From: Streptomyces showdoensis
GTDB taxonomy: Bacteria > Actinomycetota > Actinomycetes > Streptomycetales > Streptomycetaceae
Assembly (NCBI RefSeq): GCF_039535475.1
Contig: NZ_BAAAXG010000006.1
Span: 62,001-126,000, forward strand
DNA: 64,000 bases
Reading direction: 5' to 3'
The number at the start of each line of letters is the position of its first letter. Position 1 is the first letter of the stretch. The notes beneath the pieces are model-generated. The model was given only the letters and a program-made list of their open reading frames with translations, made no database searches and was not told the DNA's origin. A program made the position numbers and the translations under genes. Of the stretch, positions 1 through 64,000 are shown one piece after another.

Positions 1-21
1 CCGTGACGCGTTGAACCTTCC

Positions 22-1107
22 GTGAGCACCACGGCGACAGCACTCGAAGGCATCCGGTTCTCGGTCCTGGACCGTTCCCGCACCCGGGAGGGCGAGGACG
101 CGGGGCAGGCGCTGCGCGACACGGTGGCGCTGGCCCGGGAGGCGGAGGCACTGGGCTACCACCGGTTCTGGGTGTCGGAGCACCACGGCGTGCCGGGGGT
201 GGCCGGTTCGGCACCGACCGTGCTCGCCGCGGCGGTGGCGGGGGCGACCTCACGGATCCGGGTGGGCACGGGCGGCGTGATGCTGCCGAACCACCAGCCG
301 ATGGTGGTGGCCGAGCAGTTCGGGGTGCTCGCGTCCCTCTTCCCGGGGCGGATCGACATGGGGCTCGGACGGTCGGTCGGGTTCACCGACGGCATCCGTC
401 GGGCGCTCGGCCGGGACAAGGAGGACGCCGACCGGTTCGGCGCGCAGCTGACGGAGCTGCTGGGCTGGTTCACCGGGGAGCAGACCGCCCATCCGCAGGT
501 GCACGCCCGCCCGGCGGAGGGCCTGCGGGTGCCGCCGTTCGTGCTCGCCACGGGCGAGGGCGCGGCCATCGCGGCGGCGGCCGGGCTGCCGCTGGTGATC
601 GGGGATCTGCGCGGGCGCTCCCGGATGCTGGAGGCGGTCGACGCCTACCGGGCCGCGTTCCGGCCGTCGGTCTGGGCGGCGGAGCCGTACGTGGTGGTGG
701 CGGGCACGGTCGCGGTGGCGGCGACCGACGAGGAGGCGCGGCGGCTGCTGATGCCGGAGGCGTGGTCGCTCGCGTACGCGCGGACCCGGGGCGCCTTCCC
801 GCCGCTGCTGCCGCCGGAGCGGATCGAGGGCCTTCAGGCACCCGGGGCTCCGGAGGGGATGACGGAGAAGCAGCGTGACTTCTACCTGTCCGGGCTCCAG
901 GGGCACGTCCACGGCACCGAGGAGCGGGTCGCCGAGGAGCTGGCGCGGGCGGTGGAGGAGAGCGGGGCACGCGAAGTGCTGGTGACGACGAGCACGTACG
1001 ACCGTGGCGCGCTGCTCGACTCGTACCGCAGGCTCGCCCGTCTGGCGGGCCTGACCAGGGCAAACGTGCCGGGCGGCCTAGAATCGTCGGATGCACAGCC
1101 GCACTGA
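22..1107 (+). CDS. LLM-class flavin-dependent oxidoreductase
   Basis: A 361-residue luciferase-like monooxygenase (bacterial luciferase TIM-barrel family, FMN or F420 dependent). The family signature is visible near the N terminus: EAEALGYHRFWVSEHHG, then TSRIRVGTGGVMLPNHQP and LASLFPGRIDMGLGRS, which are the conserved substrate and flavin-binding strands of the MsnO8-like subgroup. The start is a GTG at the very edge of the window, so an upstream start cannot be excluded. The last 17 bases overlap the start of the UvrA-like gene, which implies co-transcription and translational coupling. Substrate unknown; members act in desulfonation, antibiotic tailoring or general redox chemistry. Confidence 0.9.
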   Translation: MSTTATALEGIRFSVLDRSRTREGEDAGQALRDTVALAREAEALGYHRFWVSEHHGVPGVAGSAPTVLAAAVAGATSRIRVGTGGVMLPNHQPMVVAEQFGVLASLFPGRIDMGLGRSVGFTDGIRRALGRDKEDADRFGAQLTELLGWFTGEQTAHPQVHARPAEGLRVPPFVLATGEGAAIAAAAGLPLVIGDLRGRSRMLEAVDAYRAAFRPSVWAAEPYVVVAGTVAVAATDEEARRLLMPEAWSLAYARTRGAFPPLLPPERIEGLQAPGAPEGMTEKQRDFYLSGLQGHVHGTEERVAEELARAVEESGAREVLVTTSTYDRGALLDSYRRLARLAGLTRANVPGGLESSDAQPH

Positions 1108-3493
1108 CGCCCCGCCTGCGCCTCCCGGGCCCCACGATCCGTTCGTTCGCGTGCGGGGCGCCCGTGAGCACAATCTGAAGGGTGTGGACGTCGACGTCCC
1201 GCGCGACGCGCTGACCGTCTTCACCGGTGTGTCGGGGTCGGGGAAGTCCTCGCTGGCGTTCGGGACGATCTACGCGGAGGCGCAGCGGCGCTACTTCGAG
1301 TCGGTGGCGCCGTACGCCCGCCGGCTCATCCACCAGGTGGGGGCGCCCAAGGTCGGGGAGATCACCGGGCTGCCGCCGGCGGTGTCGCTGGAGCAGCGCA
1401 GGGCCGCGCCGAACGCGCGCTCCTCGGTCGGCACGGTGACGACGCTCTCCAACTCGCTGCGGATGCTGTTCTCCCGGGCCGGCACGTATCCGCCGGGGGC
1501 GGAGCGGCTGGACTCCGACGCCTTCTCCCCCAACACGGCCGCCGGGGCCTGTCCTTCCTGCCACGGCATCGGCCGGGTGCACGGGACGAGCGAGGAACTG
1601 CTCGTACCCGACCCTGAATTGTCGATCCGCGACGGCGCCATCGCCGCCTGGCCGGGCGCCTGGCAGGGCAAGAACCTGCGGGACGTGCTGGACACCCTGG
1701 GGTACGACGTCGACCGGCCCTGGCGGGAGCTGGCCGCGGAGGACCGGGAGTGGATCCTGTTCACGGACGAGCAGCCCGTGGTGACGGTCCATCCGGTACG
1801 GGAGGCCGGGCGGATCCAGCGCCCGTACCAGGGCACGTACATGAGCGCCCGGCGCTATGTGATGCACACCTTCTCGGATTCGAAGAGCGCGACGCTGCGG
1901 GCGAAGGCCGAGCGGTTCCTGACCAGCAGCCCCTGCCCGGTCTGCGGGGGCGGGCGGCTGCGGCCCGAGGCGATGGCGGTGACCTTCGCGGGGCGGACCA
2001 TCGCGGAGCTCGCCGCGCTGCCGCTGACCGAGCTGGCCCGGACGCTGACCCGGGCGACGGAGGCGTCGGCGGCCACGGCCGGCGGCGGCTCCGAGACCGC
2101 CCGGGTGCTCGGCGAGGACCTGGTGGCGCGGATCGGCACGGTCACGGAGCTGGGTCTCGGCTATCTCAGCCTGGACCGGGCGACGCCCACGCTGTCCAAC
2201 GGCGAGCTCCAGCGCCTGCGGCTCGCCACCCAGCTGCGGTCGGGGCTGTTCGGGGTCGTGTACGTGCTCGACGAGCCGTCCGCGGGGCTGCACCCGGCGG
2301 ACACCGAGGCGCTGCTCGTGGTCCTGGACCGGCTGAAGGCGGCGGGGAACACGGTCTTCGTCGTCGAGCACCATCTGGACGTGGTGCGGCACGCGGACTG
2401 GCTGGTGGACGTCGGCCCCCTGGCCGGTGAGCACGGCGGCCGGGTGCTGCACAGCGGCCCGCCGCAGGGGCTCGCCGAGGTGGCCGGGTCGGCGACGCGG
2501 CGCTTCCTCTTCGACCGGACGGCCGCCCCCGGACGGGTGGTGCGCGAGCCCTCCGGGTGGCTGCGGACGGGGCCGGTCGACCGGCACAACCTGCGCGGGC
2601 TCGACGCCGCCTTCCCGCTGGGCGTGCTCACGGCCGTGACCGGGGTGTCCGGTTCGGGGAAGTCGACCCTGGTGGGCGTCCTGTCCGAGGAACTCGACGG
2701 CGTGGAGCGGCTGGTGACGGTCGACCAGAAGCCGATCGGGCGGACGCCTCGCTCCAACCTCGCCACGTACACGGGCCTGTTCGACGTCGTGCGCAGGCTC
2801 TTCACCGCCACGGACGAGGCGCGGGAGCGGGGTTACAAGGCCGGCCGGTTCTCCTTCAACGTGGCCGGCGGGCGCTGCGAGACCTGTCAGGGCGAGGGGT
2901 TCGTCTCCGTCGAGCTGCTCTTCCTGCCGAGCACGTACGCGCCCTGCCCGGACTGCCACGGGGCCCGCTACAACCCGGAGACGCTCGGGGTGCGGCTGCG
3001 CGGGCTGACCATCGCCGAGGTGCTGGACCTGACGGTGGAGTCGGCGGCGGAGTTCTTCGCGGACGTCCCGGCGGCGGCGCGCAGCCTGCGCACGCTGCTC
3101 GACGTCGGCCTCGGCTACCTGCGGCTCGGGCAGCCCGCGACCGAGCTGTCGGGCGGGGAGGCTCAGCGCATCAAGCTGGCCGCCGAGCTCCAGCGGCCCC
3201 GCCGCGCCCACACGCTGTACGTGCTCGACGAGCCGACCACGGGGCTGCACCCCGCCGACGTGGAGGTGCTGATGCGCCAGCTGCACGGGCTGGCCGACGC
3301 CGGGCACACGGTGATCGTCGTCGAGCACGACATGGACGTGGTGGCCGGCGCGGACTGGGTGATCGACCTGGGTCCCGGCGGCGGCGACGAGGGCGGCCGG
3401 ATCGTGGCCGCGGGCCCGCCCGCCGCCGTGGCCGGGACGACGGCGAGCAGGACCGCTCCGTACCTGGCCCGGGCCCTGGGCGTCACCGCCTAG
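1091..3493 (+). CDS. UvrA-like excinuclease ATPase (class II paralogue)
   Basis: An 800-residue twin ABC ATPase of the UvrA family. Both Walker A motifs are present (GVSGSGKSS about residue 46, GVSGSGKST about 518), as are both signature regions (LSNGELQRLRLA, in which the usual second Gly is Asn, and LSGGEAQRIKLA) and zinc-finger CxxC pairs (CPSCHG, CPVCGG, CETCQG, CPDCHG). It is about 150 residues shorter than canonical UvrA, as in class II or drug-resistance UvrA paralogues that lack the UvrB-interaction insert. A role in DNA-lesion or intercalator tolerance rather than core excision repair is inferred from this. The ATG overlaps the preceding oxidoreductase by 17 bases, so the two form an operon. 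Confidence 0.9.
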   Translation: MHSRTDAPPAPPGPHDPFVRVRGAREHNLKGVDVDVPRDALTVFTGVSGSGKSSLAFGTIYAEAQRRYFESVAPYARRLIHQVGAPKVGEITGLPPAVSLEQRRAAPNARSSVGTVTTLSNSLRMLFSRAGTYPPGAERLDSDAFSPNTAAGACPSCHGIGRVHGTSEELLVPDPELSIRDGAIAAWPGAWQGKNLRDVLDTLGYDVDRPWRELAAEDREWILFTDEQPVVTVHPVREAGRIQRPYQGTYMSARRYVMHTFSDSKSATLRAKAERFLTSSPCPVCGGGRLRPEAMAVTFAGRTIAELAALPLTELARTLTRATEASAATAGGGSETARVLGEDLVARIGTVTELGLGYLSLDRATPTLSNGELQRLRLATQLRSGLFGVVYVLDEPSAGLHPADTEALLVVLDRLKAAGNTVFVVEHHLDVVRHADWLVDVGPLAGEHGGRVLHSGPPQGLAEVAGSATRRFLFDRTAAPGRVVREPSGWLRTGPVDRHNLRGLDAAFPLGVLTAVTGVSGSGKSTLVGVLSEELDGVERLVTVDQKPIGRTPRSNLATYTGLFDVVRRLFTATDEARERGYKAGRFSFNVAGGRCETCQGEGFVSVELLFLPSTYAPCPDCHGARYNPETLGVRLRGLTIAEVLDLTVESAAEFFADVPAAARSLRTLLDVGLGYLRLGQPATELSGGEAQRIKLAAELQRPRRAHTLYVLDEPTTGLHPADVEVLMRQLHGLADAGHTVIVVEHDMDVVAGADWVIDLGPGGGDEGGRIVAAGPPAAVAGTTASRTAPYLARALGVTA

Positions 3494-3615
3494 GGCCGGG
3501 CTTCGGGATCGTTCCTGGCCCGGTTCCGGTCCCGGGGCGAGGGGCCCCCACAGCCCCGCGCCGCGGGCCGGCCGTGGCCGTGGCCGTCACGCCGGCCCCG
3601 GCCCGGGACCGCCGG

Positions 3616-4443
3616 TTACGCCGCCGTGTCGAAGGTGTAGTGGCGGGTGTGGTCCAGCATGTCCGCCGGGGTCACGTCGTTCCACGGGCGCATCGTGTCG
3701 TTGAGGTCGACGACGTTCGCCGTGCCCGCGGCCGGGAGGTAGACCGACCGGGGGTGGCGGGCCTGCCAGTCGGCCCACAGCTTGTCGATGAAGGCGTGGT
3801 GCATCCAGAACACGGGGTCGTTCGGGGAGACGCCGGTGGCCATCTGGCCGCCGACCCAGACGTGCACCCGGTTGTGGAGGTTGACGCCGCGCCAGCCCTC
3901 CAGGTGGTTGCGGAAGCCGTCCGAGGAGCTGTTCCAGGGGGCCATGTCGTACGTCTCCATGGCCAGGACGGAGTCGACCTCGGCGCGGGTGGGCAGCTGG
4001 CGGCCGCCGGCGCCCAGGTCGCGCCGGAGGTAGTCGCGGCCGTCGACGCGGACGTTGACGGTCCAGCGGTTCCCGGAGCGGGCGAAGGCGCCGTCGAGGA
4101 CCTGGCCGTCGCGGGCCCGGCCGGTGCCGCCGAGGAAGTCGGGGGCCCAGAGCGACGAGCGGGCGGTGCGGTCGGCGGTCCAGTCCCAGTAGGGCAGGGC
4201 GACGGTCGCGTCGACGGACTGCAGCGCCTGCTCGAACTCTATGAGGAAGCGGCGGTGCCAGGGCAGGAAGGAGGGCGAGCGGTGGCCGACGCGGTCGCCG
4301 CTGTCGGTGTCGCTCATGATGAAGGCGTTGTGCGTGGTGACGAAGGTGTCGTAGCGGCCCGAGCGCTTGAGCTCGAGGAGGGCGGCGACGAAGCGCCGCT
4401 TCTCGTCGGCGGTGAGGGCGGCCTGGTTCTTGCGTACGGTCAC
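3616..4443 (-). CDS. melC2: tyrosinase (MelC2)
   Basis: A 275-residue type-3 copper monooxygenase that oxidises tyrosine to dopaquinone for melanin synthesis. All six copper ligands are in the positions known for Streptomyces tyrosinase: His38, His54 and His63 (CuA), and His190, His194 and His216 (CuB), within THNAF, VGHRSPSFLPWHRRF, NLHNRVHVWVGG and FWMHHAFID. Length matches the family (about 273 residues). There is no signal peptide; the enzyme is exported together with its MelC1 caddie protein, encoded 42 bases upstream in the same minus-strand operon. Confidence 0.96.
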   Translation of the reverse strand: MTVRKNQAALTADEKRRFVAALLELKRSGRYDTFVTTHNAFIMSDTDSGDRVGHRSPSFLPWHRRFLIEFEQALQSVDATVALPYWDWTADRTARSSLWAPDFLGGTGRARDGQVLDGAFARSGNRWTVNVRVDGRDYLRRDLGAGGRQLPTRAEVDSVLAMETYDMAPWNSSSDGFRNHLEGWRGVNLHNRVHVWVGGQMATGVSPNDPVFWMHHAFIDKLWADWQARHPRSVYLPAAGTANVVDLNDTMRPWNDVTPADMLDHTRHYTFDTAA

Positions 4444-4485
4444 GGTGGTACGGCTCCTGGATGAAACGGGGCGTGCGGGATCGGG

Positions 4486-4878
4486 TCAGGCGACGGTGAG
4501 CGGGACGAGCGGCGCGCCCTGCAGCTCACGGACGGCCGCGCGGGCCACGGCCTTGGGCGTGGCGACGGGGTCGTAGTGGTTGATGACGCTGATCCAGGTG
4601 CCGTCGGCGTTCTGCATGACGTGCAGTTCCTCGCCGTCGATCGTCACGGAGTAGCCGCCCCCGTGGTGCCCCCCGTGGTGGCCGCCGCCGTGCGACGGGC
4701 CGCCCTTGATGCGGCGGCCCTGGTAGACCTCGTCGAAGGCCGTCGGCTCCGGGCCGGCCGCCGGAGCGGCGGCGCGCGGGGTGGTGGCCCCGGCGGAGCC
4801 GGCCAGGGCGAGGCCCGCGACGGCGCCGGCGGCGCCGGCGGCGACGCCCAGGGCCTGGCGGCGGGTGATGCTGGACAT
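4486..4878 (-). CDS. melC1: tyrosinase cofactor / copper caddie (MelC1)
   Basis: A 130-residue secreted helper that loads copper into tyrosinase and carries it out through the Tat pathway. The N terminus has an RR motif ([14 protein letters not shown]) followed by an Ala/Gly-rich hydrophobic stretch. A His-rich segment ([14 protein letters not shown], about residues 62-75) precedes the conserved caddie segment [14 protein letters not shown] start at the ATG at 4878, preceded by a GGGGG ribosome site, and not at the longer in-frame start 42 bases upstream. It is the first gene of the melC operon. Confidence 0.93.
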
Positions 4879-5061
4879 GAGAACCCCCAAATGAACTGGT
4901 ACGACCGGGGGTTTGGTCATATGCCCCCGGCAGGACCCATCAGTACCCGGGAGTGCCCGGACGCCGGAAATCGCCCGGAGTGGGTTGGCCGCGATATGGA
5001 CAACTCGCCATGATCAGTACAGTCTTGAACGGAGTTGATCTTGCGGTTCCGGCGCACGGAA

Positions 5062-5128
5062 GCGCCCCGGAACGAAAGTTCTGTGGAGATCATGACGATC
5101 TCGTGAACGATCTTTCGTTCCGGGGCGC
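5062..5128. repeat. nested inverted repeat between sdhB and melC1
   Basis: A perfect 17-base inverted repeat (arms 5062-5078 and 5112-5128, GCGCCCCGGAACGAAAG and complement) encloses a second one (GAGATC 5086-5091 and GATCTC 5097-5102 around ATGAC). It lies 39 bases beyond the sdhB stop and upstream of melC1, so it could terminate the sdh transcript. The nested dyad and lack of a T run also allow an operator or attenuator for melC. Confidence 0.6.
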
Positions 5129-5166
5129 CCGGAGTGGTGGGGCTCACGCTCCCAGACTGTCCGGAT

Positions 5167-5909
5167 TCAGCCGCGCACCTTCCGCCGGGCGCGCAGCCAC
5201 TCCTTGTTCATCGCCGCGATCGACGGGAGCGGGATCCCCTTGGGGCAGGCGGTGGCGCACTCGCCGGTGAGGGTGCAGCCGCCGAAGCCCTCGGCGTCCA
5301 TCTGGGCGACCATGTCGAGCACGCGGGTCTCGCGCTCGGGGGCGCCCTGGGGCAGCACGCCCAGGTGGTTGACCTTGGCCGAGGTGAAGAGCATCGCCGA
5401 ACCGTTGGGGCAGGCGGCGACGCAGGCGCCGCAGCCGATGCACTCGGCGTGCTCGAAGGCGAAGTCGGCGTCGGCCTTGGGGACGGGGGTGGCGTGGGCC
5501 TCCGGCGCGGAACCGGTGGGGGCGCTGACGTAGCCGCCCGCCTGGATGATCCGGTCGAAGGCGGACCGGTCCACGACGAGGTCCTTGACGACGGGGAAGG
5601 CGGACGCCCGCCAGGGCTCGACGTCGATGGTGTCGCCGTCGCGGAAGGAGCGCATGTGCAGCTGGCAGGTGGTGGTGCGCTCGGGGCCGTGGGCGTCGCC
5701 GTCGATGACGAGGCTGCAGGCGCCGCAGATGCCCTCGCGGCAGTCGTGGTCGAAGGCGACCGGGTCCTCGCCGCGCAGGATGAGGTCCTCGTTGAGGGTG
5801 TCCAGCATCTCCAGGAACGACATGTCGGGCGACACGCCGTCCACGTCGTAGGTGGACATGGCGCCTTCGGCGTCGGCGTTCTTCTGGCGCCAGACGCGCA
5901 GGGTGAGCC

Positions 5910-5913
<4 letters not shown>
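5167..5913 (-). CDS. sdhB: succinate dehydrogenase iron-sulfur subunit
   Basis: A 248-residue SdhB/FrdB that passes electrons from the flavoprotein to the membrane anchor. The [2Fe-2S] motif is [15 protein letters not shown], and the cysteines for the [4Fe-4S] and [3Fe-4S] clusters follow in [14 protein letters not shown] and [14 protein letters not shown]. The ATG at 5913 overlaps the sdhA stop in an ATGA junction. It is the last gene of the sdhCAB operon; a long inverted repeat follows the stop codon. Confidence 0.96.
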
Positions 5914-7853
<1,940 letters not shown>

Positions 7854-8576
7854 TCAGCTCACCACTCCGGTCATGACGGCGACGGGTACGGAGACGAATC
7901 CGGCGGTCAGCAGCAGCGCGAGGGCGTTGGCCGTGGCCTTCAGGAGGCGTTCGCGGCGGGCGTTGCCGACGCCGAGGGTCTGGGCGGCGCTCCAGAAGCC
8001 GTGCCGGACGTGGAGGCCGACGGCGAGCATGGCGACGATGTAGATGACGTTGCCGTACCAGGTGGAGAAGGTGTCGACGACGTTCTCGTAGGCCCGGCCC
8101 TCCTGGAAGCCGCCGGGGTGGACGGTGCCGGTGGTCAGGTCGAGGACGTGCCAGACGATGAAGAGGCCGACGACGACCCCGCCCCAGCGCATGGTGCGGG
8201 TGGCGTAGCTCGCCCTCCTGCGCTTGTGGACGTAGGCGGTGGGGCGGGCCTTCAGGTCGCGCCTGCTGAGCTGGTACGCGGAGACGGCGTGGGCGACGAC
8301 GGCGACGAGCAGCACGATCCGGGCGAGCCACAGCCCCCACTCGTGGTGGAGCACGGGGGCGCCCATGGTGCGCAGCCAGTGGGCGTAGCCGTTGAACTCC
8401 TCGGGGCCGAAGAAGACCTTGAGGTTGCCGGCCACGTGGGCGACGAGGTACGCCAGCATGGTCAGACCGCTGACGGCCATGACGGTCTTCTTGCCGATCG
8501 TGGACGCCCAGAAGCCGCGGGTGGGACCGGAGGGCGGGCCGCCCGCCTTCCGGTCGGGTGTGGTTGCCAGAGCCAT
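7854..8576 (-). CDS. sdhC: succinate dehydrogenase cytochrome b subunit
   Basis: A 240-residue di-haem membrane anchor of the SdhC/FrdC cytochrome b558 type. About five membrane segments can be read (e.g. [20 protein letters not shown], residues about 33-52, and [20 protein letters not shown] at the C terminus). Candidate haem-ligand histidines lie in these helices ([25 protein letters not shown]). It is the first gene of sdhCAB and is directly adjacent to sdhA with no spacer. The 95-base region upstream is shared with the divergent LysR gene. Confidence 0.93.
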
Positions 8577-8635
8577 GCCAGCGACGGTAGGGGCGAAGGG
8601 CCCGAGAGGTCCAAGACATGGTTCGGCTGATCTCG

Positions 8636-8650
8636 ATAGGGGGTGCCTAT
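8636..8650. promoter_or_regulatory. LysR-type T-N11-A dyad in the sdhC/lysR divergent promoter
   Basis: The sequence ATAGG-GGGTG-CCTAT is a perfect five-base-arm inverted repeat with the T-N11-A spacing typical of LysR-type operators. It overlaps a -10-like TATGAT (8648-8653) reading towards the LysR gene, so autoregulation and control of sdhCAB are both plausible. Confidence 0.55.
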
Positions 8651-8671
8651 GATGCGGGGTAGGCTGGTCCC

Positions 8672-9571
8672 ATGCAGTTCCAGCAGCTCCTGTACTTCGT
8701 CGCCGTCGCGGAGACCCGCCACTTCACCCGGGCCGCCGAGCGGGTCCACGTCTCGCAGCCCTCGCTCTCCCAGCAGATCAAGGCCCTGGAGCAGGAGCTG
8801 GGCGCTGAGCTGTTCAGCCGGGCCCGCGGCAACATCGCGCTCACCGACGCGGGCGAGGCGCTGCTGCCGCTGGCCCGCCGGATCCTCGCGGACACCGACA
8901 CCGCCCGGCACGAGGTGCAGGAGCTGGTGCAGCTGCGGCGCGGCCGGGTGCGCCTCGGGGCGACGCCCAGTCTCTGCACGGGCCTGCTGCCGGACGTGCT
9001 GCGTACCTTCCACGACCTGCACCCGGGGATCCGGCTGCTGATCGAGGAGGGCGGCTCGCACGACCTCGTACGGGAGCTGGCGCGCGGCGCGCTCGACCTC
9101 GCGCTCGTGGTGCTGCCGCTGCCGACGCCCTCGCCGGCCCTGACGACGGTGGAGCTGCTGACCGAGGACCTGGTGGTGGTCTCCTCGGCGTCCGCCCCGG
9201 CCCCGCGCCGCCCGGTGCGGATCGCCGATCTGCGCGACCAGCCGCTGGTCATGTTCCGGCACGGCTACGACCTGCGGGAGCTGACCGTGGGGGCCTGCCG
9301 GGCGGAGGGCTTCGAGCCCTCGTTCACGGTGGAGGGCGGCGAGATGGACGCCGTCCTCGGTTTCGTCCGGGCCGGGCTCGGCCTCGCCGTCGTCCCCACC
9401 ATGGTGGCGGCCCGCGCGGGCCGCGACCTGCGGGTGACGGCCCTGGCCCGCCCGGGCCTGCAGCGCACGATCGCGCTGGCCCACCGCAGCGACGTGGCGC
9501 CCCCGCGGGCGGCGCGCGAGCTGCAGAAGCTGCTCATGGCCTCCCGGAGGGGCGGTCGGACCGGGTCCTGA
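8672..9571 (+). CDS. LysR-family transcriptional regulator
   Basis: A 299-residue LysR regulator: N-terminal winged helix-turn-helix (residues about 1-60, QQLLYFVAVAETRHFTRAAE and VSQPSLSQQIKALE), a linker helix, then a two-lobed substrate-binding fold (about 90-290) with the AGLGLAVVPTMVA segment near its end. It is transcribed divergently from sdhCAB across a 95-base gap containing a T-N11-A dyad, so control of succinate dehydrogenase in response to a carboxylate effector is the natural hypothesis. The ATG lies about 20 bases after a TATGAT element, so the leader is short. Confidence 0.93.
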   Translation: MQFQQLLYFVAVAETRHFTRAAERVHVSQPSLSQQIKALEQELGAELFSRARGNIALTDAGEALLPLARRILADTDTARHEVQELVQLRRGRVRLGATPSLCTGLLPDVLRTFHDLHPGIRLLIEEGGSHDLVRELARGALDLALVVLPLPTPSPALTTVELLTEDLVVVSSASAPAPRRPVRIADLRDQPLVMFRHGYDLRELTVGACRAEGFEPSFTVEGGEMDAVLGFVRAGLGLAVVPTMVAARAGRDLRVTALARPGLQRTIALAHRSDVAPPRAARELQKLLMASRRGGRTGS

Positions 9572-9588
9572 CCGGCCCGCGCGCCCGG

Positions 9589-9632
9589 GCGGACGGGCGG
9601 GCGGCCGGGCGGGCGGGCGCGCGGGCGCGCGG
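9589..9632 (+). repeat. GGGC-rich tract with quadruplex potential
   Basis: A short run of repeated GGGC/GGGCGG units with at least six GGG blocks lies between the convergent LysR and GGDEF-EAL genes. It could form a G-quadruplex or serve as a roadblock terminator; it is otherwise simple sequence. Confidence 0.45.
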
Positions 9633-9639
9633 GGCCGCG

Positions 9640-11811
9640 CTACACCGCGTCCGCCAGGACCAGCGAGTGGATGCGGTCCGGGGCGCCGGGGCGGGCGTAG
9701 TACCAGCCCTGGGCCGTGTCGCAGCCCAGCTCGCGCAACTGCTGGGCCTGCGCCCCGGTCTCCACGCCCTCGACCGTGACGGCCAGCTCCAGGCTGTGGG
9801 CCAGCTGCACGATCCCCTCGACGATCTTGAGGTCGACGGGGTCCACCGGGTGCTGCTGCATGCCCTGGGTGAAGGAACGGTCCAGCTTGAGCACGCTCAC
9901 CGGCATCCGGCGCAGGTTGGCGAGGTTGGAGTAGCCCGTGCCGAAGTCGTCGAGCGCGATGTCCACACCCATCTCGGCGAGCTGCCGCAGCGGCTTGAGC
10001 AGGTCGTCGTCCGCGCCGATGAGCGCCGACTCGGTGACCTCCAGGCAGAGCGCGCCCGGTTCGAGCCCGGAGCGCTCCAGGACGTCGACCGTCTCGGCGA
10101 CGAGCCGCGGATGGTGGAGCTGGGTCGGCGACAGGTTGACGTTGATCCGCAGCGGGCCGCCGTCGGAGTGCCGGGTCTGCCAGAACCGGGCCTGGCGCAC
10201 GGCCTCCTGGAGCACCCAGCGGCCCAGCGGCACGATGAGGCCGGTGTTCTCGGCGAGCGGGATGAACCGGTCGGGGCCGAGCACCCCGTGCTGCGGGTGG
10301 CACCACCGGACGAGCGCCTCGGCGCCGTGCACGCTGCCGTCGTCGAGGTGCACGAGCGGCTGGTACTCGATGAAGAACTCGCCGCGCTCCAGCGCGGCCG
10401 GCAGCGCGGTGGTGAGTCCGTGCCGGGTGATGGCCCGCGCGTCGGCCTCGGCGTCGGCGAACTCGAAGCGGTTGCCGCCCGCCGACTTGGCCCGGTACAT
10501 GGTGATGTCGGCGCTGCGCAGCACCTCGGCCGCGGTGCGCTCCCCCACCGGGCCCTCCACCACGCCGACGCTGCCGCGCACGGTCAGTTCGCGGCCGTCG
10601 ATCCGGATCGGGGCGGCGAGGGCGCCGAGCATCCGGTCGGCGAGCGCGGCGACCTTGTGCTGGCTGTCGGGCCCGGTGGTCAGCGCGACGAACTCGTCGC
10701 CGCCGAGCCGGGCCACCATCTCGCCCGGCGCGGTCACCGAGCCCTGCAGCCGGTCGGCGACCTCCACCAGCAGCCGGTCGCCGGTGGCGTGGCCGAGGCT
10801 GTCGTTGACGACCTTGAAGCCGTCGAGGTCCAGGTAGCACAGCCCGAAGCGGCCGTCGCCCGGCGCGAGGGTCTTCTCCAGACGCTCGAAGAACAGCGTC
10901 CGGTTGGGCAGCCCGGTGAGCGCGTCGTGGGTGGCCTCGTACCGCAACCGCAGGTTGAGCAGCCGCCGTTCGGTGGTGTCCTCCATCAGCGCCAGCTGAT
11001 AGCGGGGCACACCGTCCGCGTCGCGCAGCAGCGAGACGGTGAGGTTGGTCCACAGCACGGTGCCGTCACCGCGGTAGTACGGCTTCTCCACCCGGTAGTG
11101 CTCGCGCTCGCCCCGCACCAGCTCGTCGTAGAGGCGCCAGACGTGCGGGCCGTCCTCGGGGTGCGACCAGTCGGCGACGTTGCGGCTCAGGACGTGCTGT
11201 TCGAGGCCGCCGAACATCCGGGTGAGCGTCTCGTTGACCTCCAGGACGTTGCCCTGGAGGTCGGCGATGCCGATGCCGACCGCCGCGCCCTGGAAGACCG
11301 CGCGGAAGCGGCTCTCGGTGGCGTGCAGGGCGAGTTCGGCGGCGCTGCGGGCGGAGAGCGCCGAGTGCGCGATGGACTCCTGCTCGGTCAGCGTCCGTTC
11401 GCGCAGGGCCTGCGCGTAGCCGGCGGCCATGGCGTGCTGGAGCCGGGAGCAGCGGGCCCGCAGTTCCTCGGCGGTGGCGCCGACGGCGTCCGGCTCCTCC
11501 GCGCAGTACAGCACCAGATAGGCGTCGACGACGCCGAGGCTGCGGGACAGCGCGTCGGGATCGGTGCAGTGCGCGGCGATCAGGGCCTGGCCGACGCGGT
11601 GCGCGGGCGCGGTGTCGAAGGGCCGGGCGCGCAGGGCCCCGCTCAGGTCGCGGGCGAGCGGCAGCAGGTGCCGTTCGAACTCCTGACGGGTCATCGAGGT
11701 CGCGGTGACCGGGAAGACGGCCCTGCTCCAGATGGTCACGAACCGTCTGAGTCTGTCCTCGGGGCCGTCGGCGTCGGCGACGGCCCCGGCCTGCTGGGGC
11801 GGTACCTTCAC
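9640..11811 (-). CDS. rmdA: PAS-GGDEF-EAL cyclic-di-GMP enzyme (RmdA type)
   Basis: A 723-residue bifunctional c-di-GMP protein. An N-terminal domain of about 160 residues is followed by PAS (about 165-290), GGDEF (about 295-450; intact GGDEF at 370-374) and EAL (about 465-715; EAL at 498-500, with NLSP, EVTES, DDFGTGYS at 621-628, LKLDRSF and VEGVE all intact). Both cyclase and phosphodiesterase activities are therefore possible. From memory, S. coelicolor RmdA (SCO0928) has this domain order and lies near sdh genes, which supports the name; a homology search would settle it. The GTG start overlaps the methyltransferase stop (GTGA). Confidence 0.85.
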   Translation of the reverse strand: MKVPPQQAGAVADADGPEDRLRRFVTIWSRAVFPVTATSMTRQEFERHLLPLARDLSGALRARPFDTAPAHRVGQALIAAHCTDPDALSRSLGVVDAYLVLYCAEEPDAVGATAEELRARCSRLQHAMAAGYAQALRERTLTEQESIAHSALSARSAAELALHATESRFRAVFQGAAVGIGIADLQGNVLEVNETLTRMFGGLEQHVLSRNVADWSHPEDGPHVWRLYDELVRGEREHYRVEKPYYRGDGTVLWTNLTVSLLRDADGVPRYQLALMEDTTERRLLNLRLRYEATHDALTGLPNRTLFFERLEKTLAPGDGRFGLCYLDLDGFKVVNDSLGHATGDRLLVEVADRLQGSVTAPGEMVARLGGDEFVALTTGPDSQHKVAALADRMLGALAAPIRIDGRELTVRGSVGVVEGPVGERTAAEVLRSADITMYRAKSAGGNRFEFADAEADARAITRHGLTTALPAALERGEFFIEYQPLVHLDDGSVHGAEALVRWCHPQHGVLGPDRFIPLAENTGLIVPLGRWVLQEAVRQARFWQTRHSDGGPLRINVNLSPTQLHHPRLVAETVDVLERSGLEPGALCLEVTESALIGADDDLLKPLRQLAEMGVDIALDDFGTGYSNLANLRRMPVSVLKLDRSFTQGMQQHPVDPVDLKIVEGIVQLAHSLELAVTVEGVETGAQAQQLRELGCDTAQGWYYARPGAPDRIHSLVLADAV

Positions 11812-12620
11812 GCCGTGCGCCCCACCCCTGCGAACCCGGAGAAGGCGTAGGGGTCCTCCTCCTCTTCCGGACCGTCGGGCCGCCAGTGGGGCATCGACAC
11901 CAGTCCGGGCTCGACGAGTTCGGTGCCGTCGAAGAAGCGGGCGATCTCCTCGCGCGAGCGCATCACCAGCGGGTTGCGGATGTCGCGGTAGACGTCCACG
12001 GTGCCGCCGGCCCGCTCCTGCGGCAGCGGGACGCCCTCGTAGGAGGCGTGGGTGAGGACGAGGAGGCTGCCGGGGGCGAGCGCGTCGAGCAGTTCGGCGA
12101 CCACCGCGGCCGGCTCGTCCGCGTCCTCCAGGAAGTGCAGCACGGCCACGAGGAGCAGGGCCACCGGCCGTTCCAGGTCGAGGAGTTCGCGCACCTCGTG
12201 GCTGCCCAGGATCTCGCGCGGCTTGCGCAGGTCGGCGGCGAGCACGGCCGAGCGGTCGTCGCCCGCGAGCACGGCCCGGCTGTGGGCGACGGCCACCGGG
12301 TCGTGGTCGACGTAGACGACGCGGGCGGTGTCGCTGGCGGCCTGGGCCACCTCGTGGACGTTGCCGAAGGTCGGTATGCCGGAGCCGATGTCCAGGAACT
12401 GGGTGACGTCGTTGTCAACCGCGTACCGGACGGCCCGCCGCATGAAGGCACGGTTCGCCTGCATGATCTTGGGGAGCCCCGGCATGAACTCCATGGCCTT
12501 GCGGGCCGCTTCCCGGTCCACTTCGAAATTGTGCGAGCCGCCCAGATAGAAGTCGTACATACGGGACACGCTCGGCACCGAAATATCGATGCCTGGCGGA
12601 GCCCAGGCGGGACGCTCCAT
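11808..12620 (-). CDS. SAM-dependent methyltransferase (DUF574 type)
   Basis: A 270-residue methyltransferase of the family common in Streptomyces as DUF574. Visible features are SVSRMYDFYLGGSHNFEVDRE near the N terminus, the SAM-binding FLDIGSGIPT (about residue 80), VVYVDHDPVAV for the ribose-binding acidic strand, and VALLLVAVLHFLED. I start at the ATG at 12620, which has GGAG eight bases upstream; an in-frame TTG 12 bases earlier is weaker. It precedes the c-di-GMP enzyme with a four-base overlap, so the two are co-translated. Substrate unknown. Confidence 0.88.
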   Translation of the reverse strand: MERPAWAPPGIDISVPSVSRMYDFYLGGSHNFEVDREAARKAMEFMPGLPKIMQANRAFMRRAVRYAVDNDVTQFLDIGSGIPTFGNVHEVAQAASDTARVVYVDHDPVAVAHSRAVLAGDDRSAVLAADLRKPREILGSHEVRELLDLERPVALLLVAVLHFLEDADEPAAVVAELLDALAPGSLLVLTHASYEGVPLPQERAGGTVDVYRDIRNPLVMRSREEIARFFDGTELVEPGLVSMPHWRPDGPEEEEDPYAFSGFAGVGRTA

Positions 12621-13107
12621 CAAAGTCTCCAACAGTCGCCATGGGGGATACGGCCATGTGTTCGCGGTCTACGTTCGAGCCGAGGCTACTGATCGCCTGC
12701 CTGGAGAGCGAGTAGAAACGGAAATTCGCGATCCGTTCTTGGTCACACGCCATTGGCACGTGCGCGAGGAACGGAAGAGTTCACGCCTTCGGCCCGTGCA
12801 TATTCACGTGCATATGGCCGTGCCGGGGTTCTCGGGCAGATCTCACGGGGGAAGCGCCCTCGCGGACCTCCCCGTCAAGAGGCGACAACCGGCCACTTCC
12901 CGCGCCCGTCGGCTCCCCCGCGGGAGACACCGCGGCAATCCATCCCAAGACGCCGCAAGCCGCCCCAACCTCCCGCAAGGGCATGCCCTTTGGGGTCAGT
13001 GCACACCAACAGGTCGACAGGGACGGCGGAAACGTCAAACCCGTGCACTCCGAAAACCCCTCCATCCGGGGAATCGGAGGCCGTTCCGGGCCTACGGCCC
13101 GCCGCGC
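12621..13107. other. long intergenic region with a CGTGCATAT direct repeat
   Basis: About 490 bases without a convincing gene separate the divergent methyltransferase and Pro-rich protein. Open frames here use poor codons. At 12795-12803 and 12807-12815 the sequence CGTGCATAT occurs twice, 12 bases apart, roughly one helical turn, in an area less GC-rich than its surroundings; it may be a regulator site. I see nothing else definite. Confidence 0.4.
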
Positions 13108-13809
13108 GTGATCATGCTGCTCGGCGTGTCTCTGTTGTCTCAGTACGGATCGCTCCTCGCGCGGCCCCTTGCGGCCGGGGCGCTCGTGTGGCTGCTCGCC
13201 ACACCGGTGCCCGTCGCCGCCGACGCCTGCGCCTCCGCCACGACCGGACCCGACGGTTCGAACACCGCGGTCGCCTTCGCCGGACGGGGCCCCTGCCGCC
13301 CCACCCACCACCCGCACCCACCCCACCCGACGCACCCCACGCACCCCACGCACCCCACGCACCCGCCCCACCCCACCCATCCGCCGCACCCCACGCACTC
13401 CCCCTGCCCCACGGAGCCGCCGAAGCCCACCGAGACGCCGAAGCCGCCGGAGCCCACGAAGCCGCCCGAGCCCCCCGAGCCGAGCCCTCCGCCTCCGCCG
13501 CCCCCGCCCAGCCCCGTACCGCCGCCCGCGCCGAAGCCCCCGCCCGTGCGCACGCCTCCCCCGCCGAAGCCGGCCCCGGCCCCCGAGCCCGCACCCACCA
13601 CGCGCGAGGCCGCGCCGCCGCCCGCGCCGCCGAAACCTTCCCCCTCACCGACCCTGCGCCCGCCCGCGCCCGTGGCCCTGCCGCACTACCGGCGGGCGGC
13701 GGCCCGCGCGAAGCCCGAGAGCGCCCCGAACGTCCTCACCACCACCCTGCTCATCACCGCCCCGGCCGTGATCGCGACCGCGATCCTGCGCCCCCGCGGT
13801 TCCCGCTGA
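13108..13809 (+). CDS. secreted proline-rich protein with C-terminal membrane anchor
   Basis: About 233 residues. An N-terminal hydrophobic export signal (LAAGALVWLLATPVPVAADA) is followed by a short region with two Cys, then a long His-Pro-Thr and Lys-Pro-Pro repeat region (HPTHPTHPTHPPHPTHPP, PPKPTETPKPPEPTKPPEP). Near the C terminus is a hydrophobic segment (VLTTTLLITAPAVIATAIL) and a basic tail (RPRGSR). The layout is that of a wall-spanning stalk tethered to the membrane; the His-rich part could bind metal. The start is uncertain (GTG 13108 or ATG 13114; no clear ribosome site). It lies 28 bases upstream of the DUF4239 gene, suggesting an operon. Confidence 0.65.
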   Translation: MIMLLGVSLLSQYGSLLARPLAAGALVWLLATPVPVAADACASATTGPDGSNTAVAFAGRGPCRPTHHPHPPHPTHPTHPTHPTHPPHPTHPPHPTHSPCPTEPPKPTETPKPPEPTKPPEPPEPSPPPPPPPPSPVPPPAPKPPPVRTPPPPKPAPAPEPAPTTREAAPPPAPPKPSPSPTLRPPAPVALPHYRRAAARAKPESAPNVLTTTLLITAPAVIATAILRPRGSR

Positions 13810-13837
13810 GCCCCGCGCTCGGCCAACGGAGGAAACC

Positions 13838-14602
13838 GTGTCCGAATGGCTCGTCCTGACCATCGCGATGGCCGCCGCGTGCGCCGTCGTCCTCGCCATC
13901 GTCGTCATCAACCACCGGAGGATTCCGGAGGACGACGACCCCAGCGAGACCCCTGACGTCATCGAGTACATGACGATGATGATCGGCGTGGTCTACGCGA
14001 TCGTCCTCGGTCTCGCGATCGCCGGCGTCTGGGAGGCCCGCAGCGCCGCCCAGGAGACCGTGCGCCAGGAGGCGCAGGCGCTGCACGAGATCTCCGCGCG
14101 GGCCGAGGTGTACCCGGTCGCCGTGCGGGAGCGGATCCGCTCCGACGTCGACACGTACGTCCGGTACGTCGTCGAGGGCGAGTTCCCCCACATGTCGGAG
14201 CACGGCGAGCTCAGCGACGAGGGGACGGAGCTGCTGGAGAAGGTGCGCCGGAGCGTGACCGACTACCGGCCGGCCAACGACTTCGAGGGGCAGGCCTACC
14301 AGCCGCTGGTGGACCAGGTGGCCGTCGCCGACGACGCGCGCGGGGCCCGCGGGCAGAGCGCGGGGGACACGATGCCCGGGGTGGTCTGGTTCGGCCTGAT
14401 CATCGGCGCCCTGGTGACCGTCGGCCTGATCTTCACGCTCCAGATCCGGCGCACCGGGAAGGAGTTGCTGCTCGCCGGCCTCTTCAGCGCGCTGATCGCC
14501 TTCCTGCTCTTCCTCATCTGGGACTTCGACGCCCCCTTCGGCAGGGGCATCGCCGCGACCGCCGCGCCGTTCACCGACCTGTTCCCGCAGCTCACCGGCT
14601 GA
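13838..14602 (+). CDS. DUF4239-type membrane protein
   Basis: A 254-residue integral membrane protein with GTG start and GGAGG upstream. Two hydrophobic segments at the N terminus (LVLTIAMAAACAVVLAIVVI; MTMMIGVVYAIVLGLAIAGVW) flank a cytoplasmic loop. A long soluble helical region (about 75-180) follows, then two C-terminal membrane segments (VVWFGLIIGALVTVGLIFTL; LLLAGLFSALIAFLLFLIW). This matches the DUF4239 (bestrophin-like) architecture. Function unknown; it sits between a secreted stalk protein and sortase-associated proteins, so a cell-envelope role is inferred. Confidence 0.8.
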   Translation: MSEWLVLTIAMAAACAVVLAIVVINHRRIPEDDDPSETPDVIEYMTMMIGVVYAIVLGLAIAGVWEARSAAQETVRQEAQALHEISARAEVYPVAVRERIRSDVDTYVRYVVEGEFPHMSEHGELSDEGTELLEKVRRSVTDYRPANDFEGQAYQPLVDQVAVADDARGARGQSAGDTMPGVVWFGLIIGALVTVGLIFTLQIRRTGKELLLAGLFSALIAFLLFLIWDFDAPFGRGIAATAAPFTDLFPQLTG

Positions 14603-14768
14603 CCGGGGAGCCCTATGTAGGCCGGGTGGGGGACTTCGGTGCCCCATTCGCGCGTCTGGGATCGCGGCTGTGATAGAGGGCTCCTAGCGTTTCGGGCATC
14701 GAGGTGCATGTCATCCGATGTGTGGAAAACCCTTCCGCAGCTGCTCCTCGGGACCCGGAGGATTCACC

Positions 14769-15329
14769 ATGCGCGCGATACGTGCCGCGTCCACCGTTCT
14801 GCTGGGGGCGGCCGCCCTCGCCCTGGCCGCGCCGCTCGCCGTCGCCGCCGACGGCCCGCCCGGGGCGCCGCGGCCGCAGGCGCCCCGGGCCAAGCAGGCG
14901 GGCGACTTCGTCATCTCCCCCGGGACCGTCGCCCCGGGCGGCCGGATCACCCTGAGCGCCCCGGGATGCGCGAGTACGGCGACGGCGTCGGCCGGCATCT
15001 TCGACACGGTCACGATCGCGCCGGGTTCGTCGGCGACCGCGGCGGTGGACCTCGACGCCAAGCGCGGCGCCGTCTACACGGTGTCGTTCAACTGCACCGG
15101 GGGGATCTCCAACACCGTCGACCTGACGATCAGCGGCGGAGCCACCTCGACGCCCACCGCGAGCTCGACGCTGCTGAACCCGCCGCGCGGAGTCCAGGGC
15201 GGCCTCGGCGGCTCCATCGGCTCGGCGGACGCCTGGACGATGGCGGCCGGCGGTGCCATGGTGCTCGCCGCCGCCACCGGTGTGGTGCTCGTCGTGCGGC
15301 GCAGGTCCGCCGAAGGCCGCCGCCACTGA
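14769..15329 (+). CDS. secreted protein with QGGLGGS motif, C-terminal membrane segment and basic tail
   Basis: A 186-residue exported protein. The signal peptide (about 1-27, ending AVAADG) leads into an Ig-like domain with two Cys (67 and 109). The motif QGGLGGS (143-149) follows, then a hydrophobic segment (about 156-176) and RRR tail (177-179). This is the order motif, membrane segment, positive tail found in sortase substrates, although no LPXTG or LAXTG is present. I start at the ATG after GGAGG rather than at an earlier in-frame codon. A paralogue with the same motif is encoded convergently and a class F sortase lies next door. Confidence 0.82.
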   Translation: MRAIRAASTVLLGAAALALAAPLAVAADGPPGAPRPQAPRAKQAGDFVISPGTVAPGGRITLSAPGCASTATASAGIFDTVTIAPGSSATAAVDLDAKRGAVYTVSFNCTGGISNTVDLTISGGATSTPTASSTLLNPPRGVQGGLGGSIGSADAWTMAAGGAMVLAAATGVVLVVRRRSAEGRRH

Positions 15330-15353
15330 CGGCCGGCGCGGACGGTGCCGCGC

Positions 15354-15402
15354 ACGCCCGTCGCCCCCGGGTCCTGGACGAGGACCCGGGGGCGACGGGC
15401 GT
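15354..15402. terminator. bidirectional hairpin between two secreted-protein paralogues
   Basis: Perfect 22-base arms (15354-15375 and 15381-15402) around a GGACG loop, placed between two convergent genes. Such long GC-rich hairpins without a T run are typical Streptomyces terminators. Confidence 0.85.
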
Positions 15403-15429
15403 TGCGGGCCGACCGGGAGGTTCGGCCGG

Positions 15430-15954
15430 TCAGACCGCGCCGGACATGCGGCGCCGGCGGGCGATGAACAGACCGCCGCCCAGCGCGGCCGCGGCGACCA
15501 GGCTGCCGCCGACGGCCATCTCGGTGGAGCTCGGCGCGAGCGAGCCGCCCAGGCCGCCCTGCGCACCCTGGCCCGGCAGCACCCGGAACGGCTGGGTGAG
15601 CGTGCGGCCGCCGCACTGGACGGCCAGGTTGTACTGGCCCGGGGTGGCGTTGTTGTAGATGCGGGCCGTGGCGGTGGACACCCCGTTGACGGTGGCGGAG
15701 AGCGTGGTCGTCGCGAAGGCGTTGGACGTGACCGTGCCGCCGGCGCAGCCCCGGACGGTGATCGTGAGGATCGCCCCCTGGTGGACCGCGAAGGGCGACA
15801 CCGTGACGCCGTTGGAACCGTCTCCGCCCCGCTGGACCTCGGAAGAGTTGACGGTCACGCTGCTGGGCCCGTTGGTGGCGGTGGCGAGGGGGGCCGCGAG
15901 TCCGAGCGCCGCGAACGCGGTCGCCGTCACCGCCAGAGTGCGTGCAGCACGCAT
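15430..15954 (-). CDS. secreted protein with QGGLGGS motif (paralogue)
   Basis: A 174-residue exported protein paralogous to the one encoded convergently 100 bases away. It has a signal peptide (about 1-28), a domain with Cys70 and Cys114, QGGLGGS at 132-138, a membrane segment (about 146-165) and an RRRR tail (166-169). AGGAGG precedes the ATG chosen; a longer frame upstream lacks a ribosome site. Middle domains differ (the shared pattern is mainly SP-x-V-x(3)-G and the two Cys) while both ends are conserved, as expected if the C terminus is a processing or anchoring signal. Confidence 0.82.
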   Translation of the reverse strand: MRAARTLAVTATAFAALGLAAPLATATNGPSSVTVNSSEVQRGGDGSNGVTVSPFAVHQGAILTITVRGCAGGTVTSNAFATTTLSATVNGVSTATARIYNNATPGQYNLAVQCGGRTLTQPFRVLPGQGAQGGLGGSLAPSSTEMAVGGSLVAAAALGGGLFIARRRRMSGAV

Positions 15955-16278
15955 GGTGGAACCTCCTGTGGAAGACGCCCCAAAGCGGTGCTCCGGGAGA
16001 TTCGACGAGTACGCCTTCCATGACGAACCATCACAAGACGGAACGGGCCCCGCATGTCGGCCTTGGGCCACCCCGGTGAGGCCGGGCACCGGCCGAACGG
16101 TGGGCGAATCTGACGGTTCCGCAGGTCACGCACCATCAGGCCGATGATCTGACGATTACTCGGATGGGTTATCACCCGGACGCCGCCGCACCGACGGCCG
16201 ACACCCGTTCGCCCCGCCCCGATCGCCGGTCCCGCCGGGCGCCCTTACCGTTCCCGTGACGCCCACGAAGGGAGAACC
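15955..16278. other. divergent promoter region of paralogue and sortase
   Basis: 324 bases with no convincing gene between the minus-strand secreted protein and the sortase. It contains GC-poorer stretches suited to promoters on both strands, but I could not identify specific operators. Confidence 0.4.
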
Positions 16279-16938
16279 ATGAGGACCAAGGACTTCAGCG
16301 TCCTCGACGCGGCCAGGAGACGCCAACCCTGGGGAGCCCTGGCTCTGGTGATGCTGTCCGGCCTGGCGATAATGCGCAACGGCGTCGGCTTCGAATCGGG
16401 TCCCCCGCAGCCCGCCGCCGCGGCCCGTCCGGTCATCCGTCCCGTCGGCCCCGCTCCGACCGCGGCCGCCGGGATGGAGCCGCTGCCGTTCGCCCCGGCC
16501 TCCCGGATCCGCATCCCGGCCCTCCGCGTGGCCGCCCCGATCATGGACGTGGGCCTGGACGACAACGGGTGGATCAGCGCTCCCCCGCCGCAGGACGCCA
16601 ACCTCGCCGGCTGGTACCAGAACGGCATCGCGCCGGGCATGCGCGGCACCTCCGTCGTCGTGGGCCATGTGGACAACCAGGCGGGCCCCGCCGTCTTCTA
16701 CGGGCTCGGCTCCCTGCAGAAGGGCCAGCACGTCGAGGTCGAACGGTTCGACGGCCGGATCGCGGTCTTCGAGATCTACGGGGTCGAGGTCTACGCGAAG
16801 AACGACTTCCCCGTACAGGTCTACGCCGACACCGGCGAGCCCGAGCTCCGGGTGATCACCTGCGGCGGCGGCTACTCGCGGGCGCACGGCTACGACGGCA
16901 ACGTGGTCGTCTACGCCCGCATGGTCGACTCGCGGTAG
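16279..16938 (+). CDS. class F sortase
   Basis: A 219-residue sortase that would join or anchor secreted proteins at the cell wall. An N-terminal membrane segment (about 18-33) and Pro/Ala linker precede the catalytic domain. Active-site residues are His130 (VVVGHVDNQ), Cys195 (RVITCGGGY) and a basic residue at Arg201 in the SRAHGYDGNVVVYA strand. The short length and sequence around TCGGGY fit class F of actinobacteria. GGGAG precedes the ATG. Two secreted proteins sharing an unusual C-terminal motif are encoded immediately upstream and are the obvious candidate substrates. Confidence 0.9.
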   Translation: MRTKDFSVLDAARRRQPWGALALVMLSGLAIMRNGVGFESGPPQPAAAARPVIRPVGPAPTAAAGMEPLPFAPASRIRIPALRVAAPIMDVGLDDNGWISAPPPQDANLAGWYQNGIAPGMRGTSVVVGHVDNQAGPAVFYGLGSLQKGQHVEVERFDGRIAVFEIYGVEVYAKNDFPVQVYADTGEPELRVITCGGGYSRAHGYDGNVVVYARMVDSR

Positions 16939-16956
16939 CGGCGACGGGACACCCCG

Positions 16957-16996
16957 GCGAGGGCCCCGGCACGGGTGGACGTGCCGGGGCCCTCGC
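16957..16996. terminator. hairpin terminator after the sortase
   Basis: Perfect 17-base arms (16957-16973 and 16980-16996) with loop GGTGGA, between the sortase stop and the convergent deacetylase stop. Confidence 0.85.
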
Positions 16997-17029
16997 GCCC
17001 GTCGCGCGCCGGGCGGTGCCCAGCCGTGC

Positions 17030-17896
17030 TCAGCGGCGCGGGACGGTGATGCTGTAGCCCGCGTCGAGGAGTTCGGGCAGATAGCGCTTGAGCGCGGCCA
17101 CGCTGCGCGAACGGTCGCCGCCCGCGTCGTGGTTCAGCACGACGACCCCGGGCCCGGCTCCGTCCAGGACCCGGCGCACGATGGAGTCGGCGGGCGGCTC
17201 CTTCCAGTCCAGGGTGTCGACGGTCCAGGCCATCGGCTCCATCCCCAGCTCGGCGCCGATCTCGAACGAGAGCCGGTTCCACGCCCCGTAGGGGGCCCGG
17301 TACCAGAGCGGCGGGGTGCCGAGGGCCTGTTCGATCACCTCGCTGGTGGAGCCGAGCTCCCGGCGGATGAGGGAGGGCCGCAGCTTCGGGATGAGCGGGT
17401 GGGACCAGGAGTGGTTGCCGACCACGTGCCCGTCCGCGGCCATCTCCTTGAGCAGGTCCTGGTTGTCGACAGCCATCTCGCCGCAGACGAAGAACATCGC
17501 CCGGCAGCCGTACCGGCGCAGGGTGGCGAGGATCTCCGGGGTGTAGCGGGGGTCGGGACCGTCGTCGAAGGTGAGCACCATCGAGCGGCCGACGCCGGTC
17601 AGGTGGAGGAAGGGCCGGGTGCGCACCGGCGGGACCGCCCGCCGGAAGGCGGGGGGCGCGTAGCCGGTCATCGGCTGGAGGCGGTAGGCGGCGGGCCGCA
17701 GCCGGGCCTGTGCCTGTGCCCCCGGCGCGCCGGCCGGACGCGCCGGGGGTGACGGGGGTGCCGCCCCTGCGGCGGGGCCGACTTCGGAGCCGCTCATGCG
17801 GTCCGCCGCGAAGACCCCGACCGTGGCCGTGGCCCCGAGCGCGGCGGCGAGCCTCAGCAGCGAGCGCCGCCCCACGGGCTTCTCATCGTTTTTCAT
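17030..17896 (-). CDS. polysaccharide deacetylase (NodB family), probable Tat export
   Basis: A 288-residue secreted carbohydrate esterase family 4 enzyme that removes acetyl groups from peptidoglycan or a polymer of acetylhexosamine. NodB motifs are intact: LTFDDGPD (Asp111, Asp112), HSWSHP (His162, His166), RAPYGAWN, DTLDW and VVLNHDAG. The N terminus GRRSLLRLAAALG (Arg10, Arg11) followed by a hydrophobic stretch is a twin-arginine-like signal. The start is the ATG at 17896. A Pro/Ala-rich linker (about 40-100) separates signal and catalytic domain. It stands alone and is convergent with the sortase. Confidence 0.92.
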   Translation of the reverse strand: MKNDEKPVGRRSLLRLAAALGATATVGVFAADRMSGSEVGPAAGAAPPSPPARPAGAPGAQAQARLRPAAYRLQPMTGYAPPAFRRAVPPVRTRPFLHLTGVGRSMVLTFDDGPDPRYTPEILATLRRYGCRAMFFVCGEMAVDNQDLLKEMAADGHVVGNHSWSHPLIPKLRPSLIRRELGSTSEVIEQALGTPPLWYRAPYGAWNRLSFEIGAELGMEPMAWTVDTLDWKEPPADSIVRRVLDGAGPGVVVLNHDAGGDRSRSVAALKRYLPELLDAGYSITVPRR

Positions 17897-17986
17897 GACC
17901 AATGGTTCGTACGGAGGACCCCGCGGGCTTCTCAGCGACACCGGCCGCTCGTCCGAAAGCACCCGATGAGCCGATAGCCTCGGAGG

Positions 17987-18433
17987 GTGAGTGGTTTCGA
18001 ACGAGGTACCGACGGCCCGAAGGTGATCCTGGCCGGGGTGGACGGCTCCGAGTCCTCCCTGCGCGCCGCCTCCTACGCGGCCGGCCTGGCCCGGCGGCAG
18101 AACGCCCTGCTGGCCCTGGTCTACGTGCAGCCGCTGGTCCCGGTGGGGGCGGCGCTGGGCGCGCCGGTCGCCGGGACCACGGAGGAGATCGCCGAGGGCC
18201 TGGTGACCGAGATCCGCGAGGCGATGGAGCGGGTCAAGGGGATCTGGCAGGTGCGCTGGGAGTTCCACACCTTCCGCGGGGACCCGTACGCGGGCCTGGT
18301 CGCCGCCGCCGACGAGCTCAGGGCGGACGCGGTGGTCGTGGGCGTCTCGGAGTCGGCCGGGCACCGTTTCGTCGGCTCGGTCGCGGTGCGCCTGGTCAAG
18401 GCGGGCCGCTGGCCGGTGACCGTGGTGCCCTAG
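17987..18433 (+). CDS. universal stress protein (UspA family)
   Basis: A 148-residue single-domain UspA fold. VILAGVDGSESSLRAA at the N terminus and VVVGVSESAGHRFVGSVAVR near the C terminus form the nucleotide-binding loop; the motif differs slightly from the classical G-x2-G-x9-G-S/T (the first Gly-x2-Gly is replaced by G-V-S-E), so ATP binding is uncertain. GTG start. Divergent from the deacetylase across 90 bases. A tandem-repeat tract follows the stop codon. Confidence 0.88.
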   Translation: MSGFERGTDGPKVILAGVDGSESSLRAASYAAGLARRQNALLALVYVQPLVPVGAALGAPVAGTTEEIAEGLVTEIREAMERVKGIWQVRWEFHTFRGDPYAGLVAAADELRADAVVVGVSESAGHRFVGSVAVRLVKAGRWPVTVVP

Positions 18434-18440
18434 GTTCTTC

Positions 18441-18517
18441 GGGTCCGGATCCGGGTCCGGGTCCGGGTCCGGGTCCGGACTCCGGTTCCGGTTCCGGGTT
18501 CCGTCCGGGGTTCCGGG
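18441..18517 (+). repeat. GGGTCC tandem repeat tract
   Basis: Immediately after the universal stress gene the hexamer GGGTCC is repeated about five times and decays into GGTTCC units. It lies between convergent genes and encodes nothing obvious; copy number is likely to vary between strains. Confidence 0.6.
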
Positions 18518-18528
18518 AAGTCGGGAGG

Positions 18529-19719
18529 CTACTCCCCCATGACCAGGCCCTCGCGGGCGGCGCCGCGGCCGAGGACGACCTCGCGGATGGTGTCGCGGGT
18601 GTCGGTGTACTGCAGCTCGCCCTTCCGGATCGCCTCGTTGAGGTTCACGACCCGGCCGCGGGCGGTGTCGAAGAACTGCGGGACGAACTCGGCCTTGGTG
18701 ACCTGCCAGCGCGCGCCGGGTACGGCCGGCGGGGCGAAGGTGAAGCGGGCCAGGGTGCCCTGGTTGCCGCGCCCGTCGTGGGAGCCCTCGTAGTTGATCA
18801 TGTCGCCGGCGATCTGGTCGCCCATGCCGTACACGATCCAGGTGCCGTTGACCTTCTCGTACGCCTGCGGGACGTGGGCGTGCGTGCCGAGCACGAGGTC
18901 GATGTCGGGGCGGTCGCCGGTGCGCGAGGCGGTGAGGGCGCGGCCGAGGGTGAGCTGCCGGTCGTCGGGTTCGGTCTGCCACTCGGTGCCCCAGTGGACG
19001 GAGACCACCACGACGTCGGCCCCGGCCCTGCGGGCGGCCCGGGCGTCGGCGACGATCTTCCGCTCGTCGATCACGTTGACGGCCCAGGGCTGCCCCTCGG
19101 GCAGCGGGTAGCCGTTGGTGTCGTAGGTGTAGGCCAGCTGGGCCACGGTGGCGCCGCCCGCCCTGAGGAGGGCCGGCCTGGCCGCCTCCTCGGCGGTGCG
19201 GGCCGAACCGGCGTGCCGTACGCCCGCCTTGTCGAGGGCGTCGAGGGTGCGGCGCAGTCCGGCGGCGCCGTCGTCCAGGGTGTGGTTGGAGGCGGTGGAG
19301 CAGGAGTCGTAGCCGGTCTCCCCGAGGGCGGCGGCGACCTCGGGCGGCGCCTTGAAGGCGGGGTAGCCGGTGTAGGGGCCGCCCTCCTCCCCGTAGACGG
19401 TCTCCATGTGGCAGATCGCCAGGTCGGCCCCGGAGACGACGGGTTTCACGCCGGACAGCATGGGGCGGAAGTCGTAGCCCGCGCCGCCCGCGTCGGCGTT
19501 GGCCTGGCGGATGACGGAGTCGTGCGGCAGGACGTCGCCGGAGGCGACGAGGGTGAAGCCGGCCGGTGCGGAGGCTCCCCCCGGGGCCGCGGGGTGGCGG
19601 GGCGTCCGGCCGGGGGCGGACGGGGTGGCGGGGGCACCGTCCTGGAGGACGCAGCCGCTGGCCGCGGCGAGCAGGAGGGCGGCGAGGGCCGCCGCGCCGG
19701 GTCGGGTGCGTGAGGTCAT
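18529..19719 (-). CDS. CapA-family lipoprotein (poly-gamma-glutamate synthesis-like metallophosphatase fold)
   Basis: A 396-residue lipoprotein. The lipobox LAAASGC places the lipid Cys at 23. The CapA/PGA_cap domain (about 55-360) shows the metallophosphoesterase-like pattern: VASGDVLPHDSV, SGADLAICHMETV, STASNHTLDDG, VVVVSVHWGTEWQ and VLGTHAHVPQAYE. Family members act at the cell surface in capsule or poly-gamma-glutamate handling; no capB or capC lies nearby, so a role in polymer synthesis is not supported here. GGAG lies upstream of the ATG. A strong nested palindrome sits 15-50 bases before the start. Confidence 0.88.
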   Translation of the reverse strand: MTSRTRPGAAALAALLLAAASGCVLQDGAPATPSAPGRTPRHPAAPGGASAPAGFTLVASGDVLPHDSVIRQANADAGGAGYDFRPMLSGVKPVVSGADLAICHMETVYGEEGGPYTGYPAFKAPPEVAAALGETGYDSCSTASNHTLDDGAAGLRRTLDALDKAGVRHAGSARTAEEAARPALLRAGGATVAQLAYTYDTNGYPLPEGQPWAVNVIDERKIVADARAARRAGADVVVVSVHWGTEWQTEPDDRQLTLGRALTASRTGDRPDIDLVLGTHAHVPQAYEKVNGTWIVYGMGDQIAGDMINYEGSHDGRGNQGTLARFTFAPPAVPGARWQVTKAEFVPQFFDTARGRVVNLNEAIRKGELQYTDTRDTIREVVLGRGAAREGLVMGE

Positions 19720-19733
19720 CTGCCGGGCTCCAC

Positions 19734-19768
19734 CAATTCATAGGATGAACATCTGTTCATTTGAATTG
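19734..19768. promoter_or_regulatory. nested palindromic operator upstream of capA-like gene
   Basis: A 16-base palindrome ATGAACATCTGTTCAT (19745-19760) is flanked by CAATTCA (19734-19740) and TGAATTG (19762-19768), giving two concentric dyads. It lies in AT-rich sequence directly upstream of the CapA-like gene, and about 180 bases upstream of the sigma factor. TetR, GntR or LacI type binding is plausible. Confidence 0.6.
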
Positions 19769-19948
19769 ACCGTCGGTGAAGGCCCCAGTCAAGGGTCATT
19801 GCCGCGGATCGCCCCAAACCCCGCTGAATCGGACGCAACGCTTCCGGTCGACCGCTCACCGCACCGTTCACCGCGCGGTGCGACCGTTCGTCGCAGACCG
19901 CTGTCCGTTCCCTGTCCCCGACCGCCCGGATGCGTTCGGATACCGCCC

Positions 19949-20509
19949 ATGACCACGGCAACCACCGACGAGCGGACCCTGAAGGAACTCCAGTCCGAGC
20001 ACGGACAGGCGCTGCTCGCCTTCCTGCTCAAACTGACCCACGGCGACCGGCAGCGCGCCGAGGACCTGGCGCAGGAGACCCTGGTGCGGGCCTGGCTGCA
20101 CCCCGAGGCCTTCGCCGCGCCCTACGAGTCGATGCGCCCCTGGCTCTTCACGGTCGCCCGGCGCCTCGCCATCGACGCGCGCCGCTCCCGGCTCGCCCGC
20201 CCCGCCGAGATCGGCGACGGCGTGCTCGCCGTCACCGCCGACCCGGCCGACGCCACCGAGTCGGCCGACGCGGCCCTCGACGTACGGGCCGCGGTGCGCG
20301 ACCTCAGCCCGGAGCACCGCGCGGTCCTCGTCCGGCTCTACTTCCACGGCCTGACCGTCAACGAGGCCGCCGCCGAACTCGGCATCCCGGCCGGCACGGT
20401 CAAGTCCCGCTCGCACTACGCGCTGCGCCTGCTGGGACGGCGGCTGCCCGGCTACCGACCGCCCCGGCGCACGCCCGTTGCCCGGCCGCTCGTCGCCGCC
20501 CCACAATGA
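19949..20509 (+). CDS. ECF-type RNA polymerase sigma factor
   Basis: A 186-residue sigma factor. Region 2 (about 15-85) contains RAEDLAQETLVRAWLHPEAF and RPWLFTVARRLAIDARR. Region 4 (about 115-170) contains LSPEHRAVLVRLYFHGLTV, then the helix-turn-helix ending in GTVKSRSHYALRLL. The ATG at 19949 is the likely start; a longer open frame upstream reads through promoter sequence. Most sigma factors of this group are followed by a zinc-binding anti-sigma gene, but here the next gene is a thioesterase four bases after the stop. The promoter it reads cannot be told from this sequence. Confidence 0.9.
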   Translation: MTTATTDERTLKELQSEHGQALLAFLLKLTHGDRQRAEDLAQETLVRAWLHPEAFAAPYESMRPWLFTVARRLAIDARRSRLARPAEIGDGVLAVTADPADATESADAALDVRAAVRDLSPEHRAVLVRLYFHGLTVNEAAAELGIPAGTVKSRSHYALRLLGRRLPGYRPPRRTPVARPLVAAPQ

Positions 20510-20513
20510 TCCG

Positions 20514-20927
20514 GTGACGCTGACTCTCGCCGCCGCCGAAAAGGTCCTCGCCGACAACTTCGCCCCCTGGGTGCTCGATCTGGGGCTCACCGTGGCCTCG
20601 GTCGACGGTCAGGAGGCCGTCCTCCGGCTCCCCTGGTCCGAGCGGCTCGCCCGGGAGGGCGGCGGCCTGTCGGGGCAGGCGCTGATGGCCGCGGCCGACA
20701 CGGCGACGGTGCTCGCGGTGGCCGCCGCCCGCGGCGGCTTCGTACCGATGACCACCGTCCAGCAGTCGATCAGCTTCCAGCGCGCGGTGGTCGGCGCCGA
20801 CGTCCTCGTGCGGGCGCGGCTGACCAAGGCGGGCAGGCGGATGGCGTTCGCGGACATCACCATGACCGCCGAGGGGAGCGAGGAGACGGCCGCCCACGCG
20901 ACGGCGGTGTACGCGCTCCTCGGCTGA
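20514..20927 (+). CDS. PaaI-family hotdog thioesterase
   Basis: A 137-residue single hotdog domain acting on acyl-CoA thioesters. The pattern LSGQALMAAADTATVLAV (about 56-73) followed by MTTVQQSISFQRAVVGADV matches the PaaI/YbgC-like catalytic helix and strand. I use the GTG four bases after the sigma-factor stop as start, because the domain begins there; this implies tight coupling with the sigma gene. Substrate unknown. Confidence 0.85.
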   Translation: MTLTLAAAEKVLADNFAPWVLDLGLTVASVDGQEAVLRLPWSERLAREGGGLSGQALMAAADTATVLAVAAARGGFVPMTTVQQSISFQRAVVGADVLVRARLTKAGRRMAFADITMTAEGSEETAAHATAVYALLG

Positions 20928-21110
20928 CCTCCACGAGCGCTCCCGCCCCGCACCTCACCCGAGTCACACGGCTCCCACCTGCACCGATGCGGCGGGGGCC
21001 GTATCCGGAACCGCTCGGGCGAGTTGAGCAAAGTGCGCCCCGCGCACGTGCTTCCTGGTGGAGGCTCGTCGTCGGGGCCTCGTGAGGGACGTCCGGGAGA
21101 AGGTGGAGCG

Positions 21111-21590
21111 TTGCTGCCCGAGAGCACGAACGGCGCCGGCGGGGGCGGGCTCGCCGTCCCCATGGACTGGCTGTGCGCCGAGTACGCCGCCGACGACCTG
21201 CTGCGCACCAGCGGCCTCGTCGAGCCGGGTTCGCTGGAGTTCCGCGCCGGACTCCAGGCACTGGCCCTGACCGTCCACCTCTCCGGCCCCGGGGTGGAGG
21301 AGTGGCTGTGGCGCACCTCCCACGACCATCCCTGGTCCGGCTGGGTCGAGGGCCGGCTCGCCGCGCCGGCCGCCCTGACCGACCCCGGGCCCGATCTGGC
21401 CCTGGCCCTGGCCACCTGGCGGCGGCTGAGCGCCACCGAGCTGCGCGCCGCCGACCTGGCGGACCTCGCGGGAGTGGCCGGGCCGGTCCCCGCGTCACCG
21501 GCGGCCGGCATCGACGAGGACCGTCAGGTGTGGCTCCCCGCCTGGCAGTTGGGCGTGGCCCTCGCCCATCTCGCGCTGCACCTGCACTGA
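21111..21590 (+). CDS. hypothetical protein, unrecognised
   Basis: About 160 residues from a TTG preceded by a GAAGG-type ribosome site; longer in-frame starts back to 21024 exist but encode a Gly/Pro-rich shadow-like stretch. The body is mostly helical and acidic (MDWLCAEYAADDLLRTSGLV, GVEEWLWRTSHDHPWSGWVEG, AWQLGVALAHLALHLH), with no membrane segment and no motif that I recognise. Third-codon GC supports coding. It is convergent with the LytS-type kinase gene. Confidence 0.6.
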   Translation: MLPESTNGAGGGGLAVPMDWLCAEYAADDLLRTSGLVEPGSLEFRAGLQALALTVHLSGPGVEEWLWRTSHDHPWSGWVEGRLAAPAALTDPGPDLALALATWRRLSATELRAADLADLAGVAGPVPASPAAGIDEDRQVWLPAWQLGVALAHLALHLH

Positions 21591-21603
21591 CCGCGCGGAC
21601 CCC

Positions 21604-22809
21604 TCAGGCCGCGGGATGGACCCCGGGCCGGTACTTGGGCACGCGCACGGTCACCTTCATCCCCGCGCCGAGGCCCGTCTCGATGACGAGGCCGTGCTCC
21701 GGCCCGTACACCTGGCGCAGCCGCTCGTCGACGTTGCTCAGGCCGATCCCCGAGGCCGAGGGGCGCTCCCCGCGCAGGATCGCGCGCAGCTCCTCGGGAT
21801 CCATGCCGACGCCGTCGTCCTCGATGGTGACGACCGCCTCGGCGCCCGCGTCGTGGGCCGCGATGACGATCCGGCAGCCCTCGGCGGAGTCCTCCAGGCC
21901 GTGCTTGACGGCGTTCTCCACCAGCGGCTGGAGGCAGAGGAAGGGCAGCGCCACGGTCAGCACCTCGGGGGCGATCCGCAGGGTGACCGTGAGCCGCTCG
22001 CCGAAGCGGGCCCCGGCGAGCGCCAAGTACTGCTCGATGGAGCGCAGTTCGTCGGCGAGCCGGGCGAACTCGCCGTGCCTGCGGAAGGAGTAGCGGGTGA
22101 AGTCGGCGAACTCCAGCAGGAGCTCGCGGGCCCGCTCGGGGTCGGTGCGGACGAACGAGGCTATGGCGGCGAGGGAGTTGAAGATGAAGTGCGGGGAGAT
22201 CTGGGCGCGCAGGGCCCGGATCTCGGCCTCCACGATCCGGGTGCGGGAGCGGTCGAGCTCGGCCAGTTCGAGCTGGACGGATACCCAGCGGGCCACCTCG
22301 GTGGCCGCCCGCACCAGCACCGCCGACTCCCGCGAGCCGTAGGCCACGAGCGCGCCGAGCACCCCGTCCTCGCCGGTGAGCGGGGCGACCACCGCCCAGC
22401 GCAGCGGGCAGGAGTCGTCGGCGCAGCCCGTGTGCGCCGAGTGGCTGCGGCCCGAGGCGAGGGTCTCGGCGACGAGTTCGGCGACCCGCTCGCGGTGGTG
22501 TCCGCCGCCGGGCCCGTCCCAGGCGAGCACCTCCGCGCGGTCGGCGAGGCACAGCGCCTCGGTGCCGAGCAGGGAGCGCAGCCGTCCGGCGGCCCGGGCC
22601 GCGGTCTCCTCGGTGAGCCCGGCGCGCAGCGGGGGCGCGGCGAGCGAGGCGGTGTGCAGGGTGTGGAAGGTGGCCCGCTCGACGGGGGTGCCGAGGCCGG
22701 GGTCGGCGGAACGCCGGCCGCGGCGGGCGGTGATCCGGCCGAGGACGAAGCCGACGGCGAGCAGGACGGCCCCGACGGCGCCCGCCGCGGCCAGTGCGAT
22801 GCCGCTCAC
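21604..22809 (-). CDS. LytS/YehU-type sensor histidine kinase
   Basis: A 401-residue kinase. One N-terminal membrane segment (about 5-24), a GAF-like sensor region (about 45-185) with a Cys pair (CADDSC, 129-134), then the His_kinase domain with the phospho-acceptor at His207 (AQISPHFIFNSLAAI) and a HATPase domain with PLVENAVKHGLE, EDDGVGMD and GIGLSNVDERLR. The GTG start overlaps the symporter stop (GTGA). Partner is almost certainly the LytTR response regulator three genes upstream in the same run, so sensor, transporter and regulator form one module. Confidence 0.93.
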   Translation of the reverse strand: MSGIALAAAGAVGAVLLAVGFVLGRITARRGRRSADPGLGTPVERATFHTLHTASLAAPPLRAGLTEETAARAAGRLRSLLGTEALCLADRAEVLAWDGPGGGHHRERVAELVAETLASGRSHSAHTGCADDSCPLRWAVVAPLTGEDGVLGALVAYGSRESAVLVRAATEVARWVSVQLELAELDRSRTRIVEAEIRALRAQISPHFIFNSLAAIASFVRTDPERARELLLEFADFTRYSFRRHGEFARLADELRSIEQYLALAGARFGERLTVTLRIAPEVLTVALPFLCLQPLVENAVKHGLEDSAEGCRIVIAAHDAGAEAVVTIEDDGVGMDPEELRAILRGERPSASGIGLSNVDERLRQVYGPEHGLVIETGLGAGMKVTVRVPKYRPGVHPAA

Positions 22810-24608
22810 CGCCCGGCCGCCTTCGGCGCAGCCCCGGCCGGGCCCGGCTCCCGTGGCTCCGGACGGCCGCTGAGCTCCTCCGGCAGGTGCAGCCGGGCCA
22901 GGATCGCCGGGGTCCCGGCGGGCACCCGGCGCGGGGTGGCCAGCGACACCAGGACCATGCTGAGGAAGCCGAGCGGCACCGACCAGACCGCGGGCCAGGC
23001 CATCAGGGTGTGCGGCCAGCCGGCCGGCGGCAGTCCGGCCCGGGTCGCCATCACGGCGGCGAGCGCCGAGCCGCCGCCGAGGAGCAGTCCGGCGGCCGCG
23101 CCGGGCGGGGTGAGCCGCCGCCACCAGATGCCGAGGACGAGCAGCGGGCAGAACGAGGAGGCGGAGACGGCGAAGGCGAGGCCCACGGCGTCGGCGACCG
23201 GCACCTTGGAGGCGACCAGGCCGACGGCCAGCGGCACGGCCGTGGCCAGCAGGGTCGCCAGCCGGAAGTGCCGTACGCCCCGGGAGGGCAGCACGTCCTG
23301 GGTGAGCACGCCGGCCACCGACATGGTGAGTCCCGAGGCGGTCGACAGGAAGGCGGCGAAGGCGCCGCCCGCGAGGAGCGCGCCCAGCAGGTCGCCGAGG
23401 GCCCCGCCGAGCATCCGTTCGGGCAGCACGAGCACGGCGGCGTCGGCGGCGCCGGTCAGGGCGAGTTCGGGGGCGTAGATCCGGCCGAGCGCCCCGTACA
23501 GCGGCGGCAGCAGGTAGAAGACGCCGACCAGGACGAGGACCACGAGGGTGGTGCGGCGGGCGGCGCGGCCGTGCGGGCTGGTGTAGAAGCGGACGGCGAC
23601 GTGGGGCAGGCCCATGGTGCCGAGGAAGGTCGCGAGGATCAGACCGTAGGTGGCGTACAGCTGCTGCCCGTCGCGGCCGCCGGCCAGGGGCTGGGACCAG
23701 CCGGGCGAAGCGAGTGGGGGGTCCCCCCGGCCGAAGGCCGGGGGAGGATCGGTTTCCGTCCCGGTCCGGCGCGGGACGGGCGCGCCCTCGGGGAAGGCGA
23801 GCGCGGTGCCCGCCTCCACCCGGTGGGTGCCCGGGGCGAGGGTGACGCCGTCGCCGTCGTACGCGCGGGAGTCGACGCGGCCGGTGACGGTGAGCGTCAG
23901 CGGGGCGTCGACCTCGATCCGTACGGTCTCGGCGAGCCGGACCGCGGTGGTCCCGTGGAGGACGGCGGGGGCGTCGAAGCGGGCGCGCGGGGCGCCGTCC
24001 CCGTGCCAGGCGGCGGCGAGGAAGAGCACCGGGACGAGCAGGGCGGTGAGCTTGAGCCAGTACTGGAAGGCCTGGACGAAGGTGATGCTGCGCATGCCGC
24101 CGGCGGCGACGATGCCGGTGACGACGAGCGCGACGAGCAGGCCGCCGACCCAGTCGGGGGCACCGGTGAGGATCTCCAGGGTGAGGCCCGCGCCCTGGAG
24201 CTGGGGCAGCAGGTAGAGCCAGCAGACGCCGACGACGAAGAGGCTGGCGAGCCGCCGGAGCTGGGGGGACTCGAGCCGGGCCTCGGCGAAGTCGGAGAGG
24301 GTGTACGCCCCGGAACGGCGCAGTGGGGCGGCGACGAGGAGCAGCAGGACGAGGTAGCCGGCGGTGTAGCCGACCGGGTACCAGAGCATGTCGGGGCCCT
24401 GGACGAGGACGAGTCCGGCGATGCCGAGGAAGGAGGCGGCGGAGAGGTACTCGCCGCTGATGGCGGCCGCGTTGAGGCGGGGGCCGACGGTGCGGGAGGC
24501 CACGTAGAAGTCGGAGGTGGTGCGGGAGATGCGCAGGCCGAGGGCGCCGATGAGGACGGTGGCGAGGACGACGGCGGTGACGGCGGCGATCGCGTAGGTG
24601 TGGTTCAC
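22806..24608 (-). CDS. solute:sodium symporter (ActP-like)
   Basis: A 600-residue SSS-family transporter with about 13 membrane segments. It begins HTYAIAAVTAVVLATVLIG and includes SRTTSDFYVASRTVGP and AISGEYLSAASFLGIAG, close to the cation/acetate symporter ActP. An unusual extracytoplasmic loop of about 110 residues (about 205-315) with a beta-rich stretch separates two halves; part of it is encoded by a palindromic DNA element. Preceded by a DUF485 gene, its usual partner. The regulators on both sides suggest induction by the transported carboxylate (acetate, pyruvate or similar; inference). Confidence 0.92.
   Translation of the reverse strand: MNHTYAIAAVTAVVLATVLIGALGLRISRTTSDFYVASRTVGPRLNAAAISGEYLSAASFLGIAGLVLVQGPDMLWYPVGYTAGYLVLLLLVAAPLRRSGAYTLSDFAEARLESPQLRRLASLFVVGVCWLYLLPQLQGAGLTLEILTGAPDWVGGLLVALVVTGIVAAGGMRSITFVQAFQYWLKLTALLVPVLFLAAAWHGDGAPRARFDAPAVLHGTTAVRLAETVRIEVDAPLTLTVTGRVDSRAYDGDGVTLAPGTHRVEAGTALAFPEGAPVPRRTGTETDPPPAFGRGDPPLASPGWSQPLAGGRDGQQLYATYGLILATFLGTMGLPHVAVRFYTSPHGRAARRTTLVVLVLVGVFYLLPPLYGALGRIYAPELALTGAADAAVLVLPERMLGGALGDLLGALLAGGAFAAFLSTASGLTMSVAGVLTQDVLPSRGVRHFRLATLLATAVPLAVGLVASKVPVADAVGLAFAVSASSFCPLLVLGIWWRRLTPPGAAAGLLLGGGSALAAVMATRAGLPPAGWPHTLMAWPAVWSVPLGFLSMVLVSLATPRRVPAGTPAILARLHLPEELSGRPEPREPGPAGAAPKAAGR
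23715..23747. repeat. palindromic element inside the symporter gene
   Basis: Two competing hairpins in 33 bases: G6 against C6 around a T (23716-23728) and CCCCCGGCC-GAA-GGCCGGGGG (23724-23744). It keeps the reading frame and encodes part of the extracytoplasmic loop. It resembles a dispersed Streptomyces palindromic repeat that I recall from other genomes. Confidence 0.55.
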
Positions 24609-24618
24609 GGGGCGGGGT

Positions 24619-25017
24619 TCACCGCTCGACGAGGCCGGTGAAGTCGCGTTCGTTGCGTTCGGCGCGGCGCACGTACCAGTGGGCCACGGCCCAGATGACG
24701 GGGTGGACGCCGACGCCGAGCACGGCCCAGACGGCGGCTTCGGGGGCGGGGAGGGCGAGCAGCAGCGGCAGCGGGCCGACGAGGAGGACGAGCGCGGCCA
24801 GGGCGGTGAGCGCGGTGCGCAGCTGGCTGCGCATCAGGGAGCGGACGTAGGTGTGCCCGAGGGTGGTCTGCTCGCTGATCTCGGAGCGGGCGGGCGGGTG
24901 CTGGGGCCGCGGGCGGGGCACGGCGCCGCCGTGGGCCGAGGCGTGGGTGACGGTCTCGCGCCGGGGCCGGGGGGCGTCCCGCCGGGCCTCGCCGGGGGGA
25001 GGGTGGTGCTCGGACAT
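24619..25017 (-). CDS. DUF485 small membrane protein
   Basis: A 132-residue protein with a Pro/His-rich cytoplasmic N terminus (about 1-45) and two membrane segments (ALTALAALVLLVGPLPLLLAL; AAVWAVLGVGVHPVIWAVAH) followed by WYVRRAERNERDFTGLVER. Family members precede ActP-type symporters and probably assist their assembly. It ends ten bases before the symporter start. I prefer the ATG at 25017 to one 18 bases upstream. Its own promoter may lie in the 93-base gap after the response regulator. Confidence 0.85.
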   Translation of the reverse strand: MSEHHPPPGEARRDAPRPRRETVTHASAHGGAVPRPRPQHPPARSEISEQTTLGHTYVRSLMRSQLRTALTALAALVLLVGPLPLLLALPAPEAAVWAVLGVGVHPVIWAVAHWYVRRAERNERDFTGLVER

Positions 25018-25110
25018 CGCCGTCCGCTCTCTCACGGTCTGCTGGGCCCGTGGAGTGTAGGCAGAAGGGGTCGGGGCCCGGTAGGGGGCGGGAGGAGGGC
25101 CTGTCAGGTC

Positions 25111-25920
25111 CTACGGGGCGCGGCGCATGAGGAGGTCGCGCAGGTGGCGGGCGTGGCGGCGGGAGACGGCGAGTTCGGTGTCGCCGACCCTCACGGAGGT
25201 CGCGCCGCCGTCGAGGCGGAGTTCGTCGATGCGGGCGAGGGCGACGAGGTGGCTGCGGTGGATGCGGACGAAGCCGCGGGCGGCCCACCGCTCCTCCAGG
25301 GCGGACAGCGGGATGCGGACGAGGTGGCTGCCGTGGTCGGTGTGCAGCCGGGCGTAGTCGCCGTGCGCCTCCACGTAGGCGATGGCGTCGACGGGCACGA
25401 AGCGGGTGACGCCGCCGAGTTCGACGGCGATCTGCTCGGGGGCGGACACCGGGGCGGTGGCGTGCACCAGGTCGTGGACGCGGCGGACGGCCTCGGCGAG
25501 GCGTTCGCGGCGCACGGGCTTGAGCACGTAGTCGACGGCCTCCAGGTCGAAGGCCTGGACGGCGAAGCCCTCGTGGGCGGTGACGAAGACGATGAGCGGC
25601 GGCCGGGCGAAGCGGCCGAGCAGCCGGGCCAGGTCGAGGCCGCCGAGTCCGGGCATGTGGATGTCGAGGAACAGCACATCGATGGCGCTGTTGGCGCTGT
25701 TGGCGCTGTTGGGGCTGTTGGCGCCGTCGGGGCCGGTGGCGTCGGCGGCGCCCTCCTCGCCGGTGCCCGGTCCCGGCTCCAGGGCGCGGCCGAGCCGGCG
25801 CAGCGCCTCGGTCGCGTCGCCCGCGCCCTCCGCGCTGCGCACCCGCGGGTCGGCCCGCAGCAGGTAGAGGAGCTCTCCGAGGGCCGGCGCCTCGTCGTCG
25901 ACGGCCAGTACGCGCAGCAT
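25111..25920 (-). CDS. LytTR-family response regulator
   Basis: A 269-residue regulator: receiver domain (1-150) with acidic pocket VDDE (8-10), phospho-acceptor Asp86 in LFLDIHMP and Lys in YVLKPV; LytTR DNA-binding domain (about 165-268) with FVPVDAIAYVEAHGDYARLHT and FVRIHRSHLVALARIDEL. The receiver carries an insertion of about 30 residues (about 48-79) ending in Asn-Ser-Ala repeats. It starts 30 bases after the Fpg/Nei gene. Partner of the LytS-type kinase downstream; the likely target is the DUF485-symporter pair. Confidence 0.92.
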   Translation of the reverse strand: MLRVLAVDDEAPALGELLYLLRADPRVRSAEGAGDATEALRRLGRALEPGPGTGEEGAADATGPDGANSPNSANSANSAIDVLFLDIHMPGLGGLDLARLLGRFARPPLIVFVTAHEGFAVQAFDLEAVDYVLKPVRRERLAEAVRRVHDLVHATAPVSAPEQIAVELGGVTRFVPVDAIAYVEAHGDYARLHTDHGSHLVRIPLSALEERWAARGFVRIHRSHLVALARIDELRLDGGATSVRVGDTELAVSRRHARHLRDLLMRRAP

Positions 25921-25950
25921 GCGGGGAGTCTAGACACTCCTCGCGGGCGG

Positions 25951-26823
25951 CTACTTGAGGAGTTTCGACATGCGGCGGTCGGCGAGGGGCTTCCCGCCGG
26001 TCTGGCAGGTGGGGCAGTACTGCAGGGAGCTGTCGCTGAAGGAGACCTCGCGGATGGTGTCCCCGCAGACGGGGCAGGGTTCGCCGGTGCGGCCGTGGAC
26101 GCGCAGGCCGCTCTTCTTCTCCGCCTTGAGCTTGCCCGCGGCGAGTCCCCGGGAGCGCTCGACGGCTTCGGCGAGGGTCTCGCGCATCGCCGTGTGGAGA
26201 GCGGCGGTCTCCACGGGCGTGAGGTTCCGGGTGGGCTTGAACGGGGACATCCGGGCGACGTGCAGGATCTCGTCGCTGTACGCGTTGCCGATGCCCGCGA
26301 TGAGGCTCTGGTCGCGCAGCGCGCCCTTGATCTGGCGCCGTTCGCCGGCGAGCAGCGCGGTGAACGCGGCGAGGTCGAAGTCCGGGGCGAGCGGGTCGGG
26401 TCCGAGCCGGGCGACGCCGGGCACCTCGGCGGGGTCGCGGACCAGGTGGACGGCGAGGCGCTTGGTGGTGCCCGCCTCGGTGAGGTCGAAGCCGTCGCCC
26501 CCGGTGAGCGCGGTACGCAGGGCCAGCGGGCCCTTGCCCGGGCGGGGCGGCCCGTCGGGCAGCACGTCCTTCCACTGGAGCCAGCCGGCCCGGGCGAGGT
26601 GGACGAGCAGGTGGAGGCGGCCGGCCTCGCCCTCGGTGGCGATGTCGAGGAACTTGCCGTGCCGGGCGACTCCGGTGACCCGCGCCCCGTCGAGGGCGCC
26701 GAGCGGCGGGTCGTAGGTCTTGAGGACGCTGATCGCGACGGGCAGCACGCGGGCGATCTCCTTGCCCACGAGGTGTTCGTCCAGGAAGGCGCGGAGGGCT
26801 TCGACCTCGGGCAGTTCGGGCAT
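25951..26823 (-). CDS. Fpg/Nei-family DNA glycosylase
   Basis: A 290-residue base-excision repair glycosylase/AP lyase. It starts MPELPEVEALRAFLDEHL with the catalytic Pro2 and Glu3. The helix-two-turn-helix lies in DQSLIAGIGNAYSDEILH and the C-terminal zinc finger in CPVCGD...CPTCQTGGKPLADRR. The lesion (8-oxoguanine or oxidised pyrimidine) cannot be decided. It is preceded by a 15-base tandem repeat and followed closely by the response regulator gene on the same strand, so read-through is possible although function is unrelated. Confidence 0.93.
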   Translation of the reverse strand: MPELPEVEALRAFLDEHLVGKEIARVLPVAISVLKTYDPPLGALDGARVTGVARHGKFLDIATEGEAGRLHLLVHLARAGWLQWKDVLPDGPPRPGKGPLALRTALTGGDGFDLTEAGTTKRLAVHLVRDPAEVPGVARLGPDPLAPDFDLAAFTALLAGERRQIKGALRDQSLIAGIGNAYSDEILHVARMSPFKPTRNLTPVETAALHTAMRETLAEAVERSRGLAAGKLKAEKKSGLRVHGRTGEPCPVCGDTIREVSFSDSSLQYCPTCQTGGKPLADRRMSKLLK

Positions 26824-26889
26824 GCTCCCACCCTGCCGCACGGGGGCGCCGGACGCCCGCCGGGGCGCGGCCCCGCGCCCCGGTCCGTC

Positions 26890-26994
26890 CCGGCTCCGTC
26901 CGGCCCGGCTCCGTCCGGCCCGGCTCAGTCCAGCCCGGCTCAGTCCGGCCCGGCTCAGTCCGGCCCGGCTCAGTCCGTTCCGGCTCGGTCCGCA
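26890..26994 (+). repeat. seven 15-base tandem repeats spanning a stop codon
   Basis: Seven consecutive units close to CCGGCTCMGTCCGGC lie between the glycosylase start and the end of the PAS-GAF-PP2C gene. The stop codon of that gene (26970-26972) is inside the sixth unit, so the last residues of the protein are encoded by the repeat. Copy-number change in whole units would keep frame. Confidence 0.85.
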
Positions 26995-29084
26995 GGCTGC
27001 TCCGTGACGAACTCGCACCACACGCACTTGCCGCCGCCGCGCGGCTCCACGCCCCACAGGTCGGAGAGCCGGTCCACGAGGAGCAGTCCGCGTCCCGAGA
27101 CGCCCGACTCCCCCGCCTCCCGGCGGCGGGGCAGGGCGCTGGAGCGGTCCTCGACCTCGACGCGCAGGCGCCGCTCGGGGCCGGGCAGCATCCGCAGGGT
27201 CACGATGGCGCCGCCGTCGGTGTGCATCAGGGCGTTGGTGGTGAGTTCGTCGGCGACCAGCTCGATCTCGTCGGAGCGGCCGCCCGCGCCCCAGGCCCGT
27301 ACCGCCGCCCGGATCATGTGCCGGGCGGAGCTGAGCGCCTCGGGGTCGTTCTGGCCGACGTGCTGCTGGAGGCGGCCGCCGGACTGGGGCGGGTGGGCGC
27401 CCTCGCGGCGCAGCAGCAGGATCGCCACGTCGTCCTCGCCGCCGCGTTCCTCGACCACGTCGCAGAGGTGGTCGGCGAGTTCCTGGAGGTCCCGGGGGCC
27501 TCGCTTGACGAGCGAGGAGAGCCACTGGAGCCCCTCGTCGAGGTCCGCGCCGGGCTTCTCGACCAGGCCGTCGGTGTAGAGCAGCAGGGTCTGGCCGGGG
27601 TCGAGCTCGACGGTGGTCACGGGGTAGTCGAGCCGGGCGAACTCGGCGGAGAGGCCGAGCGGGAGGCCGCCGTCCACGGGGAGGCGGCGGGCGGTGCCGT
27701 CGGGGTCCTGGACGAGCGGGTCGACATGGCCGGCGCGGACGATCTGGACCAGGCCGGTGGCCGGGTCGGCCTCGGCGTAGGTGCAGGTGGCGAAGCGTTC
27801 GGTGTCGAGCTCGTGCAGGAAGACGGAGGCGCGGGCCATCACGGTGGCGGGGGTGTGCCCTTCGGCGGCGTACGCGCGCAGCACGATCCGCAGCTGTCCC
27901 ATGACCGCGGCGGCGTGGGTGTCGTGGCCCTGGACGTCGCCGATGACGGCGCCGACGCGGCCGCCGGGCAGCGGGATGATGTCGTACCAGTCGCCGCCGA
28001 TGTCCCGGCCGAGCCGGGCGGAGCGGTAGCGGACCGCTATCTGCGTGCCGGGGACGTCGAGGATGCGGCGGGGCAGCATGGCCTGCTGGAGGCCTTCCGC
28101 GAGGTCGTGCTCCTGCTCGTAGAGCATGGCGCGCTGGAGGCTCTGGGCGATGGAGCTGCCGAGGGCGACCAGCAGGTTGCGCTCGTCGGCGCTGAAGCCG
28201 GTGCGGTCGCCGCTGTAGAGCAGTCCGAGGGCGCCGATGGGGCGGGCCTGCGCGATGAGCGGGAGGTAGGCGGCGGAGGTGATGCCGAGGCCGCTGATGT
28301 GCGGCCAGAGGACCGGGAAGGAGGCGGCGAAGTCCTCCGGGGACTCGATGAAGCGGGGGCGCAGCGTGCGGATGACCTCGCCCATCGGGTACGGCTCGTC
28401 CACCCGGGTGAACCGGGTGCCGGGCACGAAGGCACCGTCGGGCCCTTCGGCCACGAGGTGGATGCGTCCGGCCTCCAGGAGGCCCATGACGAGGCTGGCC
28501 GCGCCGAAGTGTTCGAGGCCCTGGGAGTCGTTGAGCAGGTCGATGATGTCCTGCACGGTGCGGGCGTGGGCGAGGGCCGCCGTGGTGCCCTCGACGACGC
28601 TGGTGCGCTGCCGCCGCCCCTCGTCGAGGCCCAGCCGCGCGGCGGACTCGGTGAGCTCCTCGGAGGCGTCCCGGACGATGCCGACGATGCGGACCGGGCG
28701 CCCGCCGGCGTCGCGCCGGACCAGGCCCTGGGTGTGGGTCCAGCGCTGGGTGCCGGAGCGGGTGCGGATGCGGAAGTAGGCGCCGTAGTGGTCGCTGCCG
28801 TCCTTGAGGGCCTGGGCCACCAGGGTGTCGAGGCGGCGGCCCTCGTCGGGCAGGACCCGCGAGCCGAGGCTCGCGGGGTCGCCGTCGTACGCGTCGGCGT
28901 CCATGTCGAAGACGTTCAGGGCGCCCTCGTCCATGGTCATCCGGCCGGTGAGCAGGTCCCAGTCGAAGCTGCCCATCCGGAATTCCTGGCCGAACTCATG
29001 CAGAAAACAGCAGGTCGGCCCCGCCGAGCCCGCCTCGCAGCGGCACTGCTCGGCCGCCTCCCCGCCCCCGTTGCCCGCGTTCAT
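26970..29084 (-). CDS. PAS-GAF-PP2C (SpoIIE) phosphatase with RsbW-like ATPase domain
   Basis: A 704-residue cytoplasmic regulator that can both dephosphorylate and phosphorylate partner-switch proteins. Domains: PAS (about 35-150), GAF (about 165-330), PP2C/SpoIIE (about 360-570; RDIGGDWYDI, GDVQGHDTHAA, YTDGLVEK, GEDDVAILLL) and a C-terminal HATPase_c_2 (about 590-690; ELVADELTTNALMHT and GRGLLLVDRL). The second PP2C motif reads GHD instead of GHG. Four Cys lie close together at 14-26. An ATG at 28976 with AGGAA upstream is an alternative start that would remove them. No STAS gene is adjacent. Confidence 0.9.
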   Translation of the reverse strand: MNAGNGGGEAAEQCRCEAGSAGPTCCFLHEFGQEFRMGSFDWDLLTGRMTMDEGALNVFDMDADAYDGDPASLGSRVLPDEGRRLDTLVAQALKDGSDHYGAYFRIRTRSGTQRWTHTQGLVRRDAGGRPVRIVGIVRDASEELTESAARLGLDEGRRQRTSVVEGTTAALAHARTVQDIIDLLNDSQGLEHFGAASLVMGLLEAGRIHLVAEGPDGAFVPGTRFTRVDEPYPMGEVIRTLRPRFIESPEDFAASFPVLWPHISGLGITSAAYLPLIAQARPIGALGLLYSGDRTGFSADERNLLVALGSSIAQSLQRAMLYEQEHDLAEGLQQAMLPRRILDVPGTQIAVRYRSARLGRDIGGDWYDIIPLPGGRVGAVIGDVQGHDTHAAAVMGQLRIVLRAYAAEGHTPATVMARASVFLHELDTERFATCTYAEADPATGLVQIVRAGHVDPLVQDPDGTARRLPVDGGLPLGLSAEFARLDYPVTTVELDPGQTLLLYTDGLVEKPGADLDEGLQWLSSLVKRGPRDLQELADHLCDVVEERGGEDDVAILLLRREGAHPPQSGGRLQQHVGQNDPEALSSARHMIRAAVRAWGAGGRSDEIELVADELTTNALMHTDGGAIVTLRMLPGPERRLRVEVEDRSSALPRRREAGESGVSGRGLLLVDRLSDLWGVEPRGGGKCVWCEFVTEQPADRAGTD

Positions 29085-29177
29085 GGGGCCACGCTAGGCG
29101 CAGCCCCGCCCGCGCGCACGGCGAAGATCGGAAATGGGTTCGGATCGAGATCGGCCAGGGGGCCGGTTCCGCGGCCG

Positions 29178-30317
29178 TCAGCCCTCGAAGGTCTCGGGCT
29201 GCTGGGCCGCCGGGTCGTTCGGGAACAGCTCCTCGAACGAGGGGGGCGGCTCGGCGGAGGGGTACTCGGGAGGCAGGTCATGGGGCGCATCGGGCATCGG
29301 GAGGTCGGGGGTCGGCACGTCCGGGGCATCGGGCGAGGGGGTGTCCTGTGCGGGGGCGTCGGGCGAGGGGGCGTCGGGGAGCGGTTCGGCGGGGCGCGTC
29401 CCGCGGTCGGGTGACCGCGGGGTCGCGGGGGCCTGGGGCTGGGCGGGCGACTGCGGCGCCCGGCCGTCCGGCAGCGGCGCGGCGGGGGCGGTTGCCGGGT
29501 CGCAGGAGGCGGGGTCGCACGGCGGCAGGACGCCGGGCCTGCGGTCCCCTTCGCCGTCGCTTCCGGCCGTCCGCTCGATCCAGGTGTTGTCGGCGAGGCT
29601 CGCGATCACGAGGCTCGTGACGACGGTGCTGGTCGGCGTGACGGCGACGACGCGGTCCGGCGCGTAGCCGGGCCAGGGCTCGCCGGCGTGCACGGCTCCC
29701 GGACCTGCGGACGGCGAGCGCAGCGGGCTGCCGCAGGCGCAGCGGACGCGCGGGGTGCCGTAGCGGTCGACGAGGACGGCCGTGCCGCCCTGGAGGACGG
29801 ACTGGAAGGCGGTGGCCCGGCCGTCGCGGTAGCCGTGGTCGGTGACGCGGGTGTCGGCGCGCAGCATCACGGGGGTGAGCCCGCGCAGCCAGCCCGCCAC
29901 CTCGGACTCGGGGATGCCGGCGGCCTCGGCGAAGGAGCGGGCCCTGGCCGGTTCCGCGGTGAGCAGGGCGACCTGCCGGGCGACGTCGCAGCTGGCGACG
30001 GATCGGGTGCCGGCGTAGAGGCCGGGGGTCGCGCCGCCTACTTCGCGGGCGGCGGGCACGGGGGTGCCGACGACGCCGTCGGGTGCCGTGCCGGACCGTG
30101 CGGGGGCGCCCTCCTGCGCGGTGGAGGGGGTGAAGGCGTCGGGGCTCTGGGCGCCGGCCGCCTGGAGCAGCACCTCCCGGGCCGGGGCGGCGGGGGCCTG
30201 TTCCGTCGCGGCCTCCCCCGGGCCCTTCGAGGAGCAGCCCGCCATCAGCAGGGCCGCGGCCAGCGCGGCCGCCGCCACGGCGCCGGGCCGGGTGGGCCAT
30301 CGTCCGGGTGTGCGCAC
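29178..30317 (-). CDS. secreted lipoprotein (DUF6777-like) with Pro/Asp-rich tail
   Basis: About 379 residues from a GTG with GGGAG upstream. Lipobox LLMAGC gives lipid Cys28. The central domain (about 85-250) contains VASCDVARQVALLTAEP, VTDHGYRDGRATAFQSV and VRCACGSPLRSP and resembles a Streptomyces-restricted domain listed as DUF6777. The last 130 residues are low-complexity Pro/Asp/Ala (e.g. PDAPSPDAPAQDTPSPDAP), likely extending through the wall. Divergent from the YndJ/DUF1990 operon across 182 bases containing two palindromic operators, so both may share a regulator. Confidence 0.8.
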   Translation of the reverse strand: MRTPGRWPTRPGAVAAAALAAALLMAGCSSKGPGEAATEQAPAAPAREVLLQAAGAQSPDAFTPSTAQEGAPARSGTAPDGVVGTPVPAAREVGGATPGLYAGTRSVASCDVARQVALLTAEPARARSFAEAAGIPESEVAGWLRGLTPVMLRADTRVTDHGYRDGRATAFQSVLQGGTAVLVDRYGTPRVRCACGSPLRSPSAGPGAVHAGEPWPGYAPDRVVAVTPTSTVVTSLVIASLADNTWIERTAGSDGEGDRRPGVLPPCDPASCDPATAPAAPLPDGRAPQSPAQPQAPATPRSPDRGTRPAEPLPDAPSPDAPAQDTPSPDAPDVPTPDLPMPDAPHDLPPEYPSAEPPPSFEELFPNDPAAQQPETFEG

Positions 30318-30428
30318 CTGGTCTCCCGCCTTTCGCCCCCGAGTCGTTGCTTCATGTCTGCCAAAGGGCCGGGGGGCCCGCAATCCGGGTACGCCCATCC
30401 GGCGAGGCGGCCGTCACCCACCCCGCCC

Positions 30429-30484
30429 TTGAACGTGTTCAGGCAAAGCCCTACGCTCATCCCGAGATGGTTGAACACGTTCAA
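30429..30484. promoter_or_regulatory. two TTGAAC-N2-GTTCAA operators before the YndJ operon
   Basis: TTGAACGTGTTCAG (30429-30442) and TTGAACACGTTCAA (30471-30484). The second in reverse complement matches the first at 13 of 14 positions. They are 42 bases apart (four helical turns), and the second ends 15 bases before the YndJ start. This is what a TetR-like repressor operator pair would look like; no such gene is in the window. Confidence 0.65.
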
Positions 30485-30499
30485 CAGGGGGTGAGTGTC

Positions 30500-31525
30500 A
30501 TGTCCGTGCTCGTGGCACTGATCGTGACGCTCGGGATGCTGGTGATCGTCCCGATGGGCCTCGGGCTCATCGCCGACACCAGCGACACCAGCGACACCAG
30601 CGACACCGACGGCACCGACGGCGCCGCCGAGAGCGCCGGGACCGGCAGGACCCGTGGTCCCCGGCCGCCCGGCCTGCGTCTCCTCCGCCGGGCCTGGCCG
30701 CTGCTCGCCGCGCCCGGGGCGGTCGCCCTCTGGCTCCCCCGCTCCCCGCTCGCCGCCGCCCTGGCCTGCGTCTACGCGCTCGCCACCCTGGCGCTCGCCC
30801 TGCACGCCCCGGCCCGGCTCGCGGCCACCCGGTCCCTCGCCCCCGCCGAGGTCGCCGTGCTCACCGCCCTGGTGACGCCCTCGGTCGCGGGCCTCGCCCT
30901 GGTCGCCGAGCGGGGCGGGCACGAGCTGTTCGGCTTCGAGCTCGGCATCCTCGCGCTGACCGTCCCGCACTTCCACTTCGCCGGCTTCACCGCCGCCCTG
31001 GTCGCCGGACTCGTCTGCCGGGCGACCGGCGGACGCACGGCCCGCTTCGCCGCGCTCAGCGTCCCGCTCGGCACCCTGCTGGTGCTGCTCGGCTACTTCG
31101 TCGACGACTGGGCCGAACTGGCCGGCGCCGTCGTCCTCACCGCGGGCATGTGGGCCGTCGCCCTGCTGACCTGGCGCGAGCCGCGCACCACGGCCCCGGA
31201 CCGGACCACCCGGGCCCTGCTCGGGGTCTCCGCCACCGTCCTGGTCGCCACCATGCTGCTGGCGCTCAGCTGGGCGCTCGGCGAGGCCACCGGGCTGCCG
31301 CACCCCGGCCTGGCCTGGATGGCCGCGACACACGGCCTCGGCAACGCGCTCGGGTTCGCCCTCTGCTCGCTGCTCGCCTGGCGCCGCCTGCGCGCGCTCC
31401 CGGGCCGGCGGCCCGACCACCTCGCGGCCGCGGCACAGCGGCCCCGGCCCCGGCCCGCGGCACAGCGCGCCGCCGCGCACCCCTCTGCCCGTACCGTCAC
31501 GCACCGAACGGAGCTCCCGGCATGA
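30500..31525 (+). CDS. YndJ-family membrane protein
   Basis: A 341-residue polytopic protein with about nine hydrophobic segments, resembling Bacillus YndJ. Conserved parts include VPHFHFAGFTAALVAGL (three His/Phe near the membrane) and MAATHGLGNALGFALCSLLAW near the C terminus. The ATG at 30500 follows GGGGGTGAG. An SDTSDTSDTSDTDGTDG stretch (about 23-40) comes from a GACACCAGC repeat in the DNA. It overlaps the DUF1990 gene by four bases (ATGA); this pairing is known in other bacteria. Function unknown. Confidence 0.82.
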   Translation: MSVLVALIVTLGMLVIVPMGLGLIADTSDTSDTSDTDGTDGAAESAGTGRTRGPRPPGLRLLRRAWPLLAAPGAVALWLPRSPLAAALACVYALATLALALHAPARLAATRSLAPAEVAVLTALVTPSVAGLALVAERGGHELFGFELGILALTVPHFHFAGFTAALVAGLVCRATGGRTARFAALSVPLGTLLVLLGYFVDDWAELAGAVVLTAGMWAVALLTWREPRTTAPDRTTRALLGVSATVLVATMLLALSWALGEATGLPHPGLAWMAATHGLGNALGFALCSLLAWRRLRALPGRRPDHLAAAAQRPRPRPAAQRAAAHPSARTVTHRTELPA

Positions 31526-32091
31526 CCCGACTCATCCGCAGCCTCTCCGACGAGCCCCCGGCCCACCCCGCCGCCGCGCCCCGGAGCGGTCCGAACTACC
31601 CCGAGGTCGGCGCCACCCGCGTCCGGCCGCTGCCCGCCGCGTACCACCACCTGCACCACAGCGTCCGGGTCGGCCACGGCCGGGCGGCCTTCGAGACCGC
31701 GGGCGCGGCCGTCACCACCTGGCGGATGCACCGCGCGTCCGGCGCCCGGGTGACCAGCGAGGCCGTCCGCGCCGAACCCGGCGTGACCGTGGAGGTCTCC
31801 ATGGGCCTCGGCCCGGTCCGCTTCACCGCCCCCTGCCAGGTGATCTGGACCGCGTACACGGAGACCGAGACCGGCTTCGCGTACGGGACCCTGGCCGGGC
31901 ACCCCGAGTGCGGCGAGGAGTCCTTCGTGGTCGACCTGCGCGAGGACGGCTCGGTCTGGTTCACCGTGACCGCCTTCAGCCGCGCCGCCGCCTGGTACGC
32001 CCGGCTCGGCGGGCCCGTCGTCCGCGCGCTCCAGCTGGCCTACGCCCGCCGCCTCGGCCGCACGCTGCGCACGCTCGCCGGGGGCGCGTGA
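31522..32091 (+). CDS. DUF1990 family protein
   Basis: A 189-residue soluble protein with the DUF1990 signature: LPAAYHHLHHSVRVGHG, AVTTWRMHRASG, PCQVIWTAYTETETGFAYGTLAGHPECGEESF and a C-terminal ALQLAYARRLGRTLRTL. It is translated by coupling to the YndJ gene (ATGA overlap), so the two are probably made together under the same palindromic operators. The fold is predicted to bind a small hydrophobic ligand; no activity is established. Confidence 0.88.
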   Translation: MTRLIRSLSDEPPAHPAAAPRSGPNYPEVGATRVRPLPAAYHHLHHSVRVGHGRAAFETAGAAVTTWRMHRASGARVTSEAVRAEPGVTVEVSMGLGPVRFTAPCQVIWTAYTETETGFAYGTLAGHPECGEESFVVDLREDGSVWFTVTAFSRAAAWYARLGGPVVRALQLAYARRLGRTLRTLAGGA

Positions 32092-32165
32092 CGGCCCGGC
32101 GGCGCTCGACGGCTCATGGCGGCGCCCACGGGGTTACGCTCCTTCTGTAGCGTGAGGAGGCGGCC

Positions 32166-32330
32166 ATGAGCCAGTACGACGAGTACACCAGCCCCTCGCA
32201 GGCGGAGGGTGAGCGCCTCGAAGAGGACATGGATCCGATGCAGAAGGAACAGATGCATCCGATGACCACCCGCACCACCCCCTCCCAGGCGGAGGGCGAG
32301 CGCACGGCGGACGAGGACGAGAAGCGCTGA
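32166..32330 (+). CDS. 54-residue acidic microprotein with duplicated PSQAEGER segment
   Basis: A short gene with GAGGAGGCGGCC before its ATG. The product starts MSQYDEYTSPSQAEGERLEE, has a Met-rich middle (MDPMQKEQMHPM), and repeats TTPSQAEGERTADEDEKR at its end. The exact SQAEGER repeat, strong ribosome site and G/C third positions support a real gene. No membrane segment or known motif. It lies between DUF1990 and the lipase-maturation-factor-like gene, with 75 and 63 base gaps. Confidence 0.7.
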   Translation: MSQYDEYTSPSQAEGERLEEDMDPMQKEQMHPMTTRTTPSQAEGERTADEDEKR

Positions 32331-32393
32331 CCCCCGGCGCGTCCGCCGCCCGGCGCTCCGGACGCACCCGGCGGGCCGCACCCGCCCGACACG

Positions 32394-33818
32394 ATGGAGT
32401 GGTTCACCGCACCCGACTACTGGCTGAGCCGGATCGTCTTCCAGCGGGGGCTCGCCGGGCTGTACCTCGTCGCGTTCCTCTCCGCGGCCCTCCAGTTCCG
32501 CGCCCTCATCGGCGAGCACGGGATGCTCCCGGTGCCGGAGTACGTGCGCCGGGTGCCGGCGCGCGCCGCGCCCAGCCTCTTCCAGTGGCGCTACTCCGAC
32601 CGCCTGTTCGCCGCGGTCGCCTGGGGCGGGGCGGGCCTGGCCCTCGCGATGGCCGCGGGCGCGGGCGACGCGGTGCCGCTGCCCGTGTCGATGCTGCTGT
32701 GGCTGCTGCTGTGGGGGCTGTACCTGTCGATCGTGAACGTCGGGCAGACCTGGTACTCCTTCGGCTGGGAGTCGCTGCTCCTGGAGACGGGCTTCCTCGC
32801 GGTCCTGCTCGGCAACGACGACACCGGGCCGCCCGTGCCGGTGCTCTTCCTGCTGCGCTGGCTGCTCTTCCGGGTCGAGTTCGGCGCCGGGCTCATCAAG
32901 ATCCGCGGCGACCGCTGCTGGCGCGACCTCACCTGCCTCTACCACCACCACGAGACCCAGCCGATGCCCGGACCGCTGAGCTGGTTCTTCCACCACCTGC
33001 CGAGACCCCTGCACAAGGTCGAGTGCGCGGCCAACCACGTGGTCCAGCTCGGCGTCCCGGTGCTCCTCTTCACCCCGCAGCCGGTCGCCACGGTCGCGGC
33101 GGGGCTGATGGTGGCGACCCAGCTGTGGCTGGTGCTCTCCGGCAACTTCGCCTGGCTGAACTGGCTGACCATCGTCCTCGCCCTCTCCGCGATGGACGGC
33201 TCGCTCGTCACGGGCGCCCACCCTCAGCCCGAGGCCCCGCTCTGGTACGTGGTCGTGGTCTGCGCCGCCACCGCCCTGGTGCTGGTGCTCAGCCGGCACC
33301 CGGTGCGCAACCTGCTCTCCCGGCGACAGGCGATGAACCGCTCCTTCGACGCCTTCCACCTGGTCAACACGTACGGGGCCTTCGGCACGGTGGGCCGGAT
33401 CCGGGACGAGATCGTCGTCGAGGGCACCGACGACCCGCGGCCGCACCCGGGCACGGTGTGGAAGGAGTACGGCTTCAAGGGCAAGCCCGGGGATCCGCAC
33501 CGGATGCCGCGCCCGTTCGCCCCGTACCACCTGCGGCTCGACTGGCTGATGTGGTTCGCGGCGCTGTCGCCGGGCTACGCCCGCGACTGGTTCGGACCCT
33601 TCGTCGAGCGGCTGCTGGCCGGGGACCGCGACACCCTGCGGCTGCTGCGCCACAACCCCTTCCCCGACGCGCCGCCCACCCACGTGCGGGCCCGGCTCTA
33701 CCGCTACCGCTACACGACCTGGCGCGAGCTGCGGACGACCGGGGCGTGGTGGCACCGCAGGCTGCTGCGGGAGTACCTGCCACCGGTCCGGCTGCGGGAG
33801 ACGGCGTGGCGCCGCTGA
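32394..33818 (+). CDS. lipase maturation factor family membrane protein
   Basis: A 474-residue polytopic protein homologous to lipase maturation factor 1. It has an N-terminal membrane bundle (about 15-310) containing FGWESLLLETGFLAVLLG and RWLLFRVEFGAGLIKIRGD, the charged segment CWRDLTCLYHHHETQPMPGPLSWFFHHLPRP, and a soluble C-terminal domain (about 310-474) with VWKEYGFKGKPGDP and FAPYHLRLDWLMWF. All are hallmark family segments. In bacteria the role is unproven; folding or export of secreted enzymes is inferred by analogy. A hairpin terminator follows. Confidence 0.9.
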   Translation: MEWFTAPDYWLSRIVFQRGLAGLYLVAFLSAALQFRALIGEHGMLPVPEYVRRVPARAAPSLFQWRYSDRLFAAVAWGGAGLALAMAAGAGDAVPLPVSMLLWLLLWGLYLSIVNVGQTWYSFGWESLLLETGFLAVLLGNDDTGPPVPVLFLLRWLLFRVEFGAGLIKIRGDRCWRDLTCLYHHHETQPMPGPLSWFFHHLPRPLHKVECAANHVVQLGVPVLLFTPQPVATVAAGLMVATQLWLVLSGNFAWLNWLTIVLALSAMDGSLVTGAHPQPEAPLWYVVVVCAATALVLVLSRHPVRNLLSRRQAMNRSFDAFHLVNTYGAFGTVGRIRDEIVVEGTDDPRPHPGTVWKEYGFKGKPGDPHRMPRPFAPYHLRLDWLMWFAALSPGYARDWFGPFVERLLAGDRDTLRLLRHNPFPDAPPTHVRARLYRYRYTTWRELRTTGAWWHRRLLREYLPPVRLRETAWRR

Positions 33819-33829
33819 GGCCGGGCACA

Positions 33830-33868
33830 CCCGTGCCCCCGGTCGCGCGGGGCGGCCGGGGGCACGGG
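33830..33868. terminator. hairpin terminator
   Basis: Perfect 13-base arms (33830-33842 and 33856-33868) with a 13-base loop, between the stop codons of two convergent genes. Confidence 0.75.
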
Positions 33869-33886
33869 GCGAAGCGACAGTACGAC

Positions 33887-34057
33887 TCAGTCGATGCCGG
33901 GCAGGATGTGGGGCTCGGCGAGGTCGTCCTCGTAGCCGGCGAGGCGGATCGGGGCCGAACGGGCCCACACCTCGAGGCTGCCGAGCTCGCCGGACCGGCG
34001 CTTGCGCTCGGTGGGTTCCTCCGGGCGCTGCTCCTGCTGGGTCAATTCCGGTGTCAC
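33887..34057 (-). CDS. 56-residue peptide of unknown function, possible precursor peptide
   Basis: Starts at GTG 34057 with AAAGGAG six bases upstream; an earlier in-frame start lacks this. The product has a charged, helix-prone N-terminal half (TPELTQQEQRPEEPTERKRR) and a distinct C-terminal half (SAPIRLAGYEDDLAEPHILPGID) with aromatic and acidic residues. The two-part layout resembles leader/core precursors, but no modifying enzyme lies beside it and I cannot name the family. Convergent with the lipase-maturation-factor-like gene; preceded by a 240-base region with no other gene. Confidence 0.6.
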   Translation of the reverse strand: MTPELTQQEQRPEEPTERKRRSGELGSLEVWARSAPIRLAGYEDDLAEPHILPGID

Positions 34058-34297
34058 CGCGCACTCCTTTGTGTCGCGTACCAAGGGGGACAAGGACCGT
34101 CGGTCGCGGTGGCGCCGTTGTTCGGGCGGGACCGCGGCCTTGGTGTCAGGCCTGTCCCCAGGCCGGCCGTGAGGGTTCGGTGAAACCCCGGTGGCCGACC
34201 GTGGACATCAGACTAACCAGATGAGCGAGCCAGCGCTCTATGGGGCGCCAAAGTGTGACGCGAACGGGTGACGCCTTTTGGGGCAGAAGCGGATGGA

Positions 34298-35782
34298 CTA
34301 CCAGTTACCGGGCGCGTAATCCTTCATGAACACCCCGTACAGGTCCTCGCCCAGCTCGCCGCGCACGATCGGGTCGTAGACCCGGGCCGCGCCGTCGACC
34401 AGGTCGAGCGGGGCGTGGAAGCCGGCCTCGGCGAGCCGCAGCTTGTCGAAGTGGGGACGCTCGTCGGTGATCCAGCCGGTGTCGACCGAGGTCATCAGGA
34501 TGCGGTCGGTCTCGAACATCTCCTGGGCGCTGGTCCGCGTCACCATGTTCATCGCGGCCTTCGCCGCGTTGGTGTTCGGGTGGCCGGCGCCCTTGTAGCC
34601 GCGGCTGAAGACGCCCTCCATGGCGGAGACGTTGACGACGTACGAGCGGCCGCTGGACGCCTTGGCCGCGGCCTCGGCCATCACCCCGCGCAGCTTGCTG
34701 ATGAGGATGAACGGCGCCGTGTAGTTGCACAGCTGGGTCTCCAGGAGCTCCACCGGCGAGATCTGCTCGATGGACTGGACCCAGGTGTTGGACTCGACGA
34801 CGTCCGGCACCAGGCCGCCCGCGTCGATGGCGGTGCCGTCGAGGTGCCGGGCGACGCTGGCGTTGCCCGCGACCAGAGCGAGGTCGGCGACCTGCTGGGC
34901 GTCGAGCCCGCTGACGCCCGCGGGGAGCGCGGCGCCGGAGCCGAGCTCGCCGACCGCGCCGGAGCCGAAGGCGCCGATCACGTGGTGGGCGGGCAGCTCG
35001 CCGGCGGGCAGCGGGGCGTTCTCGCCCTCGACCAGGGCCGCGTAGGCGGAGGCCAGGCGGCGCACGGTCTGCGTCGCGTTGTTGACCAGGATGTCGAGCG
35101 GGCCGGCCTCGGCGACCTGGTCGGCCAGGGCCACGGCCTGGGCGGGGTCGCGCAGGTCGATGCCGACGACCTCCAGGCGGTGCATCCAGTCCGCCGAGTC
35201 CTCCATCGCCTTGAAGCGGCGGATGGCGTCCTTGGGGAAGCGGGTGGTGACGGTGGTGTGGGCGCCGTCGCGCAGCAGCCGCAGCGCGATGTACATGCCG
35301 ATCTTGGCGCGGCCTCCGGTGAGCAGCGCGCGCTTGCCGGTGAGGTCGGCGCGGGCGTCGCGGCGGGCCCGGTTGAGGGCGGCACACTCCTGGCAGAGCT
35401 GGTGGTAGAAGTAGTCGACCTCGACGTAGCGCGTCTTGCAGGTGTAGCAGGAGCGCGGGCGCTGGAGTATCCCGGCGATCTGGCCGGCCTCGGTCACCGA
35501 GGAGGGCAGGATGCCCTCGGTCTCGTCGTCGATGCGCTGGGCGGAACCGGTGGCCGTGGCCTCGGTGACCGCCTTGTCGTGGGCGGTCTTGGCGGCGCGG
35601 CGCTCCTGGCGGCGGCGCTGCTTCACGGTCCGGTAGATGCCGGCGGTCGCCCGGCGGACCGCGATGGCGTCCGGGTGGTCGACCTCGATCTTGTCCAGCT
35701 CGTCGAGCACGCTCAGGCAGACGGCCAGGCGCTCGGGGTCGATGCCCGGCCCGTAGTCCTGGGTCTCTTCAGTCACCGTCAT
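34298..35782 (-). CDS. atypical SDR-family oxidoreductase with N-terminal zinc-ribbon-like region
   Basis: A 494-residue protein: a charged helical N terminus (1-105), a CxxC-CxxC module (Cys112, 115, 130, 133), then a Rossmann fold (about 148-494) with TGGRAKIGMYIA (NAD(P) binding), LVNNATQT and a catalytic-like Ser386. The Tyr of the YxxxK pair is replaced: the residue four before Lys408 is Thr404 (HPNTNAAKAAMNM). The extra module and the altered site distinguish it from classical dehydrogenases. ATG start. Three GTACT boxes lie 35-62 bases upstream. Monocistronic. Confidence 0.85.
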   Translation of the reverse strand: MTVTEETQDYGPGIDPERLAVCLSVLDELDKIEVDHPDAIAVRRATAGIYRTVKQRRRQERRAAKTAHDKAVTEATATGSAQRIDDETEGILPSSVTEAGQIAGILQRPRSCYTCKTRYVEVDYFYHQLCQECAALNRARRDARADLTGKRALLTGGRAKIGMYIALRLLRDGAHTTVTTRFPKDAIRRFKAMEDSADWMHRLEVVGIDLRDPAQAVALADQVAEAGPLDILVNNATQTVRRLASAYAALVEGENAPLPAGELPAHHVIGAFGSGAVGELGSGAALPAGVSGLDAQQVADLALVAGNASVARHLDGTAIDAGGLVPDVVESNTWVQSIEQISPVELLETQLCNYTAPFILISKLRGVMAEAAAKASSGRSYVVNVSAMEGVFSRGYKGAGHPNTNAAKAAMNMVTRTSAQEMFETDRILMTSVDTGWITDERPHFDKLRLAEAGFHAPLDLVDGAARVYDPIVRGELGEDLYGVFMKDYAPGNW

Positions 35783-35816
35783 GGCCTTCGTCGTTCCTCG
35801 ATCGCTCGCGCCGTGG

Positions 35817-35844
35817 GTACTCCGCGAGTACTGCCGTCAGTACT
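35817..35844. promoter_or_regulatory. three phased GTACT boxes upstream of the SDR gene
   Basis: GTACT occurs at 35817-35821, 35828-35832 and 35840-35844, spaced 11 and 12 bases, on one face of the helix. Two are full AGTACT palindromes. They lie 35-62 bases before the SDR start and could bind a regulator cooperatively. Confidence 0.4.
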
Positions 35845-35859
35845 CCCAAAGACGCAACT

Positions 35860-36573
35860 TTACGGAGCCGGGGGCCGCGCCTCCAAACCCGTTCGGGGCG
35901 GGTGGTCGAACACACAGTCGCCGCAGAGGCCGCCGGAGGGGCAGCGGTAGTAGAGGCAGCAGCTGGTGCGGCGCAGGGCGGGGCCCCGGACCGTACGGTC
36001 CAGGTCGGGGTGGTCGAAGAGGCCCCGGACGAGGACGGCGGCCCGGTCGGCGGCGTCCGGGCGGCCGTGGGCGCGGGCCCAGCGGACGAGCTCGCGCAGC
36101 GCCCCGGCGAGCGCGGAGCCCGCGTTGCCCCACAGCAGGCGCTCGGAGATCCGCCCGTCGCGGGCGAAGGCCGCGTGCAGCGGGACCAGGTGGGCCTCGT
36201 GGACGGCGGCCCGCAGCTCCTCGACGCCGGCGGGGAGGGTGCTGCCGCCGGACCACCACAGGTCGTCGGGCGAGGTGAGGGCGCCGTCCCAGTGCAGGGT
36301 GGCGGGCGTCAGCTCGGGGAAGCGGCCGTGCAGGGCGGCGGGGCCCAGGGCGGTGGACCACAGACGGGCGGCGAGGCCGAGGTGCGCGATCGAGGCACCG
36401 ACCCGGCGCTCGGGGGCGCCGAGCCGGGCGGTGACGCGGTCCACCCGCGCGGCGAGCGGGCCGTCCTCCCCCGCGTACAGACGGGAGAGCGGGAGGTGTG
36501 CCGCGCCGGGGCCGGGCGGGGTGGTGCGCAGCGCGAAGAAGCCGCCCACCTGTGCGCTGTCGTCGAGATCCAC
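35860..36573 (-). CDS. FhuF-like (2Fe-2S) ferric-siderophore reductase family protein
   Basis: A 237-residue protein ending in the FhuF-type cluster motif: TSCCLYYRCPSGGLCGDCVF, with the vicinal Cys pair and C-x2-C pair that bind a [2Fe-2S] centre. The N-terminal two thirds (about 1-200) has the weakly conserved FhuF helical region (LGLAARLWSTALGPAALHGR, DLWWSGGSTLP). It probably releases iron from siderophores, but no siderophore gene is adjacent. GTG start. Stands between the SDR gene and the divergent transporter. Confidence 0.85.
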   Translation of the reverse strand: MDLDDSAQVGGFFALRTTPPGPGAAHLPLSRLYAGEDGPLAARVDRVTARLGAPERRVGASIAHLGLAARLWSTALGPAALHGRFPELTPATLHWDGALTSPDDLWWSGGSTLPAGVEELRAAVHEAHLVPLHAAFARDGRISERLLWGNAGSALAGALRELVRWARAHGRPDAADRAAVLVRGLFDHPDLDRTVRGPALRRTSCCLYYRCPSGGLCGDCVFDHPPRTGLEARPPAP

Positions 36574-36871
36574 GCCCGCATCCTCCCGTACCCGCCGCCC
36601 GCTCCGGACCTCCCCGCCCCGAATCGATCAGGTCCGGCCCGGGCGGGCCAATGTGGACCGGACCGGGCTCCGACTGGCTCGGGTTCCGCTGTCCGCGGGG
36701 GCCCGGATCGGCGCTGCCCGCCTCGGCCCGGGCACCGGAAAGGTCGCGTTCCACCCGGCCTGACCTGCGCGGGCGTACATCCCAGGGTGTACGGGGGGAG
36801 TTCGTACTCCATCTGCGGTACCTCCGATCGCGTCCCCAGGTACGAGGACGGGAGCGCTCCGGAGAGAGATC

Positions 36872-39316
<2,445 letters not shown>

Positions 39317-39484
39317 TCAGCGGCCGGCGGGACCCGGCTGCGGCTGGGGCTCCGGCTCGGGGACGGGCACCGGGGTCGGCTGGGGTTCCGGCACCGGGTT
39401 CGGCGGCGGTACGGGCGAGGGCACCGGCGGAGGCACCGGCGGCGGGACGGGCGAGGGGGGCTCGGGGTACGGGGGCTGGGTCAC
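39317..39484 (-). CDS. possible 55-residue Pro/Glu repeat peptide
   Basis: GTG at 39484 with GGAG six bases upstream opens a frame of alternating Pro with Val, Glu and Gln (VTQPPYPEPPSPVPPPVPPP at the start, ending PQPGPAGR). Third positions are all G or C, but a Pro-codon repeat gives that automatically. No signal or anchor. It fills most of a 377-base gap between GNAT and Rpf/M23 genes. It could equally be repetitive noncoding DNA. Confidence 0.3.
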   Translation of the reverse strand: MTQPPYPEPPSPVPPPVPPPVPSPVPPPNPVPEPQPTPVPVPEPEPQPQPGPAGR

Positions 39485-39591
39485 GGCGGGCTCCGGTGCG
39501 CGGGGGCAGGGTCGGATCCAGGTTGCCCCGGTCCGTCCGCCCCCGCGCGCGGAGCCCGTTCATTCGGGTCGGCGCCCGGCGGCCGGCCGGG

Positions 39592-39936
39592 TCACCAGAG
39601 GTCCGGCGAGGCCTTCAGCTGGGCCTTGGCCGCCCGGACGACCTCCTCCGGGGCCACCGGGGCCTCCTCGGGGTGCCGTGCGGCCCAGGCCGCCGCGTAC
39701 GGGCAGAGCGGGACGACGGGGACGCCCTCGGCGGCGGCGGTCCGGTAGAACTCCCGGACCAGCGCCCCGGCGACGCCCTGCCCCTCGTGGGTCGCCTCGA
39801 CCACGGTGTGCACCGCGACGAGGGCGTGCGGCGGGGCGTCCAGGACGAAGTAGACGACGACGCCGGCGTAGTCGCCGTCGTCGAAGGCCTCCAGGCGCCC
39901 CTTCTCCCGGTCGTCGCGGATGGTCGGCTCGGCCAT
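39592..39936 (-). CDS. GNAT-family N-acetyltransferase (YjdJ/COG2388 type)
   Basis: A 114-residue short GNAT domain. The acetyl-CoA loop is VEATHEGQGVAGALVREFYRTA (about 47-68), with CPYAAAWAARHPE at 78-90, the pattern of the minimal GNAT_acetyltr_2 group. GGAGG precedes the ATG. It follows panD by 59 bases on the same strand. Acceptor unknown. Confidence 0.9.
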   Translation of the reverse strand: MAEPTIRDDREKGRLEAFDDGDYAGVVVYFVLDAPPHALVAVHTVVEATHEGQGVAGALVREFYRTAAAEGVPVVPLCPYAAAWAARHPEEAPVAPEEVVRAAKAQLKASPDLW

Positions 39937-39995
39937 GCTGCGGTCCTCCAGACTCGTCGGGCCCGTCGGCTCCGGCCCTCCGGCCGCCCGGGGGC

Positions 39996-40421
39996 TCAGA
40001 CCTGCGCGGGCACCGCGTGCGGCGCCCGCACCGTGTCGCTGCCCGGGACCGGCGCGGAGGCGTCCTGTCCCAGCTCCACGATGCGGTTCCCGGCGTCCAC
40101 GTGCACGACGCGCGGCACGAACGTGCGCGCCTCGGCGTCCTCCACCTGGGCGTAGCTGATGAGGATGACCAGGTCCCCGGGGTGCACGAGGTGGGCCGCG
40201 GCCCCGTTGATCCCGATCACGCCGGAGCCTCGCTCGCCCTCGATGACATAGGTCTCCAGGCGGGCCCCGTTGTCGATGTCGACGATGTGGACCAGCTCGC
40301 CGGGGAGGAGGTCGGCGGCCTCCATCAGCTCGGCGTCGACGGTGACGGACCCCACGTAGTGCAGGTCGGCCTGGGTGACGGTGGCGCGGTGGATCTTGGA
40401 CTTGAACAGAGTACGCAGCAC
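39996..40421 (-). CDS. panD: aspartate 1-decarboxylase precursor
   Basis: A 141-residue pyruvoyl enzyme making beta-alanine for pantothenate and CoA. The self-cleavage site is Gly24-Ser25 in [10 protein letters not shown]; other family segments are [44 protein letters not shown] and YAQV. The C-terminal tail after residue 118 is longer than in E. coli. Other pan genes are not in the window. Upstream is a repeat-rich 260-base region shared with the divergent phosphatase gene. Confidence 0.97.
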
Positions 40422-40563
40422 TTGGGACTCCTCGAAGACAGCTCCCTGCCTGCTTTGTGCAGGTCAAGGGCGTCGACGACCCTACACCTGCGCCGCCGTC
40501 CGATGGTTGTGAGGAACATCGCTCCGGGCGGGCTGGACGGCCTCCCGTCCGGGCTTTCGCCTT

Positions 40564-40617
40564 CGCCCGCCCGCCCGCCCGCTCGTGCGTGCGCGCGTGC
40601 GTGCGTGCGTGCGTGCG
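40564..40617 (+). repeat. CCCG then TGCG tetranucleotide repeats
   Basis: A run of CCCG units changes into (TGCG)n with one CGCG interruption, within the panD/phosphatase divergent region. Alternating purine-pyrimidine sequence is Z-DNA prone. It places GCGT 15 bases before GGGTAG (40630-40635), a weak match to the SigB-type promoter pattern. Confidence 0.6.
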
Positions 40618-40683
40618 ATCACGGAGACGGGGTAGACGCATCGTCCGGAACGACCCGGAGCCGTACGCGCGGAAGGAGACGTC

Positions 40684-41244
40684 ATGGGCCCGGAGCCCGG
40701 ATGCAGGCGGGCGCCACCGGCAGGGGACGGCGCGGCCGGGGTCCGGCTGCTGTTGGTGCGCCACGCGAAGGCCGTGCGCAAGGACCGGCGGATCGACGAC
40801 TTCGACCGCGAGCTGAGCGAGCGGGGCAGGGGCGACGCGCCCCGGACCGGCCGCCGGCTCGCGGGCTCCGGTCTCGAACCCGACTTCGTGCTCTGCTCCC
40901 CGTCGCGCAGGACCCGCCAGACCTGGCGGCTCGCCGCCTCCGCGCTGGAGGACCCGCCGCCCGTCGTCCACGACGAGCGCCTCTACAGGGCGCCGCCCGG
41001 CACGCTGGTCTCCGTCCTGGCCGAGCGGAGCCCCGGCCTTCGCACCGTGGGCCTCGTCGGCCACAACCCGGGGATCCGCGAGCTGGCCGCCGGCCTGTGC
41101 GGGAGCGGCCCCGCTGAGCTGCTGGAGCGGGTGAGGGCGGGCTTCCCGACCTCGGGCGTGGTGCTGATCGAGCTGCCCGGGGGCTGGGAGTCGCTGTCCC
41201 CCGGCAGCGGAAGGGTGATCGCCTGCTGGTCACCGGGCGACTGA
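40684..41244 (+). CDS. SixA-like histidine phosphatase
   Basis: A 186-residue single-domain phosphohistidine-type phosphatase. RHA motif at Arg26-His27 (LLLVRHAKAV), DRELSERGRGDAPRTGRRL, the arginine in CSPSRRTRQTW, and second His127 in VGLVGHNPGIRELA. Family enzymes dephosphorylate phospho-histidine proteins or small phosphates. The ATG follows GGAAGGAGACGTC. Possible SigB-type promoter about 50 bases upstream. Confidence 0.9.
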   Translation: MGPEPGCRRAPPAGDGAAGVRLLLVRHAKAVRKDRRIDDFDRELSERGRGDAPRTGRRLAGSGLEPDFVLCSPSRRTRQTWRLAASALEDPPPVVHDERLYRAPPGTLVSVLAERSPGLRTVGLVGHNPGIRELAAGLCGSGPAELLERVRAGFPTSGVVLIELPGGWESLSPGSGRVIACWSPGD

Positions 41245-41359
41245 TCCCGCCGCCGGGCCGGGCGCGCGCCGCCGCCCGGCCCGGCGGGGACGGAATGCGA
41301 CACGTCCCCGCGATGCACCGCGCGGGGCGCCGGCGTACGCCTGTGGAGCGGGTCGGGCG

Positions 41360-41503
41360 TCAGCGGTGGCGCAGCCTGCCGAACAGGCGGCGTGCCTGGG
41401 CGCGCCTGCGCGGGTCGTTCGCGGCGCGGCGAAGCGACGCCGCCGCGTCACGGCCCCGGGGGCTGCGGGCGAATCGCTTGATGCGGTCCAGCAGTGCGGT
41501 CAT
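41360..41503 (-). CDS. 47-residue basic protein
   Basis: A small gene with GGAGGAG six bases before its ATG. Product starts MTALLDRIKRFARSPRGRDA and is rich in Arg and Ala, ending RRLFGRLRHR. Amphipathic helices are likely, so nucleic-acid or membrane binding is possible. The longer frame upstream encodes shadow sequence. Divergent from the DUF6458 gene across about 300 bases that contain a SigB-like promoter reading the other way. Confidence 0.65.
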   Translation of the reverse strand: MTALLDRIKRFARSPRGRDAAASLRRAANDPRRRAQARRLFGRLRHR

Positions 41504-41742
41504 GGGTTCTCCTCCGATGTCCGTGTCCTGACACATCGTGTTGCCCCGGGCGGCCGTCTCACACGTCCCCTCTGTCGACGATCCGTCAGGAGCCGTGCGC
41601 AGGAAGGTCGTTCCCGTACGGGAGCGGCGCGGCCGGTCGAAGTGGGCCGGGAAGGCGGCGAGGCTCGCCGCCACGCTCCCGACGGATCGCCCCGGTCGTG
41701 CGGCCCCGGACCGGTCCGTTGCGACCGTCTCCGGGTACGGCG

Positions 41743-41767
41743 GAATGATCCCCGCGGACCCGGGTAC
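41743..41767 (+). promoter_or_regulatory. SigB-type promoter for the DUF6458 operon
   Basis: GAAT-N15-GGGTAC fits the Streptomyces SigB-type consensus GNNT-N14-16-GGGTAC/T. It ends 39 bases before the DUF6458 ATG. The rest of the 300-base intergenic region holds no gene that I can support. Confidence 0.6.
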
Positions 41768-41806
41768 GCGGACGCTGTCCAACCCGCAGGGGAGGAGCAA
41801 CCAACC

Positions 41807-42031
41807 ATGGGTCTGGGACTGTTCATCATCATGATCGCCGTCGGCGCGATCCTCACGTTCGCGACCGACTGGGAGATCCAAGGGGTCGACCTCGATCTGG
41901 TCGGCCTGATCCTCATGGGCGTCGGCCTGCTCGGGACCGCCGTCTACACCAGCGTCCTGCGCCGCCGCCGGATGGTGGTCCCGCCGGTGGCGCCCACGGT
42001 CACCGACGACGACCGTCGTGACCTGCTCTGA
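41807..42031 (+). CDS. DUF6458-like small membrane protein
   Basis: A 74-residue protein with two membrane segments (GLFIIMIAVGAILTFAT; LVGLILMGVGLLGTAVYTSV) separated by DWEIQGVDLD, then a basic cytoplasmic tail. This matches a small actinobacterial membrane family (DUF6458). GGGGAGGAG precedes the ATG. It is first in a probable stress operon with PRC-barrel and SRPBCC genes and has a SigB-type promoter. Confidence 0.8.
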   Translation: MGLGLFIIMIAVGAILTFATDWEIQGVDLDLVGLILMGVGLLGTAVYTSVLRRRRMVVPPVAPTVTDDDRRDLL

Positions 42032-42091
42032 GGCGGCCCGCACGTCCGGCGCCGCGCCCTGCACGAACCCAGCGACAGAGGAGTGACAGCG

Positions 42092-42466
42092 ATGACCGAC
42101 CATCTGTGGTCCTTCAGTGCCGAGTCCGGCCACCTGGCGGGTACCGACCTCACCGGGTGGCGCGTCGAGGCCGCCGACGGGCACATCGGCAAGGTGGACA
42201 AGCACTCCGACGAGGTGGACGACTCCTATCTCGTCGTCGACACAGGCGTCTGGATCTTCGGCAAGGAGGTGCTCATCCCGGCGCGGGCGGTGACCGGCGT
42301 CGACCTGGAGGAGCAGACCCTCCACCTCGCCCTGTCGAAGGAACAGGTCAAGGACTCGCCCGAGTTCGTCTCCGACAAGCACCTCGCGGACCGCCAGAAC
42401 CGCGAGGAGATCGACCAGTACTACCGCGCCTCCTGGCCCTTCGGGGGAGGCGTGGGCGGCTTCTGA
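42092..42466 (+). CDS. PRC-barrel domain protein
   Basis: A 124-residue protein with one PRC-barrel (about 18-80): DLTGWRVEAADGHIGKVDKHSD, YLVVDTGVWIFGKEVLIPARAV. The tail is acidic and hydrophilic (SPEFVSDKHLADRQNREEIDQYY). PRC-barrels bind RNA or protein partners; these stand-alone copies are frequent in Streptomyces general-stress gene sets. ATG 42092 follows GAGGAG. Lies 60 bases after the DUF6458 gene. Confidence 0.88.
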   Translation: MTDHLWSFSAESGHLAGTDLTGWRVEAADGHIGKVDKHSDEVDDSYLVVDTGVWIFGKEVLIPARAVTGVDLEEQTLHLALSKEQVKDSPEFVSDKHLADRQNREEIDQYYRASWPFGGGVGGF

Positions 42467-42552
42467 CGGGCCGCCGGCCCGCCCCGGCACACAGGAGCTC
42501 AGCAGCACGTCCCGACGGGGACGCGATCCCCGTCCGAGAGAAAGGTGTCGCC

Positions 42553-43005
42553 ATGTCCCAGGTGGAGGAGTCGGTCGAGGTCGAGGTACCGGTCCGCGCC
42601 GCGTACGACCAGTGGACCCAGTTCGAGACGTTCCCCCGCTTCATGGACGGAGTGGAGCGGATCGAGCAGCGCACGGACACGCTCACCCACTGGACCACCG
42701 AGATCGGCGGGGTGCGGCGCGAGTTCGACGCCGTCGTCACCGAGCAGATCCCGGACGAGCGCGTCGCGTGGACGACGGTCGAGGGCGAGGCCCGCCAGGC
42801 GGGCGTGGTGACCTTCCACCGCCTCGACGAGACCCGGACGAAGGTCATGCTCCAGATGGACTTCGCCCCCGAAGGGCTGACGGAGCAGGCGGGCGACAAG
42901 CTCGGCTTCGTCAAGCGCAAGGTGGCCGGCGACCTCAAGCGGTTCAAGTCGTTCATCGAGGAGCGCGGTGGCCTGCAGACGGGCGGCTGGCGCGGATCGG
43001 TCTGA
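42553..43005 (+). CDS. SRPBCC-family protein
   Basis: A 150-residue START/polyketide-cyclase-like fold: EVEVPVRAAYDQWTQFETFPRFMDGVERI at the N terminus and VTFHRLDETRTKVMLQMDFAP in the middle, ending in a helix (DKLGFVKRKVAGDLKRFKSFIEER). The family binds hydrophobic ligands; members of this coenzyme-Q-binding-like group are commonly stress induced in Streptomyces. AGAAAGG precedes the ATG. Probable third gene of the DUF6458 operon. Confidence 0.88.
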   Translation: MSQVEESVEVEVPVRAAYDQWTQFETFPRFMDGVERIEQRTDTLTHWTTEIGGVRREFDAVVTEQIPDERVAWTTVEGEARQAGVVTFHRLDETRTKVMLQMDFAPEGLTEQAGDKLGFVKRKVAGDLKRFKSFIEERGGLQTGGWRGSV

Positions 43006-43372
43006 GATCCGGCGACGGCCGGGAGGAGCGCCGGGGCCCCGTGCACGGCATACCCGTGCACGGGCCCCCGCCGGGGCGGGCCCCGCACGCGCACTCCCGC
43101 AGAGCGCAGTCCCGTCCGAGGACCCCAGTGCCCCGGGCCGGAGCGGCGGGAGCCGTCCCCGCGCTCCCGCCGCGTCCCCCCCGGCGCACCGCGCCGACGG
43201 GACGGGGCCCCGCCGCCGTCATCGGCGGCGGGGCCCCCGCGAACGGCCGGCCCGGCCGCGGCCCCGACTCCGCGCCGTGCCGCGCCGGACGGAAGCCCCC
43301 ACACCCGATGGGGGCTTTCGCCATGAGACGGTGCCATCCCGTTCCTGCCCCGCCCTTCAGAGGAGGACCCCC
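43006..43372. other. intergenic region with stacked hairpins
   Basis: 367 bases with no convincing gene. It holds a 15-base-arm hairpin at 43204-43237 (loop TCAT), a GTGCAC-centred dyad near 43040, and a clear terminator at 43293-43317. No promoter element for the following gene could be identified with confidence. Confidence 0.5.
43293..43317 (+). terminator. rho-independent-like terminator
   Basis: AAGCCCCCA (43293-43301) and TGGGGGCTT (43309-43317) around CACCCGA, followed by TCG; the stem is short but typical, ending the DUF6458-PRC-SRPBCC transcript. Confidence 0.7.
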
Positions 43373-43894
43373 ATGAACGAACGAGACGGCGGTACGCCGG
43401 AGGACGAGCGGAGGGAGTCCCCTCGCGACGGACGCGGCGAGACGGAGGAGGAACGCGCGGACCGGCGCTGGCAGGAGCTCCTCCAGGAGATCCGGGTGGC
43501 ACAGACCGGCGTCCAGATCCTCCTCGGTTTCCTCCTCACCGTGGTGTTCACCCCGCTCTTCCACGAGCTGGAGCAGACCGACAAGAGGATCTACCTGGTC
43601 ACGGTCGTCCTCGGATCCCTGGCAACGGGCGCCCTGATCGGCCCCGTCTCCTTCCACCGGATCGTGTCGGGGCGGCGGATCAAGCCGCATGCCGTCGTGT
43701 GGGCCTCCCGGCTCACCTTCGCCGGCATCCTGCTGCTGCTCGCGACGCTGATCTCCGCCCTGTTCCTCATCCTGCGGGTGGCGACCCACGACCCGTACGT
43801 GCCCTGGCTGGTCTCGGGTGTCCTCGCCTGGTACCTGATCTGCTGGTTCGCCCTGCCGCTGTGGGTCCGCACCCGCTACGCCGAGCGAGGCTGA
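43373..43894 (+). CDS. DUF6328-like membrane protein
   Basis: A 173-residue protein with a charged soluble N terminus (1-40, rich in Glu and Arg) and four membrane segments (VQILLGFLLTVVFTPLF; LVTVVLGSLATGALIGPVSF; LTFAGILLLLATLISALFLIL; LVSGVLAWYLICWFALPLWV). The motif ELLQEIRVAQTGVQILLGFLL is typical of the DUF6328 group. AGGAGG precedes the ATG. Function unknown. Confidence 0.82.
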   Translation: MNERDGGTPEDERRESPRDGRGETEEERADRRWQELLQEIRVAQTGVQILLGFLLTVVFTPLFHELEQTDKRIYLVTVVLGSLATGALIGPVSFHRIVSGRRIKPHAVVWASRLTFAGILLLLATLISALFLILRVATHDPYVPWLVSGVLAWYLICWFALPLWVRTRYAERG

Positions 43895-43912
43895 CCGGAG
43901 CCGGGGACGACG

Positions 43913-43949
43913 GAGAGGGGCGGCCCGCCATCGGCGGGCCGCCCCTCTC
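43913..43949. terminator. bidirectional hairpin terminator
   Basis: Perfect 17-base arms (43913-43929 and 43933-43949) with loop ATC between convergent DUF6328 and CsbD genes. Confidence 0.85.
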
Positions 43950-43979
43950 CCTGCCGGACGAGGTCCGTCGCAGGTCGGA

Positions 43980-44153
43980 TCAGTGCTTGAAGACGTCCTT
44001 CGCCTTCTCCTTGGCGGTGCGGGCGTCGCCCTTGGCCTGCTCGGCCCGGCCTTCCGCCTCAAGGCGCTCGTTGTCGGTCATCCGGCCGACCGCCTCCTTG
44101 GCCTTGCCCTTGGCCTGCTCGACCTTGGCCTTGCCCTTCTGCTCACCGGACAC
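43980..44153 (-). CDS. CsbD-family stress protein
   Basis: A 57-residue hydrophilic helical protein: SGEQKGKAKVEQAKGKAKEA and ERLEAEGRAEQAKGDARTAKEKAKD. CsbD is a classical SigB-dependent general stress protein in Bacillus. I take the GTG at 44153, with AAGGGAG upstream; this gives the usual CsbD length, whereas the longest frame adds 11 residues. Single gene, convergent with DUF6328. Confidence 0.9.
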   Translation of the reverse strand: MSGEQKGKAKVEQAKGKAKEAVGRMTDNERLEAEGRAEQAKGDARTAKEKAKDVFKH

Positions 44154-44247
44154 GAGATCGCTCCCTTCGTGCGACGCGTCTGACACCAGGACGCCTCACC
44201 GCGATCCGCGAGAACAAACCCATGGATTTCGGGCGCCGCCTCACCGC

Positions 44248-45978
44248 TCAGCGCGCACCGGAGGGCAGGTTCTCCTTGATCTTGGCGATGGCGAAGCCCC
44301 ACCCCTGCGACACCGTCGGCTTGCCCGGGACGGCCACTTCCGCCGGGTTGGTCAGCACGTCGAGGAGGACCGGGCCGGGCAGGGCGAGCGCCTTGCGCAC
44401 GGCCTCGTCCACCTCGCCCGGCGAGGTGACGCGGATGCCGGTCAGCCCGAGCGCCTCGGCCACGGCGGCGAAGTCGGGGTTGTCCAGCACCGTCCCGAAC
44501 TCGGGAAGCCCCGCCTGCTCCTGCTCCAGCTTGACCATGCCGAGGCGGCGGTTGTCGAAGACGACGAGCTTCACCGGCAGCCGTTCGGAGCGGATCGTCA
44601 TGAGGTCGCCGAGGAGCATGCCGAGGCCGCCGTCGCCGCAGAAGGCCACGACCTGCCGGTCCGGGGCCCACAGCTGCGCCCCGATGGCCTGGGGCATGGC
44701 GTTGGCCATGGAGCCGAGGTTGTAGGAGCCGATCAGCCGGCGGGTGCCGCGCATGCGCACGAGCCGCGAGAGCCACACGGTGGCCATGCCGGTGTCCGAG
44801 GTGAAGATCGCGTCGTCGGCGGCGTGGCGGTCGACGGCCGCCGCGAGGGCCTCGGGACGGATGGCGGCCTCCCGGTTGTCGAACACGGCCCGCACGCGTC
44901 CCAGGAGCCGCTTGTCGTGGGCGGGGTCGGCGAGGCCGGCCTGCCCCTCCTGCCAGTCCGCGTACCGTTCGCGGGCCCCGTCGAGGTGGGAACGCGACGC
45001 GACGGGGGCCAGCAGCGGCAGCAGGGCCCTCAGCGTCGCGCCCACGTCCCCGGCGAGCCCGACGTCCACCGGGACGCGGCGTCCGAGGTGCTCCTCGCGG
45101 GTGTCGATCTGCACGACCCGGCAGTCCTCCGGGTACCAGTCCCGGTAGGGGAAGTCCGTCCCGAGCATGATCAGGGTGTCGCAGGCGTCCATGGCGTGGG
45201 CCGCGGCCGGATTGCCGATGAGGCCGGTCTGGCCGACCTCGTACGGGTTGTCGTCCTCGAAGCCCTCCTTTCCCTTCAGGGTCAGCACCATGGGCGCCGA
45301 GAGCAGCTCGGCGGCGCGCAGCACCTCCTCGCGGGCCTCCCGGGCGCCGCGGCCGACCAGGAGGGTGACCCGCGAGCCCCGGCCGATCGTCTCGGCCGCC
45401 TCGGCGAGCGCCGGGTCGTCGGGGCGGGTGACGGCCGGACGCGGCAGCGCGAACCGCGTCGGCCGGTCCTCCTCGACCTCCTGGTCACCGAGGTCGCCGG
45501 GGACGGTCAGCACCGCCACGCCGCGCCCGGTCACGGCCGCCCGCACCGCGGACTCCAGCAGCCGGGGCATCTGGGAGGGGGAGGTCACGGTGGCCCGGTA
45601 CACGGCCACGTCCCGGAAGAGGAGGTCGTTGTCGACCTCCTGGAAGTAGTCGCCGCCCAGCTCCGACAGCGGCACCTGGCCGCAGATCGCCAGGACCGGC
45701 GCCCCGCTCTTGGCCGCGTCGTACAGTCCGTTGAGCAGGTGCACCGAGCCCGGTCCCACGGTGCCCATGCAGACGGCCGGCTCTCCGGAGAGCTGGGCGC
45801 GCGCTCCGGCGGCGAAGGCCGCCGCCTCCTCGTGGCGGAAGCCGGTCCAGTCGATGCCCTCGGTGGTGCGGATGGCGTCGGTGATCGGGTTGAGCGCGTC
45901 GCCGACGACGCCGAAGACGCGGTCGACGCCGAGGTCTGCGAGCCCGTCGACGATCACCTGTGCGACGGTACGGGACAT
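44248..45978 (-). CDS. thiamine-pyrophosphate enzyme, pyruvate oxidase/dehydrogenase (quinone)-like
   Basis: A 576-residue TPP enzyme with the three-domain layout of PoxB/acetolactate-synthase-type proteins: PYR domain with catalytic Glu in TGFRHEEAAAFAAGA, a central FAD/nucleotide domain (about 195-320, RVTLLVGRGA), and the PP domain with the TPP motif FCGDGGLGMLLGDL ending LVVFDNRRLGM. No obvious C-terminal membrane-binding helix. GGAGACCCC precedes the ATG. Encoded 32 bases after the FMN glutamate-synthase-like gene on the same strand, so co-transcribed. Likely oxidises pyruvate to acetate under stress; substrate not proven. Confidence 0.88.
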   Translation of the reverse strand: MSRTVAQVIVDGLADLGVDRVFGVVGDALNPITDAIRTTEGIDWTGFRHEEAAAFAAGARAQLSGEPAVCMGTVGPGSVHLLNGLYDAAKSGAPVLAICGQVPLSELGGDYFQEVDNDLLFRDVAVYRATVTSPSQMPRLLESAVRAAVTGRGVAVLTVPGDLGDQEVEEDRPTRFALPRPAVTRPDDPALAEAAETIGRGSRVTLLVGRGAREAREEVLRAAELLSAPMVLTLKGKEGFEDDNPYEVGQTGLIGNPAAAHAMDACDTLIMLGTDFPYRDWYPEDCRVVQIDTREEHLGRRVPVDVGLAGDVGATLRALLPLLAPVASRSHLDGARERYADWQEGQAGLADPAHDKRLLGRVRAVFDNREAAIRPEALAAAVDRHAADDAIFTSDTGMATVWLSRLVRMRGTRRLIGSYNLGSMANAMPQAIGAQLWAPDRQVVAFCGDGGLGMLLGDLMTIRSERLPVKLVVFDNRRLGMVKLEQEQAGLPEFGTVLDNPDFAAVAEALGLTGIRVTSPGEVDEAVRKALALPGPVLLDVLTNPAEVAVPGKPTVSQGWGFAIAKIKENLPSGAR

Positions 45979-46010
45979 GGGGTCTCCTTCCTCTGGGGCC
46001 GCCGGCCTGT

Positions 46011-47603
46011 TCACCGGAGGGTGAACCGGTCCGGGTGGGCCGCCTTCCAGTCGCCTGCCCAGGTGTCCGGAACCGATGCGGGCGACAGGAGCACTCCGGG
46101 TTCGAGCGGCTCGTACAGCTCGGCGTGGGAGCGCACGGCGTCCGGTCCGACCCGGCGCAGCAGCATGCCGGGCTCCAGGTCCCCGGGGCCGTCGGCGCCC
46201 ATGGCGGCCATGAGGGCCAGGGCGCTGCGGACGGTCGCCTCCTGGAAGCGCCGGACCCGCTCCGCCTTGTCCTGGACGTCGAGGGCGCGGGCGCGCCGGT
46301 GGTCCTGGGTGGCCACCCCCACGGGGCAGGTGTTGGTGTGGCAACGCTGGGCCTGTATGCATCCGAGGGCGAACATCATGGCCCGGGCGGAGTTGGTGTA
46401 GTCGGCACCCTGGATCAGCCGCTTGACGATGTCGCTGCCGGTGGCGACCTTGCCGGAGGCGCCGATCCTGATCCGGTCGCGCAGCCCCGTGCCGACGAGG
46501 GCCCGGTGCACCGTGGTCAGGCCCTCGGTGAGGGGCAGGCCGACGCTGTCCGCGAACTCCAGCGGGGCGGCGCCCGTACCGCCCTCCGCCCCGTCGACGA
46601 CGATGAAGTCGGGGGTGAGGTCCTCCTCCAGCATCGCCTTGCAGACGGCGAGGAAGTCGCGGCGCGCGCCCACGCACAGCTTGAAGCCGACCGGCTTGCC
46701 GCCGGAGAGCTCCCGCATCCGGCCGAGGAAGCGCACCAGCTCCCGGGGGGTCCGGTAGACGCGGTGGTACGGCGGCGAGATCACCGTACGGCCCTCGGGG
46801 ACGCCGCGGACGGCGGCGATCTCCCGGCCGACCTTGGAGCCGGGCAGCACTCCCCCGATGCCGGGCTTCGCGCCCTGGCTGATCTTCAGCAGGACGCAGG
46901 CGACCTGGTCGAGCGCGGCCTTCTCGGCGAACAGCCGCGGGTCGAAGCCGCCGTCCTCGGCACGGCAGCCGAAGTACCCGGTCCCGATTTCCCAGACGAG
47001 GTCGCCGCCGGGGGCGAGGTGGTGCTCCGACACCCCGCCCTCGCCTGTGTCGTGGGCGAAGCCGCCGCGCCGGGCGCCCTCGTTCAGGGCGCGGACGGCC
47101 GGGGCCGACAGGGAGCCGAAGCTCATCGCCGACACGTTGAGCAGCGCCATGTCGTAGGGCCGCGCGCAGTCGGGGCCGCCGATCCGGACCCGGGGCGCCT
47201 CGTCCGGCACCGGGCGTGGCGCCATGGAGGGGACCAGGTACTCGGTGCCGGTCCGGTCCAGCTCCAGCTCGGTGCCGAAGGGGTCCTCGGCGTCCGTCCC
47301 CTTCGCCCGCTCGTACACGATGGACCGGGTGTCCCGGTCGAAGGGCACGCCGTCGACGTTCCTCTCGACGAAGTACTGCTGCACCTCGGGGCGGATCGCC
47401 TCCATCGCGAACCGCAGGTGCCCGAGGAGCGGATAGTTGCGCAGGATCGAGTGGCGCCGCTGGACGACGTCGTACGTCGCGAGCGCGGCGAGCAGCAGGG
47501 CGGGGCCGGCCGCGCACCACCACCACGGGGACACCAGGACGGCCGCGAGGCCGGTGGCGAGCGCGGCGAGCACGGAACAGACCACGAGCAGTGACGTCAC
47601 CAT
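46011..47603 (-). CDS. FMN-binding glutamate-synthase-like protein
   Basis: A 530-residue membrane-tethered relative of the GltB catalytic domain. Two N-terminal hydrophobic segments (about 4-43), then the FMN-binding barrel: NVSAMSFGSLSAPAVRALNEGA, HDTGEGGVSEHH, ISQGAKPGIGGVLPG, VVDGAEGGTGAAPLEF and IGASGKVATGSDIVKRLIQGA. The iron-sulfur cysteines are in GCIQAQRCHTNTCPVGVAT. It lacks the glutaminase domain of true GltB, so it does not by itself make glutamate from glutamine. Upstream partner of the TPP enzyme in one operon; electrons may pass between FMN/Fe-S and a membrane acceptor (inference). Confidence 0.88.
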   Translation of the reverse strand: MVTSLLVVCSVLAALATGLAAVLVSPWWWCAAGPALLLAALATYDVVQRRHSILRNYPLLGHLRFAMEAIRPEVQQYFVERNVDGVPFDRDTRSIVYERAKGTDAEDPFGTELELDRTGTEYLVPSMAPRPVPDEAPRVRIGGPDCARPYDMALLNVSAMSFGSLSAPAVRALNEGARRGGFAHDTGEGGVSEHHLAPGGDLVWEIGTGYFGCRAEDGGFDPRLFAEKAALDQVACVLLKISQGAKPGIGGVLPGSKVGREIAAVRGVPEGRTVISPPYHRVYRTPRELVRFLGRMRELSGGKPVGFKLCVGARRDFLAVCKAMLEEDLTPDFIVVDGAEGGTGAAPLEFADSVGLPLTEGLTTVHRALVGTGLRDRIRIGASGKVATGSDIVKRLIQGADYTNSARAMMFALGCIQAQRCHTNTCPVGVATQDHRRARALDVQDKAERVRRFQEATVRSALALMAAMGADGPGDLEPGMLLRRVGPDAVRSHAELYEPLEPGVLLSPASVPDTWAGDWKAAHPDRFTLR

Positions 47604-47717
47604 GGACGGTCGTCTGTCCCGTACGGGCGCGGTCAAGCACGCGGGATGGGGCGCGGGGCGTGGGCGGGACCGTGATCCACCAGGTTTAGGGTGCGGGACT
47701 CCGGCGAGACGGTGCCC

Positions 47718-48059
47718 ATGAGTGCTTCGGAGAACAGCGGACGCAGCCCCCTCCCCTGGACCGGCCTCTACGCCGTCCCGGACCGCCCCGGCCCGACGCG
47801 GGTGGACCACCCCGACGTGGACGAGGCGTACGAGCCGGCGGGCCCGCGCCCCCTTCCCGCGCCGTCCGCGGAGACGGCCGGCGGGACCGGGGGCGGCCTG
47901 CGGGCCCCGGCGCGCGCCCGCCGGACCGTGACGGCCGGTGCCGCTGCCGGCACGGCGGCCGCGCTCGCCCTCGCGTACGGGTGGGGGCGCCGGACCGGAC
48001 GCCTGGCCGCACGACGCGACCTGGGCCCGGTGGCCCTGTTCTTCGAACGCCGCAGCTGA
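47718..48059 (+). CDS. small protein with one membrane segment, unrecognised
   Basis: About 113 residues. A soluble N-terminal region (SGRSPLPWTGLYAVPDRPGP, then VDHPDVDEAYEP) precedes Arg-rich RAPARARRTV, one membrane segment (AGAAAGTAAALALAYGWG) and a basic tail. The start is unsure: ATG 47718, or GTG 47712 or 47691. Divergent from the glutamate-synthase-like gene and upstream of the hydrophobic peptide gene. No known domain seen. Confidence 0.6.
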   Translation: MSASENSGRSPLPWTGLYAVPDRPGPTRVDHPDVDEAYEPAGPRPLPAPSAETAGGTGGGLRAPARARRTVTAGAAAGTAAALALAYGWGRRTGRLAARRDLGPVALFFERRS

Positions 48060-48169
48060 GCCGGCGGCGCTTCCGCCCCCGCGAGGGGCCGACGCCCGCG
48101 TGTCCGCCGTGCGCCGCCCTTTCACCTTTCCGTTTTCCGTCAGTCACCGTCTTCCCGGAGGTCGACCCC

Positions 48170-48331
48170 ATGGTCCCCCTGCTTCTCGTCCTGCTCCTCG
48201 CCCTGCTGCTCTTCGGCGCCGGCTTCGCCGTGAAGGCGCTCTGGTGGATAGCCGTCATCGTGCTCGTCCTGTGGCTGCTGGGCTTCGTGGCCCGGCCGAA
48301 GGGCGGCTCGAGCCGCTGGTACCGCTGGTAG
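48170..48331 (+). CDS. 53-residue hydrophobic membrane peptide
   Basis: Almost wholly membrane: VPLLLVLLLALLLFGAGFAV then KALWWIAVIVLVLWLLGFVA and a basic, aromatic tail (GGSSRWYRW). It is the small 'hydrophobic protein' found in many Streptomyces stress regions. GGAGG precedes the ATG. A very long hairpin follows its stop. Confidence 0.85.
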   Translation: MVPLLLVLLLALLLFGAGFAVKALWWIAVIVLVLWLLGFVARPKGGSSRWYRW

Positions 48332-48357
48332 GCGGCCTCCGGCGGACGCGCTCCCGC

Positions 48358-48420
48358 CCGAGCACGCGGCCGAGCCCGGCACCCTCCTGAGGGAGGTGCC
48401 GGGCTCGGCCGCGTGCTCGG
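48358..48420. terminator. long bidirectional hairpin terminator
   Basis: Perfect arms of 26 bases (48358-48383 and 48395-48420) with an 11-base loop, between convergent hydrophobic-peptide and DUF5133 genes. Confidence 0.88.
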
Positions 48421-48423
48421 TGC

Positions 48424-48651
48424 TCAGGCGCTCAGCACCGAGTCGTCCTCGGGGCGCGCGCCCGGCAGACGGTGGCGGGCCGCGATCAGCGCCGCGTCCA
48501 CGTCCCGCGTACCGGTGGACACGCACAGCGTGTAGGCGAGGTCGTCCATGCGCCGCCGTACTTCTTCGCCGCCGTTCTCGGCCTTGAGCATCATCAGCGT
48601 CTCGTACTGCTCGATGAGCTCGCGCAGGACCGCGGGGTGGGCCATCAGCAC
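48424..48651 (-). CDS. DUF5133 family protein
   Basis: A 75-residue helical protein: LMAHPAVLRELIEQYETLMML, then EEVRRRMDDLAYTLCVSTGT, ending in a short variable tail. Matches the DUF5133 group of Streptomyces. I start at the GTG with GAGGGGAG upstream rather than at the long N-terminal extension, whose sequence is Pro/Arg rich and shadow-like. A SigB-type promoter lies about 50 bases upstream on this strand. Confidence 0.85.
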   Translation of the reverse strand: MLMAHPAVLRELIEQYETLMMLKAENGGEEVRRRMDDLAYTLCVSTGTRDVDAALIAARHRLPGARPEDDSVLSA

Positions 48652-48702
48652 GTACTGCTCCCCTCGTCGTCGGGGCGGGGGACCGCCCGGTTCGGGGCGC
48701 GT

Positions 48703-48727
48703 GTACCCCGGTCGCGGCGTCGCACAC
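48703..48727 (-). promoter_or_regulatory. SigB-type promoter for the DUF5133 gene
   Basis: On the minus strand GTGT-N15-GGGTAC (GGGTAC at 48708-48703) matches GNNT-N14-16-GGGTAC/T and points at the DUF5133 start 52 bases away. Confidence 0.55.
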
Positions 48728-48816
48728 CCCGTCCCGGGGCCGGGAAGGACGGGTTCCGGCCGGATGACCGGCACTGCCCTCCTGTTGTCGATCACGGAGG
48801 GGTAGTGTCGTCATGA

Positions 48817-48830
48817 TTGCCGTACGGCAA
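48817..48830. promoter_or_regulatory. TTGCCGTACGGCAA palindrome upstream of the hybrid kinase
   Basis: A perfect 14-base palindrome about 100 bases before the hybrid-kinase start. A related but imperfect copy occurs at 57088-57109 beside a MarR gene. The TTG...CAA shape fits a MarR-family operator. Confidence 0.55.
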
Positions 48831-48930
48831 CGATCGCGGCAGCCGCAGTCGACCAGGGGGAACGGTCGGTGGGCGCGCGGCGTGCGCCGGACGGTCCGTG
48901 TGCGCACATGGTGGGGAACGAGGATGGGAC

Positions 48931-51900
48931 ATGTCTGAGACGACGACCAGGGGTTCCTCCGGACGGGAACGGTCCGGGCCGGCCGCCGTGGTCGAGCCGG
49001 AACTCCGCCAGCTGCTGGCCGGGCTCACGGCGGTGCGGGACGGCGACTTCGGGACCCGTCTGCCGGACGAGGCCGACGGGCTGATGGGCGAGATCTCCCG
49101 GGTGTTCAACGGGATGGTCGACCAGCTCTCCCTGTTCACCTCCGAGGTGACGCGGGTGGCGCGCGAGGTCGGCACGGAGGGGACGCTCGGCGGGCAGGCC
49201 GCCGTGCCCGGCGTCTCCGGCACCTGGGCCGATCTCACGGACTCGGTCAACGCGATGGCCGGCAACCTCACCACCCAGGTGCGCGACATCGCCCACGTGG
49301 CGACGGCCGTCGCCAAGGGAGATCTCTCCCAGAAGATCGACGTGGACGCGCGCGGCGAGATCCTGGAGCTGAAGAACACCATCAACACGATGGTGGACCA
49401 GCTCTCGGCCTTCGCCGACGAGGTCACGCGCATGGCCCGGGACGTGGGCACCGAGGGCATCCTCGGAGGGCAGGCCGACGTGAAGGGCGTCTCCGGCACC
49501 TGGCGCGACCTGACCGACTCCGTCAACTCGATGGCGGGGAACCTCACCGCCCAGGTCCGGGCGATCGCCCACGTCGCCACCGCCGTCGCGGGCGGCGACC
49601 TGTCGAAGAAGGTCGACGTGGACGCCCGGGGCGAGATCCTGGAGCTGAAGACGACCATCAACACGATGGTCGACCAGCTCTCGGCCTTCGCCGACGAGGT
49701 GACCCGGGTGGCCCGCGAGGTCGGCACCGAGGGCAACCTCGGCGGCCAGGCCACCGTCCGGGGCGCCTCGGGCACCTGGAAGGACCTCACCGACAACGTC
49801 AACGTGATGGCCTCGAACCTCACCGGGCAGGTGCGTTCGATCGCCCAGGTCGCCACCGCCGTGGCCCGCGGCGACCTCTCCCGCCGGATCACCGTGGAGG
49901 CCAAGGGCGAGGTCGCCGCCCTCGCCGACACCATCAACACCATGGTGGACACCCTGTCCGCCTTCGCCGACGAGGTGACCCGGGTCGCCCGCGAGGTCGG
50001 CACCGAGGGCAGGCTCGGCGGCCAGGCCAGGGTGCCGAACGTGGCCGGGACCTGGAAGGACCTCACCGACAACGTCAACTCCATGGCGAACAACCTGACC
50101 GGACAGGTCCGGAACATCGCCCAGGTCACGACCGCCGTCGCCAACGGCGACCTGTCGAAGAAGATCGACGTGGACGCCCGGGGCGAGATCCTGGAGCTGA
50201 AGACGACCATCAACACGATGGTCGACCAGCTGTCCTCGTTCGCGGCCGAGGTGACCCGGGTGGCCCGCGAGGTCGGCAGCGAGGGCAGGCTCGGCGGCCA
50301 GGCCGAGGTCGAGGGGGTCTCCGGCACCTGGAAGCGGCTGACCGAGAACGTCAACGAGCTGGCGGGCAACCTCACCCGCCAGGTCCGCGCCATCGCCGAG
50401 GTCGCGAGCGCCGTCGCCGAGGGCGACCTCACCCGCTCGATCACCGTCGAGGCCTCGGGCGAGGTGGCCGAGCTCAAGGACAACATCAACGCCATGGTGG
50501 GCTCGCTGCGCGAGACGACGCGGGCCAACCAGGAGCAGGACTGGCTCAAGTCCAGTCTGGCCCGGATGTCCGCGCTGATGCAGGGCCACCGCGACCTGGC
50601 CGTCGTCGCCGAACTCGTCATGGACGAGCTGACCCCGCTCGTGGGCGCCCAGTACGGCGCGTTCTACCTGGCCGAGGAGGGTACCGGCGGCGTCGAGCTG
50701 GGCCTCGTCGGCTCCTACGGACGCCCCGCGGGCGACCGGGACCGGGTGCGCTTCCGGCTGGGCGAGTCGCTCGTCGGGCAGGCCGCCCGCAGCCGCCGCA
50801 CCGTCACCGCCGAGAACGTCCCCGAGGACTACGTCACGATCTCCTCGGGTCTCGGCAGCACCTCCCGGGGCAGCCTCGTGGTGCTGCCGGTCGTCGTCGA
50901 GGAGCAGGTGCTCGGCGTCATCGAGCTGATGTCCTTCAGCCCCTTCACCTCCGTGCACCGGGACTTCCTGGAGCAGCTCATGGAGACCGTCGGCGTCAAC
51001 CTGAGCACCATCGTCGCCAACGTCCGCACCGACGAACTCCTGGACGAGTCCCAGCGGCTGGCCGGCGAGCTCCGCTCGCGCACCGAGGAACTCCAGGTGC
51101 GGCAGGAGGAGCTCCAGCGCTCCAACGCCGAGCTGGAGGAGAAGGCGGCGCTGCTCGCCACGCAGAACCGCGACATCGAGGCCAAGAACCTCCAGATCGA
51201 GCAGGCCCGGCAGGAGCTGGAGGACCGGGCCCAGCAGCTCGACCTGGCCTCCACGTACAAGTCGGAGTTCCTGGCCAACATGAGCCACGAACTGCGCACC
51301 CCGCTCAACAGCCTGCTGATCCTGGCCCAGTTGCTGGCCCAGAACCCGACCCGCAACCTCACGGCCAAGCAGGTCGAGTACGCCGGCATCATCCACTCGG
51401 CCGGATCCGACCTGCTCCAGCTGATCAACGACATCCTCGACCTGTCCAAGGTGGAGGCCGGGAAGATGGACCTCAACCCGGAGCGCGTGCCGCTGCGCAA
51501 GCTCCTCGACTACGTCGAGGCCACGTTCCGCCCCCTCACCTCGCAGAAGAGCCTCGCCTTCACGGTCTCCACGGCCGCCGGCGTCCCCGTCGACCTCGTC
51601 ACCGACGACACGCGGCTCCGGCAGGTGCTGCGCAACCTGCTGTCGAACGCGGTCAAGTTCACCGAGCACGGCAGCGTCGAGCTGCGCATCGAACCGGCGT
51701 CGGACGACGAGCTGCCCGTGGCCGTGCACCGCGGCGGCCCCGTCGTCGCCTTCCGGGTCGCCGACACCGGCATCGGCATCGCCCCCGAGAACCTGGAGGC
51801 CATCTTCGGCGCCTTCCAGCAGGCCGACGGGACGACCAACCGCAAGTACGGCGGCACCGGCCTGGGCCTCTCCATCAGCCGCGAGATCGCCCATCTCCTC

Positions 51901-52956
51901 GGCGCCGCCCTCACCGTCACCAGCGTGCCGGGCGAGGGCAGCACCTTCACCCTCTACCTCCCCGTCGCCCGCACCGACTTCGCCGAGCAGCCCGCCGCCG
52001 CCCCGCCGACGGACTCCCCGGCAGGGTCCGCCCTCCCGGCCCCCGCCCGGGACGGCGCGCTCGCGCTGCCCGGCGGCGCGGCCGCCCGGCCGCCCCGGCG
52101 CCTCCTCGTGATCGAGGAGCGCCCGCGCGGGCTCCTCGCCGTCGTCGCCGAGAACGCGGTCGGCCAGCTCTCGGCCGACGGCGGGCAGACGGGCCGGTCG
52201 GACATCGAACTGGTCGCGGTCGTCGGCCCCCAGGAGGCCGCCGCCGCACTCGCCACCCAGCCGTTCCACTGCGTCGTGCTCGACGTCGACATGGCGGACG
52301 GCGACGCCCTGCGCTTCCTGGACGCCATGGACGGGGACGAGGCGCTGCGCACCGTCCCCGTCCTCGCCCACAACAACCGCCGGCTCCCCGCCGACGAGGA
52401 GGGCGCCCTCCAGGACCTCGCCCGCCGCCGACCGCTGGAACTCCTCTCCAGCCTCGACGAGTTGCGCGAGCGGATCGCCCTGCACCTGTCCGCGGAGCAG
52501 CCCGGCGACGTCGTGCCGCTGGTGCGCGGCGACCACTGGGCGCCCGCGCCCCAGGCCGTCGACAGCACCCTGAGCGGCAGGACCGTGCTCGCCGTCGACG
52601 ACGACGCCCGCAACCTGTACGCCCTCAGCGGCATCCTGGAGCTGCACGGCATCACGGTGCTGCACGCCGAGAACGGACGGAAGGGCATCGAGGCGCTGCT
52701 GGCGAACCCGGCCGTCTCCCTCGTCCTGATGGACGTGATGATGCCGGAGATGGACGGCTACACCGCGACCGCGCGGATCAGGGAGCTGCCCCAGTACGCG
52801 GACCTGCCCGTGATCGCCGTCACCGCGAAGGCCATGCCGGGCGACCGGGAGAAGAGCCTGGCGTCGGGGGCCAGCGACTACGTCACCAAGCCCGTCGACG
52901 CCGACGAACTCATCGCCTGCGTCAGCCGCTGGCTCGACGGAGGGTCGGCCTCGTGA
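48931..52956 (+). CDS. soluble HAMP-repeat hybrid histidine kinase (OsaA/Nik1-like)
   Basis: A 1341-residue cytoplasmic hybrid kinase. Tandem HAMP units (about 40-535; 92-residue period) are followed by GAF (about 555-690), a coiled coil (about 700-780), HisKA with His786 ([13 protein letters not shown]), HATPase ([34 protein letters not shown]), a divergent receiver (about 1057-1185, Asp near 1117 in [11 protein letters not shown]) and a canonical receiver (about 1215-1335, DDD, Asp near 1267 in [11 protein letters not shown], Lys in TKPVDAD). This resembles fungal Nik1 osmosensors and Streptomyces OsaA. ATG 48931 is the start. The stop overlaps the next gene (GTGA). Confidence 0.93.
49135..50514 (+). 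repeat. five 276-base repeats encoding tandem HAMP units
   Basis: The sequence has an exact 276-base period: the conserved TTC(A/G)CC that opens each unit occurs at 49135, 49411, 49687 and 49963, and TTCGCG at 50239. Each unit encodes [16 protein letters not shown] then [11 protein letters not shown] then [15 protein letters not shown] with changes. Homogeneous enough for recombination between units. Confidence 0.9.
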
Positions 52957-53009
52957 CCACTCCCCCGCCCATCGGCAGCGGCGTCCCGCACCCCGGCGAC
53001 GACCTCCCG

Positions 53010-53099
53010 GCCGTCTCGGACACCGCAGCCGTCTCGGACACCGCGGCCGTCTCGGACACCGCGGCCGTCTCGGACGCCGCGGCCGTCTTGGACGCCGCG
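53010..53099 (+). repeat. five 18-base tandem repeats (AVSDTA)
   Basis: Units of GCCGTCTCGGACACCGCG, five in a row with small changes, encode AVSDTA, AVSDTA, AVSDTA, AVSDAA, AVLDAA before the ANTAR domain. In-frame copy change would lengthen a flexible linker. Confidence 0.85.
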
Positions 53100-54225
53100 G
53101 CCGTCGACGGCCGGCTGGCCGCCACGGTGGAACGGCTGCGCGGCGAGGTGCGCGCCGCGCACGCGGCGGCCGAGGGCCGCGCCCTGATCGAACTCGCCAA
53201 GGGGGTCATCGTCGAGCGCCTGGGCTGCGGCCCGGCCCAGGCGGCCCGCCAGCTCGCGGAGCTCGCCGACCGGGCCGGACTGTCCCGGCTGGAGCTGGCC
53301 GCGGACATCATCAACCAGGCTGCCCGTGACCGGCTGGCCGAGACGACGGACGCATTCGTGAGAACGGCCGTCGCCGAGCCCCCGGCCGGCGCCGCCGCCT
53401 CGGTCGCCGTGCGGCTGCGCACGGCGGAGAGCGCGGCGCTCAGCGCCGGCGACACCCAGGCCGTCGCCGAGTCCCTGCTCCGGCATGCCCTCGAACCGCT
53501 GGGCGCGGTCGCCGTCGCGATCTGGACCACCGGTCCGGACACGTCGCTGAGCCTGCGCGGGCACGCCGGCTTCGGCCTCGACGAGGCGGCCCGCTGGCAC
53601 TACGTGCCGCCGGGCGTGACCACCGCGGCCCGCCAGGCGCTGATCGGGCGGCGAACCGTCCGCCACGCCTCCCTGGCGGCCTCGGGCATCCCCTCCATCG
53701 GCCGCGGGCGGCATCCCGACGGCGGCCGGGTCGTCGTCCCCGCCGGGACCGGCGGCCGCATCCACGGCGTCCTGGAGATCTGCTGGGCCCGCCCGCTCGA
53801 CCCCCTGCCGCAGGTCGTGGAGCGCCAGATCGAGGCCCTCGCCGAGCTCTGCGCCCACACGCTGGAGGCCCTGCCCGAGGCGTCCCCCGGGGGCTTCCTC
53901 GTCCCCGACGGCCTCCCGGTCCCCGGCGGGGAGAGTGCGGCGGCGCTGGCCGAACTCTCGGACGGGCTCTACGACCCCGCCCTCGTCCTGACCCCCCCAC
54001 CTGGACGAGGCGGGGAAGCTCGTCGACTTCCGCATCCGGCATGCCAACGCGCACTTCCAGGACCCGGCCGGACGGCCCCGCGGCGCTGTCGACGGAGCCC
54101 TGCTCCTGGAGGCGTACCCGGCGACGGCGGGCGGCAGCGAACTCTTCGAACGGATCGAGCGGGTCTACGCCACCGGGGAGCCGTTCCGCGCCCGCCGGGT
54201 CCGGCTCACGGCCCTGGTCGACCAG

Positions 54226-55446
54226 GTGCCGCTCGCCTCGCTCGCCGACATCAGCATCAGCCGGTACGGCGCGGGCGTCCTGTTCATCTGGCGCGTCGAG
54301 GACGAGTCGGCGCGCCTCGCCAGCCTCCTCCAGCACGCCCAGCGCCTGGGCCGGGTGGGGGCCTTCGAGGAGGACCTCGTCACCGGTGGCATCACCTGGC
54401 ACAGCCAGCTGTACGAGCTCTTCGGCCGCGCGACGACGGAGCCGCCGGTCGCCCTGCGCGACCTCGCCGACCACGTCCACCCCGACGACGCCGCCACCGT
54501 CCGGCGCTTCCTCCAGAAGGTGCTGCACCAGCGACGGGTGGGCTCCGCCGCCTTCCGCATGCTCCGCCACGACGGCGTCACCCGGCACATCCGGGTGACC
54601 GCCGAACCCGCCCCGGGCGGCGACGGCGGTCTCCAGACCGTCCGGGGCGCGTACCAGGACATCTCGGCGCAGCACTGGACCGAGGTCGCCCTCACGGCCA
54701 CCCGCGACCGGCTGGCGGCGACGGAGGAGGCGGCCGAGGAACGCAACCGGCTCACCCTCCAGCTCCAGCACGCGATCATGCCGCCGGCCATGCCGCCGCT
54801 GGACGCGCCGGGACTCGACGTGGCCGTGCGCTACCGGCCCGCGGAGTCCGATTCCCTGGTCGGCGGCGACTGGTACGACGCGGTCGTGCTGCCGTCCAAG
54901 AAGGTGCTCCTGTGCGTCGGGGACGTGGCCGGCCACGGCGTGGAGGCCGCCACCGGCATGGTGGTGCTGCGCAACGCCCTGCGCGGCCTGGCCGTCACGG
55001 GCGCGGGCCCGGGGCAGCTGCTGTCCTGGCTCAACAGCGTCGCCCACCACCTCACCGCCCAGGTGACGGCCACCGCCGTCTGCGGCGTCTACGACCCGGA
55101 GAGCCGTACGCTGCGCTGGGCCCGCGCGGGACACCTCCCGCCGGTGCTGGTGCGCGGGGAGGATGCGCTCGACCTGCCGCTCCTGCGCGGGGTGCTGCTG
55201 GGAGCGCTCGCGGAGACCGAGTACGAGGAGGCGGAGCTGCGGCTCGAACCCGGCGACACGGTGCTGATGTACACCGACGGGCTCGTCGAGCGGCGCGACA
55301 CCGCCGTCCACGATTCCGTCGCCCAGCTGCTCGCCGTCGCCCGGCAGCGGTCCGACAGCCTCGAACACCGGCTGGACCAGCTGCTCGCGCGCAGCAAGTC
55401 GGACACGGACGACGACACGTGCGTGGTCGGCGTCCAGGTGTTCTGA
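54226..55446 (+). CDS. PAS-PP2C (SpoIIE) phosphatase reading frame, 3' part of the frameshifted gene
   Basis: The intact downstream frame could be made alone from an internal GTG (54226). It gives 406 residues: end of a first PAS, second PAS (about 30-150, QRLGRVGAFEEDLVTGGITW), a coiled linker, and SpoIIE PP2C (about 180-405) with all metal motifs: VGGDWYDAV, GDVAGHGVEAA, MYTDGLVER and DDDTCVVGV. Active phosphatase expected, target probably the STAS protein encoded 47 bases downstream. No good ribosome site is seen at 54226, so a fused product is more likely if the frameshift is not real. Confidence 0.55.
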   Translation: MPLASLADISISRYGAGVLFIWRVEDESARLASLLQHAQRLGRVGAFEEDLVTGGITWHSQLYELFGRATTEPPVALRDLADHVHPDDAATVRRFLQKVLHQRRVGSAAFRMLRHDGVTRHIRVTAEPAPGGDGGLQTVRGAYQDISAQHWTEVALTATRDRLAATEEAAEERNRLTLQLQHAIMPPAMPPLDAPGLDVAVRYRPAESDSLVGGDWYDAVVLPSKKVLLCVGDVAGHGVEAATGMVVLRNALRGLAVTGAGPGQLLSWLNSVAHHLTAQVTATAVCGVYDPESRTLRWARAGHLPPVLVRGEDALDLPLLRGVLLGALAETEYEEAELRLEPGDTVLMYTDGLVERRDTAVHDSVAQLLAVARQRSDSLEHRLDQLLARSKSDTDDDTCVVGVQVF

Positions 55447-55493
55447 CCCCGCCCGCCCCGAGACCGGCCCCTCCCCCACGGAAAGCAGGAGAC

Positions 55494-55862
55494 ATGTCCG
55501 AGCGTGAACCGAACCTTGATGTCGACGTCGAGATCCGCGACGGCCGCACGGCGGTGCTGACCGTGGCGGGCGAGCTGGACATGGAGACGGCCGACCGGCT
55601 CCAGGAGCTGCTGACGGAGCAGTTCGGTCAGGGGCGGCGCCGCCTCGTGCTGGACCTGTCCGCGCTCGACTTCATGGACTCCTCGGGGCTGAACGTCCTG
55701 ATCCGGGCGGTCAACAAGGCGCGGCAGAGCGACGGCGACCTGTACCTCGCCGCGCCGACCCCGGCCGTGCGCCGCATCCTGGAGATCACCGGCGTGACGA
55801 CGACCATCCCGCCGCACGACGCCGTGGCGGACGCGCTGGCCGCGGCCGGCGGCACGAGATAG
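55494..55862 (+). CDS. STAS anti-sigma factor antagonist
   Basis: A 122-residue anti-anti-sigma protein of SpoIIAA/RsbV type. DFMDSSGLNVLI carries the phosphorylatable Ser (63/64); LTVAGELDMETADRL is the first conserved segment. When unphosphorylated it would bind an RsbW-like kinase and free a sigma factor. AAGCAGGAG precedes the ATG. Lies directly after the ANTAR-GAF-PAS-PP2C gene, whose phosphatase is its likely activator. Confidence 0.92.
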   Translation: MSEREPNLDVDVEIRDGRTAVLTVAGELDMETADRLQELLTEQFGQGRRRLVLDLSALDFMDSSGLNVLIRAVNKARQSDGDLYLAAPTPAVRRILEITGVTTTIPPHDAVADALAAAGGTR

Positions 55863-55929
55863 CGGACGGACCGCCCGTTCCCGTGCACAGGGACCGGGCG
55901 CAGGGAAGAGGAAGAGGAAGAGGAAGACC

Positions 55930-57102
55930 GTGCGCGAGATCGCCGAGATCGAGCAGGCGCTCCGCCGGGCGGCCCCCCACCGGCTCGTGGGAGTCGTCGA
56001 GGACGCCCTCAGGGAGCACGGGGTGCTGCGGGTGGAGCTGCGCATGGCCGACTACGGCCTGCGGACGCTCCAGCTCGTCGGGGACGTTCCCGGGGCGGAC
56101 CCGTCGGTGCCGATCCACGACAGTCCCCAGGGGCGCGCCTTCGGTGCCCAGGAGCCGTACGTGGCCCGGGAGTCCGGGGCGCTCCGGCTCCACCTGCCCG
56201 TCACGGTCCGCGGGGACCGGCTGGGGGTGCTGACGGCCGAGCTGCCTCCGCGGGCCGACGTCGGGCAGCTGCTGCCGGGGCTCGCCCAGCTCTGCGAGGC
56301 GCTCGGCCACGAGATCCTGGTGGCGGAGCGCGACACGGACCTGTACGTCCTGGCGCGGCGCGCGACCCGGCTCACGCTCGCGGCGGAGATGCAGTGGCAG
56401 CTGCTGCCCGGCCGTTCCTGCGCCCGTCCCGAGTTCGCCCTGGCCGCCCATCTGGAGCCCGCCTACGCGATCTTCGGCGACAACTACGACTGGTCGGTCT
56501 CGGACGGCCGGCTGACGCTGACGGTCACCAACGGCATGGGAGAGGGCATCGAGGCCGCCCTGCTGACGAACCTCGCGATCAACGCGCTCCGCAACGCCCG
56601 CCGGGCCGGCCTCCCCCTGGCCGACCAGGCCGCGCTGGCGGACCAGGCCGTGTACGCCCAGTACCGGGGCGAGTCCTTCGTGTCGGTGCTGCTGCTCTGC
56701 TTCGACCTGGCCACGGGTGAGGTGGAGGCCGTGGACGCCGGCTCGCCCCGGCTGTGGCGACAGCGGGGACAGGCGGTGGAGCCGGTCGGCTTCGAGGCGC
56801 AGCTGCCCCTCGGCATGTTCGAGGAGACCGTGTACGTACCGGAGCGGTTCTCGGTGCGGCCGGGCGACCGGCTGCTGTTCGGGAGCGACGGCGTGTACGC
56901 GGCCGTCTCGCCGGCCGGGGAGAGCTACGGGGACCGGGCGCTGGCCCGCGCGCTGCGGGGGACGAGACTGCTGCCGCCCACGCACGTGCCGCAGGCGGTG
57001 CTCCGGGAGCTCGCCGCCCACCACGGCGGCAACCCGCTGGAGGACGACGCCCTGGTCGTGTGCCTCGACTGGCACGGCACCCCGTCAACAGTTGCCGTAT
57101 GA
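55930..57102 (+). CDS. GAF-PP2C-like phosphatase with altered second motif
   Basis: A 390-residue protein: N-terminal GAF-like sensor (about 1-140) and SpoIIE-type PP2C (about 150-385). FGDNYDW keeps Asp184 and Asp187; FGSDGVY and EDDALVVCLDW are intact; but the GDVxGHG motif reads TNGMGEG, with Asn201 in place of the metal-binding Asp. It may be weakly active or a binding protein. GTG start. A MarR-type dyad overlaps its stop codon. Paralogue of the gene at 57828. Confidence 0.85.
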   Translation: MREIAEIEQALRRAAPHRLVGVVEDALREHGVLRVELRMADYGLRTLQLVGDVPGADPSVPIHDSPQGRAFGAQEPYVARESGALRLHLPVTVRGDRLGVLTAELPPRADVGQLLPGLAQLCEALGHEILVAERDTDLYVLARRATRLTLAAEMQWQLLPGRSCARPEFALAAHLEPAYAIFGDNYDWSVSDGRLTLTVTNGMGEGIEAALLTNLAINALRNARRAGLPLADQAALADQAVYAQYRGESFVSVLLLCFDLATGEVEAVDAGSPRLWRQRGQAVEPVGFEAQLPLGMFEETVYVPERFSVRPGDRLLFGSDGVYAAVSPAGESYGDRALARALRGTRLLPPTHVPQAVLRELAAHHGGNPLEDDALVVCLDWHGTPSTVAV

Positions 57103-57109
57103 CAACTGT
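57088..57109. promoter_or_regulatory. ACAGTTG-N8-CAACTGT dyad, MarR-type site
   Basis: A 22-base dyad with perfect seven-base arms. Its core TTGCCGTATGACAA resembles the palindrome at 48817. It overlaps the stop of the GAF-PP2C-like gene and is followed by AT-richer, promoter-like sequence although no good gene starts downstream on this strand. Confidence 0.5.
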
Positions 57110-57219
57110 ATCCTTGGGGCAACAACCGGGCGGCGCCCGGAAGGACGCGTCGAGGACGACCAGAGGTGGCAATGAGGACATGGGGTGTGCGCCCGGCCGG
57201 AGCCGGCGGCGCGCGGGGG

Positions 57220-57732
57220 TCAGGCCGAACTGACGTCCTTCAGCGGAGTGCGGGCGCGTGACGAGGCGGCTGCTCCGCCCCCTCCCAGCGCGTCCTGGAA
57301 ACCCGTGAGCCCCCTCAGCAGCGCCTTGCGGCTCGTCGGCGACATGTCCGCGATGACCGCGAGCAGGGCCTCCTCGCGCTGGGCCCTGAGGTCCCGCAGG
57401 TACGCCTTGCCGTGCGCGGTCAGGTGCAGCTCCAGCTGCCGGCGGCTCACGGGGCTGGGCAGCCGCTGCACGAAGCCCAGCGCCTCCAGCCGGTCGCACA
57501 TGCGGCTCACCGAGGGCGGGGCGGAGCCGAGCAGCTCCCCCAGGGTGCGCAGGCTGATCCCCTCCTCGCGGTCCAGGCTGTACAGCACGCGCAGCTGACT
57601 CGCCGAGACGGGTGTCGACGACACCATGTCCCGGCCGCGCTCCCACAGCACCTCCAGCAGCTCGATGAGCTCCCGGGCGGACTCTGCCGCCCGCTGCGGC
57701 TCCCGTGGCGGCGGGGCGGAGTTGCTCGTCAT
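57220..57732 (-). CDS. MarR-family transcriptional regulator
   Basis: A 170-residue winged-helix repressor. Helices: ELIELLEVLWERGRDMVS, VSASQLRVLYSLDREEGISLRTLGELLGSAPPSVSRMCDRLEALGF (recognition helix SVSRMCDRLEA), wing SPVSRRQLELHLTAHG, C-terminal dimer helix. The ATG at 57732 is chosen over a long Arg-rich extension. Two dyads of TTG...CAA type within 9 kb are candidate sites. Inserted on the opposite strand between two PP2C-like paralogues. Confidence 0.9.
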   Translation of the reverse strand: MTSNSAPPPREPQRAAESARELIELLEVLWERGRDMVSSTPVSASQLRVLYSLDREEGISLRTLGELLGSAPPSVSRMCDRLEALGFVQRLPSPVSRRQLELHLTAHGKAYLRDLRAQREEALLAVIADMSPTSRKALLRGLTGFQDALGGGGAAASSRARTPLKDVSSA

Positions 57733-57827
57733 GCCTGCCGACCCTCCTCGGACGTCCGGGCCCGGGGACAGCGGCCTAGCGACGGACCGGTCATCTCCAC
57801 ATCTCTCCAGAAGGCGGTACGGATCCG

Positions 57828-59042
57828 GTGGATCGACACGTGACAGTGGAAGGCGCACTGCGCGGGGCGGCACCACACCTCCTCCTGGACTCCCTCCGTA
57901 CCAGTCTCGCGCGGCTGTACGCCGCGACCTCCGCCGATCTGCTGCTCGTCGACTACGGATGCACGAGCCTGCGCCCCGTGGAGCCCGTCCAGGCCCCTGC
58001 CGGGATCTCGCACACGCCCGTGGACGCGGGCCCCGCCGGCCGCGTCTTCCGCACCCAGCAACCATATCTTTTCCGTGATGTCGGGCCCACGGCGACCGTT
58101 TACCTGCCCATCACGGTCCGCGGAGAACGGTTCGGCGTCCTGGTCGTGGTCCTGCCCGCCGAGCGCTCCGCGCCGGAGACCACCGCGAGCCTCGCCCGGG
58201 TCGCCGAGACCCTCGGGCACGCCCTGCGCGTCGCCGACCGCCACACCGACCTGTACCGGCGCACCCGCAGGACGCACCCCCTCAGCATCGCGGGAGAGAT
58301 GCAGTGGGACACCCTGCCGGGCCGGGCCTGCGCCGGACCCGCCTTCGACCTCCACGCCCACTGGGAGCCCGCCTACGCCTCCGGGGGACACCTCCTCGAC
58401 TGGAGCGCCACCGAGCGCGAGCTCGTGATCGTCGTCGCCGACGGCGCCGGCCCCGGCACCCCGGCCGCCCTGGCGAGCACCCTCGCCCTGATGGCGGTCC
58501 GCAACGCCCGGCGGGCCGGGCTCGACCTGGTGGCCCAGGCCAGCCTCACCGACCAGGCGCTCTACGGGCAGTACCGCGGCCGGCACCCGCTCTCCGCCCT
58601 GCTGCTCCGCCTCGACCTCGCCACCGGCGAGGCCGAGGCGGTGGACGCCGGGTCGCCGACGCTCTGGCGCCTCCGCCCCACCGGGACCGAGCGCATCGAC
58701 CTGGACCGCCAACTGCCCCTGGGCATGTTCGAGGACACCGTCTACGCTCCCCAACGCCTGCGCCTCCTGCGCGGCGACCGGCTGGTCTTCGTCGCCCACG
58801 GCGCCGGGGAGCCGACGGCCGGCGGCGGGGACGAGGCACCGGACGGTCCCGTCGCCCGCGCCCTCACCGCCGTACGCCACCGGAAGGGCGCGGAGGTCCC
58901 CCGGGCCGTCGTACGGGCGCTGCGCGACGCCCGCCGTGGCGCGTCGGCCCCCGTCCTCGTACTCTGTCTCGACTGGCGCGGCCACCGGCCCGGCACGCCG
59001 GACGGGGGACGGCACGGGGCGACCGGGCCGGCGTCCCCTTGA
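57828..59042 (+). CDS. GAF-PP2C-like protein lacking metal ligands (pseudophosphatase)
   Basis: A 404-residue paralogue of the 55930 gene (GAF-like about 1-145, PP2C-like about 150-385; both share AGEMQW, NARRAGL, DQALYGQYRG and EAVDAGSP). The catalytic sites are lost: GGD is GGH (His188), TDG is AHG, and the final DD is SAP; only Asp205 in the DGAGPG motif remains. It probably senses or binds a partner rather than dephosphorylating it. GTG start, 95 bases from the MarR start on the other strand. Confidence 0.82.
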   Translation: MDRHVTVEGALRGAAPHLLLDSLRTSLARLYAATSADLLLVDYGCTSLRPVEPVQAPAGISHTPVDAGPAGRVFRTQQPYLFRDVGPTATVYLPITVRGERFGVLVVVLPAERSAPETTASLARVAETLGHALRVADRHTDLYRRTRRTHPLSIAGEMQWDTLPGRACAGPAFDLHAHWEPAYASGGHLLDWSATERELVIVVADGAGPGTPAALASTLALMAVRNARRAGLDLVAQASLTDQALYGQYRGRHPLSALLLRLDLATGEAEAVDAGSPTLWRLRPTGTERIDLDRQLPLGMFEDTVYAPQRLRLLRGDRLVFVAHGAGEPTAGGGDEAPDGPVARALTAVRHRKGAEVPRAVVRALRDARRGASAPVLVLCLDWRGHRPGTPDGGRHGATGPASP

Positions 59043-59154
59043 CGCTCTCCCCGCGGGGTGATCCGTGGGGCGTGCGGTGTGAGAACCATGAAGAGGGGAA
59101 AGGCGGGTACGAGGAACCCAGCCACCGGCCCAGGACGAGGGGAGCACCAGCGCC

Positions 59155-59640
59155 ATGACGGACGCGATCACCGCGGAGCGAGCGGTCCCGGAGCCCCTGC
59201 TGTCCGCGGGCGTCGTCTACGGCGACGCCTCCCGGGGCGGGGCGATCGCGTCGGCGCGTGCCTTCACGGCCGAATTCCTCGCGGCCGCCCCCGCCGTGCT
59301 GCGCGGACCCGTCGGCGACGAGCGCGTCGAGCTCGCACAGCTGGTGGTCAGCGAACTGGTGACCAACGCGATCCGGCACACCGCCGGCCCCTGTCGACTC
59401 CTGCTCGAACTGGGCCACGACGCGCTGGAGATCTCGGTCTTCGACCAGGAGGCCGCCGCTCCCGTACCCCGCGGGCACGACCCCCGCCGCATCGGCCAGC
59501 ACGGCGTCGAGATCGTCGTCGCCGTCTGCGAGAGCCTGACCGTGGAGCCCGCCCCCGCGGGGAAGCGGGTCCGCGCCCGCCTCTCCCTGCTGCCGGAGCC
59601 CGCCGACCCGGCGCCCCCGCGGAGCCGGCGAACGCCCTGA
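59155..59640 (+). CDS. RsbW-like ATP-binding protein (HATPase_c_2)
   Basis: A 161-residue serine-kinase-like GHKL protein. N box VVSELVTNAIRHT (Asn71), DQEAAAPVPRGHDP as the G1 region, and GQHGVEIVVAVCES as the G2-like segment. The family includes anti-sigma kinases that phosphorylate STAS partners. N-terminal 25 residues are variable. It could be the kinase for either STAS protein nearby. A bidirectional hairpin follows. A GGGTAC lies about 45 bases before the ATG but has a poor -35. Confidence 0.88.
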   Translation: MTDAITAERAVPEPLLSAGVVYGDASRGGAIASARAFTAEFLAAAPAVLRGPVGDERVELAQLVVSELVTNAIRHTAGPCRLLLELGHDALEISVFDQEAAAPVPRGHDPRRIGQHGVEIVVAVCESLTVEPAPAGKRVRARLSLLPEPADPAPPRSRRTP

Positions 59641-59675
59641 CGCACCGGCGGCCTCACCGGCCCGCCCCGCGCGGT

Positions 59676-59700
59676 ACGCCCCCCGGGGGCCGGGGGGCGT
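59676..59700. terminator. bidirectional hairpin terminator
   Basis: Arms of 11 bases (ACGCCCCCCGG 59676-59686 and its complement 59690-59700) around GGG, between convergent ATPase and Wbl genes. Confidence 0.8.
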
Positions 59701-59714
59701 GATCCTCCGGCCGG

Positions 59715-59975
59715 TCACCGGCGGTCGTCCGCCCGCAGACGCGCCCGGCGCGTCAGCGCGCGCCGCTCGGCCTCGGTCAGGCCGCCCCACACGCCCGACG
59801 GCGGGTGCGGCTGCTGCGCCAGGGCCGAGCGCAGGCACGGTTCGCGGACCGGGCAACGCCGGCAGACCCTCTTGGCCTCCTCCGCCTGGGCGAGCGCGGG
59901 GGCGCCGGTGCCCACCGGGAAGAACAGATCGGGGTCGACCTCCTGGCAGGCCGCGGCCGCACGCCAGCCGTCCAT
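59715..59975 (-). CDS. WhiB-like (Wbl) iron-sulfur transcription factor
   Basis: An 86-residue Wbl protein with the four cluster Cys (10, 38, 41, 47: C-x27-C-x2-C-x5-C), the turn GVWGG (61-65) and a basic C terminus (ERRALTRRARLRADDRR). Such proteins bind a [4Fe-4S] cluster and act with the principal sigma factor. AGGAGG precedes the ATG at 59975; the longer frame upstream is not supported. Which Wbl class it belongs to cannot be told from length alone. Confidence 0.92.
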   Translation of the reverse strand: MDGWRAAAACQEVDPDLFFPVGTGAPALAQAEEAKRVCRRCPVREPCLRSALAQQPHPPSGVWGGLTEAERRALTRRARLRADDRR

Positions 59976-60069
59976 ATGAGCCTCCTGGCACATGAGTGGG
60001 GATTCGTGTCCCCGTCCGCCTGACCGTTCGGCGAGCCGTGAAACCCGCACGGCGCCGCTCCGGCCCGCG

Positions 60070-60222
60070 TCACCGCGGACCACGCCGCGGACCGCGCGGG
60101 ACGGGCGCCACGCTCCACCACGCCATCGCCACACCGACACCGAACACCAGGACCAGCAAGACCGGCACGGCGGAATCCTTCCGGGAGCGGACCGCGTTCA
60201 GGCTGCGACTGACCCCGAACAC
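60070..60222 (-). CDS. possible 50-residue single-span membrane peptide
   Basis: A short frame with one membrane segment (AVPVLLVLVFGVGVAMAWW) between basic ends (SLNAVRSRKDS and RGPRRGPR). GTG 60222 or ATG 60261 could start it; GGGGGAAGG lies upstream of the GTG at a somewhat long distance. It occupies part of the 374-base gap between Wbl and STAS genes; the rest of that gap shows no other gene. Confidence 0.4.
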   Translation of the reverse strand: MFGVSRSLNAVRSRKDSAVPVLLVLVFGVGVAMAWWSVAPVPRGPRRGPR

Positions 60223-60349
60223 CCCGCCGAAACGCCTTCCCCCGTCATGAATCCGAAGCATCGGGGAACGCGGAAGGAGGGAGTGACGTCCACGCCTGTT
60301 CCCCAGGCTGGGCCCGTCCGCCAGTAGTCGCACACGGAGGAAGTCGAGG

Positions 60350-60754
60350 GTGTTCTCGGTCGAGGTCAGACAGGAGGAACGGGGCACGGTACTGGTGCTC
60401 CGCGGCGAGTTGGACTTCGACAGCGCCGTCCAACTGGACGAGGCGGGGCACCGGGGCCCGGGCGCCGCCGCGTCGGGGCCCGTCGTGGTGGACCTCGCCG
60501 CCCTGACCTTCTGCGACTCCAGCGGCATCAGCGCCCTGCTGAGGCTCTACCGGGACCTGTCCGCCCAGGGCAGGGCCCTCCGGCTCGCCGCCGTCCCGCC
60601 CACCGTCCGGCGGCTGTTCACCCTGACGGGCCTCGACCAGATCTTCACCGTGCACGCCGACGTGCACGAGGCACTCGCGGCGGCACCGGCCGGGCCGGAC
60701 ACCGCACCCGGAGCCGGAGCACCGGCGCCACAGAACAGGAAAGAGAGCGCATGA
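60350..60754 (+). CDS. STAS anti-sigma factor antagonist (second)
   Basis: A 134-residue STAS protein. FCDSSGISALLRLYRDLSAQG carries the phospho-Ser (57/58); VLRGELDFDSAVQLDEA is the first motif. A Pro/Ala-rich tail follows residue 110. GTG start with GGAGG upstream. The stop overlaps the next gene (ATGA), which encodes its probable phosphatase. Confidence 0.92.
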   Translation: MFSVEVRQEERGTVLVLRGELDFDSAVQLDEAGHRGPGAAASGPVVVDLAALTFCDSSGISALLRLYRDLSAQGRALRLAAVPPTVRRLFTLTGLDQIFTVHADVHEALAAAPAGPDTAPGAGAPAPQNRKESA

Positions 60755-62964
60755 GGCGCGTACCGGGTCAACATCCCCACCGGCCCGAACCGGCGAAGGA
60801 CTCCGGTCGCGCCGCCGTCGACCCGGCGGACGACGACCTCAGAGCCCTGTTCGGCGAGACCACCGCCGTCTTCGCCTCCCTCGCCGGCCCGGCGCACCTG
60901 GTCGAGAGCGCCAACCCGGCCTTCTTCAGCGCCATCGGCGCCGGCCCGCGCGTCCGCACCGGCGTCCCCCTCGGACAGCTGCTGCCCGGGCCCGCCGGCC
61001 AGGGACTCATCGGACTCCTCGACCGGGTCTACCGGTCCGGCGCCCCCCGCACCGGACGCGACGCCCGGGTCCTCCTCGACGACGGGGCCGAGCCGCGGGA
61101 GGCCTTCTTCGACTTCAACTACGAGCCGCGCGTCGACTCCGGCGGCAACGTCACCGGCGTCCGGGTCATCGGGGTCGAGACGACACAGGTCAGGCAGGCC
61201 CAGCGGTTCACGGCGGAGCACCGCGCCCTCCTGGAGCAGATCGCCCGGCAGGCACCGCTGCGCGAGGTCCTGGACGGCATGGTCCGCGCGATAGAGGAAC
61301 TGTCGCCGGAGGACCTCGTCGTCTCGGTGCTCCTCGCCGACCAGGAGGGCCGGCGCCTGGTGCACGGCGCGGCTCCCAGCCTGCCCGACTTCTACAACCG
61401 GGCCGTCGACGGGATCGCGATCGGCGAGGGCGCCGGGTCCTGCGGCACCGCCGCGCACCGCCGCGAGACCGTCATCGTCGGAGACATCGCCGCGGACCCG
61501 CTGTGGGACGACTTCCGCGACCTGGCGGGACGGGCCGGCCTGGCCGCCTGCTGGTCCACCCCCGTCCTGGGACGCGACGGCTCGGTCCTGGGCACCTTCG
61601 CGATGTACCACCGCACCCCGAGACTCCCCCAGGCGGCCGACCTGGCCCTCGCCCGCCTCTTCGCCGACACCGCGGCCCTCGCCGTGGAGCGGCAGCAGGC
61701 CGAGGCCGCCCGCAGCGCCGCCGAGGCCCGTGAGCGGGCGGCCCGCGAGGACCTCGCCTTCCTCCTCCAGGCCAGCACCGCCCTCACGGTCGACCTCGAC
61801 GCCGTCCAGACCCTGGAGCGACTCGCCGCCTCCTGCGCCCCGCGCCTGGCACCGCTGTGCGCCGTCGACGTGGTGGAGAACGGGCGCCTGCGCCGGGTCG
61901 CCACGGCCGCCCCGGACGAGCGCCGGCGGGAGGTCCTCGCCTCGCACATCCCGGTCTACGACTCCGACGACGACGCCGTCGCCCGGGTCCTCGCCACGCG
62001 CGCGAGCGAGGTCGCCCGGCGCGCCCCCACCGGGCCCGGCCCCTGGCAGGACCTCGGCGTGACCGGCTACCTCTGCATCCCGCTGCTGGACCGGGGCACC
62101 GCCTTCGGCACCGTGACGCTGCTCTCCACCGAGGCGGAGCCCTTCGACGGGCACCGCGTGGCCCTCGCCGAGGAGCTGGCCCGGCGCGCCGCCTCGGCCG
62201 CCCGCAACGCCCGCCAGTACACCCACCGGGTGACCCTCGCCCGGGACCTCCAGGCCGGGCTGCTCATGCCCGAACTCCCCGACGTGCCCGGCGCGGACGT
62301 CGCCACCTCCTACCACCCCGCCGGGGAAGGCCTCGACATCGGCGGCGACTTCTACGACGTCTTCCCGCTGGACGACGGGCGGTGGGCCTTCCTCCTCGGC
62401 GACGTCTGCGGGCGCGGAGCCATCGCCGCCACCACCACCGCGCTCGTCCGCCACACCGCGCGCGCCGTCGCACCCCTCCTGCCCGGCCCCGAGGACGTCG
62501 TCGCCGCCGTCAACCGGGCCCTCGTCAACCGCCCGGGCAGTCACGGAACCGGCTTCGTCACCCTCGTCTACGGCCGGCTGACCCCCACCGGGCACGGACT
62601 GGACGTCGAGCTGGTCCGGGCCGGTCACACCCTGCCCCTCCACCTCGACACCCGCCACACCACCCGCCTCGTCGACGCCCCCGGATCCCTGCTCGGCATC
62701 TCCGCCGAGACCGACGTCGTCTCCCGGACCCTCCACCTCGACCCGCACGAAAGCCTGCTGCTCTACACCGACGGCATCACGGAGGCCCGCGACGACTCGG
62801 GCGAGCAGTTCGGAGAGAAACGGCTCGCCGAGGCCGTCGCCGGGGCCCCGCCACGCCCCTCCGCCCAGCAGGTCGTCGACGCCCTCACCGGCGCGGTGCG
62901 CGACTTCACGGGCGGACAGGACATCGACGACGACCGGGCGGTCCTCGTCCTCACCGCCACCTGA
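60751..62964 (+). CDS. PAS-GAF-GAF-PP2C (SpoIIE) phosphatase
   Basis: A 737-residue regulator: PAS (about 30-155), GAF1 (about 165-320, EGAGSCGTAAHRRETVIVGDI, a redox/ligand-type GAF signature), GAF2 (about 340-505), and SpoIIE PP2C (about 525-735) with intact motifs DIGGDFYDVF, GDVCGRGAIAA, LYTDGITEARDD and DDDRAVLVLT. Expected to dephosphorylate the STAS protein with which it is translationally coupled (ATGA overlap). Several ligands could be sensed; none can be named. Confidence 0.92.
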   Translation: MRRVPGQHPHRPEPAKDSGRAAVDPADDDLRALFGETTAVFASLAGPAHLVESANPAFFSAIGAGPRVRTGVPLGQLLPGPAGQGLIGLLDRVYRSGAPRTGRDARVLLDDGAEPREAFFDFNYEPRVDSGGNVTGVRVIGVETTQVRQAQRFTAEHRALLEQIARQAPLREVLDGMVRAIEELSPEDLVVSVLLADQEGRRLVHGAAPSLPDFYNRAVDGIAIGEGAGSCGTAAHRRETVIVGDIAADPLWDDFRDLAGRAGLAACWSTPVLGRDGSVLGTFAMYHRTPRLPQAADLALARLFADTAALAVERQQAEAARSAAEARERAAREDLAFLLQASTALTVDLDAVQTLERLAASCAPRLAPLCAVDVVENGRLRRVATAAPDERRREVLASHIPVYDSDDDAVARVLATRASEVARRAPTGPGPWQDLGVTGYLCIPLLDRGTAFGTVTLLSTEAEPFDGHRVALAEELARRAASAARNARQYTHRVTLARDLQAGLLMPELPDVPGADVATSYHPAGEGLDIGGDFYDVFPLDDGRWAFLLGDVCGRGAIAATTTALVRHTARAVAPLLPGPEDVVAAVNRALVNRPGSHGTGFVTLVYGRLTPTGHGLDVELVRAGHTLPLHLDTRHTTRLVDAPGSLLGISAETDVVSRTLHLDPHESLLLYTDGITEARDDSGEQFGEKRLAEAVAGAPPRPSAQQVVDALTGAVRDFTGGQDIDDDRAVLVLTAT

Positions 62965-63137
62965 GCACCGCTTCCGTGAAGCACCTGTGCCGGAATCGTG
63001 GGGATCGTGCGGGGCCGGGCCGGATGCGTACCCCAGGAGGCGGGCTCGCTTGATGTGCGGGGCCCCCTGCGCGAGGGTGGGAGGACGAGCTGTCGTCGAG
63101 TGGGAAGGTGGCGGTCCAGGACGCGCGGGCCACGCTT

Positions 63138-64000
63138 ATGACTGTTTTCGAGGACGAGTCCAGCCGCTCCCGTGAGTCCGCGGAAGCGAGGAACCTCCGG
63201 TGGCGCGGTTCGCCGCACCCTGCGGTGGTGGCCGACCGCGAGGGCGGCGTCGTGGAGTTCAACGCCGCCGCGGCCGACCTCTTCCCGCGACTGGGGGTCG
63301 GCAAGGGACTGGACGAAGCCGTCCCGCGATGGCTCGCCGACGCCCACCGGCGGCTGGCCCACCCGACCGGCGCACCCGCCGGGGCGGCACCCGCCCCGCT
63401 GCGCGGCTGCCACGAGGGCAGGCTGCTGAGGGCCCACCCCACCGGGTCCGGCCACGGCGACGTGGCGTGGTGGCTGGTCGACGACTCCGACCTGACGGCC
63501 GCGCAGGACGCCCTGCGCACCGAACGGGAGCGCCACGCCATCCTGGCCGAGGCCTCCACCCAGCTGCTGGCCTCGCTCGACCCCGACCGCTGCCTGGAGA
63601 AGGCGGCCCTGCTCGCCGCCGACCATCTCGGCGACGCGGCCCTCGTGATCTCCCCGCCCGGGATGCGGAACCGCTCCACCGTGGTCACCGCCATGGCCGG
63701 GGGTTTCGAGCGGACGCAGCTCACCCTGGACCCGGCCGTCGTGCCCGGTCTCACCGAGGCGCTCCGGGGTTTCCCGCCGGTGCCCGCCCGCTGGATCGAC
63801 CCGGCCGAACTGCCGTCCTGGGCCGTGCCCGAGGGCTTCGGGGGGACCCCGGGGTCCGCCGCCATCACCCCGCTGGCCGGCCACGGCGTGCCCGCGGGCG
63901 CCCTGGTCCTGCTGCGGCGCGGCGGACGGCGGGCCTTCGACGCCTCCGAGGAGCACTTCGCCCGGCTGTTCGCCGCCCGCGCGGGCGCCGCCCTCTCGGC
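63138..64000 (+). CDS. PAS/GAF sensor protein, truncated by the window edge
   Basis: An open frame of at least 287 codons with no stop before the end. N-terminal PAS-like region (HPAVVADREGGVVEFNAAAA, about 27-130) and start of a GAF domain (ILAEASTQLLASLDPDRCLE, about 145 on). This is the layout of the SpoIIE-type phosphatases encoded upstream, so a PP2C domain is expected beyond the edge. ATG 63138 or GTG 63108 may be the start; neither has a strong ribosome site. Lies 173 bases after the GAF-PP2C gene. Confidence 0.75.
   Translation, partial: MTVFEDESSRSRESAEARNLRWRGSPHPAVVADREGGVVEFNAAAADLFPRLGVGKGLDEAVPRWLADAHRRLAHPTGAPAGAAPAPLRGCHEGRLLRAHPTGSGHGDVAWWLVDDSDLTAAQDALRTERERHAILAEASTQLLASLDPDRCLEKAALLAADHLGDAALVISPPGMRNRSTVVTAMAGGFERTQLTLDPAVVPGLTEALRGFPPVPARWIDPAELPSWAVPEGFGGTPGSAAITPLAGHGVPAGALVLLRRGGRRAFDASEEHFARLFAARAGAALS

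Follow-up and report, generated by a model that had tools for sequence, protein, structure and literature searches.

What does a class F sortase act on when no protein with an LPXTG-type signal is encoded beside it? The question is raised by a locus of Streptomyces showdoensis in the window studied here (the whole 64,000-nucleotide stretch of DNA), for which an earlier note had proposed that QGGLGGS, a string shared by two small neighbouring proteins, or a site near it, is the recognition signal of the adjacent sortase. In PMC13251363 and PMC6998099, the roles of class F sortases in actinobacteria are described as unknown, and their substrates are sought with lists of LPXTG-like motifs or the Pfam anchor domain. 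These tools mostly miss the tail proteins neighbouring class F sortases, with weak matches to 9 of 58 such tails. Comparison across many relatives suggests that a glycine-rich tag is the address label read by class F sortases. Linked to the sortase through where and in which genomes it occurs, this putative signal supplies candidate substrates for most of the class F enzymes examined and renders their function testable; if the proposal is correct, substrates would be assigned to most actinomycete class F sortases. Further, a threonine-free signal would broaden known sortase recognition and might furnish a new ligation tag.

The sortase and its neighbouring gene pair

The sortase gene (16279..16938, forward strand) encodes a 219-aa protein with an N-terminal hydrophobic helix, which scores 197.2 bits against the NF033748 class_F_sortase profile (cut-off 166) and 80.6 bits against PF04203. 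The residue columns of 128 class F sortases locate its His130 (16666-16668), Cys195 (16861-16863), and Asn208 (16900-16902), the last occupying the position of Arg in other sortases. These residues fit the pattern of actinobacterial class F sortases, for which PMC6998099 describes the replacement of the active-site Arg by Asn; across the aligned class F sortases, the His, Cys, and Asn are present in 126/127, 125/126, and 123/126 sequences, respectively. A heuristic scan of the 64-kb window recovered eight ORFs with C-terminal tails, none with LPXTG or LAXTG, and with the profile score this upholds the earlier observation of a class F sortase beside the pair with no such protein near.

Gene A (14769..15329, forward strand; 186 aa) and gene B (15430..15954, reverse strand; 174 aa) lie on opposite strands and are therefore convergent. 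As read from its ORF, the putatively secreted A comprises a signal peptide, a middle domain, the motif PRGVQGGLGGS, and a C-terminal hydrophobic helix with an RRR tail (15234..15305, forward strand, from a hydropathy scan), making it a candidate sortase substrate; B, a candidate second substrate, likewise runs from a signal peptide through the motif to a hydrophobic stretch and RRR. Both thus follow the order of signal peptide, motif, helix, and basic tail. The two are 39% identical in alignment, and a profile comparison supports their homology with 99.6% probability (E 1.3e-23), confirming their earlier description as paralogues of putatively secreted type with a helix and RRR. Relatives of A are present in 124 of 150 Streptomyces genomes (E<=0.01), and C67 and C109 of its middle domain are invariant in 46 aligned sequences. 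Searches of solved structures by sequence returned no convincing relative for A (one weak match, E 0.21) or for the sortase (one search empty, the other with one chance match, E 0.062).

A conserved glycine-rich motif and its cassette

Neither A nor B contains the pentapeptide L-P-x-T-G or L-A-x-T-G. Alignment of the tails neighbouring class F sortases places A in the LPXTG register with P4-P1' as G141-V142-Q143-G144↓G145, the QGG of the window being a rare glycine form at P1. The proposed sorting signals are accordingly PPRGVQG↓GLGGS in A (15180..15215, forward strand; register from the same alignment) and GAQG↓GLGGS in B (15541..15567, reverse strand), with arrows at the predicted cleavage points. 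All 46 A and all 40 B sequences that were aligned retain GG-x-GGS; since these sets were preselected by means of a relaxed version of the motif, we place the weight on an unselected check via the ectodomain, in which 77 of the 78 A sequences and 74 of the 77 B sequences carry it. The sole exception in A (L197) has its frame broken within the tail, and those in B are a contig end (L121) and two loci with a long insert (L161 and L162), which pushed the motif past the stretch read, a separate reading finding it beyond the insert in both. The near-invariance of GG-x-GGS stands against mean column identities of 56% and 63% in the A and B alignments. Thus, of the QGGLGGS string noted earlier as common to both proteins, GG-x-GGS is kept across relatives but the Q is not. 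We take G-[V/A]-x-G↓G-x-G-G-S to be the most plausible form of the recognised part, a putative glycine variant of a signal that lies beside most of the actinomycete class F sortases surveyed. The open-licence PMC literature yielded no characterised sortase signal with Gly at P1 and no paper on QGGLGG or GVDTG with a sortase.

The arrangement itself is conserved: among 80 named loci found via the sortase, 77 have both A and B upstream in the same layout, and Streptomyces griseus (L171) is one of the species with the cassette. The three outside it are L121, where 752 bases of contig precede the sortase, L197, whose tail frames do not continue into the helix, and L168, from which both genes are absent. 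Approached from the side of A, 102 Streptomyces genomes hold a relative (E<=1.3e-11), which a class F sortase adjoins in 97, viz., 91 where a sortase from the window's clade lies no farther than 3 kb away, five with another class F sortase, assigned with our own profile, and one whose clade sortase is broken across two frames. The clade sortase is on another contig in three of the remaining five genomes, and two have none nearby. The co-occurrence test proposed in the earlier note is therefore favourable and supports its reading of the QGGLGGS region as this sortase's recognition signal, cleavage being predicted; the spread of QGGLGGS proteins without any class F sortase, which it had named as contrary evidence, is not the picture that these 102 genomes give.

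Several catalogued systems share features with these tails. The GVDTG sorting domain (NF058571) has the same motif-helix-basic layout and G-V-x-x-G register but carries threonine where A and B have glycine; against its cut-off of 29, A scores 18.8 to 23.1 bits by the length given and B 17.5 and 20.7 bits. Of the tails neighbouring class F sortases, this profile recovers 48 out of 58 at E<=0.1 and, in a set of 86, 67 at E<=0.001. The GVDTG signal type is already catalogued in NCBIfam, and the glycine tails of the window are a variant. Class E sortase substrates with LAXTG signals (NF041528), such as the chaplins, are also sortase-linked and combine signal peptide, motif, helix, and basic tail, but A and B are without L-A-x-T-G and accompany another sortase class; the A tail reaches 13.3 bits (cut-off 30). 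On TIGR01167 LPXTG_anchor the A tail is a near miss at 14.8 to 15.8 bits (cut-off 15.9), the isolated tails scoring 15.8 and 15.7, and on PF00746 it scores 14.3 bits (cut-off 20). The characterised Cutibacterium acnes enzyme is of the same class as the window sortase and is reported in PMC13257024 as using LPXTG, whose Pro at P3 and Thr at P1 are both lacking in the window signal.

Signals beside class F sortases in actinomycetes

A wider survey began from 130 class F loci, of which two duplicates were dropped. An ORF with a C-terminal tail lies upstream, at most 700 bp from the sortase domain, at 104 of the 128 distinct loci and downstream at 7. The motif common to the neighbour tails is P-x-G-x-[V/A/P]-x-[T/A/G]-G-x-G-G, from a model seeded with the expected consensus, its frequencies taken only from tails scoring >3 among the 109 tail ORFs given. 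A loose form fits a tail at 96 of the 104 upstream loci (L216, discussed below, remains among them), as against 6 of 61 tails more than 1.5 kb off and 0 of 7 downstream (Fisher tests). The loose expression fits 35% of shuffled pre-helix segments versus 89% of real ones and is weak alone; hence, the argument rests on position, presence or absence, and conservation.

A signal was assigned at 114 of the 128 loci by an ad hoc score. For the tree test, L216 was dropped as a chance match in a non-tail ORF and L231 was relabelled from G to A, giving 113 rows and leaving 15 loci without an assigned signal, two of which (L087 and L091) belong to the same sortase clade as the window locus. Over these rows the T/A/G residue tracks the sortase tree, with 13 changes compared with a mean of 43 and a minimum of 37 in 200 shuffles. 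Residue-level covariation between the sortase and P1 had no power, offering two independent pairs only on well-supported branches. Some of the other partner tails carry APxTG, FPQTG, or HPPTG, close to LPXTG, and the putative signals beside actinomycete class F sortases form a continuum of [A/F/H]P-x-T-G, G-V-x-T-G, G-V-x-A-G, and G-V-x-G-G. On this comparison, the window locus is one apparent case of a wider rule linking class F sortases and tails, though joint inheritance is another possible source of both the gene neighbourhood and the agreement with the tree.

The presence and absence of these elements point the same way. Of 148 genomes, 39 score above the NF058571 cut-off, and every one of them is among the 71 holding a class F sortase match at E<1e-40, a co-occurrence by our own criterion rather than NCBI's; among the other 77, none exceeds the cut-off and seven have a match below it, these being seven of the 22 genomes with such a match (E<=0.001). 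The contrast holds within genera: G285 has both GVDTG and class F, whereas G221 has neither but keeps another sortase; likewise, G207 has both, and G181 and G228 have neither, each keeping another sortase. In the 14 genomes read that lack class F matches, no tail of the class F-neighbour type turned up.

Proposed processing and its alternatives

We consider it likely that the locus forms a dedicated cassette of sortase and substrates, with A and B processed by the class F sortase at Gly-Gly, a reading that draws on gene association, the motif, its conservation, the catalytic His and Cys, and co-occurrence across genomes. A and B would be exported via Sec and retained in the membrane by the C-terminal helix and RRR stop, whereupon the sortase would read the pre-helix segment G-[V/A]-x-G-G-x-G-G-S as a non-LPXTG signal. 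Cys195 is predicted to attack the carbonyl of the glycine replacing the LPXTG threonine (Gly144 in A, Gly133 in B), freeing the helix and joining each protein to an acceptor amine, for which the peptidoglycan cross-bridge is the likeliest candidate. From these features we infer the export route, cleavage, exact bond, acceptor, and surface role of both proteins. With somewhat less assurance, we consider it probable that actinomycete class F sortases with His-Cys-Asn read a code of their own, PxGx[VAP]x[T/A/G]GxGG, usually on the protein encoded just upstream, and that one Streptomyces clade drifted to Gly at P1, cutting Gly-Gly and installing the surface paralogues A and B. Counting against the cassette, a quadruple class F deletion in Actinoplanes missouriensis had no phenotype, according to PMC13251363, and the C. 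acnes enzyme is, as noted, reported to use LPXTG.

That the sortase reads the tail but yields something other than a wall anchor, be it linkage of A to B or to themselves in a pilus-like polymer, or release, appears unlikely. Two related small substrates served by one dedicated sortase would suit such an outcome, as would the Asn in place of the usual active-site Arg, which may alter the chemistry; most class F loci, however, have a single neighbouring tail protein, not two. We give distinctly less credence to A and B being plain single-pass membrane proteins with a flexible glycine linker, the sortase serving other proteins: the fit of the loose motif to shuffled segments would allow this, whereas the near-invariant GG.GGS in both families, the upstream bias of the tail genes, and the absence of the motif from all 14 genomes read that had no class F match are unexpected under it. 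Very improbable, in our view, is processing by a class E (LAXTG) sortase with the class F gene a merely linked partner. The host genome has 12 PF04203 places, of which eight are genes matching class F (seven above cut-off, one split) and four are others that might act in this way; but tail types sort with the class F phylogeny, and no tail of the class F-neighbour type occurs in G088, a Streptomyces that has LAETG proteins and two sortases yet lacks a class F match. Handling by a rhomboid or by rhombosortase, the partner enzyme of GlyGly-CTERM proteins, whose glycines ahead of a helix and RRR resemble those of A and B, is scarcely credible: sub-cut-off rhomboid-like matches do occur in all 21 genomes searched, and likewise in all 14 control genomes, but rhombosortase (TIGR03902) exceeds its cut-off in 0 of the 21, and the association is with a class F sortase. 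As for tails found apart from a sortase, the orphan glycine-type tails of G010, G040, G109, and G080 all come from genomes holding a glycine-clade sortase, and one LAETG was read among 16 orphan tails.

Architecture and conservation of the sortase cassette

This locus is best read as a dedicated cassette of a class F sortase and its putative substrates, with the signal in a glycine variant. Genes A (14769-15329, + strand) and B (15430-15954, - strand) converge and are followed by the sortase gene (16279-16938, + strand; 197.2 bits on the class F model, cut-off 166). The A and B products are 39% identical, with homology at 99.6% probability in profile comparison, and share a layout of signal peptide, compact domain with two conserved cysteines, glycine-rich motif, hydrophobic helix, and RRR. 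The earlier note's account of homologous secreted proteins with motif, helix, and RRR beside a class F sortase is thus upheld, and so is its statement that no LPXTG or LAXTG protein lies nearby: a heuristic scan of the window, covering 8 tail ORFs, revealed no such tail. As members of the LPXTG, LAXTG, or GVDTG families, the A and B tails fail by motif or family cut-offs.

In a scan of named genomes having the sortase, the best 80 of 126 loci (one record labelled Microtetraspora glauca, the others Streptomyces) contain A in 78 and B in 78 by tblastn, and in 77 of the 80 both A (+) and B (-) bear the motif and lie upstream of the sortase. GG-x-GGS is invariant in alignments of 46 A (A4) and 40 B (A5) sequences, whose rows had been preselected by a relaxed motif pattern (from extracted sets of 75 and 74 sequences, with one spurious B row omitted). 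In an unselected check, in which the search used the ectodomain alone and the sequence was then read onward, it recurs in 77/78 A and 74/77 B. The sole A exception is a locus where the frame breaks (L197); those of B are one at a contig end (L121) and two with a long insert (L161 and L162), in which the motif was seen in a separate reading. This insert is low-complexity, Asn/Gly-rich, and ahead of the signal. Of the heptapeptide QGGLGGS originally proposed, the GG-x-GGS core therefore stands, whereas the Q varies, and the motif is to be shortened to GG-x-GGS preceded by G-[V/A]-x.

A perfect inverted repeat of 22 bases with a 5-base loop, found by eye between the convergent genes (15354-15402), is perhaps a terminator shared by A and B. 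Directly upstream of A is a gene for a bestrophin-like domain protein (PF14023; 13838-14602, + strand), kept in 73 of the 80 loci. A secreted Pro/His-rich protein (13108-13809, + strand), with relatives in 44 of the 80, has a C-terminal hydrophobic stretch and an RPRGSR end; the glycine signal is absent from it. The 8.5 Mb genome holds 12 places matching the sortase family PF04203 and 8 class F genes (7 over the cut-off and 1 split); at C26:4027636-4028092 (L046), a class F gene is matched as two separate pieces and is possibly split.

A common putative signal in tails upstream of class F sortases

The signals of sortase classes A to E have been listed and recognition of P4 to P1' explained (PMC5148588), and PMC13251363 calls class F roles unknown, reporting that Actinoplanes missouriensis has no phenotype when four of its class F sortases are deleted. 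Its substrate lists were built on LPXTG, NPXTG, SPXTG, PPXTG, LPXTA, and LAXTG, and the search in PMC6998099 used the Pfam anchor domain, which we find to match just 9/58 class F neighbour tails at E<=0.1. LPXTG use is given for the C. acnes class F enzyme (PMC13257024). The GVDTG type is already recognised by NCBI curators (NF058571); no paper describing the present glycine-rich signal was found in the open-licence literature.

Among 60 class F loci from 17 Streptomyces genomes with 87 over-cut-off places (one of the 60 being a split gene below cut-off), a C-terminal helix and basic end were present in 41/47 ORFs that are encoded upstream on the sortase's own strand, no more than 700 bp from its domain, and in 0/59 downstream. 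With 70 loci added from 148 genomes of the same class (30 high-scoring matches and 40 chosen to span families), such an ORF lies within 700 bp upstream at 104 of 128 distinct loci, and downstream at 7. A loose motif fits a tail at 96 of these 104, against 6/61 tails more than 1.5 kb off and 0/7 downstream loci (Fisher tests), and a profile search recovered plausible tails at 11 of 24 loci previously without one.

The consensus common to these tails, P-x-G-x-[V/A/P]-x-[T/A/G]-G-x-G-G, places in the LPXTG register mostly [G/A/H/S] at P4, [V/A/P] at P3, any residue at P2, [T/A/G] at P1, and G at P1'. In tails scoring >3 in the seeded model, P1 is T in 57%, A in 34%, and G in 7%, and the next residue is G in 96%. 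Some lineages carry APQTG, FPQTG, or HPPTG, which are close to LPXTG, others GVDTG; many Streptomyces tails have GVxAG, and those of the window's clade GVxGG. At loci L222, L223, L225, L228, L231, L234, and L253 of one actinomycete family (f16), the partner gene lies upstream on the opposite strand and encodes G-[V/A]-x-A-G-G-G-G signals.

On the enzyme side, the catalytic His and Cys are almost invariant among aligned class F sortases, and position Cys+13 is Asn in 123/126 of them, as opposed to Arg in other sortases. This replacement, already stated for actinobacterial class F (PMC6998099, citing Malik and Kim 2019), would be consistent with an altered substrate groove.

Co-occurrence of signal and enzyme

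Mapped onto a phylogeny of 128 sortases, of which 113 are labelled, the P1 residue requires 13 changes, compared with a mean of 43 and a minimum of 37 in 200 shuffles of the labels. This agreement may reflect coevolution and also fits joint inheritance; presence or absence of the signal relative to the sortase is the stronger test. A profile (A2) built from 58 Streptomyces tails was applied to 14 genomes in which class F has no match at E<=0.001. It yielded 20 matches at E<=0.01, spread over 10 of the genomes, the best being 6.3e-6, with as many as 150 candidates scored in each genome. Upon re-reading, with the weak L281 and L287 left out, these loci proved to encode LAETG/LARTG proteins and unrelated membrane proteins, the signal being in none. 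Each of 14 Streptomyces genomes having class F sortases gave a match at E<=7e-9; G080, G069, and G010 match although they contributed no tail to the profile.

Of the 148 genomes, 39 have a GVDTG domain over its cut-off; each belongs to the 71 with class F at E<1e-40, and none to the other 77. A further 22 genomes show a match below the cut-off (E<=0.001), and 7 of these lack class F at E<1e-40. Three within-genus contrasts agree (G088 versus other Streptomyces; G221 versus G285; G181 and G228 versus G207, G228 being scored negative because neither the class F nor the GVDTG search lists it among its matches), and the negative genomes retain one or two sortases. G088 is a complete Streptomyces genome without a class F match, having two other sortases and LAETG proteins.

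Genomic evidence gives good support to a sortase-signal role for the A and B tails, at the chemical level still a putative role, and the glycine motif, proposed in the earlier note as the signal of the adjacent sortase, is supported as a candidate.

Relatives of A and orphan tails

The suggested survey of co-occurrence was run from A, a relative of which is found at E<=0.01 in 124/150 Streptomyces genomes. In a stricter set of 102 genomes (top A match at E<=1.3e-11), a sortase of the window's clade, called at about E<1e-60, is present in 94, within 3 kb of the A relative in 91 and on other contigs in 3. Among the remaining 8, five have another class F sortase beside the A relative (four-sequence profile), preceding it in three; L289 has a clade sortase split across two frames; and L290 and L292 have no sortase within about 3 kb. 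A class F sortase hence adjoins the A relative in 97/102 genomes, L289 included. In L290 (1-6528), GGPGNA replaces GGLGGS, perhaps through decay following enzyme loss. An A relative at E<=1.3e-11 is absent from 23 of 117 genomes with the clade sortase, which therefore occurs also without A. Two window-clade sortases (L087 and L091, in G064 and G090) have no partner tail that we could find next door.

From the profile search of the 14 Streptomyces genomes with class F sortases, we also read singly 16 orphan tail matches (E 3e-14 to 6.5e-5), a subset of those separated by more than 3 kb from any such sortase: 14 are of the same signal type (L108 being divergent), L110 has LAETG, and L113 has no motif. 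The orphans with Gly at P1 (L100, L101, L106, and L114) come from G010, G040, G109, and G080, each of which holds a sortase in, or nearest to, the clade whose partner tails have Gly at P1. This argues against a strict one-locus rule and fits a scenario in which class F sortases may act in trans on orphan tails.
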